From positions 1-64,000 of the IMG/VR virus record IMGVR_UViG_3300027917_000032: a DNA stretch of 64,000 nucleotides; one strand, given 5' to 3'. Positions 1-64,000 of the stretch are shown in pieces. The stretch is from a virus. Every line of letters begins with the position of its first letter. Position 1 is the stretch's first letter. A program made the translations under genes and the position numbers. Under the pieces are notes generated by a model. The model saw nothing but the letters and a program-made list of their open reading frames with translations. It did no database searches and was not told the origin of the DNA.

Positions 1-471
1 TTGTGGGCTGAGGCTGGGGCTGGGGCTGGGGCTGGGGCTGAGGCTGAGGCTGAGGCTGGGGCTGGGGCTGGGGCTGAGGCTGTGGCTGAGTCAGTGGAGC
101 TTAGTTTTCGCTATGAGCCTGCTCCCGCATCGGTCAGCGCGGCGCGTGATATTTTCGATAGGTATTTAGACTCCTATCCCTGGCACGCTCGGCGCCGCTA
201 CTATCCCTGGCACGCTCGGCACGCGGTCCCTGAAGTGCCCGATGACTTATGGGATTGTCTCACCCCGCTCGGCTGTCAGTGCCATCAATGCCTAGATTAC
301 CCGATTCAAGTCTACACCGATTCCCGCAGCCCAACAGCCCGATGGGCCGTTATTTCTAGTCGGGCGGTGCGTGACCGGGAGGAACTTTGGGAAGAACTCG
401 TTGACGACTACCCGGATGGGGTATTTTATGACCCGGCGCGACGAGTGTACCTCGCGTGGCACCGGGGATAA
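1..471 (+). CDS. Hypothetical protein, probably 5'-truncated by the window edge
   Basis: The open frame is already open at base 1, so the start is unknown. The first ~30 residues are Ala/Gly/Glu low complexity encoded by a GGCTGR hexanucleotide repeat. The remainder looks like a folded acidic protein with a CxCHQC cluster near residue 93 and many W, Y and D residues. A TAA stop is followed at once by an intrinsic terminator, which supports real rightward transcription. It contains a short internal duplication (YPWHAR twice). I recognise no family. Confidence 0.55.
   Translation: MWAEAGAGAGAGAEAEAEAGAGAGAEAVAESVELSFRYEPAPASVSAARDIFDRYLDSYPWHARRRYYPWHARHAVPEVPDDLWDCLTPLGCQCHQCLDYPIQVYTDSRSPTARWAVISSRAVRDREELWEELVDDYPDGVFYDPARRVYLAWHRG
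6..90 (+). repeat. GGCTGR hexanucleotide tandem repeat
   Basis: About 14 units of GGCTGG or GGCTGA occur head to tail, inside the reading frame ending at 471. They encode alternating Ala-Gly and Ala-Glu. This is slippage-prone microsatellite DNA, so the length may vary between genomes. Confidence 0.85.
174..219 (+). repeat. In-frame direct duplication of 19-20 bp
   Basis: The stretch TATCCCTGGCACGCTCGGC occurs at 174-192 and again at 201-219, in the same reading frame, giving YPWHAR twice. It looks like a recent slippage duplication in the gene ending at 471. Confidence 0.85.
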
Positions 472-476
472 CCGCT

Positions 477-503
477 ACCCACCCGCAAGGGTGGGTTTTC
501 TTT
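477..503 (+). terminator. Intrinsic terminator after the first rightward gene
   Basis: A perfect 8-bp stem (ACCCACCC with GGGTGGGT) is capped by a GCAA tetraloop and followed by TTTCTTT. It starts 6 bases after the TAA of the gene ending at 471. This is a textbook rho-independent terminator on the plus strand. Confidence 0.88.
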
Positions 504-513
504 CGCGCCGGGC

Positions 514-626
514 CGGACCCCGACAATCGTTACGCCCCGCTCGGACCCCGACAATCGTTACGCCTCGCTCGGACCCCGACAATCGTTACCATTCTTCGGA
601 CCCCGACAATCAACATAATCGTTACC
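514..626. repeat. 28-bp tandem repeat, four copies
   Basis: The core CGGACCCCGACAATCGTTAC starts at 514, 542, 570 and 597, a period of 27-28 bp. The fourth copy is interrupted by an insertion before its ATCGTTAC end. ATCGTTACCATTCTTCGG is itself repeated at the right end. No credible gene covers it. Bases 504-760 otherwise hold nothing I can name. It could be a protein-binding array or a packaging or recombination site. Confidence 0.8.
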
Positions 627-760
627 ATTCTTCGGGGCCTAACTCGCGTGAGTATTCGCCCGGCTTAGCGGGGAGTGTTCGACAGTGGCCCGCTGAGGCC
701 GCCGTATTTGCGCCGTGTTGGCCGCTTGGGTCGGGCGAGTAGTTGGAGTGGTTAGCGCAT

Positions 761-803
761 GCAAAAAGCCCAGCGGCTCTTTACCGGCCACTAGGCTTTT
801 TGC
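761..803. terminator. Strong bidirectional terminator hairpin
   Basis: GCAAAAAGCC (761-770) pairs perfectly with GGCTTTTTGC (794-803). The inner arms add several more pairs if G-U pairs are allowed, leaving a loop of about 9 bases. The A-tract and T-tract make it work on either strand. It lies between a rightward gene and a leftward operon whose last gene ends at 894, so it probably ends the leftward transcript. Confidence 0.8.
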
Positions 804-836
804 CAATCATTCGGATACCGCTCTATTGGTGCCGTT

Positions 837-887
837 GTTAGGGGTATCGGCACAACCCGCCAGTTTCACAGAGCCGGTATCCTTAAC
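837..887. repeat. 15-bp inverted repeat (hairpin) after the leftward operon
   Basis: GTTAGGGGTATCGGC (837-851) pairs with GCCGGTATCCTTAAC (873-887) using three G-U pairs. It sits just downstream of the stop of the gene at 894-1286. There is no T-run, so it may be a 3'-end protecting structure of the leftward message rather than a terminator. Confidence 0.6.
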
Positions 888-893
888 GCATAC

Positions 894-1286
894 CTAACCA
901 TAATATAAGTTACTCAGAGGTAAATCCGCATCAACCCTACCATCCACTGTCCCCGACCCCGCTAGATAGTAGGTCAGCGCGCAGCAATCCGGGGCCGATG
1001 GGCGAAGCTGTTGCGTAACCCGGTCCCAATCCACGTTGTTCAACTCGTCGTCAAGACTCAAGACAACCTGCGTGCTGAGGGTGACGGGATTGTGCATCGC
1101 CGTGAACCGTTGCAGCATACGGCCCTCGCCAGTGGGCCGAAGCACGGGCCTCAGCGCTCCGCTCCAGCCGGTCACGCCCAGTAGCTCCATCATCCGGCCC
1201 CGAATTTCGATGTAGCACTTCACGCCCCGTGGAAGCGCCTCAGTGAGCCACCGGCCCAACGTCGTTACGCCATACTTCTTTTCCAT
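894..1286 (-). CDS. Hypothetical protein, 130 aa
   Basis: The ATG at 1286 was chosen because an AGAGG element lies 8 bases upstream; an upstream TTG in frame is less likely. The protein is soluble with no transmembrane segment and contains RGRMMELLGVTGWSG and a Cys pair near the C terminus. It is the last gene of the long leftward unit, followed by hairpins. I recognise no family. Confidence 0.6.
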   Translation of the reverse strand: MEKKYGVTTLGRWLTEALPRGVKCYIEIRGRMMELLGVTGWSGALRPVLRPTGEGRMLQRFTAMHNPVTLSTQVVLSLDDELNNVDWDRVTQQLRPSAPDCCALTYYLAGSGTVDGRVDADLPLSNLYYG

Positions 1287-1370
1287 GTCTCTAACCTCTA
1301 ATGCCAAAGTGCAGGCCGCCAGCGCTGGGGCCAGGAATACAACAATCTCACCCTAAACACTATTAAGCGC

Positions 1371-1631
1371 CTATTCCGCAGGATTACCACAAACCTCAGA
1401 ATCCAACTCCTCGTTATTTGACCCCTCCCCCATCGCGTGATTGAACGTCGCCGTGTCGCACGCCGCCATAACCTCGCCTACGAGCAGCGCAGCGTAGGCT
1501 TGAACCTCGACAGGGCTCACGCCGCTATCAAGCAAGCACTCAAGTTGATTCTGCACCTGATTGCCCAACTCATCACAACGGTCCAGCGCCCGCTCGTCGG
1601 TCAACTCACCCGTCTTGTCGAACAGTGTCAT
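1371..1631 (-). CDS. Hypothetical protein, 86 aa, paralogue of its upstream neighbour
   Basis: AAAGG lies 7 bases before the ATG. The protein is mostly helical and acidic. The pattern LTDxRAxDxC-x9-NxLxxLxxxGxxPxxxxA is shared with the gene at 1606-1848, so the two look like a tandem duplication. They overlap by 26 bp in different frames. No function is recognised. Confidence 0.65.
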   Translation of the reverse strand: MTLFDKTGELTDERALDRCDELGNQVQNQLECLLDSGVSPVEVQAYAALLVGEVMAACDTATFNHAMGEGSNNEELDSEVCGNPAE

Positions 1632-1848
1632 TTGCTGCCTTTCTATAAAGGTTAGCAGTTAAATGCAAGCGCTCACACGCCGCCTGACACTGTATGTCGT
1701 TGCAAACAACGTCAATCAGCGCGCGGGATTGCATGGGCGTCATACCCTCCGCGAAAAGTTCCCGGAGAAGATTACGCACAATCGCGTTTATTTGACTACA
1801 GGCGTCATTCGCTCGGTTGTCGGTCAAACTTCCCATATCGTCAATCAT
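1606..1848 (-). CDS. Hypothetical protein, 80 aa, paralogue of its downstream neighbour
   Basis: The ATG overlaps the TGA of the preceding gene, with GAGG 7 bases upstream, suggesting coupled translation. It is a helical protein sharing the LTDxRAxDxC and NxLxxLxxxGxxP spacing with the protein at 1371-1631, while the C termini differ. No function is recognised. Confidence 0.65.
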   Translation of the reverse strand: MIDDMGSLTDNRANDACSQINAIVRNLLRELFAEGMTPMQSRALIDVVCNDIQCQAACERLHLTANLYRKAANDTVRQDG

Positions 1849-2078
1849 AGCTTGGCCTCAATCTCGTCATATTGGAACGTGTAAAGCATGTGGGAATTGT
1901 AGGCGTGGCGCAGCAGCGCCCGCCGAACCTCGGTCGGGTACACTTCAAAGCCGGTCCCCACTAGCAGCATAACGGCGGCAAAGAATGGGTTGGCGTCGTC
2001 GTGCGGCGCATTAAGCCAGCCCCGCATAGCGGGAAGCGATAAGTGTTCGATCAGTCTACAGGCTTCCAGGTGCAGCAT
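1845..2078 (-). CDS. Hypothetical protein, 77 aa
   Basis: The start at 2078 is an ATG overlapping the TGA of the gamma-glutamylcyclotransferase-like gene, with GGAG 6 bases upstream; a TTG two codons earlier is unlikely. The protein has a hydrophobic central helix (FFAAVMLLVGTG) and a basic patch. No family is recognised. Confidence 0.6.
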   Translation of the reverse strand: MLHLEACRLIEHLSLPAMRGWLNAPHDDANPFFAAVMLLVGTGFEVYPTEVRRALLRHAYNSHMLYTFQYDEIEAKL

Positions 2079-2455
2079 CACCAACTCCCTCCCTCAACAA
2101 GCGCCCGCTCTTTGTACTTAGGCATGTAGAGATACGTCCAGCACATTACCGGCTCGGACGGTTTCTCATCGACCACCTTGACAACTTCCAACGCCACTCG
2201 CTTATAAAATTTTCCCTCGGACTCAAACGAGTCCAGATAGGCGAGCGTTTCCGGCAAGTCCGCAGGCCGGTAAATCTCACCCTCGGTCCAATCCCGATTG
2301 TCGCATTGTGTCGGCACCATGCCGGGAAAGCTGCCTAGGTCGAGCAGCGCGCAGCCGGGCACATAACCAACGCCAACAAACTCGCCCGCGAGGAGCGCGT
2401 GGCGGTTAGGCTGGCCCCGCTTCAGTGTGCCATAAACGAAAACGTGCTTAATCAC
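2078..2455 (-). CDS. Gamma-glutamylcyclotransferase-like (GGCT/AIG2) protein
   Basis: Family knowledge: GGCT-fold enzymes cyclise gamma-glutamyl amines to 5-oxoproline. The N terminus reads HVFVYGTLKRGQPNRHALL, the family signature substrate-binding loop. An acidic residue in LDSFESEGKFYKR matches the expected catalytic glutamate region. The length of 125 aa is typical. The start is a GTG at 2455 overlapping the upstream stop, with AGGAG upstream; a much longer frame exists but its N-terminal part looks non-coding. The substrate in a phage is unknown. Confidence 0.85.
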   Translation of the reverse strand: MIKHVFVYGTLKRGQPNRHALLAGEFVGVGYVPGCALLDLGSFPGMVPTQCDNRDWTEGEIYRPADLPETLAYLDSFESEGKFYKRVALEVVKVVDEKPSEPVMCWTYLYMPKYKERALVEGGSW

Positions 2456-2690
2456 TCTTCTTTTTCTCCTGTAGGAATTGCCAGTACATACGCAGCAGCG
2501 TCCGAGCGATGCCACGGGGAGTGTTGTACCACTCGTCTTTCTCCTCGGAGGGGAGCACGTTGAAGAACTCTGCCACGTCGGCGGGTAGCTCGTTATCAAT
2601 CCAGTGGTCAGCACACGCCGTCTCATAAGCAGCGCAAGCTCGCTTAGACTCAAACAACGTGCCGTCAGCGGCTTGGTAAACCGTTTTCAT
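2448..2690 (-). CDS. Hypothetical protein, 80 aa
   Basis: It starts YQAADGTLFESKRACAAYE. I recall similar openings (an F-x-S/T-x-x-x-C-xx-YE pattern) in many small phage proteins of unknown role. The C terminus is Lys-rich. It overlaps both neighbours by a few bases, as expected in a coupled operon. Confidence 0.65.
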   Translation of the reverse strand: MKTVYQAADGTLFESKRACAAYETACADHWIDNELPADVAEFFNVLPSEEKDEWYNTPRGIARTLLRMYWQFLQEKKKSD

Positions 2691-2881
2691 TTGTTCCTCG
2701 CAATCTCGTCTCGGATTATGGTAGCCTCGCCCAATGACAATAGGGGATTACCCAAAAAGGTGCGGCACGCCGCGATCCCCTCCCAGGTGTCAACACCCAG
2801 GATCAAGCGCGCCGCTAGGGTGGCAACCCTTCGGTCCCACCCTAGCGTCATCAGTATGTTTCGGAGTTCGGTGAATCTCAT
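2687..2881 (-). CDS. Hypothetical protein, 64 aa
   Basis: A small helical protein whose ATG overlaps the TGA of the upstream membrane gene. It has several Arg residues and two short helices, but no clear DNA-binding signature. Function unknown. Confidence 0.6.
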   Translation of the reverse strand: MRFTELRNILMTLGWDRRVATLAARLILGVDTWEGIAACRTFLGNPLLSLGEATIIRDEIARNK

Positions 2882-3087
2882 TTAGGCAACGCGGCGTAGA
2901 AAAGAGCGGTGAGGATCACAGCGCCGATGCCGCCTCCGATCCCGGTGCCGAGTAGGTACTGTTGAAAGATCGGGAGCGAATTGGCCCATTGGTCGAATAA
3001 GTAGAGGGAGTATATAACCCCCAGCGTAAACCCGATAGCGACAGTGGAACAGAGTACGGACAGGATTGCACAACACAGCAGTTTCAT
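2878..3087 (-). CDS. Small membrane protein, 69 aa
   Basis: The ATG at 3087 was chosen for the GGGGAG 6 bases upstream and its overlap with the preceding TGA. Two hydrophobic segments (about residues 4-28 and 46-66) flank a short charged loop and predict a two-helix inner-membrane hairpin. The second segment is glycine-rich (GTGIGGGIGAV). Such proteins include phage membrane modifiers and pinholin-like proteins, but nothing specific supports a lysis role. Confidence 0.6.
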   Translation of the reverse strand: MKLLCCAILSVLCSTVAIGFTLGVIYSLYLFDQWANSLPIFQQYLLGTGIGGGIGAVILTALFYAALPK

Positions 3088-3644
3088 CAGTAACTCCCCA
3101 TAGTATTTCGCACAAACCAAGCATACAAATCTTCCGGGTGCATCGGCACCGCCGAATCGGCCAGCGCTTCTGTCACACTCTTAACCTCCCCGTTGATATA
3201 CAGATAGAGGCTATCCCAATCGGGAGCCACACCAGTTACGGGCGGCTTGACAAACGGATTGTAGACAGTGACGGACTGAGGCTCGTAGTATGGATTCTGG
3301 TAGCTATAGGGGACCGTGTAAGCGGTCGTCGCGCCCCACGCACGAGTGTTTCGGGATGCCGACCCGTGCCGTGTCGTAACGCCCTTAAAGCTCCGAGAAA
3401 GGCCACTGGTCGAGCCCGTCGATGCTGCGCCGCCTGAGCGCTGTACCACCGTCTTATCAGCGTGTAGACGCCGGGGCTCGTAGCTGTAGCCCTCAGCCGC
3501 AGCGGCGGCCTGAGCGTTCTGCCAATAGGCCCACGCCTGATACTTTTCATCCGGTAGATTCTGAATACACTTCGGCAGGTCGTGCGCGCACACACTACCA
3601 GCACACAGAGCAGTCAACGACAACAGCCACACAAACAATCGCAT
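3087..3644 (-). CDS. Exported protein with signal peptide, 185 aa
   Basis: A clear signal peptide (RLFVWLLSLTALCAGSVCA followed by HD) predicts export with cleavage near residue 20. The mature part is rich in Ala, Tyr, Ser and Thr, is probably poorly structured, and has a tryptophan-rich C terminus. GGAG sits before the ATG. It is followed by a membrane protein gene, so the pair may act at the envelope. No family is recognised. Confidence 0.65.
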   Translation of the reverse strand: MRLFVWLLSLTALCAGSVCAHDLPKCIQNLPDEKYQAWAYWQNAQAAAAAEGYSYEPRRLHADKTVVQRSGGAASTGSTSGLSRSFKGVTTRHGSASRNTRAWGATTAYTVPYSYQNPYYEPQSVTVYNPFVKPPVTGVAPDWDSLYLYINGEVKSVTEALADSAVPMHPEDLYAWFVRNTMGSY

Positions 3645-3850
3645 TTGGTTTCTCCAGTGGTAAAAAAGTCAACGTCTGTCATGTAGAAAAAGTCGCCAGC
3701 GGGCCAGAAGCGCCCGGTGTCAGCGGATATGATGAACAACTCCATTTCATCCTCGACGTGCTGCACAAGATCAGGATACTTGGCAGTGTCGTCCGCACAT
3801 TCGGGATACCGGTCTACGTTATTCGTTATCTTTACGACACGATATTTCAT
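3614..3850 (-). CDS. Hypothetical protein, 78 aa
   Basis: A small acidic protein with a C-terminal cysteine cluster (CDCLCGCC) that could bind metal. Its start overlaps the stop of the gene at 3847. Weak AAGG Shine-Dalgarno. Function unknown. Confidence 0.55.
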   Translation of the reverse strand: MKYRVVKITNNVDRYPECADDTAKYPDLVQHVEDEMELFIISADTGRFWPAGDFFYMTDVDFFTTGETKCDCLCGCCR

Positions 3851-4449
3851 AGGATTGCCTTCTGTAAAGAGCAGCGGTCACAGTCAGCCCCATCCATAAG
3901 CTCAACCTTTTCCCACAACCCGCAAGACTCGCACTGACCCAGCCCCATATCCAGCATGTCTTGTTCTACGTCATCCAGGTCATAGTCAGTCCAGACTAGC
4001 CCCAGATCATCCAGCGCGTGCTCAATAGGTGTGCGTGTGTGATGGAGTGCTCGAATCAGGTTACAAAGTCTGGGATAGTCTAGTTTGGGACGAGGCAGGG
4101 CGAGGGCGGTTGTGACACCCTCAACATAGGTGATAACATCCTCAACGAATTGAGGCCCATGCCGAAACTGAGCACGCATCGCTCTGTCAACGATGAATGT
4201 GAGATAGTTACCTTTGTATTGACGTAGGATGTTTGGCCCGCCGTAGAAGTAAACTGGCCCCACCTTAAAGGTTGGTGCTTTAGGGTTGAAGTCTTGAACA
4301 AGCTCGGCAGGCGTTGTCCTACAATAGCCGCCCGCGCTTAACACGAGAAGTTCATCGGCAACCGCATCCCCAAAATGTCGCAGAATCATCACCGCCGACT
4401 CGATAGTGAGAAAGGTCAGTCGATTCCGCAGTTGTTCGTGAGTAAGCAT
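3847..4449 (-). CDS. GGP-motif family protein, 200 aa (paralogue family of six)
   Basis: The protein shares with five genes at 8396-10207 an N-terminal helix (ESAVMILRHFG) and a core motif (YFYGGP, then QYKGNYLTFIVD). A C-terminal extension holds CxxC and CxxC pairs, probably a zinc ribbon. The ATG at 4449 lies 6 bases past the -10 box of a promoter at 4455-4482, implying a leaderless message. The family is not one I recognise. It could be a host-takeover or nucleic-acid-binding protein, but that is only a guess. Confidence 0.7.
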   Translation of the reverse strand: MLTHEQLRNRLTFLTIESAVMILRHFGDAVADELLVLSAGGYCRTTPAELVQDFNPKAPTFKVGPVYFYGGPNILRQYKGNYLTFIVDRAMRAQFRHGPQFVEDVITYVEGVTTALALPRPKLDYPRLCNLIRALHHTRTPIEHALDDLGLVWTDYDLDDVEQDMLDMGLGQCESCGLWEKVELMDGADCDRCSLQKAIL

Positions 4450-4454
4450 ACCAA

Positions 4455-4482
4455 ACTCTACCATACGAAACGCCGTTGTCAA
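4455..4482 (-). promoter_or_regulatory. Sigma70-like promoter with extended -10 (TTGACA / TGG-TAGAGT)
   Basis: On the minus strand TTGACA (4482-4477) is followed after 16 bases by TAGAGT (4460-4455), preceded by TGG as an extended -10. The ATG of the next gene begins 6 bases after the -10 box. It lies inside the 3' end of the upstream membrane-protein gene. Confidence 0.75.
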
Positions 4483-4625
4483 GCGAGTGCGTGCAAAAAG
4501 CGCAGGGAAACCTCCACGCACAGCATAGCCCCGAGAAAGGCGAGCAGTTTGCCCAACCCGCCGCTACAGGCGACGGCAGCGCCAATCGCCGCCAGCGTAA
4601 CCAGTTTAACCGTTAGATTCTTCAT
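4479..4625 (-). CDS. Small membrane protein, 48 aa
   Basis: The ATG at 4625 has GGAG 5 bases upstream. Nearly the whole protein is hydrophobic, with two segments (LVTLAAIGAAVAC and LLAFLGAMLCVEV). It follows another tiny membrane protein gene (4606-4701). Function unknown. Confidence 0.55.
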   Translation of the reverse strand: MKNLTVKLVTLAAIGAAVACSGGLGKLLAFLGAMLCVEVSLRFLHALA

Positions 4626-4701
4626 GGCCGCTCCAGAACAGTTTATCCGCAAGATCAACGGCCTCGACCAAGACCCCGAGAAACACTGCAAGTGTCAACA
4701 T
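4606..4701 (-). CDS. Micro-protein, 31 aa, membrane-like
   Basis: Its ATG shares bases with the TGA of the deaminase gene in a TGATG junction, typical of translational coupling. The first half is hydrophobic (MLTLAVFLGVLVEAV) and the second half charged. It also overlaps the next gene. The size makes this tentative, but the coupling and membrane pattern support it. Confidence 0.45.
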   Translation of the reverse strand: MLTLAVFLGVLVEAVDLADKLFWSGHEESNG

Positions 4702-5168
4702 CAGTACATTTCCCCTTTCCATGCCCGCATGAGCCGCTCCACCTTGCCCGCAAGTAACGGGTGTCCCTGCCGCATACGCAAGCGACGGGCGGCGTTAGGC
4801 TTCTCCAATTCGTGATAAATAAACGAATCGTCAAAACCGATCAAGTCAGCAGTATGCCGATCAACGGCGTAGTATACCCGGCGCAAGCGAGCCCAGTAGG
4901 CAGCGGCTAGGCACATGGGGCACGGCTCACACGTCGCATAAAGCTCACAGTCGGTGAGCCGGTGCGTGCCAAGAACGTCGCACGCCAGCCGGATAGCCAT
5001 TATCTCGGCGTGGGCAGTCGGATCGTTCAGGGTTGTGACACCGTTGGCGGCGACCGCAATCACCGCCTTGCCCCGCATCACGGCCGCGCCGAAGGGACCA
5101 CCGGCGCTAGCTTCCATCGCCGCTATAGCCGCATCCCAGCCGTCTTTTAGTCCTACCTGTTGTGTCAT
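4701..5168 (-). CDS. Guanine deaminase-like nucleobase deaminase (CDA superfamily)
   Basis: Family knowledge: guanine deaminase of the cytidine-deaminase fold converts guanine to xanthine. Zinc-site motifs are present: HAE at 53-55 and PCPMC at 82-86. The stretches TTLNDPTAHAEI and IGFDDSFIYHE match my memory of bacterial GuaD better than tRNA adenosine deaminases or dCMP deaminases. The length of 155 aa is normal. The start at 5168 has GGAGG upstream and overlaps the stop of the preceding small gene. The adjacent region encodes other nucleotide enzymes. Confidence 0.82.
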   Translation of the reverse strand: MTQQVGLKDGWDAAIAAMEASAGGPFGAAVMRGKAVIAVAANGVTTLNDPTAHAEIMAIRLACDVLGTHRLTDCELYATCEPCPMCLAAAYWARLRRVYYAVDRHTADLIGFDDSFIYHELEKPNAARRLRMRQGHPLLAGKVERLMRAWKGEMY

Positions 5169-5296
5169 CGTTCTCCTCCATAGAATTTTTGTTCGATCCA
5201 GACGGCGTAGGGTGTCTGTGTTCCATCCGTGAAATACACCTGTCCACAACAAATCGACTCCACCTTCTTTTTATCTTCCTGCTTCTCAGGTGTCAT
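5165..5296 (-). CDS. Hypothetical protein, 43 aa
   Basis: This gene fills the gap between the metallopeptidase-like gene and the deaminase. Its ATG overlaps the upstream TGA and its own TGA overlaps the deaminase ATG, so all three are chained. It is Lys-rich with a Cys pair (ICCGQVYF). Function unknown. Confidence 0.55.
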   Translation of the reverse strand: MTPEKQEDKKKVESICCGQVYFTDGTQTPYAVWIEQKFYGGER

Positions 5297-5754
5297 GGTA
5301 CGTCTCGCATTAGTCGTTCAAGTTCAGTCAGTCCTTCACCCGTGCGACAGCCGGGCACCCACCCGTCAATATGCCAGTGGCCCAAGCACGGCGGGAAGTC
5401 GTGCATCGCTTCGTGAACCAGTAACATGAGGGCCAGGTCATCGTCGTGGTCCCACTCCTCCCGGTTCAGCGTAACGCCAGGTGTCCAAGGAATGTTAATC
5501 CCAGCAGCGAAGTGCAGGTCAAGGATACGGACAGTGAAGCGGTCCACCAAGCGATACTTTCGCGCGGTATAGTGCAACACTTCTTTGAGCTTGCGATTCT
5601 CACAAGCCGCCTCCAACCGCTCGATACGTGCCGAAATGCGGTCGAGCTTCGCTTGATCCGCCGTAGTGCCCGCTGAGGGGATCATAGCGAGCCACGGCAG
5701 AGTCAGACAGCCGAGCACTACGCCACCGGCCACACGCCACCAGTTGATTTTCAT
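5293..5754 (-). CDS. Membrane-anchored HExxH metallopeptidase-like protein
   Basis: The N terminus (residues 5-25) is a hydrophobic anchor or signal. Residues 114-118 read HEAMH, a zincin HExxH motif, followed by FPPCLGHWHIDG with further possible ligands. By analogy with zincins this could be a membrane-tethered metalloprotease facing the periplasm, perhaps a peptidoglycan or protein hydrolase. GGAG lies 6 bases before the ATG. The family is not identified and activity is inferred from the motif only. Confidence 0.65.
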   Translation of the reverse strand: MKINWWRVAGGVVLGCLTLPWLAMIPSAGTTADQAKLDRISARIERLEAACENRKLKEVLHYTARKYRLVDRFTVRILDLHFAAGINIPWTPGVTLNREEWDHDDDLALMLLVHEAMHDFPPCLGHWHIDGWVPGCRTGEGLTELERLMRDVP

Positions 5755-5918
5755 GGAAGTCTCCGGTAGTAACGGGCTCGTTCATCCGGCGACATGCCAG
5801 CCGTCACGATAACGTCGTACAGGACTGAGGCAAGGATGAGCGGCGACAAGGCCAGCATCATAAGCACGATGATCGGGTAGCCGATAAACCACTTGCAGAG
5901 TTTGTTAAACAATGGCAT
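5751..5918 (-). CDS. Small membrane protein, 55 aa
   Basis: It has one strong transmembrane segment (IIVLMMLALSPLILASVLYDV) then a short tail (MSPDERARYY). The tail resembles that of the next membrane protein upstream (MTPEELAAW), so the two look like diverged duplicates. The stop overlaps the ATG of the metallopeptidase-like gene. Confidence 0.6.
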   Translation of the reverse strand: MPLFNKLCKWFIGYPIIVLMMLALSPLILASVLYDVIVTAGMSPDERARYYRRLP

Positions 5919-6114
5919 AAGCGTGTCCTGAATGTTTGTTGCTGAGGAACTTGCGATTCTCTTTCCACGCTGCCAATTCTTCCGGCGTCATGTTCCGCGT
6001 ATCAAGATAGTCAAACGCTAGTTGTATTACGATGAACGGCGAGAAGAAAAGAATTAACGGCACGGTAAAGGGAGCCACAACGATAAGGGCCAGGATTGTT
6101 TTGAGTAACTTCAC
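5905..6114 (-). CDS. Small membrane protein, 69 aa
   Basis: The GTG at 6114 has GGAGG 7 bases upstream and overlaps the end of the zinc-ribbon gene. One long hydrophobic stretch spans residues 5-35, followed by a hydrophilic tail with MTPEELAAWKENR. It is a probable duplicate of the protein at 5751-5918. Function unknown. Confidence 0.6.
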   Translation of the reverse strand: MKLLKTILALIVVAPFTVPLILFFSPFIVIQLAFDYLDTRNMTPEELAAWKENRKFLSNKHSGHAYAIV

Positions 6115-6539
6115 CAACAAACCTCCACAATGTATTTTCCAGGGTCCAGGAAACGGTCCACGCACAAGGCGTTAAGCACGTCGTAGTTGGAGAAATCCGC
6201 CGATTCGCCCGCCCGAAACAACTCCATTTGCTCCCGGTCGTAGCGAGTCATCGCAGCGGGGTTGACCGTAAACGAGTGTAAGGTATCGTTTCCACACTCT
6301 TCCGTCGCTACGAACGAGTAGTCGGGGCGGCTATAGAAGCGGTGAACAATATCTTCAATCACACCGTAGTCGATGCGGATAGTCGTCTGGATTCTACGCC
6401 GGTAGGAAAACTCAATAGGCTTAGGCACGCCGCCGCCACAAGCGCTACACCAGAAGAATGATGCTCCCATACCTGCGCCGGTAATCCGGTCCACGGCTCC
6501 ACAATGCGGGCACACGTTCACTTTCTTCAAGTCAGCCAT
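6111..6539 (-). CDS. Zinc-ribbon protein, 142 aa
   Basis: The N terminus has CPHCG and CSACG pairs about 20 residues apart, a classic zinc ribbon. The remainder is a mixed alpha/beta domain without recognised motifs. AAGG precedes the ATG. Zinc ribbons of this type often bind nucleic acid or transcription machinery, but no partner is evident. Confidence 0.65.
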   Translation of the reverse strand: MADLKKVNVCPHCGAVDRITGAGMGASFFWCSACGGGVPKPIEFSYRRRIQTTIRIDYGVIEDIVHRFYSRPDYSFVATEECGNDTLHSFTVNPAAMTRYDREQMELFRAGESADFSNYDVLNALCVDRFLDPGKYIVEVCW

Positions 6540-6552
6540 CGCATACCCTTTC

Positions 6553-6747
6553 TCAACCTATGCAGTCCAGAAGGCTAAAGGCGTCATCGGTCATAACTAA
6601 TTCAACCGCCTTGGGATGGCCCGTGACCCACGCCAAAGCGAAAATACGCTGGTTCAGCATTGTTTGGGCAGCGCTGCCGGGTGTTGCCCGGTCCCGCTGT
6701 GCCGCTAATGCAAACAAGGTCGTTTTGATTTGTTCTTCTGTTTTCAT
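6553..6747 (-). CDS. Hypothetical protein, 64 aa, starting 2 nt after tRNA-Gln
   Basis: The ATG follows the discriminator base of tRNA-Gln by only two bases (CT), and no Shine-Dalgarno is available. The protein is helical (KTEEQIKTTLFALAAQRDR). The same CT-ATGAAA junction occurs after tRNA-Asn at 30331. If the tRNA 3' end is cut by RNase Z the remaining message would be leaderless. Confidence 0.6.
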   Translation of the reverse strand: MKTEEQIKTTLFALAAQRDRATPGSAAQTMLNQRIFALAWVTGHPKAVELVMTDDAFSLLDCIG

Positions 6748-6749
6748 AG

Positions 6750-6821
6750 CAGTGGAGGGAGGAATCGAACCTACCGCCTTTTGATCCAAAGTCAAACGTG
6801 CTACCATTACACCACCCCACT
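6750..6821 (-). tRNA. tRNA-Gln (anticodon TTG)
   Basis: It folds as a full cloverleaf. The acceptor AGTGGGG pairs with CTCCACT (one G-U), the anticodon stem TTTGA/TCAAA encloses CTTTGGA giving anticodon TTG, and the T arm contains GGTTCGATTCC. No CCA is encoded. The 5' end overlaps the stop of the upstream gene by two bases. Confidence 0.9.
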
Positions 6822-7047
6822 AAGTGCGCATCACTATCGACGCCGCTTCTGCCAGCCCGGCGTCACGGCCACGCCTATACCCCTCCGCAAACATTTTGGC
6901 TTTGCGGTAAGTATAAACCGTCTTGAGCGTGCCGCCACCGCACCATTCAAAACTGAAAACCATTGTGCCCTTTGTACGGCGACCTAGCACACGCAAGCCC
7001 GTCATATCTTCCAGAGCGGCGATTCGCTTCTGTAGAACCTTGTCCAT
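6820..7047 (-). CDS. Hypothetical protein, 75 aa, between tRNA genes
   Basis: The ATG at 7047 has GGAGGAG upstream. The protein is basic and helical (MDKVLQKRIAALE, then many Arg and Lys). Its 5' end and leader are duplicated 342 bp upstream as a truncated copy. Its location inside a tRNA cluster may reflect recombination. Function unknown. Confidence 0.6.
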   Translation of the reverse strand: MDKVLQKRIAALEDMTGLRVLGRRTKGTMVFSFEWCGGGTLKTVYTYRKAKMFAEGYRRGRDAGLAEAASIVMRT

Positions 7048-7178
7048 ACTCTCCTCCATCCGTATCCTCCCAGTACCAAGTACCATCTTCTATACCCCAC
7101 TGTGAGTGGCCCCGCCCGGTAATGCTCCGGGTTCTCCGGGTTGAAAGCCCGGCGATCTAACTTCTAATCTACGGGGCC
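7009..7178 (-). repeat. 170-bp direct repeat, copy A (gene start plus tRNA-Glu-like)
   Basis: Bases 7009-7108 are nearly identical to 7351-7450 at a constant offset of 342. The homology continues through a tRNA-Glu-like gene (7107-7178 versus 7449-7520), which has diverged mainly by paired changes. It carries the start of the gene at 6820-7047. Confidence 0.85.
7107..7178 (-). tRNA. tRNA-Glu-like (anticodon TTC) with atypical D and T loops
   Basis: The acceptor GGCCCCG/CGGGGCC is perfect. The anticodon stem CCGGG/CCCGG encloses CTTTCAA (anticodon TTC). The T stem CCCGG/CCGGG encloses AGCATTA instead of the usual TTCRANT, and the D loop lacks GG. Discriminator A. The cloverleaf is convincing, but the elbow contacts would be non-standard. 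See the second copy at 7449-7520 for covariation. Confidence 0.7.
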
Positions 7179-7181
7179 GGT

Positions 7182-7266
7182 CGCCGGGGCAGGACTTGAA
7201 CCTGCATCGGGAGCCGCGAACTCCCACCCCTTACATGAGGCGCGTCTGCCACTTCCGCCACCCGGC
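7182..7266 (-). tRNA. Class II tRNA (long variable arm), anticodon not assignable
   Basis: The D arm (GCGGAAGTGGCAGACGC) and T arm (GCAGG-TTCAAGT-CCTGC) are canonical and leucine-like. A 5-bp variable arm (GGGAG/CTCCC) marks class II. The anticodon arm is 3 bases short: CCTC and GGGG enclose ATGTAA, readable as GTA (Tyr) or TAA (Leu). It may be a specialised or degenerate tRNA. Confidence 0.65.
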
Positions 7267-7389
7267 TAGGTGCCCTTCCGCCCGCCCGGTCGTCCTGTAG
7301 ACAGTTGAGCGGGCCGGAAGGCTATGTTGTTGCACCTGGCAGGATGGGCTTTCCAGAGCGGCGATTCGCTTCTGTAGAACCTTGTCCAT
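7231..7389 (-). pseudogene. Truncated duplicate of the gene at 6820-7047
   Basis: It shares the ATG, leader and first codons (MDKVLQKRIAALE) with the gene at 6820-7047, then diverges completely and runs into the class II tRNA. It has only a partial Shine-Dalgarno change (GGAGGAT). It looks like the remnant left when the tRNA-Glu segment was duplicated. Confidence 0.6.
7268..7337 (-). ncRNA. Long hairpin between tRNA genes, possible structured RNA
   Basis: AGGTGC (7268-7273) pairs with GCACCT (7332-7337), and CTTCCGCCCGC pairs with GCGGGCCGGAAG (one bulge). This gives a long stem-loop of about 70 bases between the class II tRNA and the second tRNA-Glu-like gene. It does not fold as a cloverleaf. 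It could be a processing signal or a small RNA. Confidence 0.4.
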
Positions 7390-7520
7390 ACTATCCTCCA
7401 CTCGTATCCTCCCAGTACCAAGTACCATCTTCTATACCCCACTGTGAGTGACCCAGCCGGGTTACGCTCCCGGTTCTCCAGGTTGAAAGCCTGGTGACAT
7501 AACTAGTAGTCCACTGGGCC
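7351..7520 (-). repeat. 170-bp direct repeat, copy B
   Basis: Second copy of the segment at 7009-7178, offset 342 bp. The gene-start part differs by only a few bases. The tRNA part differs at several positions that keep pairing. Confidence 0.85.
7449..7520 (-). tRNA. tRNA-Glu-like (anticodon TTC), second copy
   Basis: The acceptor GGCCCAG/CTGGGTC, anticodon stem CCAGG/CCTGG with the same CTTTCAA loop, and T stem CCGGG/CCCGG with loop AGCGTAA all pair. Compared with the copy at 7107-7178, C-G becomes A-T in the acceptor, G-C becomes A-T in the anticodon stem, and a T-stem pair flips. These paired changes argue for a selected RNA structure. Confidence 0.7.
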
Positions 7521-7631
7521 GCGAAGGCGTGCGGGAACTACCTCAAGCACCATGCGCTTCCCGCAGCGGTTAGGTTTACTGCTCCCGGTAGCCAGGGTCT
7601 TACTCCCTGGGACGCCTTTAACACCATCCAC
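7503..7631 (-). CDS. Possible small basic protein, 42 aa
   Basis: A GTG-started frame encodes a basic peptide with normal composition (VDGVKGVPGSKTLATG). It overlaps the 5' end of the second tRNA-Glu-like gene by 18 bp and lacks a good Shine-Dalgarno, so it may not be translated. Bases 7521-7617 hold nothing else I can support. Confidence 0.25.
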   Translation of the reverse strand: MDGVKGVPGSKTLATGSSKPNRCGKRMVLEVVPARLRGPVDY

Positions 7632-7827
7632 GAACTTTTGTATGCTTAAGCGCTTGCTCAACCTCAGCTTCGCGCGTCGTCGTTCCCGTAAATCCCACCG
7701 CCATCGCATACGCGATGAGGCGCGCGTCCCATTTGTCCAGGGCATAGGCGGCGATGGATGTTTCTACGTTGGTGCCAGGAGTGGTCACAGTGACTAACCA
7801 GCACTTAACTCGTTTTTGTATTCGCAT
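7618..7827 (-). CDS. Hypothetical protein, 69 aa
   Basis: A small mixed alpha/beta protein (KCWLVTVTTPGTNVETSIAAYALDKWDARLIAYAM). The start overlaps the end of the upstream gene; the Shine-Dalgarno is weak and the start could lie a few codons later. Function unknown. Confidence 0.5.
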   Translation of the reverse strand: MRIQKRVKCWLVTVTTPGTNVETSIAAYALDKWDARLIAYAMAVGFTGTTTREAEVEQALKHTKVRGWC

Positions 7828-8161
7828 CGTTTTGATTCAATATGTTGTTCAACTCCACTAAAACGTCGAACGGTAGCCGCTTTAGCTCGTGCATCTGAAA
7901 CCGCCGCGAAAGCCGACTACACAGACGCGCTTTCCGCGCTTCCTGATACAAGTCTTGCGTCTCGCCTTCGCGTGGCAACCTTACTGAGATAAAGTGCCAA
8001 CGGTCACGCCGTCCCGACTGGCGGCCATCCCGCTTGCGGAACCGCTCACCCATGTCGGTAATTATGAGTGTGGGCGTAAGACGCTCGACATAGGTGACAC
8101 GACGACCCATGCTATCCAAACGGATCAACTCGTCGCCCTCTTTTATATTCTCAAGACTCAT
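7805..8161 (-). CDS. Hypothetical protein, 118 aa
   Basis: GGGAG lies about 6 bases before the ATG. The N-terminal 50 residues look like a small beta-barrel (GDELIRLDSMGRRVTYVERLTPTLII); the C-terminal part is basic and helical. It could be a nucleic-acid-binding protein, but no specific family is recognised. It lies immediately downstream of tRNA-like sequences. Confidence 0.55.
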   Translation of the reverse strand: MSLENIKEGDELIRLDSMGRRVTYVERLTPTLIITDMGERFRKRDGRQSGRRDRWHFISVRLPREGETQDLYQEARKARLCSRLSRRFQMHELKRLPFDVLVELNNILNQNDANTKTS

Positions 8162-8204
8162 AGTGTTCTCCCATAAGCCACGCCAATAGCGAAGGCTTTT
8201 GCTT

Positions 8205-8254
8205 TAGGGTAGGTTAGCTACCTACCTGCGTGCTTTCCAATTACACTACCGCCC
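8205..8254 (-). pseudogene. tRNA 5'-half-like fragment
   Basis: Reading leftward, a tRNA-like start (GGGCGGT) is followed by a good D arm (GTGT-AATTGGAAA-GCAC) and a stem-loop (GGTAGG-TAGCTAA-CCTACC, anticodon-like GCT). No matching T arm or acceptor 3' strand follows. Bases 8162-8204 and 8255-8299 contain nothing else I can name. Probably a decayed tRNA. Confidence 0.35.
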
Positions 8255-8299
8255 AAAAAGGGGCAGCGTGGCCGGTTGGCAGAGTGTGAAATATCTGTT

Positions 8300-8384
8300 G
8301 AGTCGGGGAGGGAATTGAACCCTCAGAGCCAGCGGCGGCTAGGTTACAGCCTAGCTTGGACTCAAACCATTGTCCAGCCCGATC
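8300..8384 (-). tRNA. tRNA-Tyr (anticodon GTA), unusual anticodon arm
   Basis: The D stem GGAC/GTCC with GG in its loop, the T arm GAGGG-TTCAATT-CCCTC and an extended variable region (GCC/GGC stem) are canonical for bacterial tRNA-Tyr. The anticodon arm has a 6-bp stem GCTAGG/CCTAGC closing a 6-base loop CTGTAA, anticodon GTA. The acceptor has one A-C mismatch at pair 2-71. Confidence 0.7.
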
Positions 8385-8395
8385 CTCTGGATACC

Positions 8396-8806
8396 TCACA
8401 CACTTCCGGCCTTTGCTGCCAGTGATCTAGGGATGTTTCTTTTCAGTTGCTCACCGATATATCCTGGATTCATTGGGTCAAACTCCAGTACCCACTTGAA
8501 GCCAATATCTTCCGTCGCCTGCGCCAGCAGGATGGCATCAATCACAAACTGCACCCAGTTGCCCCAGTAGTATTGTCGCCAGCCGGGCGGGCCGCCGAAA
8601 AAGCGAATCTTCTCCGAGCGGGCAAGCCTATGCCCCGACTTGTCATCCTTTAATACTTCGCGTGGGCAGGTATAATACCAGTCACCCGCATGAGGCCAAG
8701 CTACCGCTACAGAGTGGCAGTCAACGCCGTAAATCTTGAGGAGCCAGCACGCCTCATGCACGGTGATCCACTTCAACTTTCGTTTGAGTACGTCGATAGC
8801 GGTCAT
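8396..8806 (-). CDS. GGP-motif family protein, 136 aa
   Basis: It carries the family motif as IRFFGGP, then QYYWGNWVQFVIDAILL, and the N-terminal helix VHEACWLLKIYG. It is the most downstream of five neighbouring paralogues, each overlapping the next. The C terminus is longer than in its neighbours. The ATG overlaps the upstream stop. Function unknown. Confidence 0.68.
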   Translation of the reverse strand: MTAIDVLKRKLKWITVHEACWLLKIYGVDCHSVAVAWPHAGDWYYTCPREVLKDDKSGHRLARSEKIRFFGGPPGWRQYYWGNWVQFVIDAILLAQATEDIGFKWVLEFDPMNPGYIGEQLKRNIPRSLAAKAGSV

Positions 8807-9144
8807 ATCCCCAACAACTCCTCAAATTCCAGCTTCCGAGTGTAGTGCCAAAACAAGGCTTCGTCGCACAGCATCGTAAGCATGGTCCCCTGTTGCGGCG
8901 AACACTGGCGGGGTGGGCCACCTGTAAAACCCACAACGCCAAAACTGCCGCACGGCATGTCCAGCAGAAAATCGTCCAACTCTGCCAACGCGCTGCTCAC
9001 AGTCCAACATTCACCGCTCCAAGTAAACGATTTATACGGCGACTGAAACTTCTGTGCTATTGTGATTAGGGCGGCCCGTACCGAAAGCACGCAATACTTA
9101 TATTTCATGTCGGCAGGTTTCGGTTTTGCTTGTTTCACTAACAT
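8803..9144 (-). CDS. GGP-motif family protein, 113 aa
   Basis: The motif here is VGFTGGP, then QQGTMLTMLCDEALFWH. The N terminus is Lys/Pro-rich. The ATG at 9144 overlaps the end of the upstream paralogue; a later start at MKYKYC is possible because the Shine-Dalgarno is weak. It is the most divergent family member. Function unknown. Confidence 0.6.
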   Translation of the reverse strand: MLVKQAKPKPADMKYKYCVLSVRAALITIAQKFQSPYKSFTWSGECWTVSSALAELDDFLLDMPCGSFGVVGFTGGPPRQCSPQQGTMLTMLCDEALFWHYTRKLEFEELLGI

Positions 9145-9512
9145 GCGCCACGGTCCCACAGAATGTGCTCAATTGCCCGTATTGGACTCATGCCGCTCGT
9201 CAAGGTCCGACGCAGCATACAGTCAACTAAATAGGTCAGTAAGGTGCCGGTATACAAGCCGTTGCCGTAAGGGCCGCCAATAAACTCGATGGGCGATACG
9301 TCAATCGCGTTCATCATACGGCGACTGGTAATACCAAGCAGCCCGGCTGGCGTCCAAGGATACAGGCAGCCAGAAGCACCGACCCACCAAAACAGCGAGT
9401 CGCCGTAACCCAAAATCTTTAGCATGTGGCAAGCTGCGCCAGCCGTGTGCCCCTCCACGGCTTCTTGGAAACCAACCATGCACCCGTAGGTAAATATACG
9501 GTTATCACGCAC
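9138..9512 (-). CDS. GGP-motif family protein, 124 aa
   Basis: The GTG at 9512 is preceded by GGAGG with 6-base spacing and overlaps the end of the upstream paralogue. The motif is IEFIGGP, then LYTGTLLTYLVDCMLRR; the N-terminal helix is AACHMLKILGYG. Trp-rich centre. Function unknown. Confidence 0.68.
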   Translation of the reverse strand: MRDNRIFTYGCMVGFQEAVEGHTAGAACHMLKILGYGDSLFWWVGASGCLYPWTPAGLLGITSRRMMNAIDVSPIEFIGGPYGNGLYTGTLLTYLVDCMLRRTLTSGMSPIRAIEHILWDRGAC

Positions 9513-9828
9513 TGGCGGCCTCCAAGAACTTCTCAACCCGATCCCAGCATCCGTGTGTATGCTGATGGAAAAGCTCATCGACTAGCAACGCCAGCAGCGT
9601 GCCCCGATATTCTTTTCGCCCGCTGTTAAATGGACCGCCGCGAAATCTTAACGGAATCAACCGCGCGGGTATGTCGCCGTTCACTCGCTTCGCCAAATCA
9701 ATGATGTAGGTTGGAGCCCCGCAAAACTCAACTTGAACCGACGCAGCTTTGAACGTGTAGAGCAGATGGTTGAGAGCACGAGCCGCTGACCACTCGCGTA
9801 GCGCGTCGTAGGCTTTTTCAACATTCAT
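9505..9828 (-). CDS. GGP-motif family protein, 107 aa
   Basis: The motif reads LRFRGGP, then EYRGTLLALLVDELFHQ. The start at 9828 overlaps the stop of the upstream paralogue with GGGA just before it. It is shorter than its neighbours, close to the family core. Function unknown. Confidence 0.68.
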   Translation of the reverse strand: MNVEKAYDALREWSAARALNHLLYTFKAASVQVEFCGAPTYIIDLAKRVNGDIPARLIPLRFRGGPFNSGRKEYRGTLLALLVDELFHQHTHGCWDRVEKFLEAASA

Positions 9829-10207
9829 CAATCCCGATCCATTCTGCAACATGGTTAATGCCGTTTACGTCAATCTCGCAAAGAAGCCGGTCTAACAGCA
9901 GCGTGTAAAGTGTTCCCGTGTACCAGTGAAGTTTGTTTGGCGGCCCGCCCCAGAACCAAAACGTCATCGTTTCTTCGGCCATCCGGCCCTGAAGCTCAGG
10001 GTAGCGAAAGTCGTTTGCCAGGTTATCGGTAAACTGCTTGACACCGTTGACATAAATGATTTCGTTGCTGTAGCCAAAGGCTTCCATGATAGCCAGCGCG
10101 CCCTCAATGCTGATCCCCTTAATCGTGCGCAAGATAGCTTTCAGGGGGCGGGTTGGCTTTTTCCGCTGATTGATCTGATTGATAGTTGTCAGTGCTTGCA
10201 TGTCCAT
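9818..10207 (-). CDS. GGP-motif family protein, 129 aa, first of the cluster
   Basis: The motif reads FWFWGGP, then WYTGTLYTLLLDRLLCE, with the N-terminal helix EGALAIMEAFGYS. The ATG at 10207 lies 6 bases after the -10 box of the promoter at 10213-10241, the same geometry as at 4449, so translation is probably leaderless. A longer in-frame start at 10222 would overlap the promoter. Confidence 0.68.
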   Translation of the reverse strand: MDMQALTTINQINQRKKPTRPLKAILRTIKGISIEGALAIMEAFGYSNEIIYVNGVKQFTDNLANDFRYPELQGRMAEETMTFWFWGGPPNKLHWYTGTLYTLLLDRLLCEIDVNGINHVAEWIGIDEC

Positions 10208-10212
10208 ACTAA

Positions 10213-10241
10213 ACCCTACCATGTCATTTGCCGCTTGTCAA
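10213..10241 (-). promoter_or_regulatory. Sigma70-like promoter with extended -10 (TTGACA / TGG-TAGGGT)
   Basis: TTGACA (10241-10236) and TAGGGT (10218-10213) are 17 bases apart, with TGG before the -10. It lies in the 3' end of the upstream gene and drives the five-gene GGP cluster. Confidence 0.75.
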
Positions 10242-10616
10242 GTCGTCGGCCAGCAAATTTTTCAAGTCAACGATCATGGTGACGCGGAGCGCGTTCTGCT
10301 CAGGGGTGATGGGCCGAAAGTCAGCATCGGGATCGCCTTTGGGCCGGAACTTCTCGACTCGCAACCACTTGTCGGCCCACCGTTCAATCACGGGATTCCC
10401 TACCATCGGCACAGCCGGTACAGTGTCTCTAATCTCACACTCCACAACAAACCTCGCCTTGTCTCGATTAAGCCACTGTTTATATGGCTCCTGATCGGTC
10501 TTGGCGCGCAGACGATCCTCCAGAACACGGCAAAAACGCCGCACAATCTTGCGGCGTATGGGCTCTGTAACTAAGTCCGACAGGTTGCGAAAGAACCCCG
10601 CTAAGTCTCTCAACAT
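10224..10616 (-). CDS. Hypothetical protein, 130 aa
   Basis: The N-terminal half is a basic amphipathic helix region (RRKIVRRFCRVLEDRLRAK); the C-terminal half is mixed. The start overlaps the stop of the upstream gene. The promoter for the GGP cluster lies inside its last codons. Function unknown. Confidence 0.6.
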   Translation of the reverse strand: MLRDLAGFFRNLSDLVTEPIRRKIVRRFCRVLEDRLRAKTDQEPYKQWLNRDKARFVVECEIRDTVPAVPMVGNPVIERWADKWLRVEKFRPKGDPDADFRPITPEQNALRVTMIVDLKNLLADDLTSGK

Positions 10617-11230
10617 AGTAGTCCGTACTCCCTTGTGTGAAGCAGCGGAGGCTGCGATTCGACCCCCGTCGCGTCCCAGTTAAATTGCCCGTAGTGATTT
10701 CCGTAGTAAGTTGGCGCACCCAACAGCGAAAGTTCCTCATGTAAATAAGTCGTGTTATTGCCAACAGACGTCCAGTTGCCATAGCTGAAATAGCGGCTGA
10801 AAAATTCTTGTGCGTCGGAACCACGCACATCCAGTGGCAACGCTCTCCACCTTAGATACCGCTTGAGTACGGTTTCCATTTCACCACTTGCGAGCAGTCG
10901 GCCCTTGCACCATGCGTGTAGTTTGTTCCAGCCGACCCAATGCGGTTTAATACCGCGCCCATTCCCTGCCGCTTCTTTCGCGGCGGCCATCCTCGCTGAA
11001 TTAACGGGGATACCACGGCGCGTCGCTTCTGCATAGCAGCAGACACGCAACTGAGAGTATGCCTGATAATGACCTGCCCAAGCCATCGGAATGGTCGGGC
11101 GCTGTTGACCGATTTCCACGGCATGATTAAAATGCCGCAGCGTCACAAGCGTCTCAATCAGCATAGCGTCACTGTAGCAGGCGGCGCTGCGTGGAAAACT
11201 CGCATAAGGCAGTAAGATACAATCAAGCAT
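10610..11230 (-). CDS. Hypothetical protein, 206 aa
   Basis: A soluble protein rich in Tyr, Trp and His. The ATG overlaps the TGA of the upstream gene, and GAGG lies farther upstream than usual. A C-terminal stretch LLGAPTYYGNHYG resembles part of the GGP motif, but the similarity is too weak to claim membership. Function unknown. Confidence 0.6.
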   Translation of the reverse strand: MLDCILLPYASFPRSAACYSDAMLIETLVTLRHFNHAVEIGQQRPTIPMAWAGHYQAYSQLRVCCYAEATRRGIPVNSARMAAAKEAAGNGRGIKPHWVGWNKLHAWCKGRLLASGEMETVLKRYLRWRALPLDVRGSDAQEFFSRYFSYGNWTSVGNNTTYLHEELSLLGAPTYYGNHYGQFNWDATGVESQPPLLHTREYGLLC

Positions 11231-11525
11231 ACGTCGGTCGCCTCAGTAACACGTTACAGCCAACGGGGAACTCGTAGTCGCGCGGGTGCCATTTCCAATC
11301 ATCATAGGAATCCCCGCCGACCCATTCGCGTTCAATTAGTATGGCATAATAACCGTCATAAGTGACAAGTGTCTCCAAGAGCATAAGACCATCCTCGTCC
11401 AGATACTCCGTCTGCAATACCCGCTTACGCCCTGAAAACTCTGCAACCCGCAATACGCGCACAAACGTCGGGCACAGAGTAACCACCCTGATCGCGTCTT
11501 TCGCGTACTTCTCAAACAGACTCAC
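11223..11525 (-). CDS. Hypothetical protein, 100 aa
   Basis: It starts at GTG 11525 with GGAGGG upstream. A mixed beta-rich protein with no transmembrane segment. It shares an overlapping junction with both neighbours. Not recognised. Confidence 0.6.
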   Translation of the reverse strand: MSLFEKYAKDAIRVVTLCPTFVRVLRVAEFSGRKRVLQTEYLDEDGLMLLETLVTYDGYYAILIEREWVGGDSYDDWKWHPRDYEFPVGCNVLLRRPTYA

Positions 11526-11787
11526 ACGTTCCCTCCCTCATTCGGGCTACCCACTCGGCGTGCGTTTCGATGACGCAGTTGTACTGTTGCAGCATCGACA
11601 GAATCCAATGCTCCTCGCCCGTGTGACGCTCACCGCAAGCACAAATGCCCACGAGCAAATCACACGACGTATCAAAACGACGATGCCCCGTATGGGCCAT
11701 ACGATTCTGCCACTTTTTCGGGTAGGCGACGAATTGCCCCTTGTGCCCAAAACGTCGCAAAAGGGTTATGGGTTGGCCCATTCTCAT
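11512..11787 (-). CDS. Hypothetical Cys-containing protein, 91 aa
   Basis: The ATG at 11787 has GGAG immediately upstream. Residues such as CDLLVGICACGERHTGEEHW suggest a small metal-binding motif (CxCGxxH). It is the first gene after the promoter at 11825-11852. Function unknown. Confidence 0.6.
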   Translation of the reverse strand: MRMGQPITLLRRFGHKGQFVAYPKKWQNRMAHTGHRRFDTSCDLLVGICACGERHTGEEHWILSMLQQYNCVIETHAEWVARMREGTCESV

Positions 11788-11824
11788 CACTCCAGTTAAA
11801 GGTTCTCAGTGGCCGCCTACCTAA

Positions 11825-11852
11825 ACCATATCACAAAATCGGGCCGTGTCAA
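11825..11852 (-). promoter_or_regulatory. Sigma70 promoter (TTGACA-16-TATGGT, extended -10)
   Basis: TTGACA (11852-11847), a 16-base spacer and TATGGT (11830-11825) preceded by TGTGA. The sequence after it (TTAGGTAGGCGG) resembles that after the promoter at 30624-30651. It lies at the end of the deoxyribosyltransferase-fold gene and starts a new unit. Confidence 0.8.
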
Positions 11853-12448
11853 GCCTCATTCTCGAATTTTCTGCACATGCTCCAATCAAAGAAAAACCAC
11901 CGATTGAAGTGCTTGATGAGTGAATCCTTGTCGATATGCCGCAAATAGGCTTCAATCTCCTCCCAGGTGGAGAAGATCATTTCATGCGGCACCGTCGCCA
12001 AGAGCCAGTTGGGCGTAGCCTCTTTCCCTTGCTCGACATGAATGAGACACGGCTTCTTTTGCCGATTCGCCAGAAACAACTCTTCGTATGTTCCGCAGGC
12101 GTGTACGTCAATGTCAAGATTGATAATCAGAAAGTCGGCAATATCGACCATCCGAAGATCGACTGCGCGGATTACCTTGAGGGGCGGAGCGCACTCGTCA
12201 TACATTCCGAGCTTCTTCATCGCATTGATTTCATTCCGTAACGCCGCATCCTCGATTCCGACTTCAATCGGCTTGTGCGTCGGGTCCATCCAGATGATGC
12301 CCAAGTCGGCCAAATCCTTTTGCAGTTTGATTCTCCAAGCCTCGCCGCCGTCCTGCACACGATCCATCGCCCCGCAGAGGTAGCCCCGCGTATAGCGGAG
12401 TCGGTTGGTCGTGCTGCTCCTGATTAGTTCGTCGCTGCGTGCTGGCAT
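11849..12448 (-). CDS. Nucleoside 2-deoxyribosyltransferase-fold protein, 199 aa
   Basis: A YLCGAMDR motif near the N terminus and a central ADFLIINLDIDVHACGTYEEL segment match the nucleoside 2-deoxyribosyltransferase / DUF4406 fold, which moves or cleaves deoxyribosyl bonds of nucleosides or nucleotides. The acidic residue in GTYEE is the expected catalytic position. The start at 12448 has GGGAG upstream. It is the neighbour of a second member and of deoC, forming a nucleotide-salvage set. Substrate unknown. Confidence 0.72.
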   Translation of the reverse strand: MPARSDELIRSSTTNRLRYTRGYLCGAMDRVQDGGEAWRIKLQKDLADLGIIWMDPTHKPIEVGIEDAALRNEINAMKKLGMYDECAPPLKVIRAVDLRMVDIADFLIINLDIDVHACGTYEELFLANRQKKPCLIHVEQGKEATPNWLLATVPHEMIFSTWEEIEAYLRHIDKDSLIKHFNRWFFFDWSMCRKFENEA

Positions 12449-12450
12449 AG

Positions 12451-12909
12451 TCATTCTCCCTTCAAGTTGAGGATTGCTTCCGCCACCGTCAGAGCGGTTT
12501 CTACACTCTCGACACGAAACCCGGTAGCTTCAGAAATCATACCGTGGTTGTGGATGTTATCATCTTCGCTAATGACGATGATGGGGATGCGTTTCAAGTC
12601 GGCCCACGCAATCTCCATGACCGTGCCGATGCTCACCTTAGTCGCACCGAGAAAGTTCACGACCAACAGATCACAGCGGGTACAGTCAAAGCGGTCGCGG
12701 GTCATAATCCCACGGCTACAACTCAGCACCGTGTCGTAGTCGTTGCTGATGCACTCCTCAGCGGCTAGGTAATCCTTACCCCGCATCGGGTCCAAGCACT
12801 CGACGTTTTTACCGTAAAGCGCCTTCGCAAAGGCTTTCCGCCAATCGGTGCAGCCGCCATACGAACAGCCCGTGATAGGGCCAGCCAAGTAGATTGTGTA
12901 ATGGTTCAT
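12451..12909 (-). CDS. Nucleoside 2-deoxyribosyltransferase-like protein, 152 aa
   Basis: The N terminus IYLAGPITGCSYGGCTDWR and the central CDLLVVNFLGATKVSIGTVMEIAWA match the NDT / DUF4406 family, with the S-x-GT-x-x-E acidic catalytic region. In the known family these enzymes exchange or hydrolyse N-glycosidic bonds. It is directly downstream of deoC, which would consume deoxyribose 5-phosphate. Length typical. Confidence 0.8.
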   Translation of the reverse strand: MNHYTIYLAGPITGCSYGGCTDWRKAFAKALYGKNVECLDPMRGKDYLAAEECISNDYDTVLSCSRGIMTRDRFDCTRCDLLVVNFLGATKVSIGTVMEIAWADLKRIPIIVISEDDNIHNHGMISEATGFRVESVETALTVAEAILNLKGE

Positions 12910-13595
12910 TTTTCACTCCAATCAGGCATTAGTGTTTCAATGGACGAGGAGCCCAGCCGCGTGCAGCCCAGAGACAGGAAGCGCTCGGCGTCGGCGTAGC
13001 GCTTAATTCCACCGCTGGCCTTAACCTGCGTATATGACCCCTCCACTACGCTCAGCATTGTCATCACGTTGGGCACGGTCGCAATCGAACGTGTGCCAGT
13101 GCCAAACCCGGTCGAAGTCTTGACCCATGCGATATGATCGTGCATCGCCAGCGCGGACGCCGTGTAGATTTCATTTTCCTTGAGGTAACACGTCTCAAGG
13201 ATCATCTTAAACTTCACCCCTGTCTCGCGCTGCATCCGAGCCATCGCCTTAATCTCAGTTACGACGGGTTCCCAGTCACCATCCTTGATTGCGCCGATAT
13301 TTGTCACCCAATCAACTTCAGTAGCCCCATCCTTGATAACCGCAGCGGCGGCCAGCGCCTTAACCACGGGCGAGTCATTTCCGTGCGGGAAGCTAACCAC
13401 CGTCCCAACCTCAATCGGGAAGCCGTCGAGAATCTTCGCAGCCAGAGGAACATAGTGCGGCTTCACACAGACGGAAGCGCAGCCGAAGCGAATGGCCCGC
13501 TGGCAGCAGACGGATGTATCAACCGACGTTGCATCCGGCTTGAGACAAGCCAGGTCTACAGCGGCGGCAACTTGTTCGCGGGTGTAATTAAACAT
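12906..13595 (-). CDS. deoC: Deoxyribose-phosphate aldolase
   Basis: It cleaves 2-deoxyribose 5-phosphate to glyceraldehyde 3-phosphate and acetaldehyde, the last step of deoxynucleoside breakdown. Active-site residues are visible: Asp95 in TEVDWVTNIG, the Schiff-base Lys159 in VKTSTGFG, and Lys192 in VKASGGI. The length of 229 aa fits the short bacterial form. The two deoxyribosyltransferase-fold genes follow with overlapping codons. Confidence 0.93.
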   Translation of the reverse strand: MFNYTREQVAAAVDLACLKPDATSVDTSVCCQRAIRFGCASVCVKPHYVPLAAKILDGFPIEVGTVVSFPHGNDSPVVKALAAAAVIKDGATEVDWVTNIGAIKDGDWEPVVTEIKAMARMQRETGVKFKMILETCYLKENEIYTASALAMHDHIAWVKTSTGFGTGTRSIATVPNVMTMLSVVEGSYTQVKASGGIKRYADAERFLSLGCTRLGSSSIETLMPDWSEK

Positions 13596-13598
13596 GAG

Positions 13599-13826
13599 TT
13601 ACTCCTGAGTTAAGGCGTGCCGGTACTGGTGGATCATTTCTCGGTGGTCGTCGTAATCGGGTCGAACATACATAAACACTAGCTCCGATAGAAAACACCG
13701 ACAGTGGGCACAGAGCGGATACCAGATGCCGTCAATCTCATTGACAATCTGATGCGTCGCTGGAGTGTCGCAGCGTACACACTTGAGCCGCTTTAAGCCC
13801 GTTGGAGTGTATGGCGCTCGTCTCAT
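13599..13826 (-). CDS. Zinc-binding protein, 75 aa
   Basis: The ATG at 13826 has GGAGG before it, just after the serine protease stop. Two Cys pairs (CVRCD and CAHC) about 28 residues apart suggest a zinc finger. Function unknown. Confidence 0.6.
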   Translation of the reverse strand: MRRAPYTPTGLKRLKCVRCDTPATHQIVNEIDGIWYPLCAHCRCFLSELVFMYVRPDYDDHREMIHQYRHALTQE

Positions 13827-13827
13827 T

Positions 13828-14451
13828 CTACTCCTCCAGAAACTTGCGAAGTCGATCCACCGCGACGGCGTAGGTGCCATCGGAGCAGCCGAACAGCACG
13901 CCAACCAACTTCCCTCTAAGTTGAACCGGCCCGCCTGAGTCGCCGCTACGCACTAGGGCATCTACACTGAACAAGTCGGGCGGGCTAGTTTTGTCGGGCT
14001 GGTAGAACTTCACCACCGGCCCCTCACTCTGAGCGTAGAATCCTGGCCCGTACCCGCCCACCGTCACCCTCGCACCGTAGCTTGGCGTCTCTCCCAGAGG
14101 CATCGGTGGGATGAGTACAGGGTCGATTCGTAGCAGTGCCAAGTCCCAACGCTTGTCGGCCTTGACGATTGTAGCGTCGTAGAGCGTCCAGTCGGGGAAC
14201 ATCACCTGCACCTTACCCGTCCCGTCTCGAATGACGTGATGATTTGTAACAATCAAATTTGGCGCAATTAGCACTCCTGTTCCATTTGACGTACCTCCCC
14301 GCTCCTCGGCAAACACCCGCACGACGTTAGGCGGCGGGGTCGTTACCTTGACAGATTCAGGTGCGCCGATAGCTAGAGCAACAATAAATCCGCCGATAAT
14401 ACCGATAACGATGATGTATAGGCCGATAGCTTCAAAGGTTGCCTTGGTCAT
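13828..14451 (-). CDS. Membrane-anchored trypsin-like serine protease (DegP/S1 fold)
   Basis: The N-terminal residues 7-29 form a transmembrane anchor. A chymotrypsin-fold protease follows with the full catalytic triad: His72 in TNHHV, Asp103 in WDLALL, Ser172 in SGDSGGP. There is no PDZ domain. The expected orientation is periplasmic. Such a gene is unusual in phages. It could process virion or host envelope proteins, or block superinfection. The start overlaps the upstream gene. Confidence 0.9.
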   Translation of the reverse strand: MTKATFEAIGLYIIVIGIIGGFIVALAIGAPESVKVTTPPPNVVRVFAEERGGTSNGTGVLIAPNLIVTNHHVIRDGTGKVQVMFPDWTLYDATIVKADKRWDLALLRIDPVLIPPMPLGETPSYGARVTVGGYGPGFYAQSEGPVVKFYQPDKTSPPDLFSVDALVRSGDSGGPVQLRGKLVGVLFGCSDGTYAVAVDRLRKFLEE

Positions 14452-14738
14452 TTCGTCTTTCTCTTCTTCTTTCGGGGTGGTCGGTAATTAGGGTCTTTGT
14501 GCTGTTCGCACGCCACCTTGGCGGCGTTCAGCGTTCGGTATAATGGCTTCCGGTGGTCGAGCAATTCCCAGCGGTCGTACATAAGGTCGGGAACCTTAAC
14601 CCTGACACACGGTTGAAATGCGGGCGGCACGTTTACGCTGCACACCATGTCCCGCCAGATGATGCGGTACGGCCCTGAGCGCCACTGTTTCCAGTGCTCA
14701 GGGTCGCGGCCCTCTTCGTGTACTCTTCGCCAATTCAT
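14448..14738 (-). CDS. Hypothetical protein, 96 aa, basic tail
   Basis: The ATG at 14738 was preferred to earlier in-frame starts because it overlaps the upstream stop. Trp- and Arg-rich, ending in a strongly basic tail (RPPRKKKRKTK) that could bind nucleic acid. Function unknown. Confidence 0.6.
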   Translation of the reverse strand: MNWRRVHEEGRDPEHWKQWRSGPYRIIWRDMVCSVNVPPAFQPCVRVKVPDLMYDRWELLDHRKPLYRTLNAAKVACEQHKDPNYRPPRKKKRKTK

Positions 14739-15004
14739 TTCCAGAAATCCTCTTTCTCGTAGGTTTGTTCCACTTCCAATAGCGGCTCCCACGGTGCCAG
14801 GTCGTCAAGTACGCGGCAGTTATGCCCCCTATGATCGCCCATGAAGCCTACAAGCAGACCGGCGCGAAAGGCGTCCATTTTGATGCGGCCCGCGTACACC
14901 AACGCCTCATCCCGGTCACGGGGACCGCCGCAAAGCGTGTGGAACTTGTCCAACGGGCGGTAGACCTTACAATCGTCGCAGACAACGGCGTATGTCACAC
15001 CCAT
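14735..15004 (-). CDS. Hypothetical protein, 89 aa
   Basis: An N-terminal CDDCK pair and a central FMGDHRGHNCRVLDD resemble a small phage family with a conserved HxGH element, as far as I recall. The ATG at 15004 has GGAG just upstream. Possible metal-binding protein. Confidence 0.6.
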   Translation of the reverse strand: MGVTYAVVCDDCKVYRPLDKFHTLCGGPRDRDEALVYAGRIKMDAFRAGLLVGFMGDHRGHNCRVLDDLAPWEPLLEVEQTYEKEDFWK

Positions 15005-15222
15005 CACTCCGCTGCCTTTCCGAAGGCCGCGCCAAAGCCCGCTTTCAAACCAAGTTCGCCCTCTACGTCAAACGTGATAATGGTATCAACGACCAATCCA
15101 TCATTGTCAATATCATCCGTGAAGCGGTGCTTCACACCTTGCTCGTCGGTTATCTCACAGTTGAGACGGTCGCCGGGGTAGAGCCGTATGGGGGCTATCG
15201 AGTAGCGTTTTCGTTCTTTCAT
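15004..15222 (-). CDS. Hypothetical protein, 72 aa
   Basis: A small beta-rich acidic protein (GDRLNCEITDEQGVKHRFTDD). GAGG sits before the ATG. No family recognised. Confidence 0.6.
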   Translation of the reverse strand: MKERKRYSIAPIRLYPGDRLNCEITDEQGVKHRFTDDIDNDGLVVDTIITFDVEGELGLKAGFGAAFGKAAE

Positions 15223-15422
15223 CGTTTCCTCTGGCCGCGCATGTGTCGTGGGTGCATCGGTGAATAACGGATATGCAGTTGCGGCGCAGTCACCGTTCGC
15301 TTCATCCTACGCTTGCCGCACTCAGGACATGCTTTTTGTTCCAGCTTCTCGCCCTCGGCCACCGTGGGGACAAGCGCTTCACGAACAGCCCCGCACCCTT
15401 GACATTGGTATTCGTAGATCAT
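15219..15422 (-). CDS. FmdB-like zinc-ribbon protein, 67 aa
   Basis: The N terminus MIYEYQCQGCG followed by CPECG 30 residues later matches the FmdB-type putative regulatory zinc ribbon. A basic tail follows (RGQRKR). The ATG at 15422 has GGAGGAG upstream. Related small proteins are common in phages; their role is not established. Confidence 0.75.
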   Translation of the reverse strand: MIYEYQCQGCGAVREALVPTVAEGEKLEQKACPECGKRRMKRTVTAPQLHIRYSPMHPRHMRGQRKR

Positions 15423-15423
15423 A

Positions 15424-15636
15424 TCACTCCTCCACAACAATGCAGCGTTCAGGTCGTCGCAACACGATGCGACGATTCTCTTTGTTCTGACCAATTAGTT
15501 GCGGGCCGGTGCGTGTCTCCACAACCCGCGTCACATAAATGCTTTTGAGCCACATAGCGGAGCCACGTCGCACGGGGTAGTACACAGTGACCCCTTCTTT
15601 TATCTCACGACCGCGAACATCCTTTAGGTTAGTCAT
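15424..15636 (-). CDS. Hypothetical protein, 70 aa
   Basis: A beta-rich protein (REIKEGVTVYYPVRRG, then IVLRRPERCIVVEE), perhaps SH3-like. GGAGG lies 5 bases before the ATG at 15636, which overlaps the methyltransferase stop. Confidence 0.6.
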   Translation of the reverse strand: MTNLKDVRGREIKEGVTVYYPVRRGSAMWLKSIYVTRVVETRTGPQLIGQNKENRRIVLRRPERCIVVEE

Positions 15637-16385
15637 TTGTTCCTCCAGCACACATTAAACCACTCATCCGTTGATACCTGCAAATCGTGTTCCTTTGCGA
15701 TTTCTTTACAATACTTCAAGTCCATTTCTACAAGGGTGGAGTCAATCCCTAGTGGCTCACACACGCGGGCCAATGTTCCCGTGCCTGCAAAAATGTCACA
15801 AGCCCGATCACCCTCACAACAAGAAAATTTAACGCACCGCTCGTAGAGCCCTTCGTGCAGTTGCGTTGGATGCCACTTGCGACGCTGTTTACTATTTCCA
15901 ACGACCCGTGGGAAATCGAAAACATCGCCCGGCACACGGCCCTTTGGGTTAGCCCGTTTGTCGCCGTGCAGTTGCCGCCACGACGGCACGCGGATTGCAT
16001 CAGGGTAAATTTCTGCATCGGCCTTCATCAACCGCCACAGCGGGCGGTGATTATTTCCCATGTCGCGTTTATTATGCTGACCGAACGTGAAAATCTGCAC
16101 ACCGGGTCTAAACTCCCACTCGGAGTGGACGTACAGAAAAGCGTCCACCAACGTCCCCACCAGGGGAAGGTGCCGGGCGTTGAAACTGAGCCACAAAATA
16201 TCGCAGCGCGCACTCGACAGGTAAAGTATGTCCTGTAGGAAGTGTGAGTATTCCGTGTTGCTCACGCGATCTTTGTAAGTGTCGTAACCCAGCCCGATGT
16301 TGTCGGGCGGGTCGGCAAAGATCATCTTAAACTGGTCGAGCCGTGGCAGGGCCGCTTGAAAGGTACTATGGATTAGCTCAATAAT
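15633..16385 (-). CDS. DNA (adenine-N6 or cytosine-N4) methyltransferase
   Basis: Motif IV (FADPPDNIG) precedes motif I (CDIFAGTGTLARV), the order of the beta class of amino-methyltransferases. The only ATG in frame (16325) would begin at motif IV itself and remove the first strand of the fold. The frame is open to an ATT at 16385 that has GAGGAG 8 bases upstream and encodes a plausible N terminus (IIELIHSTFQAALPRLDQF). I therefore propose an ATT start, not certain. Target sequence unknown. Confidence 0.75.
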   Translation of the reverse strand: MIELIHSTFQAALPRLDQFKMIFADPPDNIGLGYDTYKDRVSNTEYSHFLQDILYLSSARCDILWLSFNARHLPLVGTLVDAFLYVHSEWEFRPGVQIFTFGQHNKRDMGNNHRPLWRLMKADAEIYPDAIRVPSWRQLHGDKRANPKGRVPGDVFDFPRVVGNSKQRRKWHPTQLHEGLYERCVKFSCCEGDRACDIFAGTGTLARVCEPLGIDSTLVEMDLKYCKEIAKEHDLQVSTDEWFNVCWRNK

Positions 16386-17116
16386 CGGATCATCTCCTCG
16401 TCAGTGAGTGTGACGTAGCCCTGATGATGAATAGGCCCCTCGTCACCGGGAAACGTAGGCGCACGCGCGATTCTATACACCACTACCGCACTTTCTAGGT
16501 GACTTAGACGCAGACGCACGCGAAATTCATAGACAAATTGGCGCTCGTAGCAGTCTACGCCAGTGATGGTGGCCGCCACCGAGCCATCTGACGCAATAAT
16601 GTCGCCGGTGTCGCTCAAGTAGTGGCTATAGCAGCCAAGGTGGCTGTTCATTTGATTTTCGACAAACTCTCGAAAATTCCGGTTCAGTACGATCGCGCGC
16701 GCCACCCGATGCGTTGGAATATCTACCTCCGATTCTACTTCTGGTACGCGCTCGTAAAGTTCCAAGGCTTGCAAATCATCGGGGGAGTCGGTCGCACATT
16801 TCGTGTTGAAGGTTGCGAGATAAATTCGATACATGTCAATCTTAAACGTGAGACTGTACCTTATTGCGGTATTCCGACGTATCGAATGTAGCTTTACCGG
16901 CTCCCACTCACTGAATGGTAGCCACAGTTGATTCGGGTCATCAGGATTGTCAAACCAACGCGGCTTAGTCATCAACGGCAGCGGACGGCCATACGACTGT
17001 GTTGGCGTTCGGAACGCACAATAAATATCCCGAAGGAACTGGCTACTCCGCCACCGCTCCAAAACATCAGTAAGTTCGGCACGAGTACGGGGACGACTGA
17101 AAAGCAGGTAGGTCAT
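16373..17116 (-). CDS. Hypothetical protein, 247 aa
   Basis: The ATG at 17116 has GGAGGAG upstream and lies 20 bases after a sigma70-like promoter. The protein is soluble, rich in Arg, Tyr and Leu, with a C-terminal beta-rich half. No motif recognised. It is followed by the methyltransferase with a small overlap. Confidence 0.62.
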   Translation of the reverse strand: MTYLLFSRPRTRAELTDVLERWRSSQFLRDIYCAFRTPTQSYGRPLPLMTKPRWFDNPDDPNQLWLPFSEWEPVKLHSIRRNTAIRYSLTFKIDMYRIYLATFNTKCATDSPDDLQALELYERVPEVESEVDIPTHRVARAIVLNRNFREFVENQMNSHLGCYSHYLSDTGDIIASDGSVAATITGVDCYERQFVYEFRVRLRLSHLESAVVVYRIARAPTFPGDEGPIHHQGYVTLTDEEMIRLLS

Positions 17117-17136
17117 AGATTTTCTCCTCCACACAA

Positions 17137-17165
17137 GCCTACCATACTCAGTTGTCCATGTCAAG
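17137..17165 (-). promoter_or_regulatory. Sigma70-like promoter with extended -10 (TTGACA / TGG-TAGGCT)
   Basis: TTGACA (17165-17160), spacer 17, TAGGCT (17142-17137) with TGG before it. The Shine-Dalgarno GGAGGAG of the next gene lies about 7 bases after the -10, so the leader is very short. Confidence 0.78.
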
Positions 17166-17567
17166 TAAAATTGCGTCGATTTTTTCCAAGGCGTCACCTT
17201 CACAACAATTGATACAATTGGAAAAATCGGCAAGATCAGGATTAACCCTACAAAATGCGTCCCATGTCTCCCCCGTCCAGAAGAGATACAAGCGTGTAGG
17301 GCGGCCTTTCACTACGCGCCTTAGTTGCCGCATATAGTGGTCTTGCACATGCGCCGGGTAGCCGCCAATGTCCATTAAGTAGACATTAAATGCCCGGTAT
17401 GGCAACTGATAGGGCCGGATATTGGTGACAAAGATTCCCCCGGAGACATAGGTGTATAGCCAAGACTTCATCGCCATGTAGCCTTGATGCGGAGTTACGT
17501 TCCCCTCCGACTCTGTGCCGCCGCGTTCGTCTATGAACATGCAAATTTTCACGCAGTCAGTTTTCAC
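17148..17567 (-). CDS. Hypothetical protein, 139 aa
   Basis: It starts at GTG 17567 with GGAGG upstream. Mixed alpha/beta, with a C-terminal cysteine cluster (NCINCCEG). The promoter of the next unit lies in its end. No family recognised. Confidence 0.6.
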   Translation of the reverse strand: MKTDCVKICMFIDERGGTESEGNVTPHQGYMAMKSWLYTYVSGGIFVTNIRPYQLPYRAFNVYLMDIGGYPAHVQDHYMRQLRRVVKGRPTRLYLFWTGETWDAFCRVNPDLADFSNCINCCEGDALEKIDAILLDMDN

Positions 17568-17802
17568 TGATTTCCTCCACGTCGTCAGGCTCGACGCGCC
17601 GGACGACTAGATGAAGTTCAGGCACATATTCACCCACAGTAAACTCGTCATCTTCGTCAAGATAATAGACGGCCAGATCAGCCACCGATTCATCGCAGAG
17701 TGCAGCGTCGGCGGCAAGTGTTTCAAACAACTGAACCAAATGCTCGCCGCTGGCTTTACCAGCGGCGATGCGTTCGGCTGTTGGTTTATGCAGAAGGCTC
17801 AT
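17557..17802 (-). CDS. Hypothetical acidic protein, 81 aa
   Basis: Strongly acidic (YLDEDDEFTVGEYVPELH and a DDVEEISEN tail). AAGGAG lies 8 bases before the ATG. Acidic small phage proteins sometimes mimic DNA, but nothing specific shows this here. Confidence 0.6.
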   Translation of the reverse strand: MSLLHKPTAERIAAGKASGEHLVQLFETLAADAALCDESVADLAVYYLDEDDEFTVGEYVPELHLVVRRVEPDDVEEISEN

Positions 17803-18310
17803 TCACCATACTCCTTGCAAAGACAAAACAATCCACCAGCCGCCCGTAGCGGCGTACATGCTCTCGCAAAATCGGCAACTCAGCCTTGAAACCTTGCTTC
17901 AGTAACCAGGCGCTAACGTCATCAGGGTCGCCGGGCAAGCAGTTAATCTCAGGCACCGTGACCTCTACACGAGGGTAGTAATTGCGGCGGGCATAGTCAC
18001 AAATGTACTGCATGAGACTAGTGCCAGCGCCACGGTTTCGTTCACTAGGCTTAACTGCCAAGCGATGAAGTTCAACAGCCCTCGGGTGATCTTGCCACAC
18101 CGCGTAGCCAATCGGCTCTGCTTTAAGAACCGCGACACACCAATGATATGTCTCATCACTGCCGACAACCATCCACTCGTCTAGTGACCACGGGTAGTGA
18201 TAACTTTTCAAGTCAATGTCTTTGAGGTACGTTATGTCCCGGCTGTTGCCATGCCGCACACTCACCGCGCACGGAATCCTGTTGACTCCCGCGAAATCTC
18301 GCATACCCAT
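17786..18310 (-). CDS. GNAT-family N-acetyltransferase, 174 aa
   Basis: The motif ELHRLAVKPSERNRGAGTSL is the acetyl-CoA pyrophosphate-binding loop (Q/R-x-x-G-x-G/A) of GNAT enzymes, which acetylate amines on proteins or small molecules. The order beta4, loop, helix and C-terminal strand (WLLKQGFKAE) fits RimI-like members. GGAGG precedes the ATG. The target is unknown; host protein modification is possible. Confidence 0.85.
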   Translation of the reverse strand: MGMRDFAGVNRIPCAVSVRHGNSRDITYLKDIDLKSYHYPWSLDEWMVVGSDETYHWCVAVLKAEPIGYAVWQDHPRAVELHRLAVKPSERNRGAGTSLMQYICDYARRNYYPRVEVTVPEINCLPGDPDDVSAWLLKQGFKAELPILREHVRRYGRLVDCFVFARSMVNEPSA

Positions 18311-19272
18311 TCTTCAATACCTCCCTCTTCGACGTTGTTGTGAACGGTGGCGCGACCGTCTAGTATTTCGCAACGGGCGTCACTCTCTTCCTTGCTCATG
18401 GTGTCGTTAAAAATGTGTCCAGATTGAATCGTGCTCCAGCAGTCTTGCAGACGCTTAATAAGACTTTGCTGCCAAATTTCGGACACGCGACAGCGATGAC
18501 TTGCAACACGAATCAAGGGCCATTCGCCATTAGGCTTGCACGCAAGTTGGTCGATACACACGACCACGTTCTCGTCACCTACCGCTTCGCCCAGCATCCA
18601 ACCATAGATCGAAAGCTGGTCGGCCCAATCCTTACTCGTCTCTTCCAAGTAATGACGGCCAATTACCAAATCGCTATGCTTGCGTGGCGTATACATTTTA
18701 TGAGGCCGCCCTTGGCCTCGACTCGGTTTTGTAAATGCGTAATCCCAGCCGTCGCGGATCATAGCGTAGCCCTTGTATGGGCTGGCCCCGTACTTGGAGC
18801 AAAAGCCATTTACTTTCCAGTCGAGGATGACGTGTGTTCCTTCGTGAGTGATATAACGGCAGTCAGGTTTGCCAAAAAGCGGCACACCCTCTACTTCACC
18901 ACTGACGCCAAACTCAAACTGAGGCTCCTCTGCCGCAAGTTCCAGCGCGTCCAGCAATTCGTAGTACGCACCACTCACCTGATAGCACTTGAGAGCGTAG
19001 TAACCCGCCTGCCGCGCCCAGTCGCGGTTATGTTGTTCAACTTGATCGGTGAAGATCGTCTCAAAATCAAATTGCGGGTCTGCATCCTGACCCCACAAGT
19101 CCAATGCCAGCCGTGACTTTACATAAGCATCGAACGCCGAGCCAATGGACATGTAGTTTTCCTGCGGCTGGCGCGGCGGCCTGTTCTCGGTGAGATACTT
19201 GAGGTAAAATTCCTCACGATTACACTCCCACGTCGCCAATGAAGAGGGTGAGAGATATTCAAGGGTGCGCAT
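18262..19272 (-). CDS. PD-(D/E)XK exonuclease, RecB/Cas4-like, 336 aa
   Basis: It begins SPSSLATWECNREEFYLKYL, typical of RecB-like nuclease domains. The catalytic core is visible as FGKPDCRYITHEG then VILDWKVNG (D, then D-x-K). A conserved Gln-Tyr helix follows (ADQLSIYGWML). In phages such proteins serve in recombination or DNA end processing. It overlaps the GNAT gene by 49 bp. Confidence 0.85.
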   Translation of the reverse strand: MRTLEYLSPSSLATWECNREEFYLKYLTENRPPRQPQENYMSIGSAFDAYVKSRLALDLWGQDADPQFDFETIFTDQVEQHNRDWARQAGYYALKCYQVSGAYYELLDALELAAEEPQFEFGVSGEVEGVPLFGKPDCRYITHEGTHVILDWKVNGFCSKYGASPYKGYAMIRDGWDYAFTKPSRGQGRPHKMYTPRKHSDLVIGRHYLEETSKDWADQLSIYGWMLGEAVGDENVVVCIDQLACKPNGEWPLIRVASHRCRVSEIWQQSLIKRLQDCWSTIQSGHIFNDTMSKEESDARCEILDGRATVHNNVEEGGIEEWVCEISRESTGFRAR

Positions 19273-19273
19273 A

Positions 19274-19642
19274 TTAACCTCCGATAAAAAAGTACAGAAT
19301 GTGCCCTATAAGCCCTAGAGCCAGGAAAGCAGCGAACACCCTTAACAATGCCACCCGCACACGCTCGCGGTCGTGCTCGTGTTGAACCTCTAAAGCGGCG
19401 TGTGCCATGTGACGACCCAACTGTGGGTGGTTAAAGTATGTGGCGTTACCGACACGTTCCAACTGCCAGCCACACTTGAATAGCGTCCAAGCGTCACGCT
19501 GAACGTAAGCAGCGTCAAACAACCCATGAACGCCGAAGTTCTTATGGTGATAGCAGTCTGGTAGCTCCTCGCACTCGACCCAGCCCGCATCCGATAGCTC
19601 GTGGGCCAAACGGGCAGCTACTCGTTTTCGTATCTCGCTCAT
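19274..19642 (-). CDS. Hypothetical protein with C-terminal membrane anchor, 122 aa
   Basis: The ATG at 19642 overlaps the upstream TGA, with GAGG 8 bases before it. Soluble N-terminal part with two Cys, then a C-terminal transmembrane helix (VFAAFLALGLIGHILYFFI): a tail-anchored protein. Function unknown. Confidence 0.6.
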   Translation of the reverse strand: MSEIRKRVAARLAHELSDAGWVECEELPDCYHHKNFGVHGLFDAAYVQRDAWTLFKCGWQLERVGNATYFNHPQLGRHMAHAALEVQHEHDRERVRVALLRVFAAFLALGLIGHILYFFIGG

Positions 19643-19830
19643 CGCGCCAACCTCGCTACCCGGAAACCAAAAACGTAAACATCGCGGTATTGCCAAGACT
19701 CTCTGCCGAAAATGTCAGCCGGGTATTTTCGGTTGACCGTCGCAAAGGGCGTTAGGAACAACCTCGGATAAAAGATAGTGCCATAAAACGACTTTTCCCA
19801 CTCTTCCCTCAGTCTCTCTTTGTCAGTCAT
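19639..19830 (-). CDS. Hypothetical protein, 63 aa
   Basis: An aromatic-rich small protein (FYGTIFYPRLFLTPF). GAGG precedes the ATG, and it overlaps the ligase stop. Function unknown. Confidence 0.58.
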   Translation of the reverse strand: MTDKERLREEWEKSFYGTIFYPRLFLTPFATVNRKYPADIFGRESWQYRDVYVFGFRVARLAR

Positions 19831-20930
19831 CGTTGCCTCCAGTAGCGAGCCTCTTTCGGAATACCGTCGTCAGAAAGCTCTCGGTATTTGAATGTTACAA
19901 TATCGCCAACCCTGAAGTGCTTGCCCTTGAAATAGTTTGGCATGTCCACGCCAGGGAATTTGGCGGCATAAGCACTGTGCTCATCGTAGAGAAAGGTACG
20001 CTCCTCGTCGGTCAAACCCGCAAGCTCCAACCGCTTGCCTTTATAGTCGAGGATCAGGGCACCGATCTTGCCCAACAGTTTTGAGCCTTTGTCCGTCTTA
20101 CGGCCCGACGTGAAACCAATCACCGTCCCCTCGTCATCGCTGAACGGCTTGTACTTTAGCAGCGTTGCGACTCTCTTAGGAAGCCACGGAGAATCGGGAC
20201 TGCGTAGCATCACCCCTTCACCGCCGCAACTTACAACACGCTCAAGTTCTTCCTCGACTGTCGCCGCCGCTTCGGTGACGCCTAGCGGGAGCTTCTTTTG
20301 ACGATGCAAGTAAACACGCCCCTCTGAAGGAATTGCATCACGCAGCATCGTCAATTCTTCCTCAAATGGCACGGTACGACCGTTAGAACGCAGATGAAGT
20401 AAATGATGAAGCACGCCAGGATCACATAGTTTCAACCACTGGCGAAAGCGCTTGTAGTTGATCGGCATTGTCATGTTCGCATTTTTAATCAAACCATCAG
20501 CAAACATTATGTCTACAGGTGGGCTGCTAAAAACCGCAAACTCCGCTTTGTCCCACTCTGGCCCCGGTGTGTCGCCGCCGCAAATAGAGCGGCATAGCTG
20601 AAAGTTCCCACGCCCGGCCCAAATCTCCCCGTCCAACGGTACTGTGGGTAGTTGATTGAGGAACCAATCCGGCGCGATGACCGGGTTGCCATACCGCGAC
20701 CAAAGGCCCGTCGCCACGGGCTTGATCTTTTTCTTCAAGTTGCCCGTCTTAGGATCAATCGTGTTGGCGTAAGGGATCGTGCGTGTATCAATACCTCGGC
20801 TGATACCGCCGTCCCAAAAGACGCGAGTGCCATCGAGCTTCTCGCTAACGTACCAACCCCCGACCGTCTGCCGGTCGGGGTTGTACTTCTTAGCCAACAT
20901 GAGAAATTCACGCCGAGGAAATGTCATCAT
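19827..20930 (-). CDS. ATP-dependent DNA ligase
   Basis: It seals DNA nicks through a ligase-adenylate. The nucleotidyltransferase motifs are present: Lys31 in SEKLDGTR (motif I), VPLDGEIW (III), GGEGVMLRSP (IV), and ATLLKYKP (V). A C-terminal OB domain follows (GKIGALILDYKGKRLELAGL). At 367 aa it is a compact phage ligase. The start at 20930 has GGAGGG 7 bases upstream. It lies in the same unit as the polymerase and nucleases. Confidence 0.92.
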   Translation of the reverse strand: MMTFPRREFLMLAKKYNPDRQTVGGWYVSEKLDGTRVFWDGGISRGIDTRTIPYANTIDPKTGNLKKKIKPVATGLWSRYGNPVIAPDWFLNQLPTVPLDGEIWAGRGNFQLCRSICGGDTPGPEWDKAEFAVFSSPPVDIMFADGLIKNANMTMPINYKRFRQWLKLCDPGVLHHLLHLRSNGRTVPFEEELTMLRDAIPSEGRVYLHRQKKLPLGVTEAAATVEEELERVVSCGGEGVMLRSPDSPWLPKRVATLLKYKPFSDDEGTVIGFTSGRKTDKGSKLLGKIGALILDYKGKRLELAGLTDEERTFLYDEHSAYAAKFPGVDMPNYFKGKHFRVGDIVTFKYRELSDDGIPKEARYWRQR

Positions 20931-21175
20931 CAACAATCCCTCCCTCTTCTCGGAGCCGGTGTTGGCTCAATATCAGGAATCAACAACTCAATTTCAATCG
21001 GCTCCTCCAGCGCCTCTTCAACCGCTTCGATGCGGTCCCTCAAGTGCAATACTTCAATCATCGCAAAGCAACCACCCGCAATCAAGGCGCTGCACAAGAT
21101 GATTGAGAAGAAAGCGTCAAGCAGAACGCTCCAGCCAGTTGCGCCACTATCCGGCATAGGGTCGTAATCGTGCAT
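20930..21175 (-). CDS. Membrane protein, 81 aa, acidic C-terminal half
   Basis: One transmembrane segment (AFFSIILCSALIAGGCFAMI), then an acidic helix and Pro-rich end. The ATG at 21175 has GGAG 6 bases before it. Neighbouring 21178-21657 is also membrane-anchored with a coiled coil. A spanin-like pair is possible, but no lipobox or lysis gene is nearby. Confidence 0.6.
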   Translation of the reverse strand: MHDYDPMPDSGATGWSVLLDAFFSIILCSALIAGGCFAMIEVLHLRDRIEAVEEALEEPIEIELLIPDIEPTPAPRRGRDC

Positions 21176-21177
21176 TT

Positions 21178-21657
21178 TCAACTCCACTTGGGTTTGGGTG
21201 TGTCATCTTCTTCGTCAAGCCGTGGCCGCAGTGGTCGCTCATTCTCCGGGATCATTTTTAAGAGCTTGTCGATAAATCTCTCCAGTTTTCGCATGTAATC
21301 GACGTTGCGATTATGTTCCACCGACGCTTCCCGCAGCAACTCTACCGACTGTTCAATAGCCGCTTTGTCGCGGGCCGCCTCCAGGTTCCTCTGTTGAACA
21401 ACACGCCGCGCTTCCTCCACCACTTTAATGTACGCCGTGTTCTGAGCCGCCAACTCTGTCACCATCGCTATCAAGGGCGCGGCCTGAGCCTGCGCTTGTT
21501 TCGTCGCCAGCACGTTAAGAGCTTCTTGCTGGACAATACGGTGTGCGTCTGTGATTTCACTGATTTGTTGAAACCGCACCGACTCCAAGTAGACTACCCA
21601 ACCTACCAGCAAACCCAGCAAAGATACGCATAAACAGCGATACAGAAAACTACCCAT
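21178..21657 (-). CDS. Membrane-anchored coiled-coil protein, 159 aa
   Basis: An N-terminal transmembrane helix (CVSLLGLLVGWVVYLESV) is followed by about 110 residues of heptad-rich coiled coil and an acidic, Pro-rich tail. The layout resembles inner-membrane spanins (i-spanins), which would fit a lysis role, but the genomic position does not confirm it. AGGAG 6 bases before the ATG. Confidence 0.6.
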   Translation of the reverse strand: MGSFLYRCLCVSLLGLLVGWVVYLESVRFQQISEITDAHRIVQQEALNVLATKQAQAQAAPLIAMVTELAAQNTAYIKVVEEARRVVQQRNLEAARDKAAIEQSVELLREASVEHNRNVDYMRKLERFIDKLLKMIPENERPLRPRLDEEDDTPKPKWS

Positions 21658-22351
21658 CAATTTCTCCTATGAGTTCAAGGTAACGTTGATGCAATTTTGC
21701 GCGGTTTCGGTAAACTGTCCACCTACTAATGCCCAGCCGATCCGATACTTCTTCGCAGGTGAGCCCCCACAAGGAGCGATCAAGTAACAGAGCACAAATC
21801 CCCGCCTCACGTTTCAGTTGCTCGACGCCCTCCAAGACTTCAAACTCAGTAAACCGTGGCTCCAGATAAGCATGTCCGTTATCAGTTACATCCGATTCCA
21901 CCACGCCGTAAACAGGATCGCGTCCAAGCCGACTATACTTGCGGTTCGTGCTTGGAGCCGCTGGACAAATGCCACGCAATCTTGCAACTTCATCTTCAAC
22001 AGCGGCACAGATATGGTTGAGAAGATACTGACCTACTGTTTGTGATACCAGTGTAGCTGGCTGTAAGTTGCCGATTGCACGAGTCATCGCCAGCAACCCG
22101 GCTGATACCATGTCGTCAAGGAACCTGCGTGTTACAGGCCAGTGATGCAAGTAGCGTCCGATAGTGTGCCGAAGCATCGCCAAGTGCCCAAGCACCAACC
22201 CGTCGCGCGCCTCTTTACACCCTGCCAGTGCCGGACCAACAAGTAAATCAACCTCTTCAGTTTCCAGGGGTTCGACATCATTCAACAGATCGTGTTTGAA
22301 AGGGCGAACCGTCTGTTGACTCGGCCTAAGTTTGACCATGTATTTTGACAT
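21650..22351 (-). CDS. Sigma70-family-like transcription factor, 233 aa
   Basis: Residues ~50-100 resemble sigma region 2 (LVLGHLAMLRHTIGRYLHHW, then DDMVSAGLLAMTRAI). The C terminus holds a region-4-type helix-turn-helix (LTCEEVSDRLGISRWTVYRN). The middle is short, as in phage or ECF-like factors. It could redirect host RNA polymerase to phage promoters such as the AAACGTAGCTACCATA element at the origin; that link is a guess. AAGGA lies before the ATG. Confidence 0.8.
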   Translation of the reverse strand: MSKYMVKLRPSQQTVRPFKHDLLNDVEPLETEEVDLLVGPALAGCKEARDGLVLGHLAMLRHTIGRYLHHWPVTRRFLDDMVSAGLLAMTRAIGNLQPATLVSQTVGQYLLNHICAAVEDEVARLRGICPAAPSTNRKYSRLGRDPVYGVVESDVTDNGHAYLEPRFTEFEVLEGVEQLKREAGICALLLDRSLWGLTCEEVSDRLGISRWTVYRNRAKLHQRYLELIGEIDG

Positions 22352-22363
22352 TGTAATTCCTTT

Positions 22364-22873
22364 CTATGTGACTCGTTGAATCTTCCAAAAACAACGGGGC
22401 GTGAACCAATGGTCGTACATCGCCTTGACGGGGTAAATCTGCCCGCCGTGGTTAGAGTCATACACCATCTTCTTTCTGCCGTCCCACGCAACCGCGTGGC
22501 CTTGCTGTTTCTTCGGTGCAGGAGGGATATAAACGCCGGTAAATACTCCGTCGTGTCCCTCCATGTGCCGCATGACACGGTGCCAGTTATCTGACTCACC
22601 GAGCCCGAAAAAGATTGGCCTAGCTGAACGCCCATCCGTATAAGGGGAAATTGTTGGCACAAGTTCAATAGGAGTACATGCAAATCCCATGTCCTGCATA
22701 ACTTCGATACACTCTTGCTCGTGAAAACCGGCTTTGAGACCTTTGACGCCGTAAGGCTCCTCTGCGCCAGGGTGGCCGATTTGCTTGATAAACCACGTCA
22801 CCGGGCGGTCCACGACCATCGCAAACGACGTGGGCAAGCACGACCAATAGTTAGGGTTTACCTGAAGCCTCAT
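22364..22873 (-). CDS. Papain-like (C39-type) cysteine peptidase-like protein, 169 aa
   Basis: Cys12 in NYWSCLPTSFAMVV fits the catalytic Cys of C39-like peptidases, and HAVAWDGRKKMVYDSNHGG supplies the His and Asp/Asn. Two helices lie between, as in the fold. C39 domains cleave double-glycine leaders, but related phage proteins have no proven substrate. GGAGG lies 7 bases before the ATG. Confidence 0.75.
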   Translation of the reverse strand: MRLQVNPNYWSCLPTSFAMVVDRPVTWFIKQIGHPGAEEPYGVKGLKAGFHEQECIEVMQDMGFACTPIELVPTISPYTDGRSARPIFFGLGESDNWHRVMRHMEGHDGVFTGVYIPPAPKKQQGHAVAWDGRKKMVYDSNHGGQIYPVKAMYDHWFTPRCFWKIQRVT

Positions 22874-23043
22874 TCATGTACCTCCCCGCCACGCCTTTGC
22901 TCGATTGCCACGCCCTGCAAATAGGCTTTCCGCTCTGCTTCTTTGCGACCGTTTTCATCGCCCGGTGAATAAGTATAGCAAAAGCCTTCGGAGCCATACC
23001 GCTTCCCTGGCTTCCCGTCTTTCTGACAATCTTCAATCGGCAT
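22870..23043 (-). CDS. Conserved phage-type small protein, 57 aa
   Basis: The frame reads MPIEDCQKDGKPGKRYGS then GFCYTYSPGDENGRKEAERK. As I recall, a small phage protein family has the same KPG-K-x-G-x-x-G-x-C-Y-T-Y pattern. It is preferred over another frame here (22851-23036) because its composition and family pattern are convincing. Function unknown. Confidence 0.72.
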   Translation of the reverse strand: MPIEDCQKDGKPGKRYGSEGFCYTYSPGDENGRKEAERKAYLQGVAIEQRRGGEVHE

Positions 23044-23278
23044 TACCCATATCTCCCAGATAGAAGAACACGCAAGCCACCACGATAAGCAACCCCATCA
23101 ACATAAGCACATCCATAACACCGCCTCCCGGTTTCTTTTCTCGCCGTATTCGGCAAACCAAATACGGACAGTGATGATAGTGATTACGCCATCGAGCTAA
23201 CGCAGCTTTGTAGGTGGTGTATTTACCACGCAACCTCCAAACTCCGTCATAGTCACAATACTCGACAACATACATCAT
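23033..23278 (-). CDS. Small membrane protein, 81 aa
   Basis: A basic N-terminal domain (RWRNHYHHCPYLVCRIRREKK) is followed by a C-terminal transmembrane helix (VLMLMGLLIVVACVFFYLG). An internal ATG with GGAGG before it could also produce the membrane part alone. It overlaps the next gene by 11 bp. Confidence 0.58.
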   Translation of the reverse strand: MMYVVEYCDYDGVWRLRGKYTTYKAALARWRNHYHHCPYLVCRIRREKKPGGGVMDVLMLMGLLIVVACVFFYLGDMGNAD

Positions 23279-23682
23279 AACTCTTCCCAGTTTTCGTTTT
23301 CAAGTTCGGCCATCAGATCATCAACAGTGGGCTCCTCATCCCACTTCGGTTTCCAGTAGTCTTTCCAGTTGGGGCTCGTGAACAGCTTGTCGTATTCATC
23401 ATCGTTGGCCCCGACCAGAATCCAGATGCCCACTCCGTACTCCGCCCACACCGGCCACTTCCGTCTCTGATCTTTCGTGAACGTATAGCTCACCGGGTTC
23501 TTCACGTCAATCCATCGCTGACCGTACTTCGGGTGCGAAATGAACAGGTCAGGGAAACCCTTTTGGAACATGTTGCCCTGCGTAACCTCGACAAGCCAGC
23601 CACGGGCTCGCAAGAACTTAATCAAGTCTTGCTGAATCTTCCACTCAGGACCATGCTTCTCTCGGATGTGGGGCTTATCCAT
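23275..23682 (-). CDS. VRR-NUC-like nuclease (PD-(D/E)XK fold), 135 aa
   Basis: GFPDLFISHPKYGQRWIDVKN contains the PD then D-x-K catalytic signature of the VRR-NUC / resolvase-like family, after an N-terminal helix (KIQQDLIKFLRARGW). Such stand-alone phage nucleases may resolve branched DNA. Located next to the DNA polymerase. Shine-Dalgarno weak, overlaps the upstream gene. Confidence 0.85.
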   Translation of the reverse strand: MDKPHIREKHGPEWKIQQDLIKFLRARGWLVEVTQGNMFQKGFPDLFISHPKYGQRWIDVKNPVSYTFTKDQRRKWPVWAEYGVGIWILVGANDDEYDKLFTSPNWKDYWKPKWDEEPTVDDLMAELENENWEEL

Positions 23683-23920
23683 ACTTATCCATAATCATCT
23701 TAGGAGGGGGTCCAAGCCGCAGGCGAAGTGTAGCTTCCCAATTCTTCCGCGCCCGCTCCCACTCCATGCGGTTCCACTCCTCCAAATCGGCCATGATAAA
23801 CTTACGGGTGCCCCACTCGCAGGCACGCATCTTCCCATGCACGCCGATGAACACGGGACCATCCTCCCACTGCCAGCCCTCGAAGCCTTCGGGCGTTGTC
23901 ACCTTACGAAGCTCATCCAT
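23675..23920 (-). CDS. Hypothetical protein, 81 aa
   Basis: The ATG at 23920 follows GAGG and overlaps the TGA of the Cys-rich gene upstream. Trp- and Arg-rich (EEWNRMEWERARKNWEATL), probably helical. Function unknown. Confidence 0.6.
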   Translation of the reverse strand: MDELRKVTTPEGFEGWQWEDGPVFIGVHGKMRACEWGTRKFIMADLEEWNRMEWERARKNWEATLRLRLGPPPKMIMDKYG

Positions 23921-24059
23921 CGGTTTCCTCGTGTTCTTTGATCCACTCCGGGGTGGCGTGAACATAGTCGTCGTCGCCGTGGCCCGCTAGACAAGCAGTA
24001 CCAGAAAGATGAATCTGACAAGTCTCGCACGGCCCGCTGCAATCGCTAAACAGTTTCAT
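23913..24059 (-). CDS. Cys-rich small protein, 48 aa
   Basis: MKLFSDCSGPCETCQIHLSG contains C-x4-C-x2-C, and a further Cys follows, suggesting a metal site. AGGAAG precedes the ATG, just after the polymerase stop. Its end overlaps the next ATG. Found from the codon-coupled overlap and family-like start; function unknown. Confidence 0.6.
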   Translation of the reverse strand: MKLFSDCSGPCETCQIHLSGTACLAGHGDDDYVHATPEWIKEHEETDG

Positions 24060-24073
24060 CGGCTTCCTCGTGC

Positions 24074-26605
24074 TTAAAGGGACCACTCAGATTCGATAGC
24101 TGCAAGATCAGCTTCGTCTTGGGCAGCGAACTCCAATTCGCAATCTGGTTCTGGCACGCCAAAGCTACCAGTTGCGCCTTCGTCAAGCGCTGCAGCCAGT
24201 TGACTCTCGATTCCTTGTCCATCGGTTTCCTCCGGGGGTTTGATGTGTACTAAATCCGAACCGCTGCCTTTTTCGCCCCAGTTTTCCAGCTTCTTAAACC
24301 ACTTCATGCCGATCAGCGGCACCTGGGGGCGGTACTCTTCGACCGCTTTCTCCACAATGGCAGCCACTTCATCCTCGTGACCTGGCCGCGTTACACACAT
24401 GATTTCGTCGTGGACGTTCATTGGAGCCACAATCCAGTCACTAACACCCGCAGGCTGCACGTCCCAGATACGCCGCTGCACGCGCTTCGTAATCTGAGCA
24501 CCGGGGGACTGGATTAAGTGGTTGTTGGCCGCGCGGGTGTTGCCAGCTTGAATCTGAAACGCCGCCCCGTAGATCGCGGACGATGTAGCACCGGCGACGC
24601 GCTGCTCGCGGTCGCGTCGCACCACTTTCAGATCGACCTTGTTCCAATGCTTCGGCGGGCGACGGGCCAAATTGAAAAGCTCTTTCGAGACGCGGTTCTC
24701 CAGCGTAAAGTAGCGGCGGAAACCAAGGAACGTCTCGGAGTAGTCATCCGGTTCGGTCCAGGTGATTGCAGTGCCGATACCTTCGGGTTGCTTCAACGCT
24801 TGGAACCGGGCAAATACATCCTCGCGGGACCGTTTGATACCGGGGTACTGCCGCTGGAATCGCACGAACGCTTCTTCGGCCACGGCAAGCGGAATAGCCA
24901 GCTTGTTGTGAATCGTGTTATGATCGCCGCCGTACAGCATAGCAAACACCGCTTGCTTGCCACGGGTATACATATCCAACTCTTTGTCCCCGTCCGACGC
25001 CAGAATCTCCTCATACGACGTACCGGGGTAAATAGCCTGCCCCATCAGAGCGTGAATCTTCTTACCCGAAAGCAACGCGGCCCTCAGAGCGGGGTCTTTG
25101 AACACAGCGTCGGCCAACGTGACTTCAAACGAATCGAAGTCACCGCCGCACAGAACCATCCCGTCCCACGCCAGCGGGAACATGCGTCGCACTTCTTCGG
25201 AGTGCTTGATACCTTGAGCGTTCAGCCCGTCGCCGCCCGACATGCGGGAGGAGAGCGTACCGATAACCTTAAAGCTCGCGTGAAAGCGGCCAGCCTTAAT
25301 CAGTTTGCTATGTAGCTCGACTTCTTTCGCGGCTTGTTTAATCTCCAGAATCTCCCGCGCTCGCTCTGAAGCAGGCATGGGGCCAAGATCAAGCTCGCCC
25401 TTGCCACGACAGCGGAGACAGCCATCCCCGAAACACTTGATACAAAGTTCGCCCGGCTCCTCCACAACCATTTCGTCGCGGATTTGCTCCAGGTTACTTT
25501 TCTTCGTAGAGTCATCAATCAGCAACGACTCCGTATCATCCATGCAATCACGAATGTATCGCCGCACTTGATCGGGTTTATTGATATTCACGGGCGACCG
25601 TGCGACAATTGCCTGCGCCTTTGCAAGAAGCTCTTTCGTTTGATCGGTGTCCACCACGAAACCGTGCCAGCGGACAGCCGCCACCATGCAGGAAAGCACG
25701 CTGTCATCGTCGCCCGGCTCGGGATGACCGAAGTGTTCGTCCAGCAGACGTGTGTACTTCACGTCGTCGCGGGCGTAACGACGCGCCTCTTCGTTTACGG
25801 CCCAGTATTGAATGTGTTTGTCGATTACGGCGGGCCATGCGTAGCCTTTAGAATCGCCATGCTTATCAAAGCACTCCCAGCCCTTATCAGGCGACGAAAC
25901 ACCGAGGGCGTAGGGAACGTAGCCAAGCTCAAAGGGACGATACTCTGGCGGAACCTCCACGTCTTTGAACGAGTGAAATTCTGGGTTGAGCCCCAGCGCA
26001 TACTCGGCCAGGTATTTGAGGCCGCCAGCCGGATTGAACATGAGACACACGTCTTTGAAGTCGGGGTCAATCTCGCCCTTCTTGTTCTTCCGGTCGTACA
26101 CCTGCCACTTCGGGGCGTTAGTGTCACGCCGCTTGGCAAAGAGGATGCCGTCAAGCTCCACCCGCTCCTCAAGCTCTTTCGCTAATGCACCCGCAAGCAC
26201 CGTGGGCACTTTGCGAATACGAACCGGGTCGCGGCTCATCAGGCATTGATACTTGTCCTGCCGAGAAATGAGCATCAGGTCAAGAGCCGACGCCGGTTTG
26301 ACGCACGGGCCGTCTCTACCCATCGGCTCCATTTCCGCAACCAGCGGGATGTTCGTCGCCGGGACCAGATCGGGCGGCAGCAGACGGAAGATGGTATAGA
26401 GCTTGCACAGATGAAACATATCGAAGCTGAGGTTGAAGCCAACCATCGCATATTGCATCAACTCTTCGATCAGGTCGCAAGACTCATGGGCCGGGCGGGT
26501 CCAGGGTTCAAACAGTTGAATCTCGCCGTCATCAATCGCGTACTGAATCAACACGGGCAGCCCGTGAAATCCACACGTCTCGCTGTCGAGGTAGAGTTTC
26601 TTCAC
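24074..26605 (-). CDS. Family A DNA polymerase with 3'-5' exonuclease domain
   Basis: This is the replicative polymerase. Exo motifs: LYLDSETCG (residues 4-12), GFNLSFDMF (56-64), YARDDVKYT (277-285). Polymerase motif A is the variant GGDFDSFEV (Asp489), motif B is RGKQAVFAMLYG (548-559) and motif C is NVHDEIMCV. A CIKC-x4-CLRC zinc-knuckle-like insertion at 388-399 sits between the exonuclease and palm domains. The GTG start at 26605 has GGGAGGAG 5 bases before it. 843 aa. Confidence 0.94.
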   Translation of the reverse strand: MKKLYLDSETCGFHGLPVLIQYAIDDGEIQLFEPWTRPAHESCDLIEELMQYAMVGFNLSFDMFHLCKLYTIFRLLPPDLVPATNIPLVAEMEPMGRDGPCVKPASALDLMLISRQDKYQCLMSRDPVRIRKVPTVLAGALAKELEERVELDGILFAKRRDTNAPKWQVYDRKNKKGEIDPDFKDVCLMFNPAGGLKYLAEYALGLNPEFHSFKDVEVPPEYRPFELGYVPYALGVSSPDKGWECFDKHGDSKGYAWPAVIDKHIQYWAVNEEARRYARDDVKYTRLLDEHFGHPEPGDDDSVLSCMVAAVRWHGFVVDTDQTKELLAKAQAIVARSPVNINKPDQVRRYIRDCMDDTESLLIDDSTKKSNLEQIRDEMVVEEPGELCIKCFGDGCLRCRGKGELDLGPMPASERAREILEIKQAAKEVELHSKLIKAGRFHASFKVIGTLSSRMSGGDGLNAQGIKHSEEVRRMFPLAWDGMVLCGGDFDSFEVTLADAVFKDPALRAALLSGKKIHALMGQAIYPGTSYEEILASDGDKELDMYTRGKQAVFAMLYGGDHNTIHNKLAIPLAVAEEAFVRFQRQYPGIKRSREDVFARFQALKQPEGIGTAITWTEPDDYSETFLGFRRYFTLENRVSKELFNLARRPPKHWNKVDLKVVRRDREQRVAGATSSAIYGAAFQIQAGNTRAANNHLIQSPGAQITKRVQRRIWDVQPAGVSDWIVAPMNVHDEIMCVTRPGHEDEVAAIVEKAVEEYRPQVPLIGMKWFKKLENWGEKGSGSDLVHIKPPEETDGQGIESQLAAALDEGATGSFGVPEPDCELEFAAQDEADLAAIESEWSL

Positions 26606-26802
26606 AGAATCTCCTCCCAAGGAATCTCGGTCGCTTTATCCGGCTGACCGTCACGAAACCGCAGCACAGTCCAAATGCGTTGGTCGGGCGGCTCGGGCGA
26701 CTGCTTGAGCCACCGTACCATTTCACGCTTCACCGTCCACGCCCCAATAACGCGGTAGGTGTTGTAGTTGTAGAACAACCAAATATAGCGGGCTCTTGCC
26801 AT
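26602..26802 (-). CDS. Hypothetical protein, 66 aa
   Basis: Trp- and Tyr-rich small basic protein. AGGAG lies 6 bases before the ATG; its end overlaps the polymerase start. Co-translation with the polymerase suggests a replication-linked role, but no motif supports one. Confidence 0.6.
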   Translation of the reverse strand: MARARYIWLFYNYNTYRVIGAWTVKREMVRWLKQSPEPPDQRIWTVLRFRDGQPDKATEIPWEEIL

Positions 26803-26811
26803 TGGACTCTC

Positions 26812-27051
26812 CTAGAATCTCGGCGCAGACACGATTCTGTACTTAAACTTGAAACCTTCATCTGTTTCCGTAACAATAATGGTATCACTATCCAAGTCAA
26901 CCGAAACCGACAGGGTATCAGGGTGCCCGCCGATATTTCGCAGATGGTGGTGATACGCTATTTGTCGGCACTGCCGCTTATCGGTTGTATAACCAGCCGA
27001 CAGGATTATATCGCCCATCGACCCAGCGATAAGGAAGATAATATCGCTCAT
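26812..27051 (-). CDS. Hypothetical protein, 79 aa
   Basis: The ATG at 27051 has AGGAG 5 bases upstream. Hydrophobic N-terminal stretch (IIFLIAGSMGDIILSAG), then a beta-rich acidic part. Perhaps membrane-associated. Bases 27073-27124 upstream hold two similar GTxACxAAACCAGGA elements and no gene. Confidence 0.58.
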   Translation of the reverse strand: MSDIIFLIAGSMGDIILSAGYTTDKRQCRQIAYHHHLRNIGGHPDTLSVSVDLDSDTIIVTETDEGFKFKYRIVSAPRF

Positions 27052-27124
27052 GTTCTCTCCTGGTTTAGTCACCCTAACAGCGATCTTAATGGGTATTTCG
27101 GGGTTCCTGGTTTGGTGACGGCTA

Positions 27125-27382
27125 CTATGAACCCTTGTTCGCCAACTCCGCGAGTACGTCGCCGTGGCACGGCTTAGGCTTACACCAACAGCCCAGCCGC
27201 TTACCTTTGAGGAAGCTCAGTTGGGCCATCAAGTGTGGCTGCGTCGGCACCCACGCCCGGTACTTCTCGACACACTCCTCCTGCGTGCCGTCTCGCCCCA
27301 CGATGAAGGGATTACCCCACTGCCCAGGGCGGCCAATGTAAACATCATAGTCATCGCGGCGGCAATTAACCACGGTTGTCAT
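27125..27382 (-). CDS. DUF4326-family protein, 85 aa
   Basis: The sequence follows the DUF4326 pattern closely: YDVYIGRPGQWGNPF near the start and GKRLGCWCKPKPCHGDVLAE at the end. The conserved Cys-x-Cys and Cys-His suggest a metal site. The family is frequent in phages and mobile elements; its function is unknown. ATG overlaps the upstream stop. Confidence 0.88.
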   Translation of the reverse strand: MTTVVNCRRDDYDVYIGRPGQWGNPFIVGRDGTQEECVEKYRAWVPTQPHLMAQLSFLKGKRLGCWCKPKPCHGDVLAELANKGS

Positions 27383-27596
27383 CGTCTACCTCAATGATAT
27401 AGTCGATCATGTCGCGGAGCATCAGTAGGTTTTCCTTTGTTTGAGCCATCTGATACTTTTCCAGGTCCAAGCACGTCGCCTTACTTAGCCACTCATCTAG
27501 CGACCAAGCCGGGTTAAAATTCATCGCGGCCCCGCTTAAAACAAACGAGACGCGCGTGCCCGCCGAAGGAACGTCGTACTTAAATTGAATCGTCAT
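27366..27596 (-). CDS. Hypothetical protein, 76 aa
   Basis: The ATG at 27596 has GGAG 6 bases upstream. Beta-rich N terminus, then helical and acidic C terminus. Function unknown. Confidence 0.58.
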   Translation of the reverse strand: MTIQFKYDVPSAGTRVSFVLSGAAMNFNPAWSLDEWLSKATCLDLEKYQMAQTKENLLMLRDMIDYIIEVDDDNRG

Positions 27597-27762
27597 CGAA
27601 CACTCCACGGTCAATTGCCTTCTCCAGATACTCGGCCAACCTGTTCAGCATCTTCTCGATTTCCACGCGGGTTGCGTCAATGTCGGTATCCTCCATCACT
27701 GGCTTAGCCGACGCATCGTAGAGGTAGTAGTAGACGAGGATTTGCATGTCGTCGCGCGTCAT
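27580..27762 (-). CDS. Hypothetical acidic protein, 60 aa
   Basis: Small helical protein with a long charged helix (TRVEIEKMLNRLAEYLEKAI). GGAG precedes the ATG. It overlaps both neighbours. Function unknown. Confidence 0.58.
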   Translation of the reverse strand: MTRDDMQILVYYYLYDASAKPVMEDTDIDATRVEIEKMLNRLAEYLEKAIDRGVFDDDSI

Positions 27763-27908
27763 TGGAGTCTCCGAATCTCTTGGTTGACTTCTGCCAACCG
27801 CTCTTTCAGTTTCGTCACGTCTTGCCGGAAGTACGCGCGCTCAATGGCGTGCTCGATTGCCTCTTGCTCAATCAGAAGTTCCTTCAGCCGCAGGAATTTG
27901 TCTCGCAT
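27759..27908 (-). CDS. Coiled-coil protein, 49 aa
   Basis: Entirely helical with heptads (RLKELLIEQEAIEHAIERA). The ATG overlaps the TGA of the upstream gene and its own TGA overlaps the next ATG, giving a chained operon. It fills what would otherwise be an empty stretch. Confidence 0.58.
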   Translation of the reverse strand: MRDKFLRLKELLIEQEAIEHAIERAYFRQDVTKLKERLAEVNQEIRRLQ

Positions 27909-28288
27909 CACTCTTCCCATAGCTCGTATTCATAGCTATCATTCGGGCCACGCAACTTAACTCCCAGCACGGGGGCCGTTCTCAGGATGCCTCTTCGGCG
28001 TTTCCGAAGCACCATCTTCAAACCGTACCCTATAATCTCAGGGAGGAAAATACCTGTCTCTGGGTCCATGCTGCCGAGTACAATGGCTTTGTCACGGGGC
28101 CAGAAGATTCGCTCGCTGGCGAAAATAACTACCCCTCTTTCGGGGGTGCCCACTTCAAGCTCATAGTGGTCGTCGGACATGGTAATCGCCACCCGCGTTT
28201 TTCGGGCCAATTTCCGCACGTTCACGCAGCCGTGGTCCCGGTGCCATGCTAGAAGCTCGGCTTGCTTTTTCAGGAGTTTGTTTCGCAT
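27908..28288 (-). CDS. Hypothetical protein, 126 aa
   Basis: The N-terminal basic helix (MRNKLLKKQAELLAWHRDH) is followed by a beta-rich domain and basic patch (VLRKRRRGILR). It lies just after the ParB-like gene. Could bind nucleic acid; not recognised. Confidence 0.58.
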   Translation of the reverse strand: MRNKLLKKQAELLAWHRDHGCVNVRKLARKTRVAITMSDDHYELEVGTPERGVVIFASERIFWPRDKAIVLGSMDPETGIFLPEIIGYGLKMVLRKRRRGILRTAPVLGVKLRGPNDSYEYELWEE

Positions 28289-28290
28289 AG

Positions 28291-29058
28291 TTACTCTTCA
28301 GTGCAAGTTTCATGCCAAAGTTGGTCATCGGTCAAAAACCCCGCTGCCCATGAAAGAGCATCGTAAGGATGCGGAAAAACACCGGCCATGTTTAATTTTG
28401 TCAACATTGTGACGATTTCCCGCCTCGACCGCGAGGAGCGCCGCGACGCCAGCAGTGTTCGTCCTTTGACGCCGCGACTACGCGCCGCCTCAATTTCCGT
28501 AGCCAATATAGCCTGATCCTTTGGACTTGTTCGGTAGAACTTCAACAAGTCTCTCATGCCGAACACGCCCGCAGCAACTTTGTCTTGTATCTCTTGAGAT
28601 AGCTCGCGGATTCGCCACCGCACCATCACCCACAGATAAGACTTGCATAACTCTTTAGCAATATGGGTAATTGGCACATCGTCGGAGTAGTTTTTCCACA
28701 AAGCCCGCGCTTCTTCAATAAGCGTCAAGTCTTTGCGCTCTAGGTTCTCCACAAGATTCAGTAACGATGCGGCTTCTGGCGTTAGCCCTGTCAACACTGT
28801 TGCCGCGATGGTTGACCACTTTAACAGGTACTTTGCCGCCGTGTAGCGTCTATGCCCAGCGATAATACGAAACTCGTAGTCGCCCTCCCACGGCTGCACT
28901 AGAATGGGCATTTGTAACCCGTGCTGCTTCATACTAGCGGCAAGCTCAGCACATGATTGCGGAGTGACCACGCTGCGACAGTTGAAGTCGGGATCGAGAT
29001 AAATAGCCGACAGCGGAAGCTCCAGCGTCTTATACTCGTCAAGTTCCGTATACTTCAT
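28291..29058 (-). CDS. ParB-like nuclease/CTPase-fold protein, 255 aa
   Basis: N-terminal ParB/Srx domain with FRIIAGHRRYTAAKYL and VENLERKDLTLIEEA, the two box motifs that bind CTP or act as a nuclease in relatives. A central helix-turn-helix-like region follows (HIAKELCKSYLWVMV). In phages, ParB-like proteins serve in regulation, DNA processing or partition. No ParA is visible. It is one of two in the window. Confidence 0.88.
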   Translation of the reverse strand: MKYTELDEYKTLELPLSAIYLDPDFNCRSVVTPQSCAELAASMKQHGLQMPILVQPWEGDYEFRIIAGHRRYTAAKYLLKWSTIAATVLTGLTPEAASLLNLVENLERKDLTLIEEARALWKNYSDDVPITHIAKELCKSYLWVMVRWRIRELSQEIQDKVAAGVFGMRDLLKFYRTSPKDQAILATEIEAARSRGVKGRTLLASRRSSRSRREIVTMLTKLNMAGVFPHPYDALSWAAGFLTDDQLWHETCTEE

Positions 29059-29411
29059 GGAAAGAGCCGATTGATCGTCACTTCAGGTGTCCAACTAATC
29101 CACGGCTTCTTTGCCGCCTCAAACTTCTTCGTGGATTCCATGTACCAACGCGCCGTGCGGCGACCGTTTCCATGATCGACAATCTCACGGTCATACTCCT
29201 TCATCATAGCGTCATCAATGCAATCCCGAAACGCGGTGTGGAGAATAGCAATCAAGCCGTGAATAACCAACTCCACGTCGAATGATCTGCGACCATCTTC
29301 ATAAGAAGTCAGCCGATGGGCGAGCATCGTCGTCAAGGTGGGGCAGTCGAGCCCCTGCGGATCGTCTGTGCCAACCCGAAACTTGAGGGTCACTTCGTAG
29401 TCCTGCATCAT
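29055..29411 (-). CDS. Hypothetical protein, 118 aa
   Basis: The ATG at 29411 has GGAG 8 bases upstream. Mixed alpha/beta with a Gly-Arg loop (HGNGRRTARWYME). It overlaps the ParB-like gene start. Function unknown. Confidence 0.58.
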   Translation of the reverse strand: MMQDYEVTLKFRVGTDDPQGLDCPTLTTMLAHRLTSYEDGRRSFDVELVIHGLIAILHTAFRDCIDDAMMKEYDREIVDHGNGRRTARWYMESTKKFEAAKKPWISWTPEVTINRLFP

Positions 29412-29761
29412 CGCGCTTTCTCCGGGAGTATGATTCTCAGTTGGAGGTACATCGTATTCTTCCCGCCTAGCTTCCGCCGAGTCTGACAGACAAGAGTGCC
29501 ATCCGGGTTCTTGTTCCACTTAGCTCCAATCAAACGGAGATTGTTGGTAATCCGCTCACGCAACGATACTTGGTGAGCGGCGTTCTTAGCCGACCACTCC
29601 AGTAGCAAATCGTAGGGCTTACGGCTCGGGCGAATCTTATCGGGCGTGGGAAAGTTGCCCGGCAGGTGATCGTGGAGCGTCTGCACCAGCCGAATCGCCT
29701 TCATCAATTTGCCAGCTTCATAAGTGAAGGCTTCAATGGTTTCAAGATACTTAGCGTTCAT
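29408..29761 (-). CDS. Hypothetical protein, 117 aa
   Basis: Helical N-terminal half, basic C-terminal half with KLGGKNTMYLQLRI. GAAGA just before the ATG. Function unknown. Confidence 0.58.
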   Translation of the reverse strand: MNAKYLETIEAFTYEAGKLMKAIRLVQTLHDHLPGNFPTPDKIRPSRKPYDLLLEWSAKNAAHQVSLRERITNNLRLIGAKWNKNPDGTLVCQTRRKLGGKNTMYLQLRIILPEKAR

Positions 29762-29814
29762 TCTTCGTAGTACACTCCATAGCCAAGTCGTTCGGATTCG
29801 CCATATTTAAGCAT
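29758..29814 (-). CDS. Possible micro-ORF, 18 aa
   Basis: The ATG overlaps the upstream TGA and the TGA overlaps the next ATG, so ribosomes could pass through all three. The peptide is MLKYGESERLGYGVYYEE. It might be only a translational coupler. Very short, so tentative. Confidence 0.3.
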   Translation of the reverse strand: MLKYGESERLGYGVYYEE

Positions 29815-30083
29815 CAAACGCCCCCGATCTGCGGAGGTTCCGACAGTAGATAACCGCTTAGCGACTCAAACTTTTTCTCTGTGCCGATAGGCAACGCGAC
29901 ACGGTATACTGCGTCGCGGTATTGATCGGGCATATCGGCTGTTCCGAATACGCAGGAACTTGTCAAGATGCCCCGGCACTTGATAAGAGCTTGAAACACT
30001 CGGGCAACCGAAGTCTTACCGAGATTAGGCGGGCGTGTAGTAAATTCTTCGCCAACATCCCAATACCGATAGAGTTGCCCCAA
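29814..30083 (-). CDS. Hypothetical protein, ~89 aa, directly after tRNA-Thr
   Basis: The frame looks coding up to the tRNA 3' end (RYWDVGEEFTTRPP, then DQYRDAVYRVALPIG). The start is uncertain; a TTG at 30083 is the first candidate downstream of the tRNA and there is no clear Shine-Dalgarno. The longer frame reads through the tRNA and is an artefact. Confidence 0.45.
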   Translation of the reverse strand: MGQLYRYWDVGEEFTTRPPNLGKTSVARVFQALIKCRGILTSSCVFGTADMPDQYRDAVYRVALPIGTEKKFESLSGYLLSEPPQIGGV

Positions 30084-30091
30084 CCGCTCAA

Positions 30092-30164
30092 AGCTGCGGG
30101 TGAGAGTCGAACTCACAACCTGCGGATTACAAATCCGCTGCTCTGCCAGTTGAGCTACCGCAGC
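30092..30164 (-). tRNA. tRNA-Thr (anticodon TGT)
   Basis: Canonical cloverleaf: acceptor GCTGCGG/CCGCAGC, anticodon stem GCGGA/TCCGC with loop TTTGTAA (anticodon TGT), T arm GTGAG-TTCGACT-CTCAC. No CCA encoded. Confidence 0.92.
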
Positions 30165-30169
30165 GCCAT

Positions 30170-30331
30170 TCATCTGTTCATCTTTGCTCGGCACCATTGG
30201 CATACCTTTTTGTACGGGCCACACGGAGCCAGGTGGACACAGTACGTTCGCCAGCGGCTAAGGTACTCAACAATGCCGCCCTTGCGCCCGCATAGTTCAC
30301 ACTTCTGTTCACACTTCTGTTCATCTTTCAT
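30170..30331 (-). CDS. Zinc-finger-like protein, 53 aa, starting 2 nt after tRNA-Asn
   Basis: The ATG lies two bases (CT) after the tRNA-Asn discriminator, with no room for a Shine-Dalgarno. Cys pattern: CEQKCELCG, then CQWC near the end; probably a small metal-binding protein. It lies between two tRNAs. After tRNA maturation the message would be leaderless. Confidence 0.62.
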   Translation of the reverse strand: MKDEQKCEQKCELCGRKGGIVEYLSRWRTYCVHLAPCGPYKKVCQWCRAKMNR

Positions 30332-30333
30332 AG

Positions 30334-30406
30334 CTGTGCAGGCAGGGCTCGAACCTGCGACGACCGGATTAACAGTCCGGGGCTCTACCAACTGAGCTAC
30401 TGCACA
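30334..30406 (-). tRNA. tRNA-Asn (anticodon GTT)
   Basis: Canonical cloverleaf: acceptor TGTGCAG/CTGCACA, anticodon stem CCGGA/TCCGG with loop CTGTTAA (anticodon GTT), T arm GCAGG-TTCGAGC-CCTGC. No CCA encoded. Discriminator G. Confidence 0.93.
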
Positions 30407-30411
30407 GTAAG

Positions 30412-30485
30412 TCACGCGGGGAGGGATCGAACCTCCGTCTCTCCCGTACAATCGGAAGGCTTTGCTCTCTTTAAGCTACCGCGTG
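30412..30485 (-). tRNA. tRNA, probable anticodon TGT, unusual anticodon arm
   Basis: Acceptor CACGCGG/CCGCGTG (C1-G72), D stem GCTT/AAGC and T arm GGAGG-TTCGATC-CCTCC are good. The anticodon arm pairs best as a 6-bp stem CTTCCG/CGGGAG around the 6-base loop ATTGTA. Standard numbering gives TGT (Thr) with a G-G mismatch at the loop base. It is the first gene of the tRNA-led unit. Confidence 0.65.
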
Positions 30486-30623
30486 ATAGGCTTGCGTGGC
30501 GGGTGGTGTTTCACTTATCGGGCGTCGCCAGTTTCAGCCAGTCAGCACCTACGCTGGCGGGGACTGTTACCCTCCCACCTACTCTACACGACCACGCTCG
30601 GTCACGACCTTCCGCCTACCTTA

Positions 30624-30651
30624 ATCATATCACACTAATCCTGCTTGTCAA
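30624..30651 (-). promoter_or_regulatory. Consensus sigma70 promoter (TTGACA-16-TATGAT)
   Basis: TTGACA (30651-30646), spacer 16, TATGAT (30629-30624) with TGTGA before it: the best promoter in the window. It drives the tRNA-led unit from 30485 downward. The ~130-base leader (30486-30620) contains inverted sequences but no gene that I can support. Confidence 0.85.
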
Positions 30652-31198
30652 GCAATTTCCGCCGCATCCGGTAGATTATTTGGTCATACCCGCCCACGGG
30701 CAACTCTTTGCAGTAGGCGAGAAGTAGATTAAGCTCGTCCAGTCCGTAGTATTCCCTCCACGGGCGTTTACCGGGTGTCGCGCCTACTGTGGGTAGCTCT
30801 ATAAAGGGGATGCCCATACTTCCGAAGAAGGTGTCCAGATCATGCTGCAAAGCCTCATAATGCAGATGAGTACGAGTGTAATGGTTATGCAGAAAGAGCA
30901 GGTTGTAGGGATCGCGGCAGTTCTGTAACAACTGCTTCAGATACCCGGCAAGGTCGAGTCCTGGGAGGCTCAGCAACCACTTTGTCACGAGAATGTCGGC
31001 AGGATTGCGAACAACGCTAAAGGGATAACATTTGCTCAGTCCATGCACGCCACGCCTTTTAAGGTCTTTAAGCGTAGAGTGATGCGAACCAACCTCGTGA
31101 CTGTCCGTATGTTGAAGCAGCGCATTACGCAAGGCACGGGACGCGGTATGCGGCTCAGCCAGAAACAGGTAACGATAACGACGATTGATTACGGCCAT
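30635..31198 (-). CDS. Sulfotransferase-like protein, 187 aa
   Basis: The opening YLFLAEPHTASRALRNALL matches the 5'-phosphosulfate-binding loop (P-x-x-(G/A)S-x-x), and YPFSVVRNPADILVTKWL matches the 3'-phosphate-binding RNP motif of PAPS sulfotransferases. Shorter than cellular enzymes. GAGG precedes the ATG. It is a paralogue of the next gene and lies near glycosyl- and methyltransferase genes, so a carbohydrate acceptor is plausible. Confidence 0.72.
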   Translation of the reverse strand: MAVINRRYRYLFLAEPHTASRALRNALLQHTDSHEVGSHHSTLKDLKRRGVHGLSKCYPFSVVRNPADILVTKWLLSLPGLDLAGYLKQLLQNCRDPYNLLFLHNHYTRTHLHYEALQHDLDTFFGSMGIPFIELPTVGATPGKRPWREYYGLDELNLLLAYCKELPVGGYDQIIYRMRRKLLDKQD

Positions 31199-31205
31199 TG
31201 TTTCC

Positions 31206-31742
31206 TCAGAACTTGTAACGACAGTGATGAAGTTCGTCCAAGAAGTATTCCTTCACCCACATACGCTCAGGACGCTTGTAGAATATCTGATAAGGTGCGC
31301 CGTCACGAGCCGAGTCGGTTACGCGAGGTAGGTCAAGCGGAGCCATGCCCGCTTTAACCAACGCCTGATCGAAGTCAGCTTGCAACTGCTCGTATCGCAT
31401 CCATGTGTTGACATGATGCGCACCAATCCACCAGAGCCGGTGGTCTTGAACGAAGTGTGGACTATTCTCAACAAAACGTGGAAGAAAGTCAATCAGCGGC
31501 GTCATCGCCCTGGCTTTCCGCTCCAGCTTGAACCACCACGAGATGAGGGCGTCGTAATGGTTCCGCACCGTTGAGCACACGGTCCAGTCGGGTCCAATCT
31601 CATAGTCAGAGTCATCGGGCGTCGTATGGTGCGAGCCGATCAGCACCGCGCCACGATGCTCTTTCAACGCTCGGGCAACCGCTTTGCTCCCCGTGCGTGG
31701 CGCAGCGATGTAACAGAACTTCCATTCAGGAATCACATACAT
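31206..31742 (-). CDS. Sulfotransferase-like protein, 178 aa, paralogue
   Basis: IPEWKFCYIAAPRTGSKAVA is a clear phosphosulfate-binding loop; TVCSTVRNHYDALISWWF is the second PAPS site. GSHHTTPDDSD contains a His pair shared with the paralogue (GSHHSTLKDL). The start at 31742 has GGAGG upstream. It may transfer sulfate to surface sugar or protein. Confidence 0.75.
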   Translation of the reverse strand: MYVIPEWKFCYIAAPRTGSKAVARALKEHRGAVLIGSHHTTPDDSDYEIGPDWTVCSTVRNHYDALISWWFKLERKARAMTPLIDFLPRFVENSPHFVQDHRLWWIGAHHVNTWMRYEQLQADFDQALVKAGMAPLDLPRVTDSARDGAPYQIFYKRPERMWVKEYFLDELHHCRYKF

Positions 31743-32082
31743 CGTAAAGCTCCTCCACAACTTTCTGCATCGCGGCTCTAGCCTTTACCCACAAGCCGCG
31801 CAGCTTTCGATCCTTGATGCGTGCCGCTGGAACCAGTGAGTAAATGCTAAATCCGATGCCTTCATAAGCTACAATCTCCCGAACGTCGCCCACGTCCAGC
31901 GGACCTTTGGGCGGGTTGGGCATTTCAATCGCAGGCATACCTCTCGGCATATCCGCCACCCACCCGCCAGGCTCAGGGACCAGCGGGTGAGCGCGTTTGT
32001 CGGTGAAGTCAAAGCCACAGTCGCACTGCTTCTTGCGGGTGCCGTGCTTGGCTTGACACTCGGGGCAGATTTTCTTAGGCAT
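31726..32082 (-). CDS. Zinc-ribbon protein, 118 aa
   Basis: The N terminus KKICPECQAKHGTRKKQCDC is a zinc ribbon, followed by a Pro-rich linker and a helical C-terminal domain. Its end overlaps the sulfotransferase-like gene. Function unknown. Confidence 0.62.
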   Translation of the reverse strand: MPKKICPECQAKHGTRKKQCDCGFDFTDKRAHPLVPEPGGWVADMPRGMPAIEMPNPPKGPLDVGDVREIVAYEGIGFSIYSLVPAARIKDRKLRGLWVKARAAMQKVVEELYDVCDS

Positions 32083-32269
32083 CCAGCTTTCCCAACTTGC
32101 CCTCGTCTCTCAGCGTGACCAGACACAGTGCGCACACGGACAGCGACGTGACAATCTCTGTGCCACGCCCGCCATTCTTATAGCGTACCGGGCGTGTCTC
32201 AGTGACCGCACGGATTAGCTTAGTGCCGTGCGGAACTTGCTTGCCGCAGTTTTCACAGCGATAGCTCAT
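32075..32269 (-). CDS. Zinc-finger protein, 64 aa
   Basis: YRCENCGKQVPHGTKLIRAV then SVCALCLV: two Cys pairs 30 residues apart around a basic beta hairpin. GGAG 5 bases before the ATG. Function unknown. Confidence 0.62.
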   Translation of the reverse strand: MSYRCENCGKQVPHGTKLIRAVTETRPVRYKNGGRGTEIVTSLSVCALCLVTLRDEGKLGKLDA

Positions 32270-33573
32270 CCAATCTCCTCCATCATGTCAATCTTGTAAC
32301 GTCGCGGACCCCGACTCTCGTAGTCGCACCGCAACTTAATCGGTAGCCGCCAGGTGATGCCGTACCGCTCGTTGACTCCGTGGAGCAACTGAGTCGGCTC
32401 CGTACAGGCAGCGATGGAATTGTAGGCATAGGAGTCCGTGGCGACCCACGGGCCGTTGACCAGCAACTCGCCATCCATTTCCGTGATCGACGCCGGTTTA
32501 TGAAAGTGCCCGCAACAGTAGTAACGAATCGGCGGCCCGGCCTGAGCCCTGTTAAGGGCCATGATACGTCGCTGCCGCCGCTCCAGCCCATACCAGGGAA
32601 TCCCCATCTGCGAACGAACGTCGTCGCCGTGGAACACGCAGAAGCCGTGCCCTAGAATGTCGATGTTCGCGCTGAAAGCGTTTGGTATAGTGAAGTGGAT
32701 ATTGTCAATATCCCGGCAGTAAAGCTCGGCGTTCTTCGCCACCATGTAATCCCAGTTGTCATGGGCACCGTGGTAATCCTTCTTAAAGGATCGACGCCCG
32801 TGGTTGCCGGGCACATAGAGCACGTTTACCGTGTCAAAGTACGGGGCCAAGTCTCGGTACATCAAGGCGTGAAGCTGCCCAATGGCGTAGCAATTCTTGA
32901 AAGCGTTTTTGAAGTACGAGCGATTGGTGTGCCCATGAATCTCACCGCTTGTATGGTCGCCATAAGCGAACACTGTGATGGCCGGAAACTGAAACTGCGG
33001 GGCCAGAGTTTGCTGCGTCCACTTTAGCACCGTATCGACCAGATTCTCGGCACGACAAATGCTAATAGGAAAATCGTAGCACTCCAGACCGCCACACTCT
33101 TCTGGCGTAACGATCTGATCGTGGTGCCCGTCACTAATATGCAAAGCCAGGTGCTCAATTACCTCGCCCTTCTTCGGCTTCGTGTAAGGCTTCCGCGCCT
33201 TCGGCAACGCTTTGAACGGCGTGACAATATCTGTCATTTCCTCAACTACCGCTTGGAACAAGCCTTGCGACTTAACGGCAGTCTTGAGTTGACGACGAGC
33301 CAGATTCCGCTCATCCCGCAAGTGGAGCACTTCACCCTCAAGCTCAAGGATACGCTCGTTGGTGGGGTCAATCTCCGCTATCTTAGCACGCTGACCCGCA
33401 GGCCGCTTGGGCGGGGCCTTTGGACCCTTTACGTCAGCATGTGCCCGGCCCGTCGCAATATCAGAAACAGTCGAGCGGCTGATCTTAAACTTCTTCGCAA
33501 TCTGCGGCTGAGTCAGCTTATCTTCAGCCAGCAGTTGCTTGATCTTCTTCACCTTCGCTTTTGTCAACTTCAT
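32266..33573 (-). CDS. Calcineurin-like metallophosphoesterase with N-terminal helix-turn-helix, 435 aa
   Basis: Residues 5-45 are a helix-turn-helix (LTQPQIAKKFKISRSTVSDI). A coiled-coil linker follows, then a metallophosphoesterase core: HISDGHHD, FAYGDHTSGE, VPGNHGRRS, FHGDDV and CGHFHKP. Related phage proteins are Mre11/SbcD-like in fold, but the activity is not known. The ATG at 33573 has GGAGG 6 bases before it; a much longer frame upstream is unlikely. Confidence 0.85.
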   Translation of the reverse strand: MKLTKAKVKKIKQLLAEDKLTQPQIAKKFKISRSTVSDIATGRAHADVKGPKAPPKRPAGQRAKIAEIDPTNERILELEGEVLHLRDERNLARRQLKTAVKSQGLFQAVVEEMTDIVTPFKALPKARKPYTKPKKGEVIEHLALHISDGHHDQIVTPEECGGLECYDFPISICRAENLVDTVLKWTQQTLAPQFQFPAITVFAYGDHTSGEIHGHTNRSYFKNAFKNCYAIGQLHALMYRDLAPYFDTVNVLYVPGNHGRRSFKKDYHGAHDNWDYMVAKNAELYCRDIDNIHFTIPNAFSANIDILGHGFCVFHGDDVRSQMGIPWYGLERRQRRIMALNRAQAGPPIRYYCCGHFHKPASITEMDGELLVNGPWVATDSYAYNSIAACTEPTQLLHGVNERYGITWRLPIKLRCDYESRGPRRYKIDMMEEIG

Positions 33574-33586
33574 TGTGAACCTCCGT

Positions 33587-34093
33587 TCAATAGCAATCCT
33601 CCAAGCAGTGAACACAAATACCAGCGAGTTTACGAATCTCATCAAGCGAGTCGTACACCCCGGCAGTATTTGTCCAAGCGTCGATAGCACGTCGCAGATA
33701 GGTGTCAAACATAGTCGCGTAGGCAAATGGCGTATTCTCAATGCCATCAGTGCGGCTGGACGGCAATACGTCTTGGTATGCACGCTCGCCGTTAATAGCG
33801 CAAACAACATCCGGCAGCGTCGCCCGGCCACGCACAACAATACGCTCACCCACCGGCCCCGCGCCACGCCACACTACGCCATTCTCCATCATGCAGAGAC
33901 AGCAACAAGTCAGCGTGGCAAACAAATTTGACAAACTATCGTCAAAGCGACCGCTAGTTAAAGCCGCATCAATCTCTGCCAGCCCACTTTTAAGGCCAAC
34001 CAGCCAATAGGACACGTTAGGTGCATCAAGGCCGGAACCGTTATCGTCCTGCGTGATCTTTTCAATGACTTTGTAGATTTCGTTACGGGTCAT
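33587..34093 (-). CDS. Hypothetical protein, 168 aa
   Basis: GGAG 5 bases before the ATG. Contains a Cys triplet (LTCCCLCMMENG) and a C-terminal CVHCLEDC, perhaps a metal site. It overlaps the upstream metallopeptidase-like gene. No family recognised. Confidence 0.58.
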   Translation of the reverse strand: MTRNEIYKVIEKITQDDNGSGLDAPNVSYWLVGLKSGLAEIDAALTSGRFDDSLSNLFATLTCCCLCMMENGVVWRGAGPVGERIVVRGRATLPDVVCAINGERAYQDVLPSSRTDGIENTPFAYATMFDTYLRRAIDAWTNTAGVYDSLDEIRKLAGICVHCLEDCY

Positions 34094-34419
34094 TCTTGCT
34101 CCAAACTGATGAGGTTATTGTCAACGAGTACATTAGCGACCGCCGTAGCCAGCGTTGTGATAAATGGCTCCTCCATCTTCTCCGACCTGAAAGCCGCGCC
34201 AAGCATGGGCGTTCGGTTAAAAATGGCGTGCAGTACCTCATGGATCGCCGTGTCCAGAACGCCCAATGGTGTTTGCTTTATCGAGACGCGGATAAAGTCG
34301 TCTCCGCAAAGTCCGTTCATTTGGCTATCCGGGTCGCTCAAATCAACGTCTCTTGGATCAGAGACGAATGTCAAGGCGTAGGGATAACCTTGAACCATTA
34401 ACTTAGTAGGATACTTCAT
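34090..34419 (-). CDS. HExxH metallopeptidase-like protein, 109 aa
   Basis: TAIHEVLHAIFNRT contains HExxH (His60, Glu61, His64). Many phages carry small putative metalloproteases with this HE-VLHA pattern, of unknown substrate. There is no signal peptide or anchor, so it acts in the cytoplasm. GGAGG precedes the ATG. Confidence 0.72.
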   Translation of the reverse strand: MKYPTKLMVQGYPYALTFVSDPRDVDLSDPDSQMNGLCGDDFIRVSIKQTPLGVLDTAIHEVLHAIFNRTPMLGAAFRSEKMEEPFITTLATAVANVLVDNNLISLEQE

Positions 34420-35477
34420 TTTACCTCCGCATAGTAGTCAGGGCTAACGGCTTTGAGAATGAGGCGACCACCTAGCACGGGGCTGAACGTCTCCTCCAGC
34501 GGCGTAATCACAATCCCCTCGCGGCCCTTGAAGTCGCAACAAATATTCTCGGGACTGGCGAGCGTGGTTGGGCCACTAATGTACTGGTCAATAAGCTCAG
34601 GTCGGAAGGGGCCTTCATAGAGCACCGGCACAGTCGCAATCTCAAACAGGTCACAGTATGTCTTTATATCCTCCCAGTCAAGGTAATCACCGTCAACTGA
34701 AATATCAAAGACCCGGTGCCCCGTAAGAGGCAGTCCATAATCCATCGACTGAACACGGCTGCCGTAGATTTCACCAAACACAATGACATTCAGCACACCA
34801 CGACTAATGAACTCCATCATCTGAATCATGTTGTCAGTCATCGGGAGCCAATACGGAGAGAAGTCGTGATTTGCGTTCCGCATTTTCACACGGACGTTGT
34901 GTGAACCCGCCATACCTACGCCATCAATCACACCCACCCGCGAGTTTGAACCGTGAATCTTCTCGGTAATCCGAACCGGCGTGCCCGTTGGCAGCGCAGA
35001 GGCGTAGCGATAGTAGTGCTGGATATTGGTATACTTATGGAACGCCGGATGGTCGGGCTCCGCGTCCGAGCTTCGCATCTTCGGCGGCGGCTGATACTTC
35101 TCTGCGCTGAACGCTTCTGATACGTCGTCACCAACCTTCACGTCGCCCAACGTCACACCCAGCCGCTCGTCAAGAGGCAGGCCGAAACCAAATGACGGCA
35201 CGCCGCGTAGGCGGATCGCCCCGACTCGGCACTGAGACTTCTCCGAATCGCCGGGGTAGACCGCGTGCTTCAAGTAATTCTTCACGCCCAACGCATCGGC
35301 CACGGACTCTGGGATCATAATGTCAGGCGGAAAGTACACGCAAGACTGGCCGACATGAAAGCAGTCAAGAGGAGCTACGAGTTGAGTATCAAGCACCTTG
35401 ACAATCTCCAGACGGTCGGCGTTGGGGTGCTGCGTCACAGACTTGACAGCAACGATTTCGACAGGGGTTTCACTCAT
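34416..35477 (-). CDS. RNA ligase (Rnl5/Rnl2-like nucleotidyltransferase), 353 aa
   Basis: An N-terminal OB-like domain (VTQHPNADRLEIVKV) is followed by the ligase core: Lys173 in ITEKIHGSNSRVG (K-x-x-G-S-N), VIVFGEIYGSRVQ (motif III) and GREGIVITP (motif IV). The N-terminal OB order is that of the Deinococcus RNA ligase group. Together with the phage tRNAs it may repair tRNA cut by host defence nucleases. GGAG 7 bases before the ATG. Confidence 0.87.
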   Translation of the reverse strand: MSETPVEIVAVKSVTQHPNADRLEIVKVLDTQLVAPLDCFHVGQSCVYFPPDIMIPESVADALGVKNYLKHAVYPGDSEKSQCRVGAIRLRGVPSFGFGLPLDERLGVTLGDVKVGDDVSEAFSAEKYQPPPKMRSSDAEPDHPAFHKYTNIQHYYRYASALPTGTPVRITEKIHGSNSRVGVIDGVGMAGSHNVRVKMRNANHDFSPYWLPMTDNMIQMMEFISRGVLNVIVFGEIYGSRVQSMDYGLPLTGHRVFDISVDGDYLDWEDIKTYCDLFEIATVPVLYEGPFRPELIDQYISGPTTLASPENICCDFKGREGIVITPLEETFSPVLGGRLILKAVSPDYYAEVK

Positions 35478-35712
35478 TTGCAAACTCCGATGTTTGGTCA
35501 AGTAGTCTGAGGGTTATGCCGTTCCGGTCATGCTTAGCGAGTAGACCCGCAAGCCTCGCGCACTCTTGGAGTGTCTCGGTCAGTTCTTTGACGCGATCCC
35601 GCGCATCGTCGCGCTCTATTTCCAGCGTGTCACGCTCACTCTGAGCATAGAACAACTCGTCATTGAGCAGGCTAACTTCGTTCTGGTATGAGTCGCATTG
35701 TTCACAAATCAC
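35470..35712 (-). CDS. Coiled-coil protein with N-terminal CxxC, 80 aa
   Basis: It starts at GTG 35712 with GGAG 5 bases upstream (MICEQCDSY). A long charged coiled coil fills the middle. It overlaps the RNA ligase start. Function unknown. Confidence 0.58.
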   Translation of the reverse strand: MICEQCDSYQNEVSLLNDELFYAQSERDTLEIERDDARDRVKELTETLQECARLAGLLAKHDRNGITLRLLDQTSEFANE

Positions 35713-37562
35713 ACTAGCTCCCTCGCAAAGATAGGTTTCGTTCGGTCAATGGTTTCGTGGTTCTCGATGATGTATTCCATCGCCGCCTCAAAGTAATCCG
35801 GCTCGTCCGTGTCGAAGATCGCTTTGCGAATATCGACCGCGAGTAGGCGGGCGGTAACGTCCATCCTGTACGCTGCGTCATTTGTCATGCGGGTGGTAAT
35901 GTCGAGAAATTCCGACCCGGTGTGAGCAATCAACTCTTCCAGCCCTACCCTACGCAGCAAGGCCGATGCCGCCAAGTTGTAAAAGCGGTCGCCCTCCAAG
36001 GTGACAACGGGTTTTCCCAGATATAGGGCTTCTACTACCGTGTTGTACCCGCCGAACGGCCACGAGTTCAATGCAAAATCGGCATATTCCGCTTCTTCCA
36101 TGTATTCGAGATATTCCTTATCTGCGTGCAGCGTTGCAAAATCGCCCACCTGATGTGCGATTTCGTTAGCAAATGGTATGAAAGCGTTGTACCGATGAAC
36201 GCCCCGGCTGGCGAAGATCGCAAAGTGAATGTCAGGACAACGACGGTGAAGCTCCTGCAACGTCCGTATCATCGTGTAGTTGTACTTGTCCGGTCCCCAG
36301 ACGCAGTTTACCACGACCTTATCCGACTTCTGCTTAGGATACTTCCGCTCAAACGTGGGCCATACTGGCGTGCAGCCGAGCCCTGGCAGAACAATGGGCG
36401 TCTCGGAGTAGTTCTTGTCCAGGTCGTCAATCTTCTCTGTCTCCTCGCCCACAACAAAGTAGTCTATCTCACTGCCGAAGGTACTGACCGGGTGGCCGTA
36501 GCTCGTCACCTGAATCGGAGCGAGGCGCAGGTTGCTGAGCCACACCGATTCGTCTGTCATCCCAATGTCGGGGTAGTAGATCAACTGAAAATCGTTTTCC
36601 GTGACCAGACTCAATGGCAACTCGTGTACGCCCTTCGCGTCCAGTGTAAACTGCATCTTATGAATCGTATCAAAGTACACCTTCGCGTGTTCGGGGACAG
36701 CGTAGGGGCCGGTGTGCAGCAGTGTCAGCTTGTAGTTTGGTCGAAACCGATCTAGGTACGGGAAGCAACTCTTATAGACTGCCGTGTGCGGCGACCACTT
36801 CGACGTGACAATAGCGATGCTGTGCCGATCCGGTTTGTTGACAATGTTAATCTCTTGCTTCTGCAAAAACTCACGGCACCCGGCGTTGACTAATTCTTTC
36901 ACACGCCGGTCAGTCCTATCCTCCCCCGCAAAGTACGTTGAGTAGAAATAAGGAAGCGTCACCCGCTGATCGAATGGGCGGTAGCGATGATCCATTTCTT
37001 GATAGTGTAGCCGCATGTTAGCTTGATAATGCGGCAGGACGCAGCCAATGGTGGCAAGCGGATAGGTAAAATGCCAGAGACTAGCCAGGCGAGGATCATG
37101 GTCGAAGAGAACCTTCGCATCAATCTTTGCCATGTTCTTCACGCCGTACAAGAAGAGAATCTTAAAGTAGTTGTCACGCTGGCGTATGACCTGATTGAGA
37201 ATATCGTCTGTGTCCTGATAACTGGACATGGCAACCATATTTGCAAACAAGTGCGCCCGACTAATCATCATCGGAATGTACTCGTTTGGAAACTGAAAGT
37301 CAGGGTCACTAAGTACCGCCATAATGGCCGATACAATCTGGTCGATGCGATGCAGCCCTTCCTGGTTAATTGTCCGAAAGTTGCATTGTTGAAAATAGTA
37401 CATCACTTCAAGGATGCTTTTGCAAATCTCCCCATACTGCCCTTTGTAGAGAAGTGTGTAGAGGCGCTTTCGGTCGGTCACTGGTAGATCGGTCTTATTC
37501 GGCTGTATCTCAAACGGCGGGCGTTGCTTCCGTTGCCGCTTCTTCTTACGACGTTTCGGCAT
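35709..37562 (-). CDS. GT41-family (O-GlcNAc transferase-like) glycosyltransferase, 617 aa
   Basis: GT41 enzymes transfer sugar from UDP donors to Ser/Thr (or Asn). Signature segments: LRLAPIQVTSYGHPVSTFG, IDYFVVGEE, ALNSWPFGGYNTVVEALY and GKPVVTLEGDRFYNLAASA. The N-terminal ~270 residues may be helical; no clear TPR repeats. A basic start (MPKRRKKKRQRKQ). The ATG at 37562 has GAGG upstream and overlaps the methyltransferase end. Rare in phages; it forms a glycan group with the next gene. Confidence 0.87.
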   Translation of the reverse strand: MPKRRKKKRQRKQRPPFEIQPNKTDLPVTDRKRLYTLLYKGQYGEICKSILEVMYYFQQCNFRTINQEGLHRIDQIVSAIMAVLSDPDFQFPNEYIPMMISRAHLFANMVAMSSYQDTDDILNQVIRQRDNYFKILFLYGVKNMAKIDAKVLFDHDPRLASLWHFTYPLATIGCVLPHYQANMRLHYQEMDHRYRPFDQRVTLPYFYSTYFAGEDRTDRRVKELVNAGCREFLQKQEINIVNKPDRHSIAIVTSKWSPHTAVYKSCFPYLDRFRPNYKLTLLHTGPYAVPEHAKVYFDTIHKMQFTLDAKGVHELPLSLVTENDFQLIYYPDIGMTDESVWLSNLRLAPIQVTSYGHPVSTFGSEIDYFVVGEETEKIDDLDKNYSETPIVLPGLGCTPVWPTFERKYPKQKSDKVVVNCVWGPDKYNYTMIRTLQELHRRCPDIHFAIFASRGVHRYNAFIPFANEIAHQVGDFATLHADKEYLEYMEEAEYADFALNSWPFGGYNTVVEALYLGKPVVTLEGDRFYNLAASALLRRVGLEELIAHTGSEFLDITTRMTNDAAYRMDVTARLLAVDIRKAIFDTDEPDYFEAAMEYIIENHETIDRTKPIFARELV

Positions 37563-38727
37563 GGTAATCATCCTCTGTGTATTCTTTGATGCCAAAGGGT
37601 TCAACAACATATACCGTTTTCACGCAGGGGTAGCACTGTTGAATCTCCATCCAAATGTCGGCCGCGCGCCAGCGAGTCGTGATAAGTACCGTCTCGGCTG
37701 GGTTCTCGTACAGAGACTCGGCGTGTTCAATCAATTGCCCCGTGCCGGGAACGTACCGGCCCGCCTTGCGTCGGTCGGAGTCAATAACCCGCCCCTTGGT
37801 AATGTGGAACGCATTAAGGAACGCCGCTCCCTTGCCCGTGCCGCCCCAGAACACCATGTCAGTGTCGATCAACTCCATTAGGAAGTTGACCAAACCACTC
37901 GTCCCGTGGTAATCCCAACCCTGGGGGTAGCCAGGGTAGGCTCGCGGATTTGGCACGCCGGTCCAGATGACTACTTCATCATTGTAGGTGCGGTAGCACT
38001 CACGAGTCAACCACCCGCAAGACTCAAACATCGTCCGCATACTGCGGAAGGTAAAGTTGCTCACATGCTCGTACAGGAAATCGCCCACGCGGGTTGTCGC
38101 CAGAGCCCTGTCAATGCACGGCACTTCCGCCACGAACACTGGACGAATGTTATTCTGCACGCAGGCCCAGGCCAATTCCGTGATAAACTCCCGTGGTTGC
38201 TCCATGTGCTCCAGTACATGACGACACACCAGCATGTCAGGCTTGTGCTTGCCCAAGTCCCGCCCAGGGATGAAGTAGTCGGCATACGTCTTTAAGCGTA
38301 GCAACTTGCAGTCCCGATGCTCTGGTCCCGGCTCATAGGCGATAGCTTCAACATCGCACTTCAGCATACAGGTAAGTTTGAGCGTGTGGAGAAACGAACC
38401 GTCGCCCGCTCCAATGTCCACCACCGTCAGATCGTTGTGGATATAGTTGTCCCGCAGCTTCAAAGCAAGCTCGTCAAGGTGACGCTGCCAGCCCCGCCCA
38501 TTGTTGAACATGAGGTTGGAATCTTCTTCATACGGGATTTGAGCCACGTCGAAGTCTTTATTGAATACATGCCCGCACTTGACGCAAACGTGGAAGTTCA
38601 TCGGATACCGCAACGCCCGCTCTGCATCCTCGCGTGTGCGGGGTAGGTTCAGGGCGGCGAGCGGTTGCGGGCCAGGTTGGTAGAGCGGGTGCGTCAAGTG
38701 ACACCCGCAGGCAAGACAGTTACTCAT
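37546..38727 (-). CDS. Sugar C-methyltransferase-like SAM enzyme, 393 aa
   Basis: Three-part layout of NDP-hexose C-methyltransferases: an N-terminal zinc site (CLACG ... CVKCGHVF), a Rossmann SAM domain (VVDIGAGDGSFL, then VCRHVLEHM), and a C-terminal domain (VFWGGTGKGAAFLNAF, VIDSDRRKAGRYVPGTG). Such enzymes methylate a carbon of a nucleotide sugar. Next to the GT41 gene it suggests synthesis or decoration of an unusual sugar. Confidence 0.85.
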   Translation of the reverse strand: MSNCLACGCHLTHPLYQPGPQPLAALNLPRTREDAERALRYPMNFHVCVKCGHVFNKDFDVAQIPYEEDSNLMFNNGRGWQRHLDELALKLRDNYIHNDLTVVDIGAGDGSFLHTLKLTCMLKCDVEAIAYEPGPEHRDCKLLRLKTYADYFIPGRDLGKHKPDMLVCRHVLEHMEQPREFITELAWACVQNNIRPVFVAEVPCIDRALATTRVGDFLYEHVSNFTFRSMRTMFESCGWLTRECYRTYNDEVVIWTGVPNPRAYPGYPQGWDYHGTSGLVNFLMELIDTDMVFWGGTGKGAAFLNAFHITKGRVIDSDRRKAGRYVPGTGQLIEHAESLYENPAETVLITTRWRAADIWMEIQQCYPCVKTVYVVEPFGIKEYTEDDYHAETS

Positions 38728-38852
38728 GGCCGGAAATCCTTATCTACCACGCACAAACGCGGTATGTAATGAGGGTTAATGTTCAAAGTCTTGCAGACAA
38801 CATACCACTGCCCTGCATACAGAACATGGTCGCCTTTACGAAGCATTAGCAT
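38724..38852 (-). CDS. Hypothetical protein, 42 aa
   Basis: A small basic protein (MLRKGDHVLYAGQWYVVCKT) with a beta-barrel-like pattern. Its TGA overlaps the methyltransferase ATG. The second ATG at 38846 is an equally good start. Fills a gap between two firm genes. Confidence 0.52.
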   Translation of the reverse strand: MLMLRKGDHVLYAGQWYVVCKTLNINPHYIPRLCVVDKDFRP

Positions 38853-39435
38853 GTTCGTGTCGTTCCTCCAAAGGTCGGTGCATTAAGCGGGCATAAACCT
38901 CATCAATGCTGATAGGTCGCCATCGACCAATCAACCGATGAATGTTGTCGATACCAACGTCCATCGCTCGCCGGTTGGGCCAGAGGCTATCCAGCTTCTC
39001 TTCAAATTTACCGTGACTATGACCGTACAGATGGATGCTGCCCTTTTGCATACCACGCCACGACAGCATGGGCTCGTGGCTCATGCGGATACGGATGCGG
39101 TCGGTATTACCATGTGCAGTAGCTACGGTGAAACGCCGGTAAAGCAAGTCGTTCAGGGAGGAGCCGTGCCGACGCAGACTACTCGCATCGTGGTTGCCAC
39201 GGATAAAGTGTAGTTCGCGCACTTTCAGCCGCGCCCGGTAGTGACCTGCCCGGCTTGCTTGCCAGCAGAAGTCTCCCAAGTGGTACAAAGTGTCGTTAGG
39301 TTGTACCCAATAGTTCACGGCACCGATCAACATGGCGTCCATGTCGGCCAAGTCGCGGGTTTCTTGGAAACGCGCGTCTTGGTGAACACGGACGCCAGCG
39401 TGGCCGAAGTGTAGGTCAGCGGTAAACCAGATCAT
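38836..39435 (-). CDS. Calcineurin-like metallophosphoesterase, 199 aa
   Basis: All metal-binding motifs are visible: FTADLHFGH (D-x-H), YHLGDFCW (GD), RGNHDAS (GNHD), a HGN, MSHEP and LYGHSHG (GH-x-H). Proteins of this size are common phage phosphoesterases, possibly acting on nucleotides or RNA ends. ATG 39435 has GGAGG 5 bases upstream; it is the first gene of its unit after the promoter at 39451-39479. Confidence 0.9.
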   Translation of the reverse strand: MIWFTADLHFGHAGVRVHQDARFQETRDLADMDAMLIGAVNYWVQPNDTLYHLGDFCWQASRAGHYRARLKVRELHFIRGNHDASSLRRHGSSLNDLLYRRFTVATAHGNTDRIRIRMSHEPMLSWRGMQKGSIHLYGHSHGKFEEKLDSLWPNRRAMDVGIDNIHRLIGRWRPISIDEVYARLMHRPLEERHEHANAS

Positions 39436-39450
39436 GTATTCCTCCACCCC

Positions 39451-39479
39451 AGTCTACCATACAAAAGGGCGGTTGTCAA
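39451..39479 (-). promoter_or_regulatory. Sigma70-like promoter with extended -10 (TTGACA / TGG-TAGACT)
   Basis: TTGACA (39479-39474), spacer 17, TAGACT (39456-39451) with TGG before it. It follows directly on the terminator at 39478-39510; the T-tract and -35 overlap. The GGAGG of the next gene begins within a few bases of the expected start site. Confidence 0.8.
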
Positions 39480-39510
39480 ATAAATAAGGGAGGGGTGCGA
39501 CACCCCTCCC
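39478..39510 (-). terminator. Intrinsic terminator, leftward
   Basis: Reading leftward: GGGAGGGGTG, loop TCG, CACCCCTCCC, then TTATTTATTT. A perfect 10-bp GC-rich stem with a following U-rich tract. It ends the unit whose last gene is the lipoprotein at 39522. Confidence 0.88.
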
Positions 39511-39521
39511 AGGTCGCAAGG

Positions 39522-40043
39522 CTATGCTTCAGGGTCCGTTTCTTCGGGATCAACGAGGGGCTTGATAATAGCCCGCGCCTCGTCCATCAATGTAGCCGTC
39601 TTTTCCAAGGAGGGTCGAGCCTGCTCCATGAGGCCGACGCCTTCACAGATAAGGGCCGCCCCCTTAAACTGCTGTGAAATACTCCCATCGGCAGTCTCGG
39701 CCAACATAGCCCCATAATTCGCCGTTACATGGCCCTGTCCAAACACCTTCCCCGCCACATTGAGGTTTTCGCCCACTTCGTTGACGATTGCACTAAGACG
39801 TTCAAGGTCTGCTTCGGAGCAACCAAGTTCCTCATAAAGAGGCAGATTTTGCGGCAGTGCCATAACGAAGAAAACGGCATCGTTACCAAGCCGCGAAAGC
39901 TCACCCCCCACGTCCTGCACGCTCGCCATCGCCACATCCACCGCAGTCTCCGCAACTACCTCCACTAGCGGCATGTCCGCATCACACGCGGCGACCGGGC
40001 CGCCAATCCCAACACACAAAAGCAGCGTCAACAGATACTTCAT
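39522..40043 (-). CDS. Putative lipoprotein, 173 aa
   Basis: Signal sequence YLLTLLLCVGIGGPVAACDA with a lipobox VAAC, so it is probably acylated at Cys. The mature part is helical and acidic, with no recognised domain. Possible roles include superinfection exclusion, as many phage lipoproteins serve, but this is an inference. The ATG at 40043 has GGGAG upstream. Last gene before a terminator. Confidence 0.68.
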   Translation of the reverse strand: MKYLLTLLLCVGIGGPVAACDADMPLVEVVAETAVDVAMASVQDVGGELSRLGNDAVFFVMALPQNLPLYEELGCSEADLERLSAIVNEVGENLNVAGKVFGQGHVTANYGAMLAETADGSISQQFKGAALICEGVGLMEQARPSLEKTATLMDEARAIIKPLVDPEETDPEA

Positions 40044-40069
40044 CACACTTCTCCCTCGGGTTAAAGAAA

Positions 40070-40297
40070 CTACGTCCACTCGTAATGGTACGTCTTATAC
40101 ACGAAATCGTGAATGTCTCCGACAACGCTCGGGTTTACACTCTGCCACGGCTGGCCTGCCTGCGACGGCGGCAGTAGTCTAACCCCTTTGTAGAGGGTCT
40201 TGCCGCCCTTCAACTGATTTGGACACACCTTTGTAATCAAGCCGGTAACACCGTGCTGGCAAACCGCCACGACCCCGACATCTGGTTTAATCGCCAT
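40070..40297 (-). CDS. Hypothetical protein, 75 aa
   Basis: Beta-rich N-terminal half (IKPDVGVVAVCQHGVTGLIT). AGGAG 7 bases before the ATG at 40297. It may be a small SH3-like protein. Function unknown. Confidence 0.58.
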   Translation of the reverse strand: MAIKPDVGVVAVCQHGVTGLITKVCPNQLKGGKTLYKGVRLLPPSQAGQPWQSVNPSVVGDIHDFVYKTYHYEWT

Positions 40298-40460
40298 CAA
40301 TGAACTCCTGCGTCTTGTAGTAAACAGATGCCACAACACCGGGATCAAGCCCAGCCTCATTAGCACAAGAGAGCAAATTCTGTGCCAACCGCCCGATGAA
40401 CCGAAGCTCGGCTACGGAGAAATCCACCAGCGGCGTCTCCGATGGGTAATCGTCAATCAT
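40287..40460 (-). CDS. Hypothetical acidic protein, 57 aa
   Basis: The ATG at 40460 has GGAGG 5 bases upstream. Helical (VAELRFIGRLAQNLLSCA). Overlaps both neighbours. Function unknown. Confidence 0.58.
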   Translation of the reverse strand: MIDDYPSETPLVDFSVAELRFIGRLAQNLLSCANEAGLDPGVVASVYYKTQEFIDGD

Positions 40461-40864
40461 TCTCCCCTCCACCACTCTAGCCAGGTGCGTCGAACTCTGG
40501 GTCCAGGGGTCGGCTCGGGCTCCCGTCGCCACCGGAACGGGTCGTCGTTCCGCTCGCGGACTTGCCTAATCACGTCATCGAGTTTCCGCAAGACCTTGTA
40601 GACAAGGATACGACCCTCTTCAAGCTCGGAACAAGAAGCAGTCTTGATCGTTGCAGGGTCGTTGCAAATCGTCTCGACGGCGGTGAGTTTCTCCACAATG
40701 TCGCCCAAGTACCAACAGGAGAAGTCGTAGGTGATCTTCAACTTGTCACCCTCACGCACATTCTCGACAGAGGTAAGTGCGGTGACTGCTTCCTTATTAC
40801 GGAGGTAGGCGTCGTAGTCCAACTCCATCTTAATCTTAACGTTCTCAATGCGTGTGGGGTTCAT
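40457..40864 (-). CDS. Hypothetical protein, 135 aa
   Basis: Beta-rich N terminus, long helix, then Arg/Pro/Trp-rich C terminus (RVRRTWLEWWRG). The ATG at 40864 overlaps the upstream TGA. Function unknown. Confidence 0.58.
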   Translation of the reverse strand: MNPTRIENVKIKMELDYDAYLRNKEAVTALTSVENVREGDKLKITYDFSCWYLGDIVEKLTAVETICNDPATIKTASCSELEEGRILVYKVLRKLDDVIRQVRERNDDPFRWRREPEPTPGPRVRRTWLEWWRGE

Positions 40865-41100
40865 GCTTCGATCTGCTCCTGCAACGCTCGGCACGTTGGC
40901 ACAATAGCCTTGTGAAGAATATCCATTTCGTAAGACGTGCAATCATACTCAATTGCCGCCATAACAAACTCGCCGTCCGTATCCTCCACCTTAACAACGC
41001 AGCGATTCTTCGTCGGGTCATCTGGGTTGCACGCAAAACTCATGGTCCCGTTGTTACGGGCCAAAAAGTTGAAACACTGATACAAGGTCGCACAAGACAT
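40861..41100 (-). CDS. Hypothetical protein, 79 aa
   Basis: GAGGAGG precedes the ATG, one base after the helicase stop. Cys-rich N-terminal half, acidic helical C-terminal half. Function unknown. Confidence 0.6.
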   Translation of the reverse strand: MSCATLYQCFNFLARNNGTMSFACNPDDPTKNRCVVKVEDTDGEFVMAAIEYDCTSYEMDILHKAIVPTCRALQEQIEA

Positions 41101-43041
41101 TTACTCCTCCTCCTCGGTTACGCCAACGCTGGCTTTCATCTCGCCAAGAGTCATAAGCTCCAGTCGTCTGTTATCTCTCAAAATGTCACGCACCCGCTCG
41201 TCCGTAGGCAAGTGGATCAGGTCAACGATAGTCGCCCCCAGGTTCTCATCGGTGCCGAGACGGTGGATACGATCCTCGGCCTGCGACCGTGATTCGGGAT
41301 CGAAGTCGTTACTGTAGAACACAGCCATACGCGACTCGGTGAGCGTGAGGCTCATACCGCCCGACTTCGGGTGGGCAACAAACGCGACGCGCGGGTGCCG
41401 CTCAGTATCCGCCCAGTAGTCGAGTGGTTTGTCCACCATGAGCGGCGACCCATCAATGTCCCACACTTTCCAACCTCGACCGTCAACACGAATCACCGAC
41501 CACTTCTCCTTCGCACAGAGCTTAACGATTCGGTCGAGCGTGCCTGTAAATCCGGCAAACACAACGAGTCGCCCTTGCTCCTCGTTTTCCTCAAGCAGTT
41601 CCACCAACGCCTTATCCTTCGGGCAAGGAACTTCTTTTGTGACTCGTATGCGATGCGGTACTTCAGCGTCACCGCCGCAAGTGGGACAGTCTTGAAGCTC
41701 TTTCCGCAGTGTGTCAACATACTCTGGGTCAAGCATGTCTGTCATTTCAAACTTTCGGTCGGGGTCATCTGTGTCCACCCAGATTGCCGACTTGCCCGGT
41801 GTCTCACTCTGAGCACAAACGGGACAGGGCTCGGTGCCATCGACCTTCTCACGGTATTGGAAACCGTCACTAAGCTCCCGCAGCCAAGTGAGGCCGGTGA
41901 TTGCATTAGGCGCGATCTTGACGAGCGCCTTTGCCACACGCTCGGTCGTAGGTGACGGCTCACAGTGGACAGTGCGATAAACCTTATCAGGTAGATCGAG
42001 ACAATCCTTCTTGTGCAGAACCAGTACCAAGCCTTGCAGCCGTTCGTTTAAGTACGCCACTTCGTTGAAGCTCGGCTCCCACGGGTGATAATCCTCCTCG
42101 AACGCCATTTCCAAATGCTGCTCCTCATCGGCGTACCCGCCACACACGGCACACTTGTCGGCGTCGTCTTTCCATGTCACGCGCTGGAGAATTTTACCTT
42201 GCGGCAATTCCTTCTCCATGAAGATTCCCAGGCGGCGCTCAAAAGCTTTCATGTCGCCCTCCCGCAAGAAGCCAGGAGCGACAATCTCCGCTTGCGACCA
42301 CCAATCAACCGGTGACTTCGGAGAAGGTGTGCCCGACATGGCGATAACATAACCTTGCGAACCATACGCATCCCGAATACCATCGGCCAACGCCTGCGCG
42401 GCTTGCGACCGTTGTGAAGTGTGATTCTTCAATCGGCTGGATTCATCGAAGATTACTCCGTGCGGTGGCAGCGTGCCGGGCACCCAAGACTTCATCTTAC
42501 TCCGCAACGCCTCATAGGTGAACAGTTGAAGCTCGACGCCTTCCAAACCCCACTTATCAAATTCACGCTGCACAGCCCGCAGACCGGATTTCGGCCCCAC
42601 CCACCACCAATCCGGGAATCCTGACCGCTCCATCACTTCTATTGCAGAGAGAGTTTTTCCCGTGCCCATTTCTGCCGCGAGCACGCAGTAGTGATAGGTA
42701 AGCCCCCAGTTTGACATTAGTTTCTGGTGGGTACGCAGTGGGCGCTCGTAGTCAAACTCCTCAAGCGGCTTCTCCCAACGCTTGTAGGGGTTCTTCCCTT
42801 GCATAAAGTTGAGTTGGAAGCGGTTGCGAGTACAGTCAGCGACGGACCAGATTTTACGCGGATTATTGTCGTCGTAGCCGTGCCACTTGGAGCCTTTCAT
42901 CGCCTTGATTTCGTCTTTCAACGCATACGGACTCTTGAGAAATTCGATACGGCCCTTGTCTACGCTGATCGTCGCGGGCACTTTGATTAGCTTGCCTTTA
43001 GTCGTTTGCGTGATGAGTCGGATTTCTTTTGGGTCACTCAT
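41101..43041 (-). CDS. SNF2-like superfamily 2 helicase with zinc clusters, 646 aa
   Basis: Helicase motifs: AAEMGTGKTLSAIEVM (Walker A), VIFDESSRLKN (DExx), IAMSGTPSP (III), VVFAGFT (IV) and SQAEDRIHRLGT (VI), the SNF2 pattern. Three Cys pairs (CAVCGG, CPVC, CPTCGG) inserted between the lobes suggest zinc clusters. Related phage enzymes translocate on double-stranded DNA in replication or repair. Confidence 0.92.
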   Translation of the reverse strand: MSDPKEIRLITQTTKGKLIKVPATISVDKGRIEFLKSPYALKDEIKAMKGSKWHGYDDNNPRKIWSVADCTRNRFQLNFMQGKNPYKRWEKPLEEFDYERPLRTHQKLMSNWGLTYHYCVLAAEMGTGKTLSAIEVMERSGFPDWWWVGPKSGLRAVQREFDKWGLEGVELQLFTYEALRSKMKSWVPGTLPPHGVIFDESSRLKNHTSQRSQAAQALADGIRDAYGSQGYVIAMSGTPSPKSPVDWWSQAEIVAPGFLREGDMKAFERRLGIFMEKELPQGKILQRVTWKDDADKCAVCGGYADEEQHLEMAFEEDYHPWEPSFNEVAYLNERLQGLVLVLHKKDCLDLPDKVYRTVHCEPSPTTERVAKALVKIAPNAITGLTWLRELSDGFQYREKVDGTEPCPVCAQSETPGKSAIWVDTDDPDRKFEMTDMLDPEYVDTLRKELQDCPTCGGDAEVPHRIRVTKEVPCPKDKALVELLEENEEQGRLVVFAGFTGTLDRIVKLCAKEKWSVIRVDGRGWKVWDIDGSPLMVDKPLDYWADTERHPRVAFVAHPKSGGMSLTLTESRMAVFYSNDFDPESRSQAEDRIHRLGTDENLGATIVDLIHLPTDERVRDILRDNRRLELMTLGEMKASVGVTEEEE

Positions 43042-43229
43042 AGGTCTACTCGGAACGCCTCCATTTTCTGAGGGATGGCGGAAATGATGATAGGATCGCG
43101 GTCCTGTAAGAAGGATCGACTATCAACGAAATTGTGAATTGCTTTTGGTTTCGAGAACGGTCGCGGCGTGCCTCTACGGTCGCAGACGATTTTTCGCACG
43201 TCCCTATCCAGCACCATGATATAGTACAC
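43038..43229 (-). CDS. Hypothetical protein, 63 aa
   Basis: It starts at GTG 43229, overlapping the upstream stop, with GGAGG 10 bases upstream. Basic N-terminal half. It overlaps the helicase start and may be coupled to it. Function unknown. Confidence 0.55.
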   Translation of the reverse strand: MYYIMVLDRDVRKIVCDRRGTPRPFSKPKAIHNFVDSRSFLQDRDPIIISAIPQKMEAFRVDL

Positions 43230-43759
43230 TACCGCTTAACCTCCAGCAAAAAGGTTTGATCGTCTTGCGGCACAATCCGCAATCCGTAGAACAGGTCACG
43301 CAAGCCTACCGATTCAAAGTGGCGGTAGATCATATTTAACGCATACCTAACGCCGGGCGGGCAGGGAGTATTTCGGCACCCTTTTAGCACTGCCTCACGC
43401 CACTGAGTTAGTGTGCCCGACACGATGGTAGCAAAGATGCCACGTTGCGTCGTCTCTGTTACTGCAATTTCCATGCCGGAAACCGCTTCAAGTATGTCCA
43501 GTGTGTCTAACTCCGTCGCCACGATGAAGAAACCCGCAGTAAGCAAGCTCCATTGAGGACGCGCCCAACCAACAGAAATGGGAGCCTTCGCGTCTTTGAA
43601 CGCCGCGAGGCATGACAAGGCGTGTGGCAATTCATCCAGTGGCACAGTGGCAGCATCAGCCGCTTTAGCAAGACTATAGCCCAGCACGTTGCGTGCCACC
43701 GGAAGCAGACGGTTCAAATCCAGCTTTGTCTGCATGATCGGAATTACGCCGGGTTTCAT
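43229..43759 (-). CDS. Hypothetical protein, 176 aa
   Basis: GGAGGAG just before the ATG. Soluble, with a helical N terminus. A segment IFATIVSGTLTQWREAVLKG weakly recalls the GTLLT-VD part of the GGP-motif family but lacks GGP, so I do not place it there. Function unknown. Confidence 0.6.
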   Translation of the reverse strand: MKPGVIPIMQTKLDLNRLLPVARNVLGYSLAKAADAATVPLDELPHALSCLAAFKDAKAPISVGWARPQWSLLTAGFFIVATELDTLDILEAVSGMEIAVTETTQRGIFATIVSGTLTQWREAVLKGCRNTPCPPGVRYALNMIYRHFESVGLRDLFYGLRIVPQDDQTFLLEVKR

Positions 43760-43828
43760 CTAGCTCCTCCAACCAAATAAGGGACTCATTTCGCATCGGT
43801 GTGAGTATGAGTTGTGGCCGGTACTCAT
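43760..43828 (-). CDS. Possible micro-ORF, 22 aa
   Basis: Its ATG overlaps the TGA of the upstream gene with GAGGAG just before it. The peptide is Ser/His-rich. It may act only to carry ribosomes to the next gene. Another frame through here is equally open, so this is uncertain. Confidence 0.25.
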   Translation of the reverse strand: MSTGHNSYSHRCEMSPLFGWRS

Positions 43829-44208
43829 AACTCCTCGTCTTGATCCCTCCCGGAATCATCTGGGTCATCAGTCTCTCCCTCGTTGTGTAGCCCAACCCAC
43901 TGCGTATCAAAATTCACCGTGGCTTCTTGAGGCGTGTTCCCATAGGCTTCAACCCCCGACTGCCCGAAAGCATTATCTGGTAGGTAGTCAGCGTAATGCG
44001 TGTTCGATACACCGTAGCTACAAACCCACCGCAAGCCATCGTGGTATAGTAAAACCGGATACATGCGATGCGGTAACAACTGGAACGTGGCAAGACGTTT
44101 GGCTGCTTCGGCGGCTTCAGCTTCGGCTTTGGCTTTTATCACCCAATAACGGCGCACTAAATCAGCGCACATTTCATCCGTCAATGGACCGGTAAGAAAA
44201 TCAGTCAT
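43825..44208 (-). CDS. Hypothetical protein, 127 aa, acidic tail
   Basis: A helix with AKAEAEAAEAAKRL lies near residue 30, followed by a mixed domain and a highly acidic end (GETDDPDDSGRDQDEEL). The acidic tail resembles those of phage single-strand binding proteins in charge only. AGGA 6 bases before the ATG at 44208. It is preceded by a hairpin. Confidence 0.58.
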   Translation of the reverse strand: MTDFLTGPLTDEMCADLVRRYWVIKAKAEAEAAEAAKRLATFQLLPHRMYPVLLYHDGLRWVCSYGVSNTHYADYLPDNAFGQSGVEAYGNTPQEATVNFDTQWVGLHNEGETDDPDDSGRDQDEEL

Positions 44209-44228
44209 TTTGAATCCTGAAGAAAGAT

Positions 44229-44264
44229 ATGGTGCCCAAGTCGCCCCGTGACTTGGGGCACCAT
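44229..44264 (-). terminator. Intergenic hairpin, possible terminator or processing site
   Basis: ATGGTGCCC-AAGTC pairs with GACTTGGGGCACCAT (one bulged base), loop of 7. No proper T-run follows on either strand, so termination may be partial. It separates the gene at 44278 from the next gene. Confidence 0.5.
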
Positions 44265-44277
44265 ACAAGTTTGCCGT

Positions 44278-45003
44278 TTAACGCGCCCGACGCTTCGCCG
44301 CGGCGGTTTCAGCTTCGGTTACGTTCTGCACACCGTTATCCTTAACTTCGATGAACTTGCGCATCTCCTCACGCAACACGTCCAGCGACGGGGTTTTGGT
44401 GAAAGGTTCCGAGCATTTGTTGACAACCGGAACATGCCAACCCCAGGAGCCACGCTTAGCGTAGCGAACAGTCAATGTGCAGGGCAGGGGGCCATGAGCG
44501 TCAATACCTTGCTTTGCCGCCGTGGCCTCACTGACAGGCAGGAAGTTGATAAGATCGCCAGAAACGGCGCGAGACGACTTCGTGCCCATGAAGAACTCAA
44601 AACAGCGTCCCGTCGAACGCTCCACTACCAGGAATGACGGCCCCCACATGCAGCCACTATCCTGTTCACCCGAACGCGCCTTAATATCCTGAAACTCAGG
44701 CGTGCTCATGTCATACACCGCGACAACAGCTTCGCGGTCACTCATGTCCAGAGCTTTTGCCCGAACAGCCAGGGGGAGAATGTCAATTGACGAGCCAAGA
44801 TCGTCAATCTCTTCGCCGCCAGGGAGGGGGATGCCATAGTGACCGGGCTTAATCTTCCCGGTATCCACGTACTTCCCTTTGGTAATCAGTTGCAGGCGCT
44901 GAAGGTAATCAACACCCTTGGACAACTCATCCATCTGCTCCGCTGTAACAAGCTCAGTCGTCGGAAGGGCAGAAGCATCGAACGGGATCAAATCAGTACT
45001 CAT
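44278..45003 (-). CDS. Conserved-looking phage protein, 241 aa, possibly DNA-binding
   Basis: The ATG at 45003 overlaps the ParB-like stop, with GGAG 8 bases upstream. The core (GCMWGPSFLVVERSTGRCFEF, then LTVRYAKRGSWGWHVPVV) is beta-rich with an aromatic and basic surface, as in single-strand-binding OB folds, but I cannot confirm that. The C-terminal tail is Ala/Arg-rich. It lies next to the origin candidate, consistent with a replication role. Confidence 0.6.
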   Translation of the reverse strand: MSTDLIPFDASALPTTELVTAEQMDELSKGVDYLQRLQLITKGKYVDTGKIKPGHYGIPLPGGEEIDDLGSSIDILPLAVRAKALDMSDREAVVAVYDMSTPEFQDIKARSGEQDSGCMWGPSFLVVERSTGRCFEFFMGTKSSRAVSGDLINFLPVSEATAAKQGIDAHGPLPCTLTVRYAKRGSWGWHVPVVNKCSEPFTKTPSLDVLREEMRKFIEVKDNGVQNVTEAETAAAKRRAR

Positions 45004-45941
45004 CACTCAGTCTCCAGATTAAGGTTTCCGCCAATTTCTCTTAACTCTCGAAGCTGTTGGCGTTCCAGCTTCCTACGCTCCATTTCATGCTCACGTTGCT
45101 GTAGACGTGCCTTGAACATTTCTTCTTGCCGTACCAGGCTTTTAGGGTCTAGGTGCAAAATCCATTCCAAACACGCCATCCAACCATCAGAAGGCGTCTC
45201 GGCTTTTCTCAAACGAAGGATCAAACCTTGCACCTGCGGGTTTTTGTATTCGCTACAAATCTGGGTGAACTTTCGCAGGTAGGGGATTGGGTCTGGTCTG
45301 TTTATGTTGTGTTCATCAATGAACTTTCTCTGTGCTGCCTCACGGTACTCCCGCATCACCTGATGGAACATTGTCTTAAATTCTGCACACGTCAGCGTGA
45401 CCGCGCTCTCGATGTAAGCATCTTGCAAGCAATAAGGTGTCTTGGCTAACAGGCAGGCGGATTGAAGCGGGATTTCGCCCCGCCGCAACATTTCTTTGTA
45501 AGCAGGCCGCAGATCATTTAAGTCTAAAATCTGCCGCACCCATGAGGGGCTTTTACGAATCAGCCGTGATAACTGCGGAACAGTCATGCCAGGATTGTTG
45601 TGCAAAATCCGTTCCAAACGAACAGCAAATTCTACCGGTCTTGTTTCAGGTCGGATTCCATTAGCCTGAAGCTGTATGACTAGCATCTCGTCATCGGTCA
45701 TCTCTTGTATTTGACACGGGATTGTCTCCATGCGCAACTGCTTACAGCAGTGATAACGCCAATTACCCTCAACAACCTCGTACTCAGCGGGGCCGATAAA
45801 CCGCACGAGAATGGGCTGCAACACGCCTTTGTCACGAATCGAGTCTAACAACTCATTGTACTCAACGCTCTCTGTGCGTACCGGACGGAGTAAACACCGG
45901 GGGCTGCGTATTCGATCCAAGTGTATCTCCGCTAGTCGCAT
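45003..45941 (-). CDS. ParB-like protein, 312 aa, adjacent to the putative origin
   Basis: N-terminal ParB domain with VLQPILVRFIGPAEYEVVEG and NWRYHCCKQL, then a helix-turn-helix (TVPQLSRLIRKSPSWVRQIL) and a long coiled-coil C terminus. The ATG at 45941 has GGAGG 7 bases before it. It is the first gene leftward of the repeat-rich region and could bind those repeats. It differs strongly from the other ParB-like protein at 28291. Confidence 0.88.
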   Translation of the reverse strand: MRLAEIHLDRIRSPRCLLRPVRTESVEYNELLDSIRDKGVLQPILVRFIGPAEYEVVEGNWRYHCCKQLRMETIPCQIQEMTDDEMLVIQLQANGIRPETRPVEFAVRLERILHNNPGMTVPQLSRLIRKSPSWVRQILDLNDLRPAYKEMLRRGEIPLQSACLLAKTPYCLQDAYIESAVTLTCAEFKTMFHQVMREYREAAQRKFIDEHNINRPDPIPYLRKFTQICSEYKNPQVQGLILRLRKAETPSDGWMACLEWILHLDPKSLVRQEEMFKARLQQREHEMERRKLERQQLRELREIGGNLNLETE

Positions 45942-45947
45942 CCTCGT

Positions 45948-45975
45948 TCCTCCATAGTATATGGTAGCTACGTTT
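45948..45975 (-). promoter_or_regulatory. 28-bp divergent control element, left copy
   Basis: On the minus strand AAACGTAGCTACCATA, then ACT-TGGAGGA ending at the Shine-Dalgarno of the ParB-like gene. It matches the element at 46547-46574 at 26 of 28 positions in opposite orientation. It contains the palindrome GTAGCTAC. It is probably a promoter-operator controlling both divergent units. Confidence 0.75.
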
Positions 45976-46057
45976 CCGAGTTCTTGGCGCGGTAAAACAG
46001 ATTTTTCTGGAAAAAGTTTAGCCCCTCCCTTGAAAGTGGCAATACTGAACATTTGAC

Positions 46058-46485
46058 TATCCACACTATCAGGGGTTTTCGACGCGGCAGATAGGATAAA
46101 AACTACCACCTTTGCGGGGTTCATCCACTCGCCATCCTACCTAATCTGAGGGGAAGGATAGAAATGACCATCACAGAAATCCCGTATTTTCTAGGCCGAA
46201 TGCGCGCACGACGCGGCAGATAGGATGAAAATGAGTGGATGGCGCAGAAAACTCTCCCTACAGATATTTTCTTTCTTCTTGTCTCTACAGACCTTTTTTT
46301 ATTCTCTATCCACTCAATTCTATCCACTGGTGTTATCCGACTACTAGGAGAAAACCATCATAGCTAGTGTTTTGACGTTTTGACGCGGCGGCGTTTCGAG
46401 TGGATGAACCCCTCAGACTAGGTAGGATAAAATGCCGTTTGAGTGGATGAAACCCCTGAAAGTAGTAGTTTCCATCCTACGCGGT
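46058..46485. other. Candidate replication origin: repeat-rich non-coding region
   Basis: No gene lies in 45976-46546. GAGTGGATG(A) occurs at 46233, 46398 and 46441 and, reversed, at 46121 and 46308, with imperfect copies at 46059 and 46321. GACGCGGCAGATAGGAT occurs at 46081 and 46210. CCCCTCAGAYTAGGTAGGAT occurs at 46409-46428 and reversed at 46134-46153. A T-rich tract spans 46266-46306. Iterons plus an AT-rich stretch between replication genes fit an origin. Confidence 0.65.
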
Positions 46486-46546
46486 GTCGCGTACTTAAAC
46501 CTGGGGGGTTTTCACTTTTTTCAAAATCGCGTGCAACAAATCACGC

Positions 46547-46574
46547 AAACGTAGCTACCATAGACTGTGGAGGA
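46547..46574 (+). promoter_or_regulatory. 28-bp divergent control element, right copy
   Basis: AAACGTAGCTACCATA, then GACTGTGGAGGA, in plus orientation, leading into the primase-helicase gene. It is an inverted copy of 45948-45975. No good -35 box is found at the usual distance, so it may need a phage factor. Confidence 0.75.
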
Positions 46575-46603
46575 TGACGATAGCCTCAAGCTGGAGATAC
46601 TTG

Positions 46604-49351
46604 ATGACGAAGATTCTGGATGCTTTTGGGAATTTCTTTCGGGCAGTGGTGTTGCCAAAACACAACAACCCCGATTTCTTTTGCCGCTGGTTGGACAACT
46701 CACCAGATTTGGAAACCCAACTTCTTGTTGCTCCGGGTAAAGGCTACCCTGTTGAGGGCTACCGTAATGTGTGGACAGACGGAGAACAGGAATGGTTTAA
46801 CATACGGTATCCCAAGAACGCTATGGGTGAGCCCTACTGGCGCGACCGCGAGCTTAACTTCGACCTGGGTGAGCATTGGCTTGGCATTGGTACGACGTGG
46901 TGGGATTGGACAAAGCGTGAGTCCGTCGCGTGCGCCTTCGACTTTGATGAAGTCACGTCACACGCGCCCGGCGTTGGTGTATCTGACGATGAACTAGACA
47001 AGGTGAAGACCCGCGCCTGCGAGCTTGACTACGTTGAAGTCTTGAAATCAACGGGTGGCGGCGGCCTTCACATTTATATCTGGTTTGATGAAAATGACCG
47101 GCCCCGCACGGAGAATCATACAGAGCACGCTGCCATCGCCCGCGCCATGCTCGGCAAGCTCAGTACCGACGCAGCGTTCGACTTCGGCAGTCACTTGGAC
47201 GTGTGCGGCGGGAATATGTGGGTGGCCCACCAGAAAATGTTTGGCACAGATGGGTTTGAATGTGTCAAAAAGGCCACACGGCTGTTGACAAATAAAGACA
47301 TCCCGCCGAATTGGCGGGACCATCTTGAAGTAATCGGCGGAAAATCCACAAAAGTGCGCGTTGTTGGCGTCACCGATAGCGGCGAAGAGATTGACGAACA
47401 AGACCCACTGGCCGAATTGACAACTGCTCACCCCAAGGTTCCGCTGGATGAAACACATAAGAAAATCATCGCAGACTTGGAAATGACAGGCGCATCCTGC
47501 CTCTGGGTGCCCGATCACAATTTGGTACAGACACACACTTGCGCTTTGAAAACTGTGGCCGAACAGTGGGCCGATCAAGGCCACGCCATGCGTGGCTTCT
47601 TCAACACGCTGTCGCCGGGAACCGATTTGGGAAAACCCAACTGCTTTATGATCCCGAAACGGGACGGGGCTTTCATGGTTTTTCGGTTCGGTAAAGGTAC
47701 GTTGGAGCATGGGCTTTGGAAACAGGATCGGCAGGGGTGGACGTGGTGTAGTTACAACAAAGCTCCCGACCTCTATGAAGCGGCTATTGCTCTTGGTGGT
47801 GCAGAGTTAGAAGGCAACAAGGGGTTCCACTTTGGCTCACTTGTAAATGCCGGGCAAGTCGTTAAAGCTATCGGCTCTAAGCTCTCGCTCCCTGCTGGGA
47901 ATGATTACGACCAGCGAACTGCAATCCTCCGTAGGAATAATGACGGCAGGCTCGTGGTAGAGATTGACCGTTGGGAAGGTGATACCGGCTTCGACAACTG
48001 GAACGGGCAGAAGAAGAACAAATGGATTAAGGTGTTCAATATCTGTGTGGACACTACGGAAGCCGACGATGACTACAGCCGCTATGATACTCTCGTTCGC
48101 TCCTGTCGCTCCCCTTCAGACGCCGACGCCGGTTGGCGGATTCGTGTCAACGGAGGGAGTTGGATCAAACACCCGCGAGAGAATGTGACCAGCGTTCTCA
48201 GTTTGGTCAAACCGCCCGACGTGCAAACAAACAACATCCTGGGCACAGCGATTATGAATCAGTGGATCATGGTCTGCAAGCCTTTTCACGAAGAGCACCC
48301 TGGCGGTCGTCAATGGAATCTTGGGGCTCCTCAGTTTATCTACCAACCCGCAGTAATCGAGGATGAGGAGAAACCGCAGCACCCGCACTGGGATCGTGTC
48401 ATGGCCCACTGCGGGGAGGAACTAACACCGATCATTCGGAAATCCTCGTGGTGTCGCCACTGGGGTATTTTCAATGGCTGCGACTATCTTACTGCTTGGA
48501 TTTCATGCTTGCTGCGGGAGCCATTTGAGCCGCTCCCATACCTCTTCATGTACGGCCCACAAAACTCGGGTAAGTCAATCTTCCATGAGGCAATCAGTTT
48601 ACTTATTACTGGTGGCGTGGTTAAAGCCGACCGTGCTTTGACCAATGCCAGCGACTTTAATGGTGAACTTGCAAATGCAGTCTTGGGGGTAGTTGATGAA
48701 GTAGATATTGCGAAGGCTGGCCCCGCCGTCTACAACAAAATCAAAGAATGGACGACGAGCCAGTATATTAGCATCCACGCTAAGTATCAACAAGTCTACC
48801 AACAGCGGAATTGCTTGCACTTTGTTCAAACCGCAAATTTCCGTAATAGTTGCCCAATCTTTCCAGGGGACACGCGGATAACGGCGATGTATGTTGGGCC
48901 TTTGTTGGAGGAGATACCTAAGCCTCGCCTCACTCAATTGCTAGAGGCAGAAGCCCCGAACTTCATGGCGACCTTGTTGGGCATGTCACTTCCGACTTCG
49001 GAGACACGCCTACGCCTGCCTATTCTCGACACAGTTGGTAAGGAACAAGCGGCGGAAGGGAACAGGGATTCCTTGGAGGAATTTATCGCGGACTCGTGTT
49101 ACGAAGTGCCGGGCTGCAAAGTGCCTCTCAAGACATTCTATGAAACATTCAACGATACGTTGTCTGCTTTCGAGTCGGCACGTTGGACAAAGACACGGGT
49201 ACGGCGCTCGCTGCCCGATAATTTTCCTGTTGGTAAGAGCACGGGAGGTCAGTTGTATGTTGGCAACATCAGTTTAATCGAGAAAGAGATTGATCCCAAG
49301 GCTCCTCGGTATGTTGCCAGTGGCTCTTATTTGAAACTGGAAGAGGAGTGA
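46604..49351 (+). CDS. Primase-helicase: AEP primase plus D5/SF3 helicase, 915 aa
   Basis: The N terminus has primase motifs: CAFDFDEVTSH (Asp113, Asp115) and KSTGGGGLHIYIW (His156). The C terminus has an SF3-type ATPase: MYGPQNSGKSIFHEA (Walker A, about 651-658), LGVVDEVDIAK (Walker B) and LHFVQTANFRNS (sensor). The ATG at 46604 has GGAG 7 bases upstream; an upstream ATG at 46574 touches a GGAGG and is unlikely. It would initiate replication at the adjacent repeats. Confidence 0.92.
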   Translation: MTKILDAFGNFFRAVVLPKHNNPDFFCRWLDNSPDLETQLLVAPGKGYPVEGYRNVWTDGEQEWFNIRYPKNAMGEPYWRDRELNFDLGEHWLGIGTTWWDWTKRESVACAFDFDEVTSHAPGVGVSDDELDKVKTRACELDYVEVLKSTGGGGLHIYIWFDENDRPRTENHTEHAAIARAMLGKLSTDAAFDFGSHLDVCGGNMWVAHQKMFGTDGFECVKKATRLLTNKDIPPNWRDHLEVIGGKSTKVRVVGVTDSGEEIDEQDPLAELTTAHPKVPLDETHKKIIADLEMTGASCLWVPDHNLVQTHTCALKTVAEQWADQGHAMRGFFNTLSPGTDLGKPNCFMIPKRDGAFMVFRFGKGTLEHGLWKQDRQGWTWCSYNKAPDLYEAAIALGGAELEGNKGFHFGSLVNAGQVVKAIGSKLSLPAGNDYDQRTAILRRNNDGRLVVEIDRWEGDTGFDNWNGQKKNKWIKVFNICVDTTEADDDYSRYDTLVRSCRSPSDADAGWRIRVNGGSWIKHPRENVTSVLSLVKPPDVQTNNILGTAIMNQWIMVCKPFHEEHPGGRQWNLGAPQFIYQPAVIEDEEKPQHPHWDRVMAHCGEELTPIIRKSSWCRHWGIFNGCDYLTAWISCLLREPFEPLPYLFMYGPQNSGKSIFHEAISLLITGGVVKADRALTNASDFNGELANAVLGVVDEVDIAKAGPAVYNKIKEWTTSQYISIHAKYQQVYQQRNCLHFVQTANFRNSCPIFPGDTRITAMYVGPLLEEIPKPRLTQLLEAEAPNFMATLLGMSLPTSETRLRLPILDTVGKEQAAEGNRDSLEEFIADSCYEVPGCKVPLKTFYETFNDTLSAFESARWTKTRVRRSLPDNFPVGKSTGGQLYVGNISLIEKEIDPKAPRYVASGSYLKLEEE

Positions 49352-49354
49352 CCC

Positions 49355-49531
49355 ATGTACCGGATTATGATTTGCCAAAGCGTATGTGCTAGTGGCTCGG
49401 TAATCATCGCTCGAACGCTGGCAACATTATACGAAAATGAAGTTCCTGATGATATTGAAACAATCGTTGAGGAACTTGGCGGCGACTACTACGACATTCA
49501 AAACGAGGAGGATGACGATGGCGAAAATTGA
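49355..49531 (+). CDS. Hypothetical acidic protein, 58 aa
   Basis: It starts 3 bases after the primase stop, with GAGGAG inside the primase end as Shine-Dalgarno. The C terminus is very acidic (QNEEDDDGEN). Its end overlaps the next ATG. Function unknown. Confidence 0.6.
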   Translation: MYRIMICQSVCASGSVIIARTLATLYENEVPDDIETIVEELGGDYYDIQNEEDDDGEN

Positions 49532-50282
49532 CTACAGCGTGGGGGATATTAACAGCACAAAGAAGGGTTCAGGTGCCCGAGCCAACAGTGGTAAGATTTC
49601 CTTTGCCGTGACCCCACTCCCGTTGCTGGCGGGCTGCGCCCGCGTTTGGATGAGTGGCCTGCTCAAGTACGCACCGTGGAATTGGGCCAAGGGAATGAAG
49701 TGGAGTGTACCCTTTGACTGCCTCTGTCGTCACCTGTTCAAGTGGTGGTATCTGGGAGAAGATATTGACCCCGAATCCGGTGAGCATCACCTTGACCTTG
49801 TGTTCTGCAACCTCTTCATGCTCAAGCACTACACTAAGACCTTTACAGAGGGCGACGACCGCCCGCCTGAGTACGCCGATTTCGGCCCGTGGTTGGATGA
49901 CTTCAACACGCCTTTTGATGAGGCGGGGTTCTTGGAGCGGAACCCGGATATTGCCCGCATGATTGAAGAACGCAAGGCTCAGGAAGAAGTGGAAGCAGCG
50001 GAAGCAGCGGAAGCAGCGGAAGCAGCGGAAGCAGCGGAAGCAGCGGAAGGTGTCACCTGGCACGAAGGAGCAAAAGACTCCGCCGTGCGCAAGCACTACG
50101 GGATCATTTACCGTGCGGAGTCAAGAAAGAAGATAGCCGCTGGGGAGAAAAAGTTCACGCAAGACGAGATTACGGCCATGTGGGCCGCAGCCCGTGAGCG
50201 CGCCCTTGCCGAGGCGACGCAAAAGGATAGTTGCTCTTGTCCCGACAATGTTGATTGCCGTGGTTGTCGAGGAGGTTTCTAA
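49518..50282 (+). CDS. dATP/dGTP diphosphohydrolase-like protein (DUF5664), 254 aa
   Basis: The core LAGCARVWMSGLLKYAPWNW, followed by KGMKWSVPFDCLCRHLFKWW and GEDIDPESGEHHLDLVFCNL, matches the N-terminal domain of phage dATP/dGTP diphosphohydrolases, with E-x-x-D/H-L-D metal ligands. An EAA repeat splits it from a C-terminal region ending in CSCPDNVDCRGC. In diaminopurine phages a related enzyme trims dGTP pools, but no purZ is in this window. The ATG at 49518 has GAGGAG 7 bases before it. Confidence 0.82.
   Translation: MAKIDYSVGDINSTKKGSGARANSGKISFAVTPLPLLAGCARVWMSGLLKYAPWNWAKGMKWSVPFDCLCRHLFKWWYLGEDIDPESGEHHLDLVFCNLFMLKHYTKTFTEGDDRPPEYADFGPWLDDFNTPFDEAGFLERNPDIARMIEERKAQEEVEAAEAAEAAEAAEAAEAAEGVTWHEGAKDSAVRKHYGIIYRAESRKKIAAGEKKFTQDEITAMWAAARERALAEATQKDSCSCPDNVDCRGCRGGF
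49992..50045 (+). repeat. Nonanucleotide tandem repeat GAAGCAGCG, six copies
   Basis: Six perfect copies in frame encode (Glu-Ala-Ala)6, an alanine/glutamate helical linker in the diphosphohydrolase-like protein. Perfect repetition implies recent slippage. Confidence 0.9.
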
Positions 50283-50902
50283 TGCCAAAAGCACCCAGTA
50301 GCCTCATTCCGATGAACGGGCACATGCTCGTCTCTGTAGACGTAGAAACAACGGGCCGACTCGCAGGCTGGCATGAAATTATCCAGATTGCAGTCGTCCC
50401 GCTGACAAGTGATATTGAACCCGTGCCCGACCGAAACCCGTTCTACATGAACATAGCGCCGCAATATCCAGAGCGGCACGAGAATCTTGCTCAGACAGTT
50501 CATGGACTAGACCTTGAAGAGTTACGAACCACCTGCCCTGATGCTTGGAAAGTGGCCGATTTGTTTGATGAATGGGTGCAGTCGTTTGACTTACCATTTA
50601 ACAAGCGGCTTATTCCTTTAGCACATAATTGGGGATTTGAACGCGGCTTCTTGCAGCATTGGCTTGGGCTTGATTCCTTTGATGCGCTGTTTATGTCGCT
50701 GGCGCGGGACACCATGTTGTTTGCATTAAGCATTAACGATGCGGCAGCTTATCACGGGCTGGATATTCCATTTCCGTATGTTGGCTTGAAAGCCGTTGCA
50801 AAGAAATACGGGATCGTAAATCCCAACCCTCACGACGCACTTTCCGACGCATTAACGGGAGCCAAGCTATACAAAGCTATGCTGACTTCCTTCGGTCACT
50901 AA
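50282..50902 (+). CDS. DnaQ-like 3'-5' exonuclease (DEDD fold), 206 aa
   Basis: Motif Exo I: LVSVDVETTG (Asp20, Glu22). Exo II: LAHNWGFERGF. Exo III: PHDALSDALTGAKL (His then Asp). Such proteins proofread or degrade DNA or RNA. GAGGAGG lies before the ATG. It is the last rightward gene, followed by a terminator at 50938. Confidence 0.9.
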   Translation: MPKAPSSLIPMNGHMLVSVDVETTGRLAGWHEIIQIAVVPLTSDIEPVPDRNPFYMNIAPQYPERHENLAQTVHGLDLEELRTTCPDAWKVADLFDEWVQSFDLPFNKRLIPLAHNWGFERGFLQHWLGLDSFDALFMSLARDTMLFALSINDAAAYHGLDIPFPYVGLKAVAKKYGIVNPNPHDALSDALTGAKLYKAMLTSFGH

Positions 50903-51039
50903 CGCGGAAACCCCTCAGCCTTTCGATCCTTACGCTTCCCTGGTCGCGGCTTGACCGCGATCAGGGTTTTTGTTTCTTCCGGGATCGGCACATTCTTCGT
51001 CGTTCGGTTGCCTGAGTTCTTACCGGCGCAACACCCCAT
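50899..51039 (-). CDS. Small basic protein, 46 aa
   Basis: AGGAG 6 bases before the ATG. Basic (KPRPGKRKDRK). It converges on the exonuclease gene and overlaps its last 4 bases. The rightward terminator hairpin lies inside this coding region. Function unknown. Confidence 0.6.
   Translation of the reverse strand: MGCCAGKNSGNRTTKNVPIPEETKTLIAVKPRPGKRKDRKAEGFPR
50938..50971 (+). terminator. Intrinsic terminator of the rightward replication unit
   Basis: CCCTGGTCGCGG pairs with CCGCGATCAGGG (one G-U), loop CTTGA, then TTTTT. It is 36 bases after the exonuclease stop, inside the small leftward gene 50899-51039. Confidence 0.88.
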
Positions 51040-51113
51040 GTGAGTCTCCTCTGTATTGTAGCAGGCGCAGCAAGCCTATCGCACAACGTACTCGACACGC
51101 CCGCCTGCTTTAA

Positions 51114-51863
51114 TTACCAGAAGTCCCTCGGACAGTGCTCTGTCTCCATCCGAATCTTGTTCATCAAGGCCGCGCCTTCGGCACGCACCTTACAGCCGCA
51201 GCCTTTACATCGCTGACTTTTCTTATCGTACCAATTACACTGGGAGCAGTAGGTAGCATGTAAATGGTTTACTTCCGTGTCGGTTCGGATTGGCCGCCCC
51301 GCCTTGATCCAATTCTTCACAGCTTGCCAGTAGGAAACCGCGAGCTTTTTCACGGCGGGAAAATCAGGAATATCCTCTGGGTTTGTTGACGCACCAACTT
51401 GAGTCAATGCGCCTTTACAATGCTCACACTCCTTCGGCAGCACCGCTTTCTTCACTATACTACAGTAGGCGTTTACCTGTAACTGCCCATCTGGCTTGCG
51501 GTCATTGTTGAAAGCCCGAAACGGGCACGGATACCAAGCCGAGTCAAATGTCCAGGCATCATCTTCACGTCTCGCGTAGCCTCGGGGACAAATGGGAGGG
51601 GCGGCGTCAGTAGGCGTGTACCTCACTTCACCATCCTCACCATACATGGGCTGGGGGTAGATGGCATTAGCGGGAGCTTGTAATTTACATGGTTGATGAC
51701 TCAGCAGAACTTGTCGAAGCGTGCAGCGGGAGCATGATTCCTCCTCAACTTCCTTTCCATAGGTTTCGGCCCCGCCGTGGGCGCAACGATATAGCTCCCG
51801 CCGCTCGCCCGATTGCTCCTTGCGAATCACTCTCCGTCGTTTCTGGCACGGTATGTATTTCAT
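51114..51863 (-). CDS. Cys-rich protein, 249 aa
   Basis: At least 16 Cys, many as CxxC. The C terminus YCSQCNWYDKKSQRCKGCGC, ending CPRDFW, matches the end of the next gene upstream (YCHRCKFYDAVSKFCVSCGC, ending CPLELW), so both share a metal-binding module. The ATG at 51863 has GGAG 8 bases upstream. Bases 51040-51113 hold no gene. Function unknown; last gene of the tail operon. Confidence 0.65.
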   Translation of the reverse strand: MKYIPCQKRRRVIRKEQSGERRELYRCAHGGAETYGKEVEEESCSRCTLRQVLLSHQPCKLQAPANAIYPQPMYGEDGEVRYTPTDAAPPICPRGYARREDDAWTFDSAWYPCPFRAFNNDRKPDGQLQVNAYCSIVKKAVLPKECEHCKGALTQVGASTNPEDIPDFPAVKKLAVSYWQAVKNWIKAGRPIRTDTEVNHLHATYCSQCNWYDKKSQRCKGCGCKVRAEGAALMNKIRMETEHCPRDFW

Positions 51864-52243
51864 TACCATAGCTCCAGCGGGCAGGTGAAGGCAGTGTACT
51901 TGACGTACTCATCAATTGGTGTGAAGTTAGAGCACCCGCAGGATACACAGAACTTGCTCACAGCGTCGTAGAACTTGCAACGGTGGCAGTAAGTCTCCAG
52001 TATCTCAGCCCGCTCATCTTCAGAGCGTTGTTCCAACTCTGCACGGTCATACACGTCACCCATGACAGCGACGAATTGCTCATCTTCTGCGTCGGGCTCG
52101 GCACGAAGCTGACACTCCATGCAGATTGCTTTACTCACCGGCTCGCAGTGATGGATACATCGGTAGTCACCGCAAGACGATACATGAACACGCATAGCAG
52201 TCTCAAATATCGTCCGCTGGTTTTTGCAGACTCGTTCTCTCAT
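51863..52243 (-). CDS. Cys-rich protein, 126 aa, sharing a module with its neighbour
   Basis: N-terminal Cys/His pairs (SSCGDYRCIHHCE), acidic middle, and a C-terminal YCxxCxxYDxxSxxCxxCGC...CPxxxW module shared with the 249-aa protein. The N terminus may form a second metal site. GGGAG precedes the ATG. Function unknown, possibly virion-associated because of its location. Confidence 0.65.
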   Translation of the reverse strand: MRERVCKNQRTIFETAMRVHVSSCGDYRCIHHCEPVSKAICMECQLRAEPDAEDEQFVAVMGDVYDRAELEQRSEDERAEILETYCHRCKFYDAVSKFCVSCGCSNFTPIDEYVKYTAFTCPLELW

Positions 52244-52260
52244 CTCTCTCCCTCTCTCGG

Positions 52261-55185
52261 TTAATCTGCCGATTTCGGCTCATAGATTTCATTCTGGTTT
52301 GGCGCGTTCGGGTCGCCCGGCAGTTCCTCGCACTCGTCGGGGTACTCAGGGTCGGCAATCGCTTTTGGCGCTCGCACCATCCACGGGGCCGACTGGTTGC
52401 AGAAGTATCCGCAGTTCTCGGTCAAGTCCTTAATCTCCGCGAGCTTTTGCTGATAGAACAGCCACGCTCCGAAGGCCGCGCCAAACGTGTGGCAAAAGGA
52501 ACTCAGTGTAGACGTACAAGGCGTGCCACCGTCGTTACACCAGCAAGGGCCACCGACGCAACCGCCCAGGATGTTCCCAGACGTTACGCCGGGTGGAACG
52601 GGTGTCACGTACCAGACCTTCACTTCGTACACACAACCGTCGCCGTACTGCGGCTCACCGCACGCCGTTCGCCTCTTCTTCTTGTCCGAGTCGTTGCCTG
52701 CGGCGGGCACATCCTTATTCAAGGTATTGTCCATCGCCATCCGGCGCGCTTGCTTCGCAATTTCCAACGCTTGAAATTCCGGCTCCTCTTCTTCAGTGTC
52801 CGCAAAGTCCGAGATTTGACAAAAGACTGTGGGCGCAGAATCGTCCAAGTCAGACGGGTGGCGGTCGCCACTCGTCAGTACAACAAAGTTCTCGTCTGTT
52901 GTGTCGCCACCGCTCAGGATATGGTCAGCCGGTGGTGTGACATTGAAATCATAGCCAGGGTCAGCCGCCGCCGCTTCACCGGGGAGGGGCCACTGAGCCG
53001 TTGCAGATTTATTGGCAGGCCACGCCCAGTAGTAAGGCTCATTCGTGCCCGCGCGAATTGGTGTCCATGCCTGAAAGTTGATGGTATTGTTCTCGTTATT
53101 GAACTCGGCCTTGGTGATAATACACTTTACTTGGGACGCCGAAAACTGCGGCAAGTCAAGAGTTATCGCATCAAACAAATCCAGGTCAAGATGCTTGATA
53201 GTTGTTGTGAAACTTACTTGCTTCCATGTGTGCGAATCCCTAATCAGCCAGAAGGTAGCCGACTTCAGAATGGTGTCAAAGGTGTTTTGAGTGAAGTAAT
53301 CACGCGCAACTTCCTGCACGCCATACTTGGGTACATTGTTTTTCAGAACAATCGTCCGCTCGACGTCATCATCACTCTCGACCCCCGCCTCACCATTCTG
53401 CCATTTTATAACGTGCTTTGTAGCAATATCCTCAGTCGTTGTATGGGTGACGTTAAACGTACCCACAAGAATATCGCTACCTGTAAGCGTCCGCACGGAC
53501 GTAGGCTCCTCAGACAAATACTTAATGTAGATGACGCCATTACGAACATAGACAGCACACCGCGTCTGGTACGCAATATCCTGGATCAGTTGCAGCACAT
53601 TCCGCCGCTCCTTTACCCAGAAGTTCGTCGGGTAGTTTGTCATCTTCGCTTGTACGGCTGTGAACGAGGTTGTGTCCACCGTAAGACTGGTATACTTCTC
53701 CACGAGCCATTCGATCACGTCTACGGGATTCGGCCCAACGTCCGATGTGAATGAAACGTAGAGTTGATCTTCCCAGTCAGAGTCGTATAGGCTGAGCTTC
53801 TTTTCTAACCCAATCTCGACTACGGTATACCCATCGTAATCCGTTTCGTATACTGTGTAATAGGACGACGGCACTTCTAGCAAAAGACTTCGGCCCGTTG
53901 GCTGCCGTTTGTATGCCGCCACGTTGTTGATCGTTCCGGGTATCAAGCTAACGATGTAGAGAATTTCGGCCTTCTCCTCAAGGAATACGTCAGTCCCAGG
54001 AGGAATCCAGAAGAAGCCCGCCGCTTCCATCTCATCAAAGGCTTTTTGCGACGCCGTAGGGCCACCCTCGTAAACTTGCCGAAATGTAGGACTAGCCGGA
54101 TCGCAGTCATCTTCATAGTTATTAACGTCGAAATACCAAGCAGTGCCGGTTCCACTCTCAGTCCACCCAGACGTCCACGACGTCGGCTCTAATCCAATTG
54201 ATCTGTCCGGGATTTCCTTACACGGCTGCCGTTCCCAATCTGCGAACTCAGGGTGGACACGTTGCGTTACCTTGAAGGTGTTGCCGCTAAAGGTGCCAGT
54301 AAATTTGGCCCCGTTAATGTTCAGCGTGACATTCGTATTTTGCGGGAAGTCTTCACCGCCGCGAATATTCAGCGTCTTGTGTTCATACGACTGTTGTTGC
54401 TCCAACAGGTACACCAAGTTGCAAATAGTCTCGTATCTATTTTGCACGCACTCTAAATCAGGGCCATACGATTGCTGCGTCGTTGAGTCATAGTTTCCAG
54501 CCCCATCGGTAGATAGTGTAGTTTCTTCACCGGTTGAGACACTTGGACACTGAATGTAACGTGCTTGACAGATTCGCTCGGTTAGTGTAAAGTCCGACAC
54601 ACCTTCCCCGTGTGTTAAGATACCACGCTGCGGAGCCCGCACTTGAACCGCTCCCATATTGCAGACTTCACCAAACACCAGCGGCCAAACCTTACCCCTG
54701 GCTTCTTCGGGTATGCTGTCAAAGTCCCCTTCCTCCATCGAGAACGCTACTTCATTATCTTCCCGCTTTGTGAGCACATCAAAGGTTAAAGTACGCTCAC
54801 CCTCACTCCACGCAATCGGAGATGTAATCTCGCCTTTGAAGAGGAGAAATTTATGTGCTACAGTAAGACCTTGGAATCCTTGGTAAACCCAAACAGGTCG
54901 TTTGTGAATGTCGTGCTGATCGAGCAACGCCTTCAACTCACCGTCAATATCATCTAGTGTCAGCGAAATAGATTGCGAATCACTAGTACCCGTTACCATT
55001 GTTGCCATGTCAAAGTTACCCACCTGAATGATAGTGGGATACGGGTAGTCCAAGCCCGAGAGTTTTTGGTCGGAGTAGAGTATCTTTTCACCGCCGTCAA
55101 CCCATTGAACTTCAACAATCAACAACGGCTCAGAGCCGTGCTTCTGTTGCAAATTGCTCAAAATGCCTGCCGGTACATCCCGCAT
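52261..55185 (-). CDS. Tail hub / tip protein, 974 aa
   Basis: The N-terminal part (WSEGERTLTFDVLTKRED, then RGKVWPLVFGEVCN) matches the central hub proteins of long-tailed phages. A region of baseplate-hub type (VQDIAYQTRCAVYVRNGVIYI-like spacing) lies in the middle. The C terminus is Cys-rich (CVGGPCWCNDGGTPC) with a Pro/Asn-rich tail. It forms the tail tip and probably starts host attachment or DNA ejection. It follows the distal-tail-like gene. Confidence 0.75.
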   Translation of the reverse strand: MRDVPAGILSNLQQKHGSEPLLIVEVQWVDGGEKILYSDQKLSGLDYPYPTIIQVGNFDMATMVTGTSDSQSISLTLDDIDGELKALLDQHDIHKRPVWVYQGFQGLTVAHKFLLFKGEITSPIAWSEGERTLTFDVLTKREDNEVAFSMEEGDFDSIPEEARGKVWPLVFGEVCNMGAVQVRAPQRGILTHGEGVSDFTLTERICQARYIQCPSVSTGEETTLSTDGAGNYDSTTQQSYGPDLECVQNRYETICNLVYLLEQQQSYEHKTLNIRGGEDFPQNTNVTLNINGAKFTGTFSGNTFKVTQRVHPEFADWERQPCKEIPDRSIGLEPTSWTSGWTESGTGTAWYFDVNNYEDDCDPASPTFRQVYEGGPTASQKAFDEMEAAGFFWIPPGTDVFLEEKAEILYIVSLIPGTINNVAAYKRQPTGRSLLLEVPSSYYTVYETDYDGYTVVEIGLEKKLSLYDSDWEDQLYVSFTSDVGPNPVDVIEWLVEKYTSLTVDTTSFTAVQAKMTNYPTNFWVKERRNVLQLIQDIAYQTRCAVYVRNGVIYIKYLSEEPTSVRTLTGSDILVGTFNVTHTTTEDIATKHVIKWQNGEAGVESDDDVERTIVLKNNVPKYGVQEVARDYFTQNTFDTILKSATFWLIRDSHTWKQVSFTTTIKHLDLDLFDAITLDLPQFSASQVKCIITKAEFNNENNTINFQAWTPIRAGTNEPYYWAWPANKSATAQWPLPGEAAAADPGYDFNVTPPADHILSGGDTTDENFVVLTSGDRHPSDLDDSAPTVFCQISDFADTEEEEPEFQALEIAKQARRMAMDNTLNKDVPAAGNDSDKKKRRTACGEPQYGDGCVYEVKVWYVTPVPPGVTSGNILGGCVGGPCWCNDGGTPCTSTLSSFCHTFGAAFGAWLFYQQKLAEIKDLTENCGYFCNQSAPWMVRAPKAIADPEYPDECEELPGDPNAPNQNEIYEPKSAD

Positions 55186-55568
55186 TATTCTCTCTCCTCA
55201 AACTCCAAGGTTAGGTCCATGACTTCTCCGCCAGGGAACCTGACTGCTCGACCACTCCCCGTGCTTTCAAATGGATTGTTCACCAAGTAACCAATCCAGA
55301 TGTTACTATCATGGTCAATGACCTGAATTGGCAGGCGGTAGTAGGCGTTGATAAAAACCCGTAATTCCAGAGCTTTATTTCGCGCTACAGTAAAGTCCCA
55401 TTGAAGCCGTTTTCGCCCGCCCCGCGATTTAACATAGGTGTAGGATGTTCCATCCATCGCCCGGCTAATCTGCATAGTCGAAGTCAGACCAACCGAGTCG
55501 CTAAACTTCGGGCTGGGCAACACCAATGTTACTTGGAGACTGGGGTAAGGTGCGCGTAGTGTAAACAT
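55185..55568 (-). CDS. Minor tail protein (distal tail-like), 127 aa
   Basis: Beta-rich with LRVFINAYYRLPIQVIDHDS and GYLVNNPFE, typical for small tail-tip proteins that assist insertion of the hub. Position between a large tail protein and the hub supports the call. Overlaps both neighbours by a few bases or one codon. Confidence 0.6.
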   Translation of the reverse strand: MFTLRAPYPSLQVTLVLPSPKFSDSVGLTSTMQISRAMDGTSYTYVKSRGGRKRLQWDFTVARNKALELRVFINAYYRLPIQVIDHDSNIWIGYLVNNPFESTGSGRAVRFPGGEVMDLTLEFEERE

Positions 55569-57037
55569 TAGGGACTCACCACTGTTTCTTCAACCACGTC
55601 GTCAAGTACCATCACATCCGTCAAGGTGCGATGCCATTCAACAATCAGTGTTTGACTGTCGGACATATTCATGTGATTGCCGGGCGGTAGTTCCTCTACT
55701 ATTGTGCCCTCAAATTCAAACGTCAGCGTCCAGCGACAACCACGCCCATCTTGGGCTGCCCGATCATTTGGCGTCGTTATAATGCCCACCCACTGCGTTC
55801 CTTCCCAGTCGATGATGCCCACTTCTTTTCCAATGTGATCGACCATGAATTGCTGCATGTCATCCACTTCAGTCTTAGTAAGACCAGAGAAGCTGAGAAT
55901 CAAAGTTTGAATCTTGGGCCATGTTGGGTCGGCAAAAATTGTCAAACGACCGCCGCGTGTTTCTCTGTTGATTCGAGTGAAGGATTGCCGATCCCTGTTG
56001 TCAAGGTTCGGAGCCCGAAGCTCGACAATATCGGTAGACTCACCCAGAGCGGGATAGAGTAGCAGGAATCGTTCTCCATCCGGTAGTCTAGGAATGTACT
56101 CCAAGCTATCGTCAGGCGGCGTGGGATTGGACGTGGAGGTACTCTCCCCGATAAAAGGCGTGTAGGCTTTCTTGTCGCACGGGTCGGGCAAGTAGTAAGT
56201 GAGTGTGTGACCCAGGCCCATCGAATCTGTCACAGTGCGATCCCACACCCCGTTTGTCTGAACAACTTGCGTCAAATCCAGTTCCGACGCAGGAATATCT
56301 TTAGACTTGCCTGCGTTCAGCGTTTGCACCAACGAGAGATTTGAAGAAGGCGTCTCGCTCCAGTATGCCTCGTCGGCCATATTCATTGTCGTTGTGACGT
56401 TCTCTTGATGCGGGTAGCCTGCCCCATGCACAAGGTCAATCGCATCCGAGAGTCGTTCAAACTTATCCTCATACGGCATAAAGCCATTGAGAAACATCTT
56501 ACTCTGGCATGAGATTCGGATAGTTCCACGAACGCTGACGGCTTGCGTCATCGACATTGTGGAATCAACAAGATTAGAAAGACCGGTCACTTCGGCCAAG
56601 TCGGTAAGATTTAAGTCGTGGCTCAGCCCAATGAAATCGCCAACACTAACGAACTCAGAAACAATGTCTGAGACCGCCATGTTGGTTGTGAGACTTTCTT
56701 CTTTTACACGCCCGGCTTGGTGTACTAGCGTCAGCGTGCTTGACGCCGACGCCGGAATAGATATTGGCAACGTTTGTGTCATTGACAAGTTTGATGTAAG
56801 CGACCGCGTGAGATTAAGTCCAACGGCTACGTCGTCGGACAGTGCCATCACGCTGTTTACATCTTCCTCAAATGATGCCGACGCCTCCGCCAACACTTCA
56901 ACGTGCTGCCGAGTTACACGCAACTTACCGTCACTAGCGGGTGCGAGCACTTCAACGTGCTGCCGCGTAACCCGTAGCTCACCATCGCTTGCAGGCGCAA
57001 GCACTTCAACGTGTTGTCGCGTGACTCGTAAAGCCAT
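55568..57037 (-). CDS. Tail protein with LRVTRQHVEVLA repeats, 489 aa
   Basis: Three 18-residue repeats at the N terminus (LRVTRQHVEVLAPASDG). Then many similar beta strands (NLSMTQTL, DLTQVV, DLNLTDL) every 40-60 residues, and a C-terminal domain with FTRINRETRGGRLTIFADP. This C-terminal part looks like the tail protein seen in other phages. It might be the major or distal tail fibre protein. Not firmly assigned. Confidence 0.62.
   Translation of the reverse strand: MALRVTRQHVEVLAPASDGELRVTRQHVEVLAPASDGKLRVTRQHVEVLAEASASFEEDVNSVMALSDDVAVGLNLTRSLTSNLSMTQTLPISIPASASSTLTLVHQAGRVKEESLTTNMAVSDIVSEFVSVGDFIGLSHDLNLTDLAEVTGLSNLVDSTMSMTQAVSVRGTIRISCQSKMFLNGFMPYEDKFERLSDAIDLVHGAGYPHQENVTTTMNMADEAYWSETPSSNLSLVQTLNAGKSKDIPASELDLTQVVQTNGVWDRTVTDSMGLGHTLTYYLPDPCDKKAYTPFIGESTSTSNPTPPDDSLEYIPRLPDGERFLLLYPALGESTDIVELRAPNLDNRDRQSFTRINRETRGGRLTIFADPTWPKIQTLILSFSGLTKTEVDDMQQFMVDHIGKEVGIIDWEGTQWVGIITTPNDRAAQDGRGCRWTLTFEFEGTIVEELPPGNHMNMSDSQTLIVEWHRTLTDVMVLDDVVEETVVSP
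56888..57031 (-). repeat. 54-bp tandem repeat encoding LRVTRQHVEVLA units
   Basis: Copies start at 57031, 56977 and 56923 on the minus strand, spaced 54 bp. The DNA differs mainly at third positions between copies, so the protein repeat is kept by selection. Confidence 0.88.
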
Positions 57038-58071
57038 TAGGTCTTAACCTTTACGCCAAAGTTTGCCGCGTTGATCGCTGCCATCGTCCAAGCAGAGTTA
57101 GTATCGGGGTCTTGCTCCTCCAGACGTGTAAACTCCGTATAGCTTGAACTCATCGCCTGTCCAGAATCATCATACTCAGTACCATTTGATTCGACAATGG
57201 TAATCAACTCAAAATCAGTGGCGTCCGTCTCCTTCGCCATTGTGCGAACGACGAGTCCAGCAATCGTACCTAAACTCGCAACACTTCCATAAGTCCAAAT
57301 GTCTTTGTTGGTGTTTGTACTTTCTTCCACATAGCTTGTATCATCATCGCAGATTGTTTCATCTACATTCTCATAGTGATTGGCGCTAGGTGTTGAAGTT
57401 CCAAACCCCGTTGTGTCATCGCCATCAGGATTGATTCGCACGACCTTGTGATTTCCAAGGAAGTCATTGTTGACAGAGCCAGTGCTATCGCAGACATACA
57501 TATCATCCCAAGTTGGATGCACCCCTGATGTGTCTGAGGGAGCGAGCCTAACCCTGTCGTGGTAGGCATTAGACCCAGCCTGCGTATCTGTGCCCGTGCC
57601 GCTACACACATTCACCCCATTTACACGGACTTCATAAGTACCAGCCGTATTATCACACAGCACTTTGAACTCAATGTAGTCCCAGCTATTTGTTCCAATC
57701 CCTGCTCCAGTGGATGTGTCGATAAGCGTCGCATCCCGATACACACTAATCTCACTTGCTGACGCCGCAACCTGCAAATTCATCCCACGTTGCGAACCAT
57801 CATAGAAAGCGACGATAGCTACTTGATCCGTAGTCTCACGCTTGAAGGCCGCGCCCCAAATAAGCGTGTCATCAGTCGTAAGTGGTTCTGACTCCAGGTA
57901 ACAGGTATACCGATTGAAGTCCAGTGCGTAGCCACCTGTTCGTCCCGAGGCAATTCGCATGTAATTTTCTGCCGACACTGAGTAGCGTCGGCCCACCACG
58001 TCGGTAGGTGAAGGCGCACTACCCGCGCTCGTGCCGAAACCTTCAAATCCTTCAATAAGCAGAAGTGCCAT
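57037..58071 (-). CDS. Virion surface protein, concanavalin/LamG-like, 344 aa
   Basis: MALLLIEGFEGFG with a beta-sandwich pattern (GGYALDFNRYTCYLESEPL, WGAAFKRETTDQVAIVAFYD) resembles phage tail/appendage proteins with a lectin-like jelly roll. It might recognise surface sugar. Located between two tail proteins. Function inferred from pattern and place. Confidence 0.62.
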   Translation of the reverse strand: MALLLIEGFEGFGTSAGSAPSPTDVVGRRYSVSAENYMRIASGRTGGYALDFNRYTCYLESEPLTTDDTLIWGAAFKRETTDQVAIVAFYDGSQRGMNLQVAASASEISVYRDATLIDTSTGAGIGTNSWDYIEFKVLCDNTAGTYEVRVNGVNVCSGTGTDTQAGSNAYHDRVRLAPSDTSGVHPTWDDMYVCDSTGSVNNDFLGNHKVVRINPDGDDTTGFGTSTPSANHYENVDETICDDDTSYVEESTNTNKDIWTYGSVASLGTIAGLVVRTMAKETDATDFELITIVESNGTEYDDSGQAMSSSYTEFTRLEEQDPDTNSAWTMAAINAANFGVKVKT

Positions 58072-58103
58072 AGCTTCACCTTTGTCTTGTAGAAGGAAGA
58101 CCC

Positions 58104-58126
58104 TGGCACAGTCACAAACTGTGCCA
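58104..58126 (-). terminator. 9-bp hairpin between tail genes
   Basis: TGGCACAGT pairs with ACTGTGCCA across a 5-base loop. It lies in the 75-base gap between 58071 and 58147. No T-tract follows, so it may be a processing or attenuating hairpin that modulates output of the downstream tail genes. Confidence 0.55.
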
Positions 58127-58146
58127 AGGTCAACCGAGGGAGAGAC

Positions 58147-58635
58147 TTAGCCGCTGACCGTGTAGGTAATCTTCAGCGTGTCCCCATTCTGGACCGAAAC
58201 CGTCGAGCTAAACAGTGCGGTAGACCAGAGGATGCCAGATGTACCACTAGCCTGATCGGTCACGAAGATACCCTTCAATGTGGCAGACGACGTGATAGAA
58301 AAGTCAGCCGTGGTTGAGTTAGAAATGGACCGCGAGGATGCAGAGCCAACCGACCAGGCAACGCGGTTGCCCGAGTACGGTGTGGCTTCCGACCAGCCCG
58401 TGTGCGATGCCAGCGTGTCGCTGTTGCTAACGCCAGTGTAGCCCGAGTTGTCAATAAGGCCAATATACCATGCGGTATGCTGCGATGTGGCACCAAAATG
58501 AACGTCCAAAAGATCATTCATGCCCACATCAACGATGCCATTAGGCACGCGGTACAGGCCAATGAGTTTGCCGTCACTGTTGCGGTGTTCAATGTAGTAA
58601 GCACCACGAAGCGGCAGATTGTGTTGGGATTTCAT
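58147..58635 (-). CDS. Phage structural protein, 162 aa
   Basis: The pattern NGIVDVGMNDLLDVHFG, WYIGLIDNSGYT and GYTGVSNSDTLASHTGWSEA, with the RxxW further on, fits the small phage structural proteins of unknown role found near tail genes. Beta-rich, no transmembrane segment. A hairpin follows its stop. Confidence 0.7.
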   Translation of the reverse strand: MKSQHNLPLRGAYYIEHRNSDGKLIGLYRVPNGIVDVGMNDLLDVHFGATSQHTAWYIGLIDNSGYTGVSNSDTLASHTGWSEATPYSGNRVAWSVGSASSRSISNSTTADFSITSSATLKGIFVTDQASGTSGILWSTALFSSTVSVQNGDTLKITYTVSG

Positions 58636-58647
58636 GTGTTTCTCCCT

Positions 58648-61600
58648 TTAGGTTAGTTTGATTGTGCCCCGGCTGATTTCTCTCCGCAAACCGTGGGCAA
58701 TTTCCCGGATCGTTTGTTGTGAGTTGTCGCCTCCCTGGACTGTTACGTTAATGTCTCCGACGTTTGTTACTGAACCGCCCTGCTCACGATAGACGGGTTG
58801 TTGTCCCGCGTTAATAGCCTGAAGTTGCGGGAAGAAGTTACGAGCCGAGCGAGCATTGATGACAAACTCGCCAGGTGACAGCATCGCAGGGATGGTATCC
58901 GTACCACGACCACCGATGGCAAAGAATCGGCCACCCTTGGCCGCCGTGACAGCACCACCAGAACAGTATCCACTTGCCTGCGCACACGCTTCAGCCGCTT
59001 GCAGCGCTGACTGAGCCGTAACTTGCATCGCTTGGGAAGCCGTCCCAGCCAACTGTACTGAATTTTGCAACTGCGTGTTCCACGTACTTGTAGCCGTTGC
59101 AAGCTGATTTGTAGACGACACAGTTGAGAGAACTTGCTGATTGGTTCCCGCCGCAGCTTGTTCCGTTTGCTTGATCTGTGTCGTAGTTTCCATAAACGGG
59201 TTTACCAGCATCCCCGCATTGATAGAAGTTTGTCGAACCGCCTCAGCCGTGGCTTGGGTACTCGACGTAGCTTCTTTTATGTACGGGTTAATGCCGTTGT
59301 AAATTGTCCGCAGCGTGTTTACCTTTTCGTTCACACGTTCAGCAGCCGCCGCCTGAGCTTCAAACTCAGTCGAAGTTATCGAAGGCGGTTGCGGCGCGAC
59401 GGGTGGCGCGACGGGCGGTGCTACCGGCGCTGCCGGTTGCAAAATTGCGTTCTGAGCCGCCGTCGCTGCTTCCAATTCCGTTCTTACAGCCTCAGCTTGC
59501 CCCGCCTGAGCGGCAAGAGCCTGGGTAGCTGTAGCCGTAGCAGCAGGCAGGCTGGCCTGAGCTTGGCGACTAGCTTCCAACTGCTCTGTCGTCCCCTTGG
59601 CTGCCTCAGTCATTTCTTGCTGAGCGGCTGCACCAGCGCCAAACTTCTCGTTAATGTCGTCAAGTTTTCGTCGCGCTTCCTCCGCCTGCGGGCCGAGAAT
59701 ATCCACTTGGGAAATACCCCCAAGAGTGTCCCCCAAAGTCTGTGCAGCAGTAGCTACACTTCGCCAAGCCTCGGCACCTGCTTTAGCCTCCTCAGTCGTT
59801 ATTCGGCCAGTCTCTTGCAATTGGCGACCGTACTGATAGACTTCATTGAGATAAGTAGCTTCTGCTTCGGTCAGTCCGCGACGCTCCGCAGCAGCAGTTC
59901 GGACGATTTCAATGCTTTTTATTAGCGACTCGTTGTATTGCTCAGCGTAGCTTAATCTTTCTTTTTCAGGATCAATCGTCGCATCAAACCCCGCGCCAAC
60001 ACCACCGGAGATTCTAAACTCACCGAGTCGGTCTAAAAATCGGCTAAGTCGCGTAGACGTATCAACCTCCGACAACTCTTTCGCCGTTTTCAACTGGGCG
60101 TCGAGTGCCTTCATGTTGCGATCTACGGCGGAAGCTGCGGCATCGTGTTCCTTTATAATCTTCTCAGCAGTCTGGGCAATTTGCTCAGCCGTTTTGACAG
60201 AATCCCCGAGCACATTTATTTCACCAAACTGGTCAATGTAGGCTTGGAGGAAACCTTCATTTGTGATGGATAAGGTGATGTTCGCTCGAAAGTCTGTCGC
60301 GTTCAGCTTTGCCGCAAATGTGTTAATCATTCGGTCATAGTCAAGGTCGGCCTTTGACAGTGCATCGGTGATGCCATCTTTTAGATTAGACACGCCTTCG
60401 ACAATGCCCATTTGTTCAAACACATCGAAATCAAACGACCGATCTAACTCGGCGCGCAGGTCTTCCATGAGAGCTTTGGAGCGTTCTGCACGTTCCTCCA
60501 GCTCTTTCATGCTCTTCGGTTCAGTCTCGTTGAGACGTTCGTACTCTTCAATGAGAGCTTTTACAGTCTCTTGGGAGGCGATACCGCTTTCTTTGAGGGC
60601 TCGAATCTGCTCTTTACTCGCTGCCGACTGCGCCTTTTCGCGGTCGATTTGAAACTGCGTTTCCGCTTTGATTCGGTCCCCGCGAATTTTCGCCAGGTCT
60701 TCCTCAGCTTGACGAATTAAACCGACATTACTCAGACGCTCCGCTTGAGCCAGAGCTTCTTGCGCTCGTTTCTCTGCGATGTGCGAAAGTTCGCGGGCGG
60801 CGGTAGCTCGTTCCTCATTAGCCCCGACTTTTGCGTAGGCTTGTCGAGCTTTTGTCGCTTCTTCCTCGGCGCGTTTAAGAGTGACCCAAAACTTATTGCG
60901 ATCACTCAAGCGACGAGTTTCACTTTTGAACGATGCTTCGGCAATCGCTTCCTGCGTATCGGCAACTTCCTGCATGGAAGTTTTGATTGCCGAATCGGCC
61001 GCCGTACCAGCTTTCTCAATCGCTTTGATGGCGTCTTCACGCTTGCTGAAGATGGTGTCAACAATGCCTTCCAGCGTCTCACCGATGACTTTTGACTGAA
61101 TCTGAAGCCGCTTGAAATCCTTTTGGTATTCAAGCGCGACAGCCGAAAAGTAGTCTGCCGTGGCCTTTCGCCGCGCAACAAACTCTTGGTTGGTTTTCTG
61201 GATTCTCGCTGATGCTTGTCGGTCATGCTCATCAGTGAGTCGCTTTTCTTCCGCAATCAAATCGTTGACTAACGCTTCCGCTTCGCCCGAACTTTCCGTG
61301 AGCCATTTAGTCAATTCAACAGCCGCCAACGCTGCCAACATAGCGATAGCAACGGGCGCAAGAGAAGCCAAGGCCGTTTTCAAAACTCCTGCGGACGCAG
61401 TAGCCCCTGCCATCGCAGCAGCCGATTGAGCCGCCGCAAGTCGCACCCCGACTAGACCAGAAACCGCACCTACAGCCGCAACTTTTAGCAAGTCCATGTT
61501 GCGGATCATCCAGTCCAGCGCTTCGATTACTGGAGTCAAAACCGAAAGAATCGCTTCCCCCGCACCGATCATAGTTGTCTTTAGACGCTGCCACGCCTCA

Positions 61601-62949
61601 ACTTGACGACGGCCAGACGAAGAACGCATTTCTTCGAGAGCTTTTGACGTAGCATTAGTGCTGTTCTGCATCTGCTCCATCGCTTCCTCAAGAGCAGTCG
61701 CGCCGTCGGTTGTCAAGTTCAACGCACCGACCAACGCCCTTACGCGCCCAAGCAAATCAGCGAACTCTTTGTCATTCCCAGACGTAGCATCCTGCATTTT
61801 CAGCAAAACCTCACGCAAACCGCCAAAACGACGGATCGCCTCCGGTCCTGTCCGAACACCCCATTCTTCATACAGGTCTTGCAGCCCCATAGTAGGTCGT
61901 AAGAGCTTCTGCGATACTTGCGTCAACTGGGTGATAGCTGTGTGTGCAGGAACACCTTTTTGCGTGATGGCCGCAATTGACGCAGCCATTTCTTCAAAGC
62001 TAATACCCAGTGTTGCGGTCAGAGGAGAAACGCGACCAAGGACACTTCCAAATTCATTCAGTCGCAACCGACCTAACTCAATGGTCTTGAAGAGTACATT
62101 AGAAACATGCTCTGTCTCGGCTACGTCGAGGTTATAGCTATTCATCACCGAAGACAGCGCATTAACCGCGTCTTTCAATTCTGAATTGGTGGCGATAGCT
62201 AATTCAGCCGCTTTGGCTTCAAACCGAAGCGCATCACCAGCTTCAACAACTTGGTTTGATAAGGTTTGGTACAAACCTTCAGCCACTTCCAGCGCGGGCT
62301 CACCTAGCGAACGGGCCAAGTCTTTCACAGACTGATTCAATTGATCCATGTTGCCCAAATCACCACCAGATATGGTGAACGCTTCCGCCACAGCAATAGA
62401 GAAATCCTGGGCGGTCACGGTCGCCTCACGGAACGAGGCGACGATTGCGCTCAGCGCACGAACGATTGCTTGAGCCGCGATGATGCGCCCCACAGTTCTC
62501 CAGGAGAGTGTGATTCCTTCTCCGGCCCGCTTACCCTCTTCGCCCACCTTCTTGAAGCCAAGCCCCAGATGAGCGAGCGAGTTCGCCCCTTGTTTAGAGG
62601 CAGTCACGGTCTGTTGGACAGCGGCACTTGTAGACACCGATGCCGTGCCAAGCCGCCCCGCATTTTGGGCCGCTTCCAGAGCTTTGTTCCCATAACCGGT
62701 TAACCCACTGATAGCACTGTTAGCTTGCGTGGATAACGTCGTCATGGTGGCACCAGCCGATTTAGCTGAGCCCGACAACTGCTTCATGGTCCGCGAGACG
62801 GGGGCTGCACTGGCGTTAAACCGGTCCATAGCGCCAGAAGTGGTCTGCAAGGTTGACTGGAACTTAGCCAGTTCTACTTGCAACCGGGCCAACTCTTGCA
62901 CCGCTTTTGAAGCGTCAAAGCCTAGTTTCTGGGTAATTTCGTTAGGCAT
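58648..62949 (-). CDS. Tail tape measure protein (TP901 family), 1433 aa
   Basis: The N-terminal half carries the TP901 core (AASIAAITQKGVPAHTAITQ, KLLRPTMGLQDLYEEWG) with long helices. Central coiled coils are rich in Glu, Lys and Ala. The C terminus is typical (GGRGTDTIPAMLSPGEFVIN). At roughly 1.5 A per residue the tail would be about 210 nm. Hydrophobic stretches near 490-545 may insert in the membrane on ejection. Confidence 0.95.
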   Translation of the reverse strand: MPNEITQKLGFDASKAVQELARLQVELAKFQSTLQTTSGAMDRFNASAAPVSRTMKQLSGSAKSAGATMTTLSTQANSAISGLTGYGNKALEAAQNAGRLGTASVSTSAAVQQTVTASKQGANSLAHLGLGFKKVGEEGKRAGEGITLSWRTVGRIIAAQAIVRALSAIVASFREATVTAQDFSIAVAEAFTISGGDLGNMDQLNQSVKDLARSLGEPALEVAEGLYQTLSNQVVEAGDALRFEAKAAELAIATNSELKDAVNALSSVMNSYNLDVAETEHVSNVLFKTIELGRLRLNEFGSVLGRVSPLTATLGISFEEMAASIAAITQKGVPAHTAITQLTQVSQKLLRPTMGLQDLYEEWGVRTGPEAIRRFGGLREVLLKMQDATSGNDKEFADLLGRVRALVGALNLTTDGATALEEAMEQMQNSTNATSKALEEMRSSSGRRQVEAWQRLKTTMIGAGEAILSVLTPVIEALDWMIRNMDLLKVAAVGAVSGLVGVRLAAAQSAAAMAGATASAGVLKTALASLAPVAIAMLAALAAVELTKWLTESSGEAEALVNDLIAEEKRLTDEHDRQASARIQKTNQEFVARRKATADYFSAVALEYQKDFKRLQIQSKVIGETLEGIVDTIFSKREDAIKAIEKAGTAADSAIKTSMQEVADTQEAIAEASFKSETRRLSDRNKFWVTLKRAEEEATKARQAYAKVGANEERATAARELSHIAEKRAQEALAQAERLSNVGLIRQAEEDLAKIRGDRIKAETQFQIDREKAQSAASKEQIRALKESGIASQETVKALIEEYERLNETEPKSMKELEERAERSKALMEDLRAELDRSFDFDVFEQMGIVEGVSNLKDGITDALSKADLDYDRMINTFAAKLNATDFRANITLSITNEGFLQAYIDQFGEINVLGDSVKTAEQIAQTAEKIIKEHDAAASAVDRNMKALDAQLKTAKELSEVDTSTRLSRFLDRLGEFRISGGVGAGFDATIDPEKERLSYAEQYNESLIKSIEIVRTAAAERRGLTEAEATYLNEVYQYGRQLQETGRITTEEAKAGAEAWRSVATAAQTLGDTLGGISQVDILGPQAEEARRKLDDINEKFGAGAAAQQEMTEAAKGTTEQLEASRQAQASLPAATATATQALAAQAGQAEAVRTELEAATAAQNAILQPAAPVAPPVAPPVAPQPPSITSTEFEAQAAAAERVNEKVNTLRTIYNGINPYIKEATSSTQATAEAVRQTSINAGMLVNPFMETTTQIKQTEQAAAGTNQQVLSTVSSTNQLATATSTWNTQLQNSVQLAGTASQAMQVTAQSALQAAEACAQASGYCSGGAVTAAKGGRFFAIGGRGTDTIPAMLSPGEFVINARSARNFFPQLQAINAGQQPVYREQGGSVTNVGDINVTVQGGDNSQQTIREIAHGLRREISRGTIKLT

Positions 62950-63464
62950 CAGCTAACCTTGACTTTCTTGAGGAACTTGAACGGGTTTGGAAGTTCCGTG
63001 AAGCGTGTGAAATCTTCAAACGCTTTCTGTCCCTTCTCTTGAAAGTGATACGGAGTGGGGTTAGTTAATCCACGCGGCGAGAACACGTTAGGGGCTTGAC
63101 CGTAGACAACGTGATTATACTCATTGTATGCCAGGTAGCGCAGCGTCGTATGGTACTTAAAATACCACCGCGAGTTACCGGGGTCGAGTTCTAATCCGCT
63201 GCCTTGACTTGTAGACAATCCCAATCCCGCACGATCTTTGCGACTTTTTTGCTCGCCATAAGGAATTGCAGTGCCGAGTTCTCGGGCAAGTTTTTGGAAC
63301 GTGGCCCTTGACGCTTTAGACCATGTTGGAATAATAGCAAGCACAGTAGCATGGAGCCACTCGACACCGGCCTGCTTTAGCCAGTCTTCCATGTAGGAGT
63401 TAAAGAACCGCTTGTATCCGGCTAGGTCTAACTCCAATGCTACGAATTTGTGCGTAAACTTCAT
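62949..63464 (-). CDS. Minor tail protein, 171 aa
   Basis: Lies between the tape measure and the chaperones. Contains WLKQAGVEWLHATVLAIIPTW and PYGEQKSRKDRAGLGL. The ATG shares bases with the TGA of the downstream frame of the chaperone pair. A role in tail assembly is inferred from position. Confidence 0.62.
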   Translation of the reverse strand: MKFTHKFVALELDLAGYKRFFNSYMEDWLKQAGVEWLHATVLAIIPTWSKASRATFQKLARELGTAIPYGEQKSRKDRAGLGLSTSQGSGLELDPGNSRWYFKYHTTLRYLAYNEYNHVVYGQAPNVFSPRGLTNPTPYHFQEKGQKAFEDFTRFTELPNPFKFLKKVKVS

Positions 63465-63730
63465 CGGCGTCTCCGTCTCGATACTGGTTTTGGTTTTCCT
63501 TTGCCAAAACCAGCGAGTGCCTTCCGTTCTTCAAGCTCGTCGTATTCACGAACCTGATTAAAAGCGATGATGCGTGCTTGAGTGATTACATCACAATCAT
63601 CCCACGCTGCTTTCACGCCGGGCGGGCGCACTCCTAATCGCTCGCAACCTCGCCAGATGGCGTATTCGCCGGTTCGGTTTGGAGGCCAGAGGATTCTTTT
63701 GCCGCCTCCGCCTCCCCACGTAGAAAAACC
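63461..63730 (-). CDS. Tail assembly chaperone, -1 frameshift extension (gpGT-like)
   Basis: This frame is open from 63730 to a TGA at 63461 and has no good start codon. It encodes RTGEYAIWRGCERLGVRPPG, then AWDDCDVITQARIIAFNQVR, a pattern I associate with tail chaperone T domains. It is -1 relative to the gene at 63634-63993. The slippery candidate GGCAAAAG lies at 63703-63696 (minus strand). The predicted fusion of the two frames is ~175 aa. Confidence 0.65.
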   Translation of the reverse strand, partial: GFSTWGGGGGKRILWPPNRTGEYAIWRGCERLGVRPPGVKAAWDDCDVITQARIIAFNQVREYDELEERKALAGFGKGKPKPVSRRRRR

Positions 63731-63993
63731 TCACGGGCTTCCTTCAGCTTGCTTTCATCCAAAGCATTTGCCGCCATCACACAGCGAACGACACGATTTA
63801 CTTCGGTGTCAGCTAGGCCCGCTTCCCGCAACTCTTTTTCCCAATTCTTCCATGTCTTAGGATTGTCCAACGTCACGGTTTCCCACTCAATGTCGCTCGG
63901 AACAAGCGACTTAATGCACATATAGGCAAACCGCTGTTCGTTGTAGTTTGTCAACTTCTGCAAGTACGTTTCATCCTCCAGTTGTGGAATCAT
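63634..63993 (-). CDS. Tail assembly chaperone N-terminal product (gpG-like), 119 aa
   Basis: Acidic and helical (NPKTWKNWEKELREAG, EAREVFLRGEAEAAK). Position just upstream of the tape measure and the overlapping second frame fit gpG. The start at 63993 is seven bases from the window edge, so the Shine-Dalgarno is not visible and an earlier start cannot be excluded. Confidence 0.68.
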   Translation of the reverse strand: MIPQLEDETYLQKLTNYNEQRFAYMCIKSLVPSDIEWETVTLDNPKTWKNWEKELREAGLADTEVNRVVRCVMAANALDESKLKEAREVFLRGEAEAAKESSGLQTEPANTPSGEVASD

Positions 63994-64000
63994 ACCTTCC

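Follow-up and report, generated by a model that had tools for sequence, protein, structure and literature searches.

A family of divergent F-x-GGP paralogues kept as an ordered array in related uncultured phages

Blocks of small accessory genes behind a host-type promoter are a known arrangement in phages. In T4, in SPO1, and at anti-CRISPR loci, early takeover or anti-defence blocks encode small, fast-evolving, nonstructural proteins and use host-type promoters. The array of genes that we describe here resembles those blocks in the kind of proteins encoded and in promoter type. However, the known blocks contain mostly unrelated proteins, whereas this array consists of one paralogue family, here called the GGP family, whose order is shared across phages. 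We found nothing in sequence or fold that ties takeover or anti-defence blocks to the GGP family.

The window that we analyzed is a stretch of 64,000 nucleotides, positions 1 to 64,000 of IMGVR_UViG_3300027917_000032, an 87,928-base IMG/VR virus record. An earlier note on this DNA had attributed it to a phage and had described six paralogous genes, five of them consecutive and overlapping by a few bases. We identified genes for a tape measure protein, a helicase, a primase, a polymerase, and a large terminase, in keeping with a phage source, and all six open reading frames are present on the minus strand at the coordinates given in the note. With the best start codons, the five consecutive genes overlap by 4, 7, 8, and 11 nt, and they are probably translationally coupled. 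The features of the locus are as follows.

3847..4449, minus strand: W1, the separate copy, a GGP family gene with a C-terminal extension carrying CxxC...CxxC
4455..4482, minus strand: promoter-like element of the separate copy, TTGACA-N16-TAGAGT
8299..8385, minus strand: tRNA gene directly after the array, tRNA-Tyr(GTA) as read from the sequence
8396..8806, minus strand: W2, array position 5, GGP family, ATGA overlap of 4 nt
8803..9144, minus strand: W3, array position 4, GGP family, 7-nt overlap
9138..9512, minus strand: W4, array position 3, GGP family, GTG start, 8-nt overlap, modelled
9505..9828, minus strand: W5, array position 2, GGP family, start inferred from an 11-nt overlap
9818..10207, minus strand: W6, array position 1, GGP family protein of 129 aa, core modelled at pLDDT 95
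10213..10241, minus strand: sigma70-type promoter-like element, TTGACA-N17-TAGGGT, with TGn before the -10
10224..10616, minus strand: head gene, 130 aa, directly before array position 1

The tRNA was an uncertain call by ARAGORN, with GTA in the anticodon stem-loop. A gene adjoining the array has a weak ProQ-C-like domain match, and the head gene product had no match in Pfam or PHROG searches.

We asked whether the six proteins are homologous by building an HMM from five members at a time. The sixth was recovered in every case with an E value between 3.2e-6 and 4.1e-12 among the 408 open reading frames of the record, always ranking straight after the five training members; thus, the family is not a chance resemblance, and its members are true homologues. 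The core proposed from the window takes the form F-x-G-G-P...G-x7-D in all six proteins, with the G 8 to 10 residues after F-x-GGP and the D exactly 8 after that G, and a six-frame scan of the window found this coherent pattern nowhere else among its open frames. The motif also occupies equivalent alignment columns in all members. Of the Y-x-G element in the original description, the glycine is kept, but the tyrosine is common rather than invariant and is replaced by Q in the protein of 8803-9144.

The search of viral sequences that the earlier note had proposed extended the family by 30 members, found by local HMM searches in related uncultured phages, to 36 distinct proteins. We define the family by F-x-G-G-P, a G after 7 to 9 more residues, and a D 8 beyond that G, within a core of 100 to 140 aa. 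Among the first 14 members, the invariant set was F, G, G, P, G, and D; in the 36-row alignment, one G, the P, and the D are present in 36/36 and the F and the other two glycines in 35/36 each. Outside the motif, members share about 28% identity.

These relatives were reached by encoded-motif scans of 2.9 million viral contigs, by a DNA-polymerase search, and by profile searches. Searching viral contigs with W4 and W1 singly yielded no relatives; the degenerate DNA motif scans succeeded. Four loci that matched the DNA motif (L032, L034, L038, and L075) were rejected as family members. Five phages carry an array, the window's own and four others, and one fragment carries one copy.

G001, IMGVR_UViG_3300001533_000890: array phage
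G010, IMGVR_UViG_3300037225_000328: array phage
G011, IMGVR_UViG_3300037245_001295: array phage
G012, IMGVR_UViG_3300032156_000005: array phage
G016, IMGVR_UViG_3300037088_000364: fragment, one copy identical to that of G010

The array phages belong to a clade of uncultured tailed phages and are syntenic relatives with polymerases 58 to 72% identical to that of the window. No array was found in profile searches of 30 terminase-relative records and eight polymerase relatives, many of them fragments. A large relative of 129 kb (G325) has several of the neighbouring genes and no head gene or array in the region read. Scanning one genome per bacterial species for the motif yielded no member, the only hit being a false positive, and a consensus tblastn search of named phages and plasmids found no family member. 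Relatives of the window's terminase are frequent among metagenome contigs, and its identity to those of named phages is never above about 26%. A contig of 9 kb that belongs to a different IMG data set (L105, IMGVR_UViG_2654587967_000003) carries a 100% identical terminase; its source might be an isolate or single cell, which could give a clue to the host. In G010, we also noted a tmRNA gene with the tag AKPQLALAA (L080, 14476-14773).

The absence of a named family for this signature, which the earlier note had suspected, held in every library searched. With significance set at the gathering score or an E value below 0.001, no profile in Pfam (run on 14 members) or in NCBIfam, PHROGs, or PADLOC (run on up to 36) matched the family. 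An hmmsearch against PDB sequences gave no match, and no matching array was found in the literature. Only 1 of 36 members, W4, resembled phrog_29719 and phrog_2049 over the GGP hairpin and helix, in the latter at the same relative place (profile positions 58 to 91 of 105), and neither match was significant (E values of 0.007 and 0.07). phrog_2049 is present in none of the genomes searched. As judged by sequence, with relatives in none of the searched libraries, the protein family is new at the family level.

Next, we examined predicted structures. An AlphaFold2 model of W6 from the 36-sequence alignment (pLDDT, 95.3; pTM, 0.87) runs helix, helix, beta-hairpin, short helix, GGP beta-hairpin, long helix, helix. 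A model of W4 from 14 sequences (pLDDT, 76), now superseded, has the same order of core elements. Because the two alignments overlap, the models are not independent; they agree in the core, and the members are predicted to share one fold. Foldseek found nothing below an E value of 0.001 in the PDB (best listed TM, about 0.27) or among BFVD viral structures (best listed query TM, about 0.33), so the predicted fold is provisionally new with respect to these two collections. The conserved positions are structural in type: the hairpin glycines, the proline, aromatics, a helix N-cap (T/S/N/D), and one invariant Asp in the helix after the GGP hairpin. The 36-sequence alignment contains no conserved His, Cys, Lys, or Glu, and no catalytic set is apparent. 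W1 differs from its orthologues in G001, G011, and G010, which lack its Cys extension; the extension may be zinc-ribbon-like.

Small proteins built of helices and a hairpin could bind nucleic acids and regulate transcription, translation, or RNA, each copy acting at its own target site. Consistent with this, several members have a basic pI (above 9), a gene beside the window array has the weak ProQ-C-like match, and tRNA-Tyr follows three arrays (those of the window, G001, and G011). However, other members are acidic (pI 4.6 to 5), no HTH, zinc, or known RNA-binding profile matched, and Foldseek returned no DNA- or RNA-binding fold; we consider such a role distinctly unlikely. The net charge of the members, which ranges from -8 to +9 with no consistent negative charge, led us to reject an identity as Ocr-like DNA mimics acting against restriction or CRISPR.

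Each phage has 5 to 7 tandem copies in its array and usually one separate copy (0 to 2), roughly 2 to 14 kb away. The conserved layout opens with the head gene, followed by positions 1 and 2, the remaining copies, in many cases a tRNA-Tyr, and finally the separate copy. In G010, the array is interrupted by an open reading frame that by eye has HNH-endonuclease-like Cys/His features (L070, about 5085-5661). The head gene occupies the same place in 5/5 array phages and was found in 0/26 of the other records searched, namely 25 array-less relatives and the fragment G016. This arrangement bears on the main alternative, which we judge rather unlikely, namely that the copies assemble into one hetero-oligomer, such as a ring or filament formed on DNA or RNA or on a host machine. 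Its subunits would meet through the GGP hairpin and helix, and the head gene product would act as partner or loader. The fixed order and retention of the first two positions in every array phage, the translational overlaps, the restriction of the head gene to genomes with the array among the records searched, and the strong conservation of a single motif in proteins otherwise about 28% identical would all suit such an assembly. However, the number of copies varies inside and outside the array, the separate copy lies at a distance behind a promoter of its own, and the motif conservation may reflect folding alone. We regard as unlikely the fuller proposal that a new fold diversified, in one uncultured clade, into an ordered and coexpressed hetero-oligomeric machine of 5 to 8 paralogues with the head gene product as partner.

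The earlier note had read the family as an expansion with strong divergence. Orthologues are only 24 to 53% identical and are less conserved than replication and structural genes, so rapid divergence stands; a recent burst in the window's phage does not, given order-conserved orthologues and the result of an AU test. A maximum likelihood tree has one group with the position-1 proteins from all five phages and another with all of the position-2 proteins. W3 groups with position 4 of G011 and position 6 of G001, W2 groups with position 5 of G011, and W1 groups with its separate counterparts in G011 and G001; many deeper forks are weak. Labelling the tree by position (1, 2, separate, or other) requires 4 changes, and labelling it by phage requires 24. 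The AU test rejected the six window copies as one clade (p-AU, 0.0013), and reciprocal best matches place the orthologues of the first two positions and of the separate copy in the same order across phages. Therefore, the duplications largely predate the divergence of the array phages, and the array is old. Recent duplication is seen in one relative only, G001, where positions 3 to 5 look like local duplicates. Those copies, together with degenerate extras that follow the separate copy in G011, and perhaps in G001 too, are what one would expect of selfish or neutral tandem duplicates without strong function. That explanation is highly improbable, however, since orthologous positions stay intact despite divergence to 24 to 53% identity, the invariant motif is kept, and the promoter is conserved.

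Tandem duplication seems common elsewhere in the window's phage. Three tandem paralogues of 234 to 249 aa at 83705-85871 of the whole record (L028; structural arm, outside the 64-kb window) all match a single G011 protein and form another paralogue array; two tandem genes at 30635-31760 match one G011 gene, and the tandem pairs at 1371-1848 and 5751-6165 are alike by eye. At 7040-7460, a tRNA-Glu and the start of the gene at 6820-7086 are duplicated almost exactly. The two copies lie at about 7040-7178 and 7345-7520, and the gene is truncated in the second; this looks like a recent tandem event.

The GGP genes lie at the promoter-distal end of the replication and nucleotide-metabolism arm, away from structural genes. 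Nucleotide-salvage genes at 11849-13595 and 4701-5168 encode a DeoC-type aldolase, a nucleoside deoxyribosyltransferase-like protein (which the neighbour at 12451-12909 resembles), and a cytidine-deaminase-like protein. A trypsin-like serine protease is encoded at 13828-14451 (Pfam E value, 5e-23), and the product of 6111-6539, near the array, has a weak likeness to the restriction alleviation protein Lar (Pfam E value, 0.003; below the cutoff). That the GGP proteins are virion or assembly-chaperone proteins in several versions is very unlikely: tandem paralogues do occur in the structural arm as well (83705-85871 of the record), but the GGP genes sit beside nucleotide-metabolism and tRNA genes, far from the terminase, tape measure, and tail genes, and have their own host-type promoter.

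That promoter recurs across the array phages. The window, G001, G010, and G011 have TTGAC-N13-15-TGnTAnnnT immediately ahead of position 1, and the fifth array phage, G012, has TTGACA-N16-TATAGT without TGn. Such elements are rare, with 7 in the 88-kb record preceding 4 of its 408 open reading frames; GGP genes account for two of these four. At position 1 in the window, 5 nt separate the -10 from the ATG, and the spacing is the same for the separate copy. These short distances imply leaderless messages, and the position-1 promoter is probably leaderless. Leaderless expression with a -10 next to the open reading frame has been described in Deinococcus-Thermus (PMC12340547). The likeness lies in a TAnnnT a few base pairs before the ATG of position 1 (window and G010), of position 5 in G001, and of the separate copy, and the difference is that the GGP genes usually also have a -35 TTGACA. 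We treat this likeness as a lead only.

Our best explanation, held tentatively, is that the array encodes an ordered set of early, non-enzymatic proteins that bind host factors for takeover or anti-defence. The proteins would be coproduced from their own unit driven by host RNA polymerase, probably early in infection, a timing that the promoter type suggests. A non-enzymatic role is proposed because the conserved residues are F, G, G, P, G, and D plus hydrophobics and an N-cap, without a conserved His, Cys, Lys, or Glu. The F-x-GGP hairpin and following helix would serve as a shared scaffold, while the loops and the divergent N-terminal half could direct each position to a partner of its own, most likely a host protein. 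Each position would then be specialized and therefore kept. The separate promoter, the genome location, the lack of catalytic residues, and the retention of divergent copies fit host-factor binders acting early. Counting against them, gene overlaps and linked promoters are commonplace among phages, and no charge bias points to DNA mimicry; anti-defence genes, moreover, usually spread between phages, whereas the GGP family was found in one phage clade only.

Taken together, these results describe an ordered array that has been kept across phages even though homologous array proteins are about 30% identical. They raise the question of why each phage carries 5 to 8 versions of one small protein with order and promoter held constant, and the family supplies a compact group of proteins on which structure determination, pull-downs, and expression screens could be focused.
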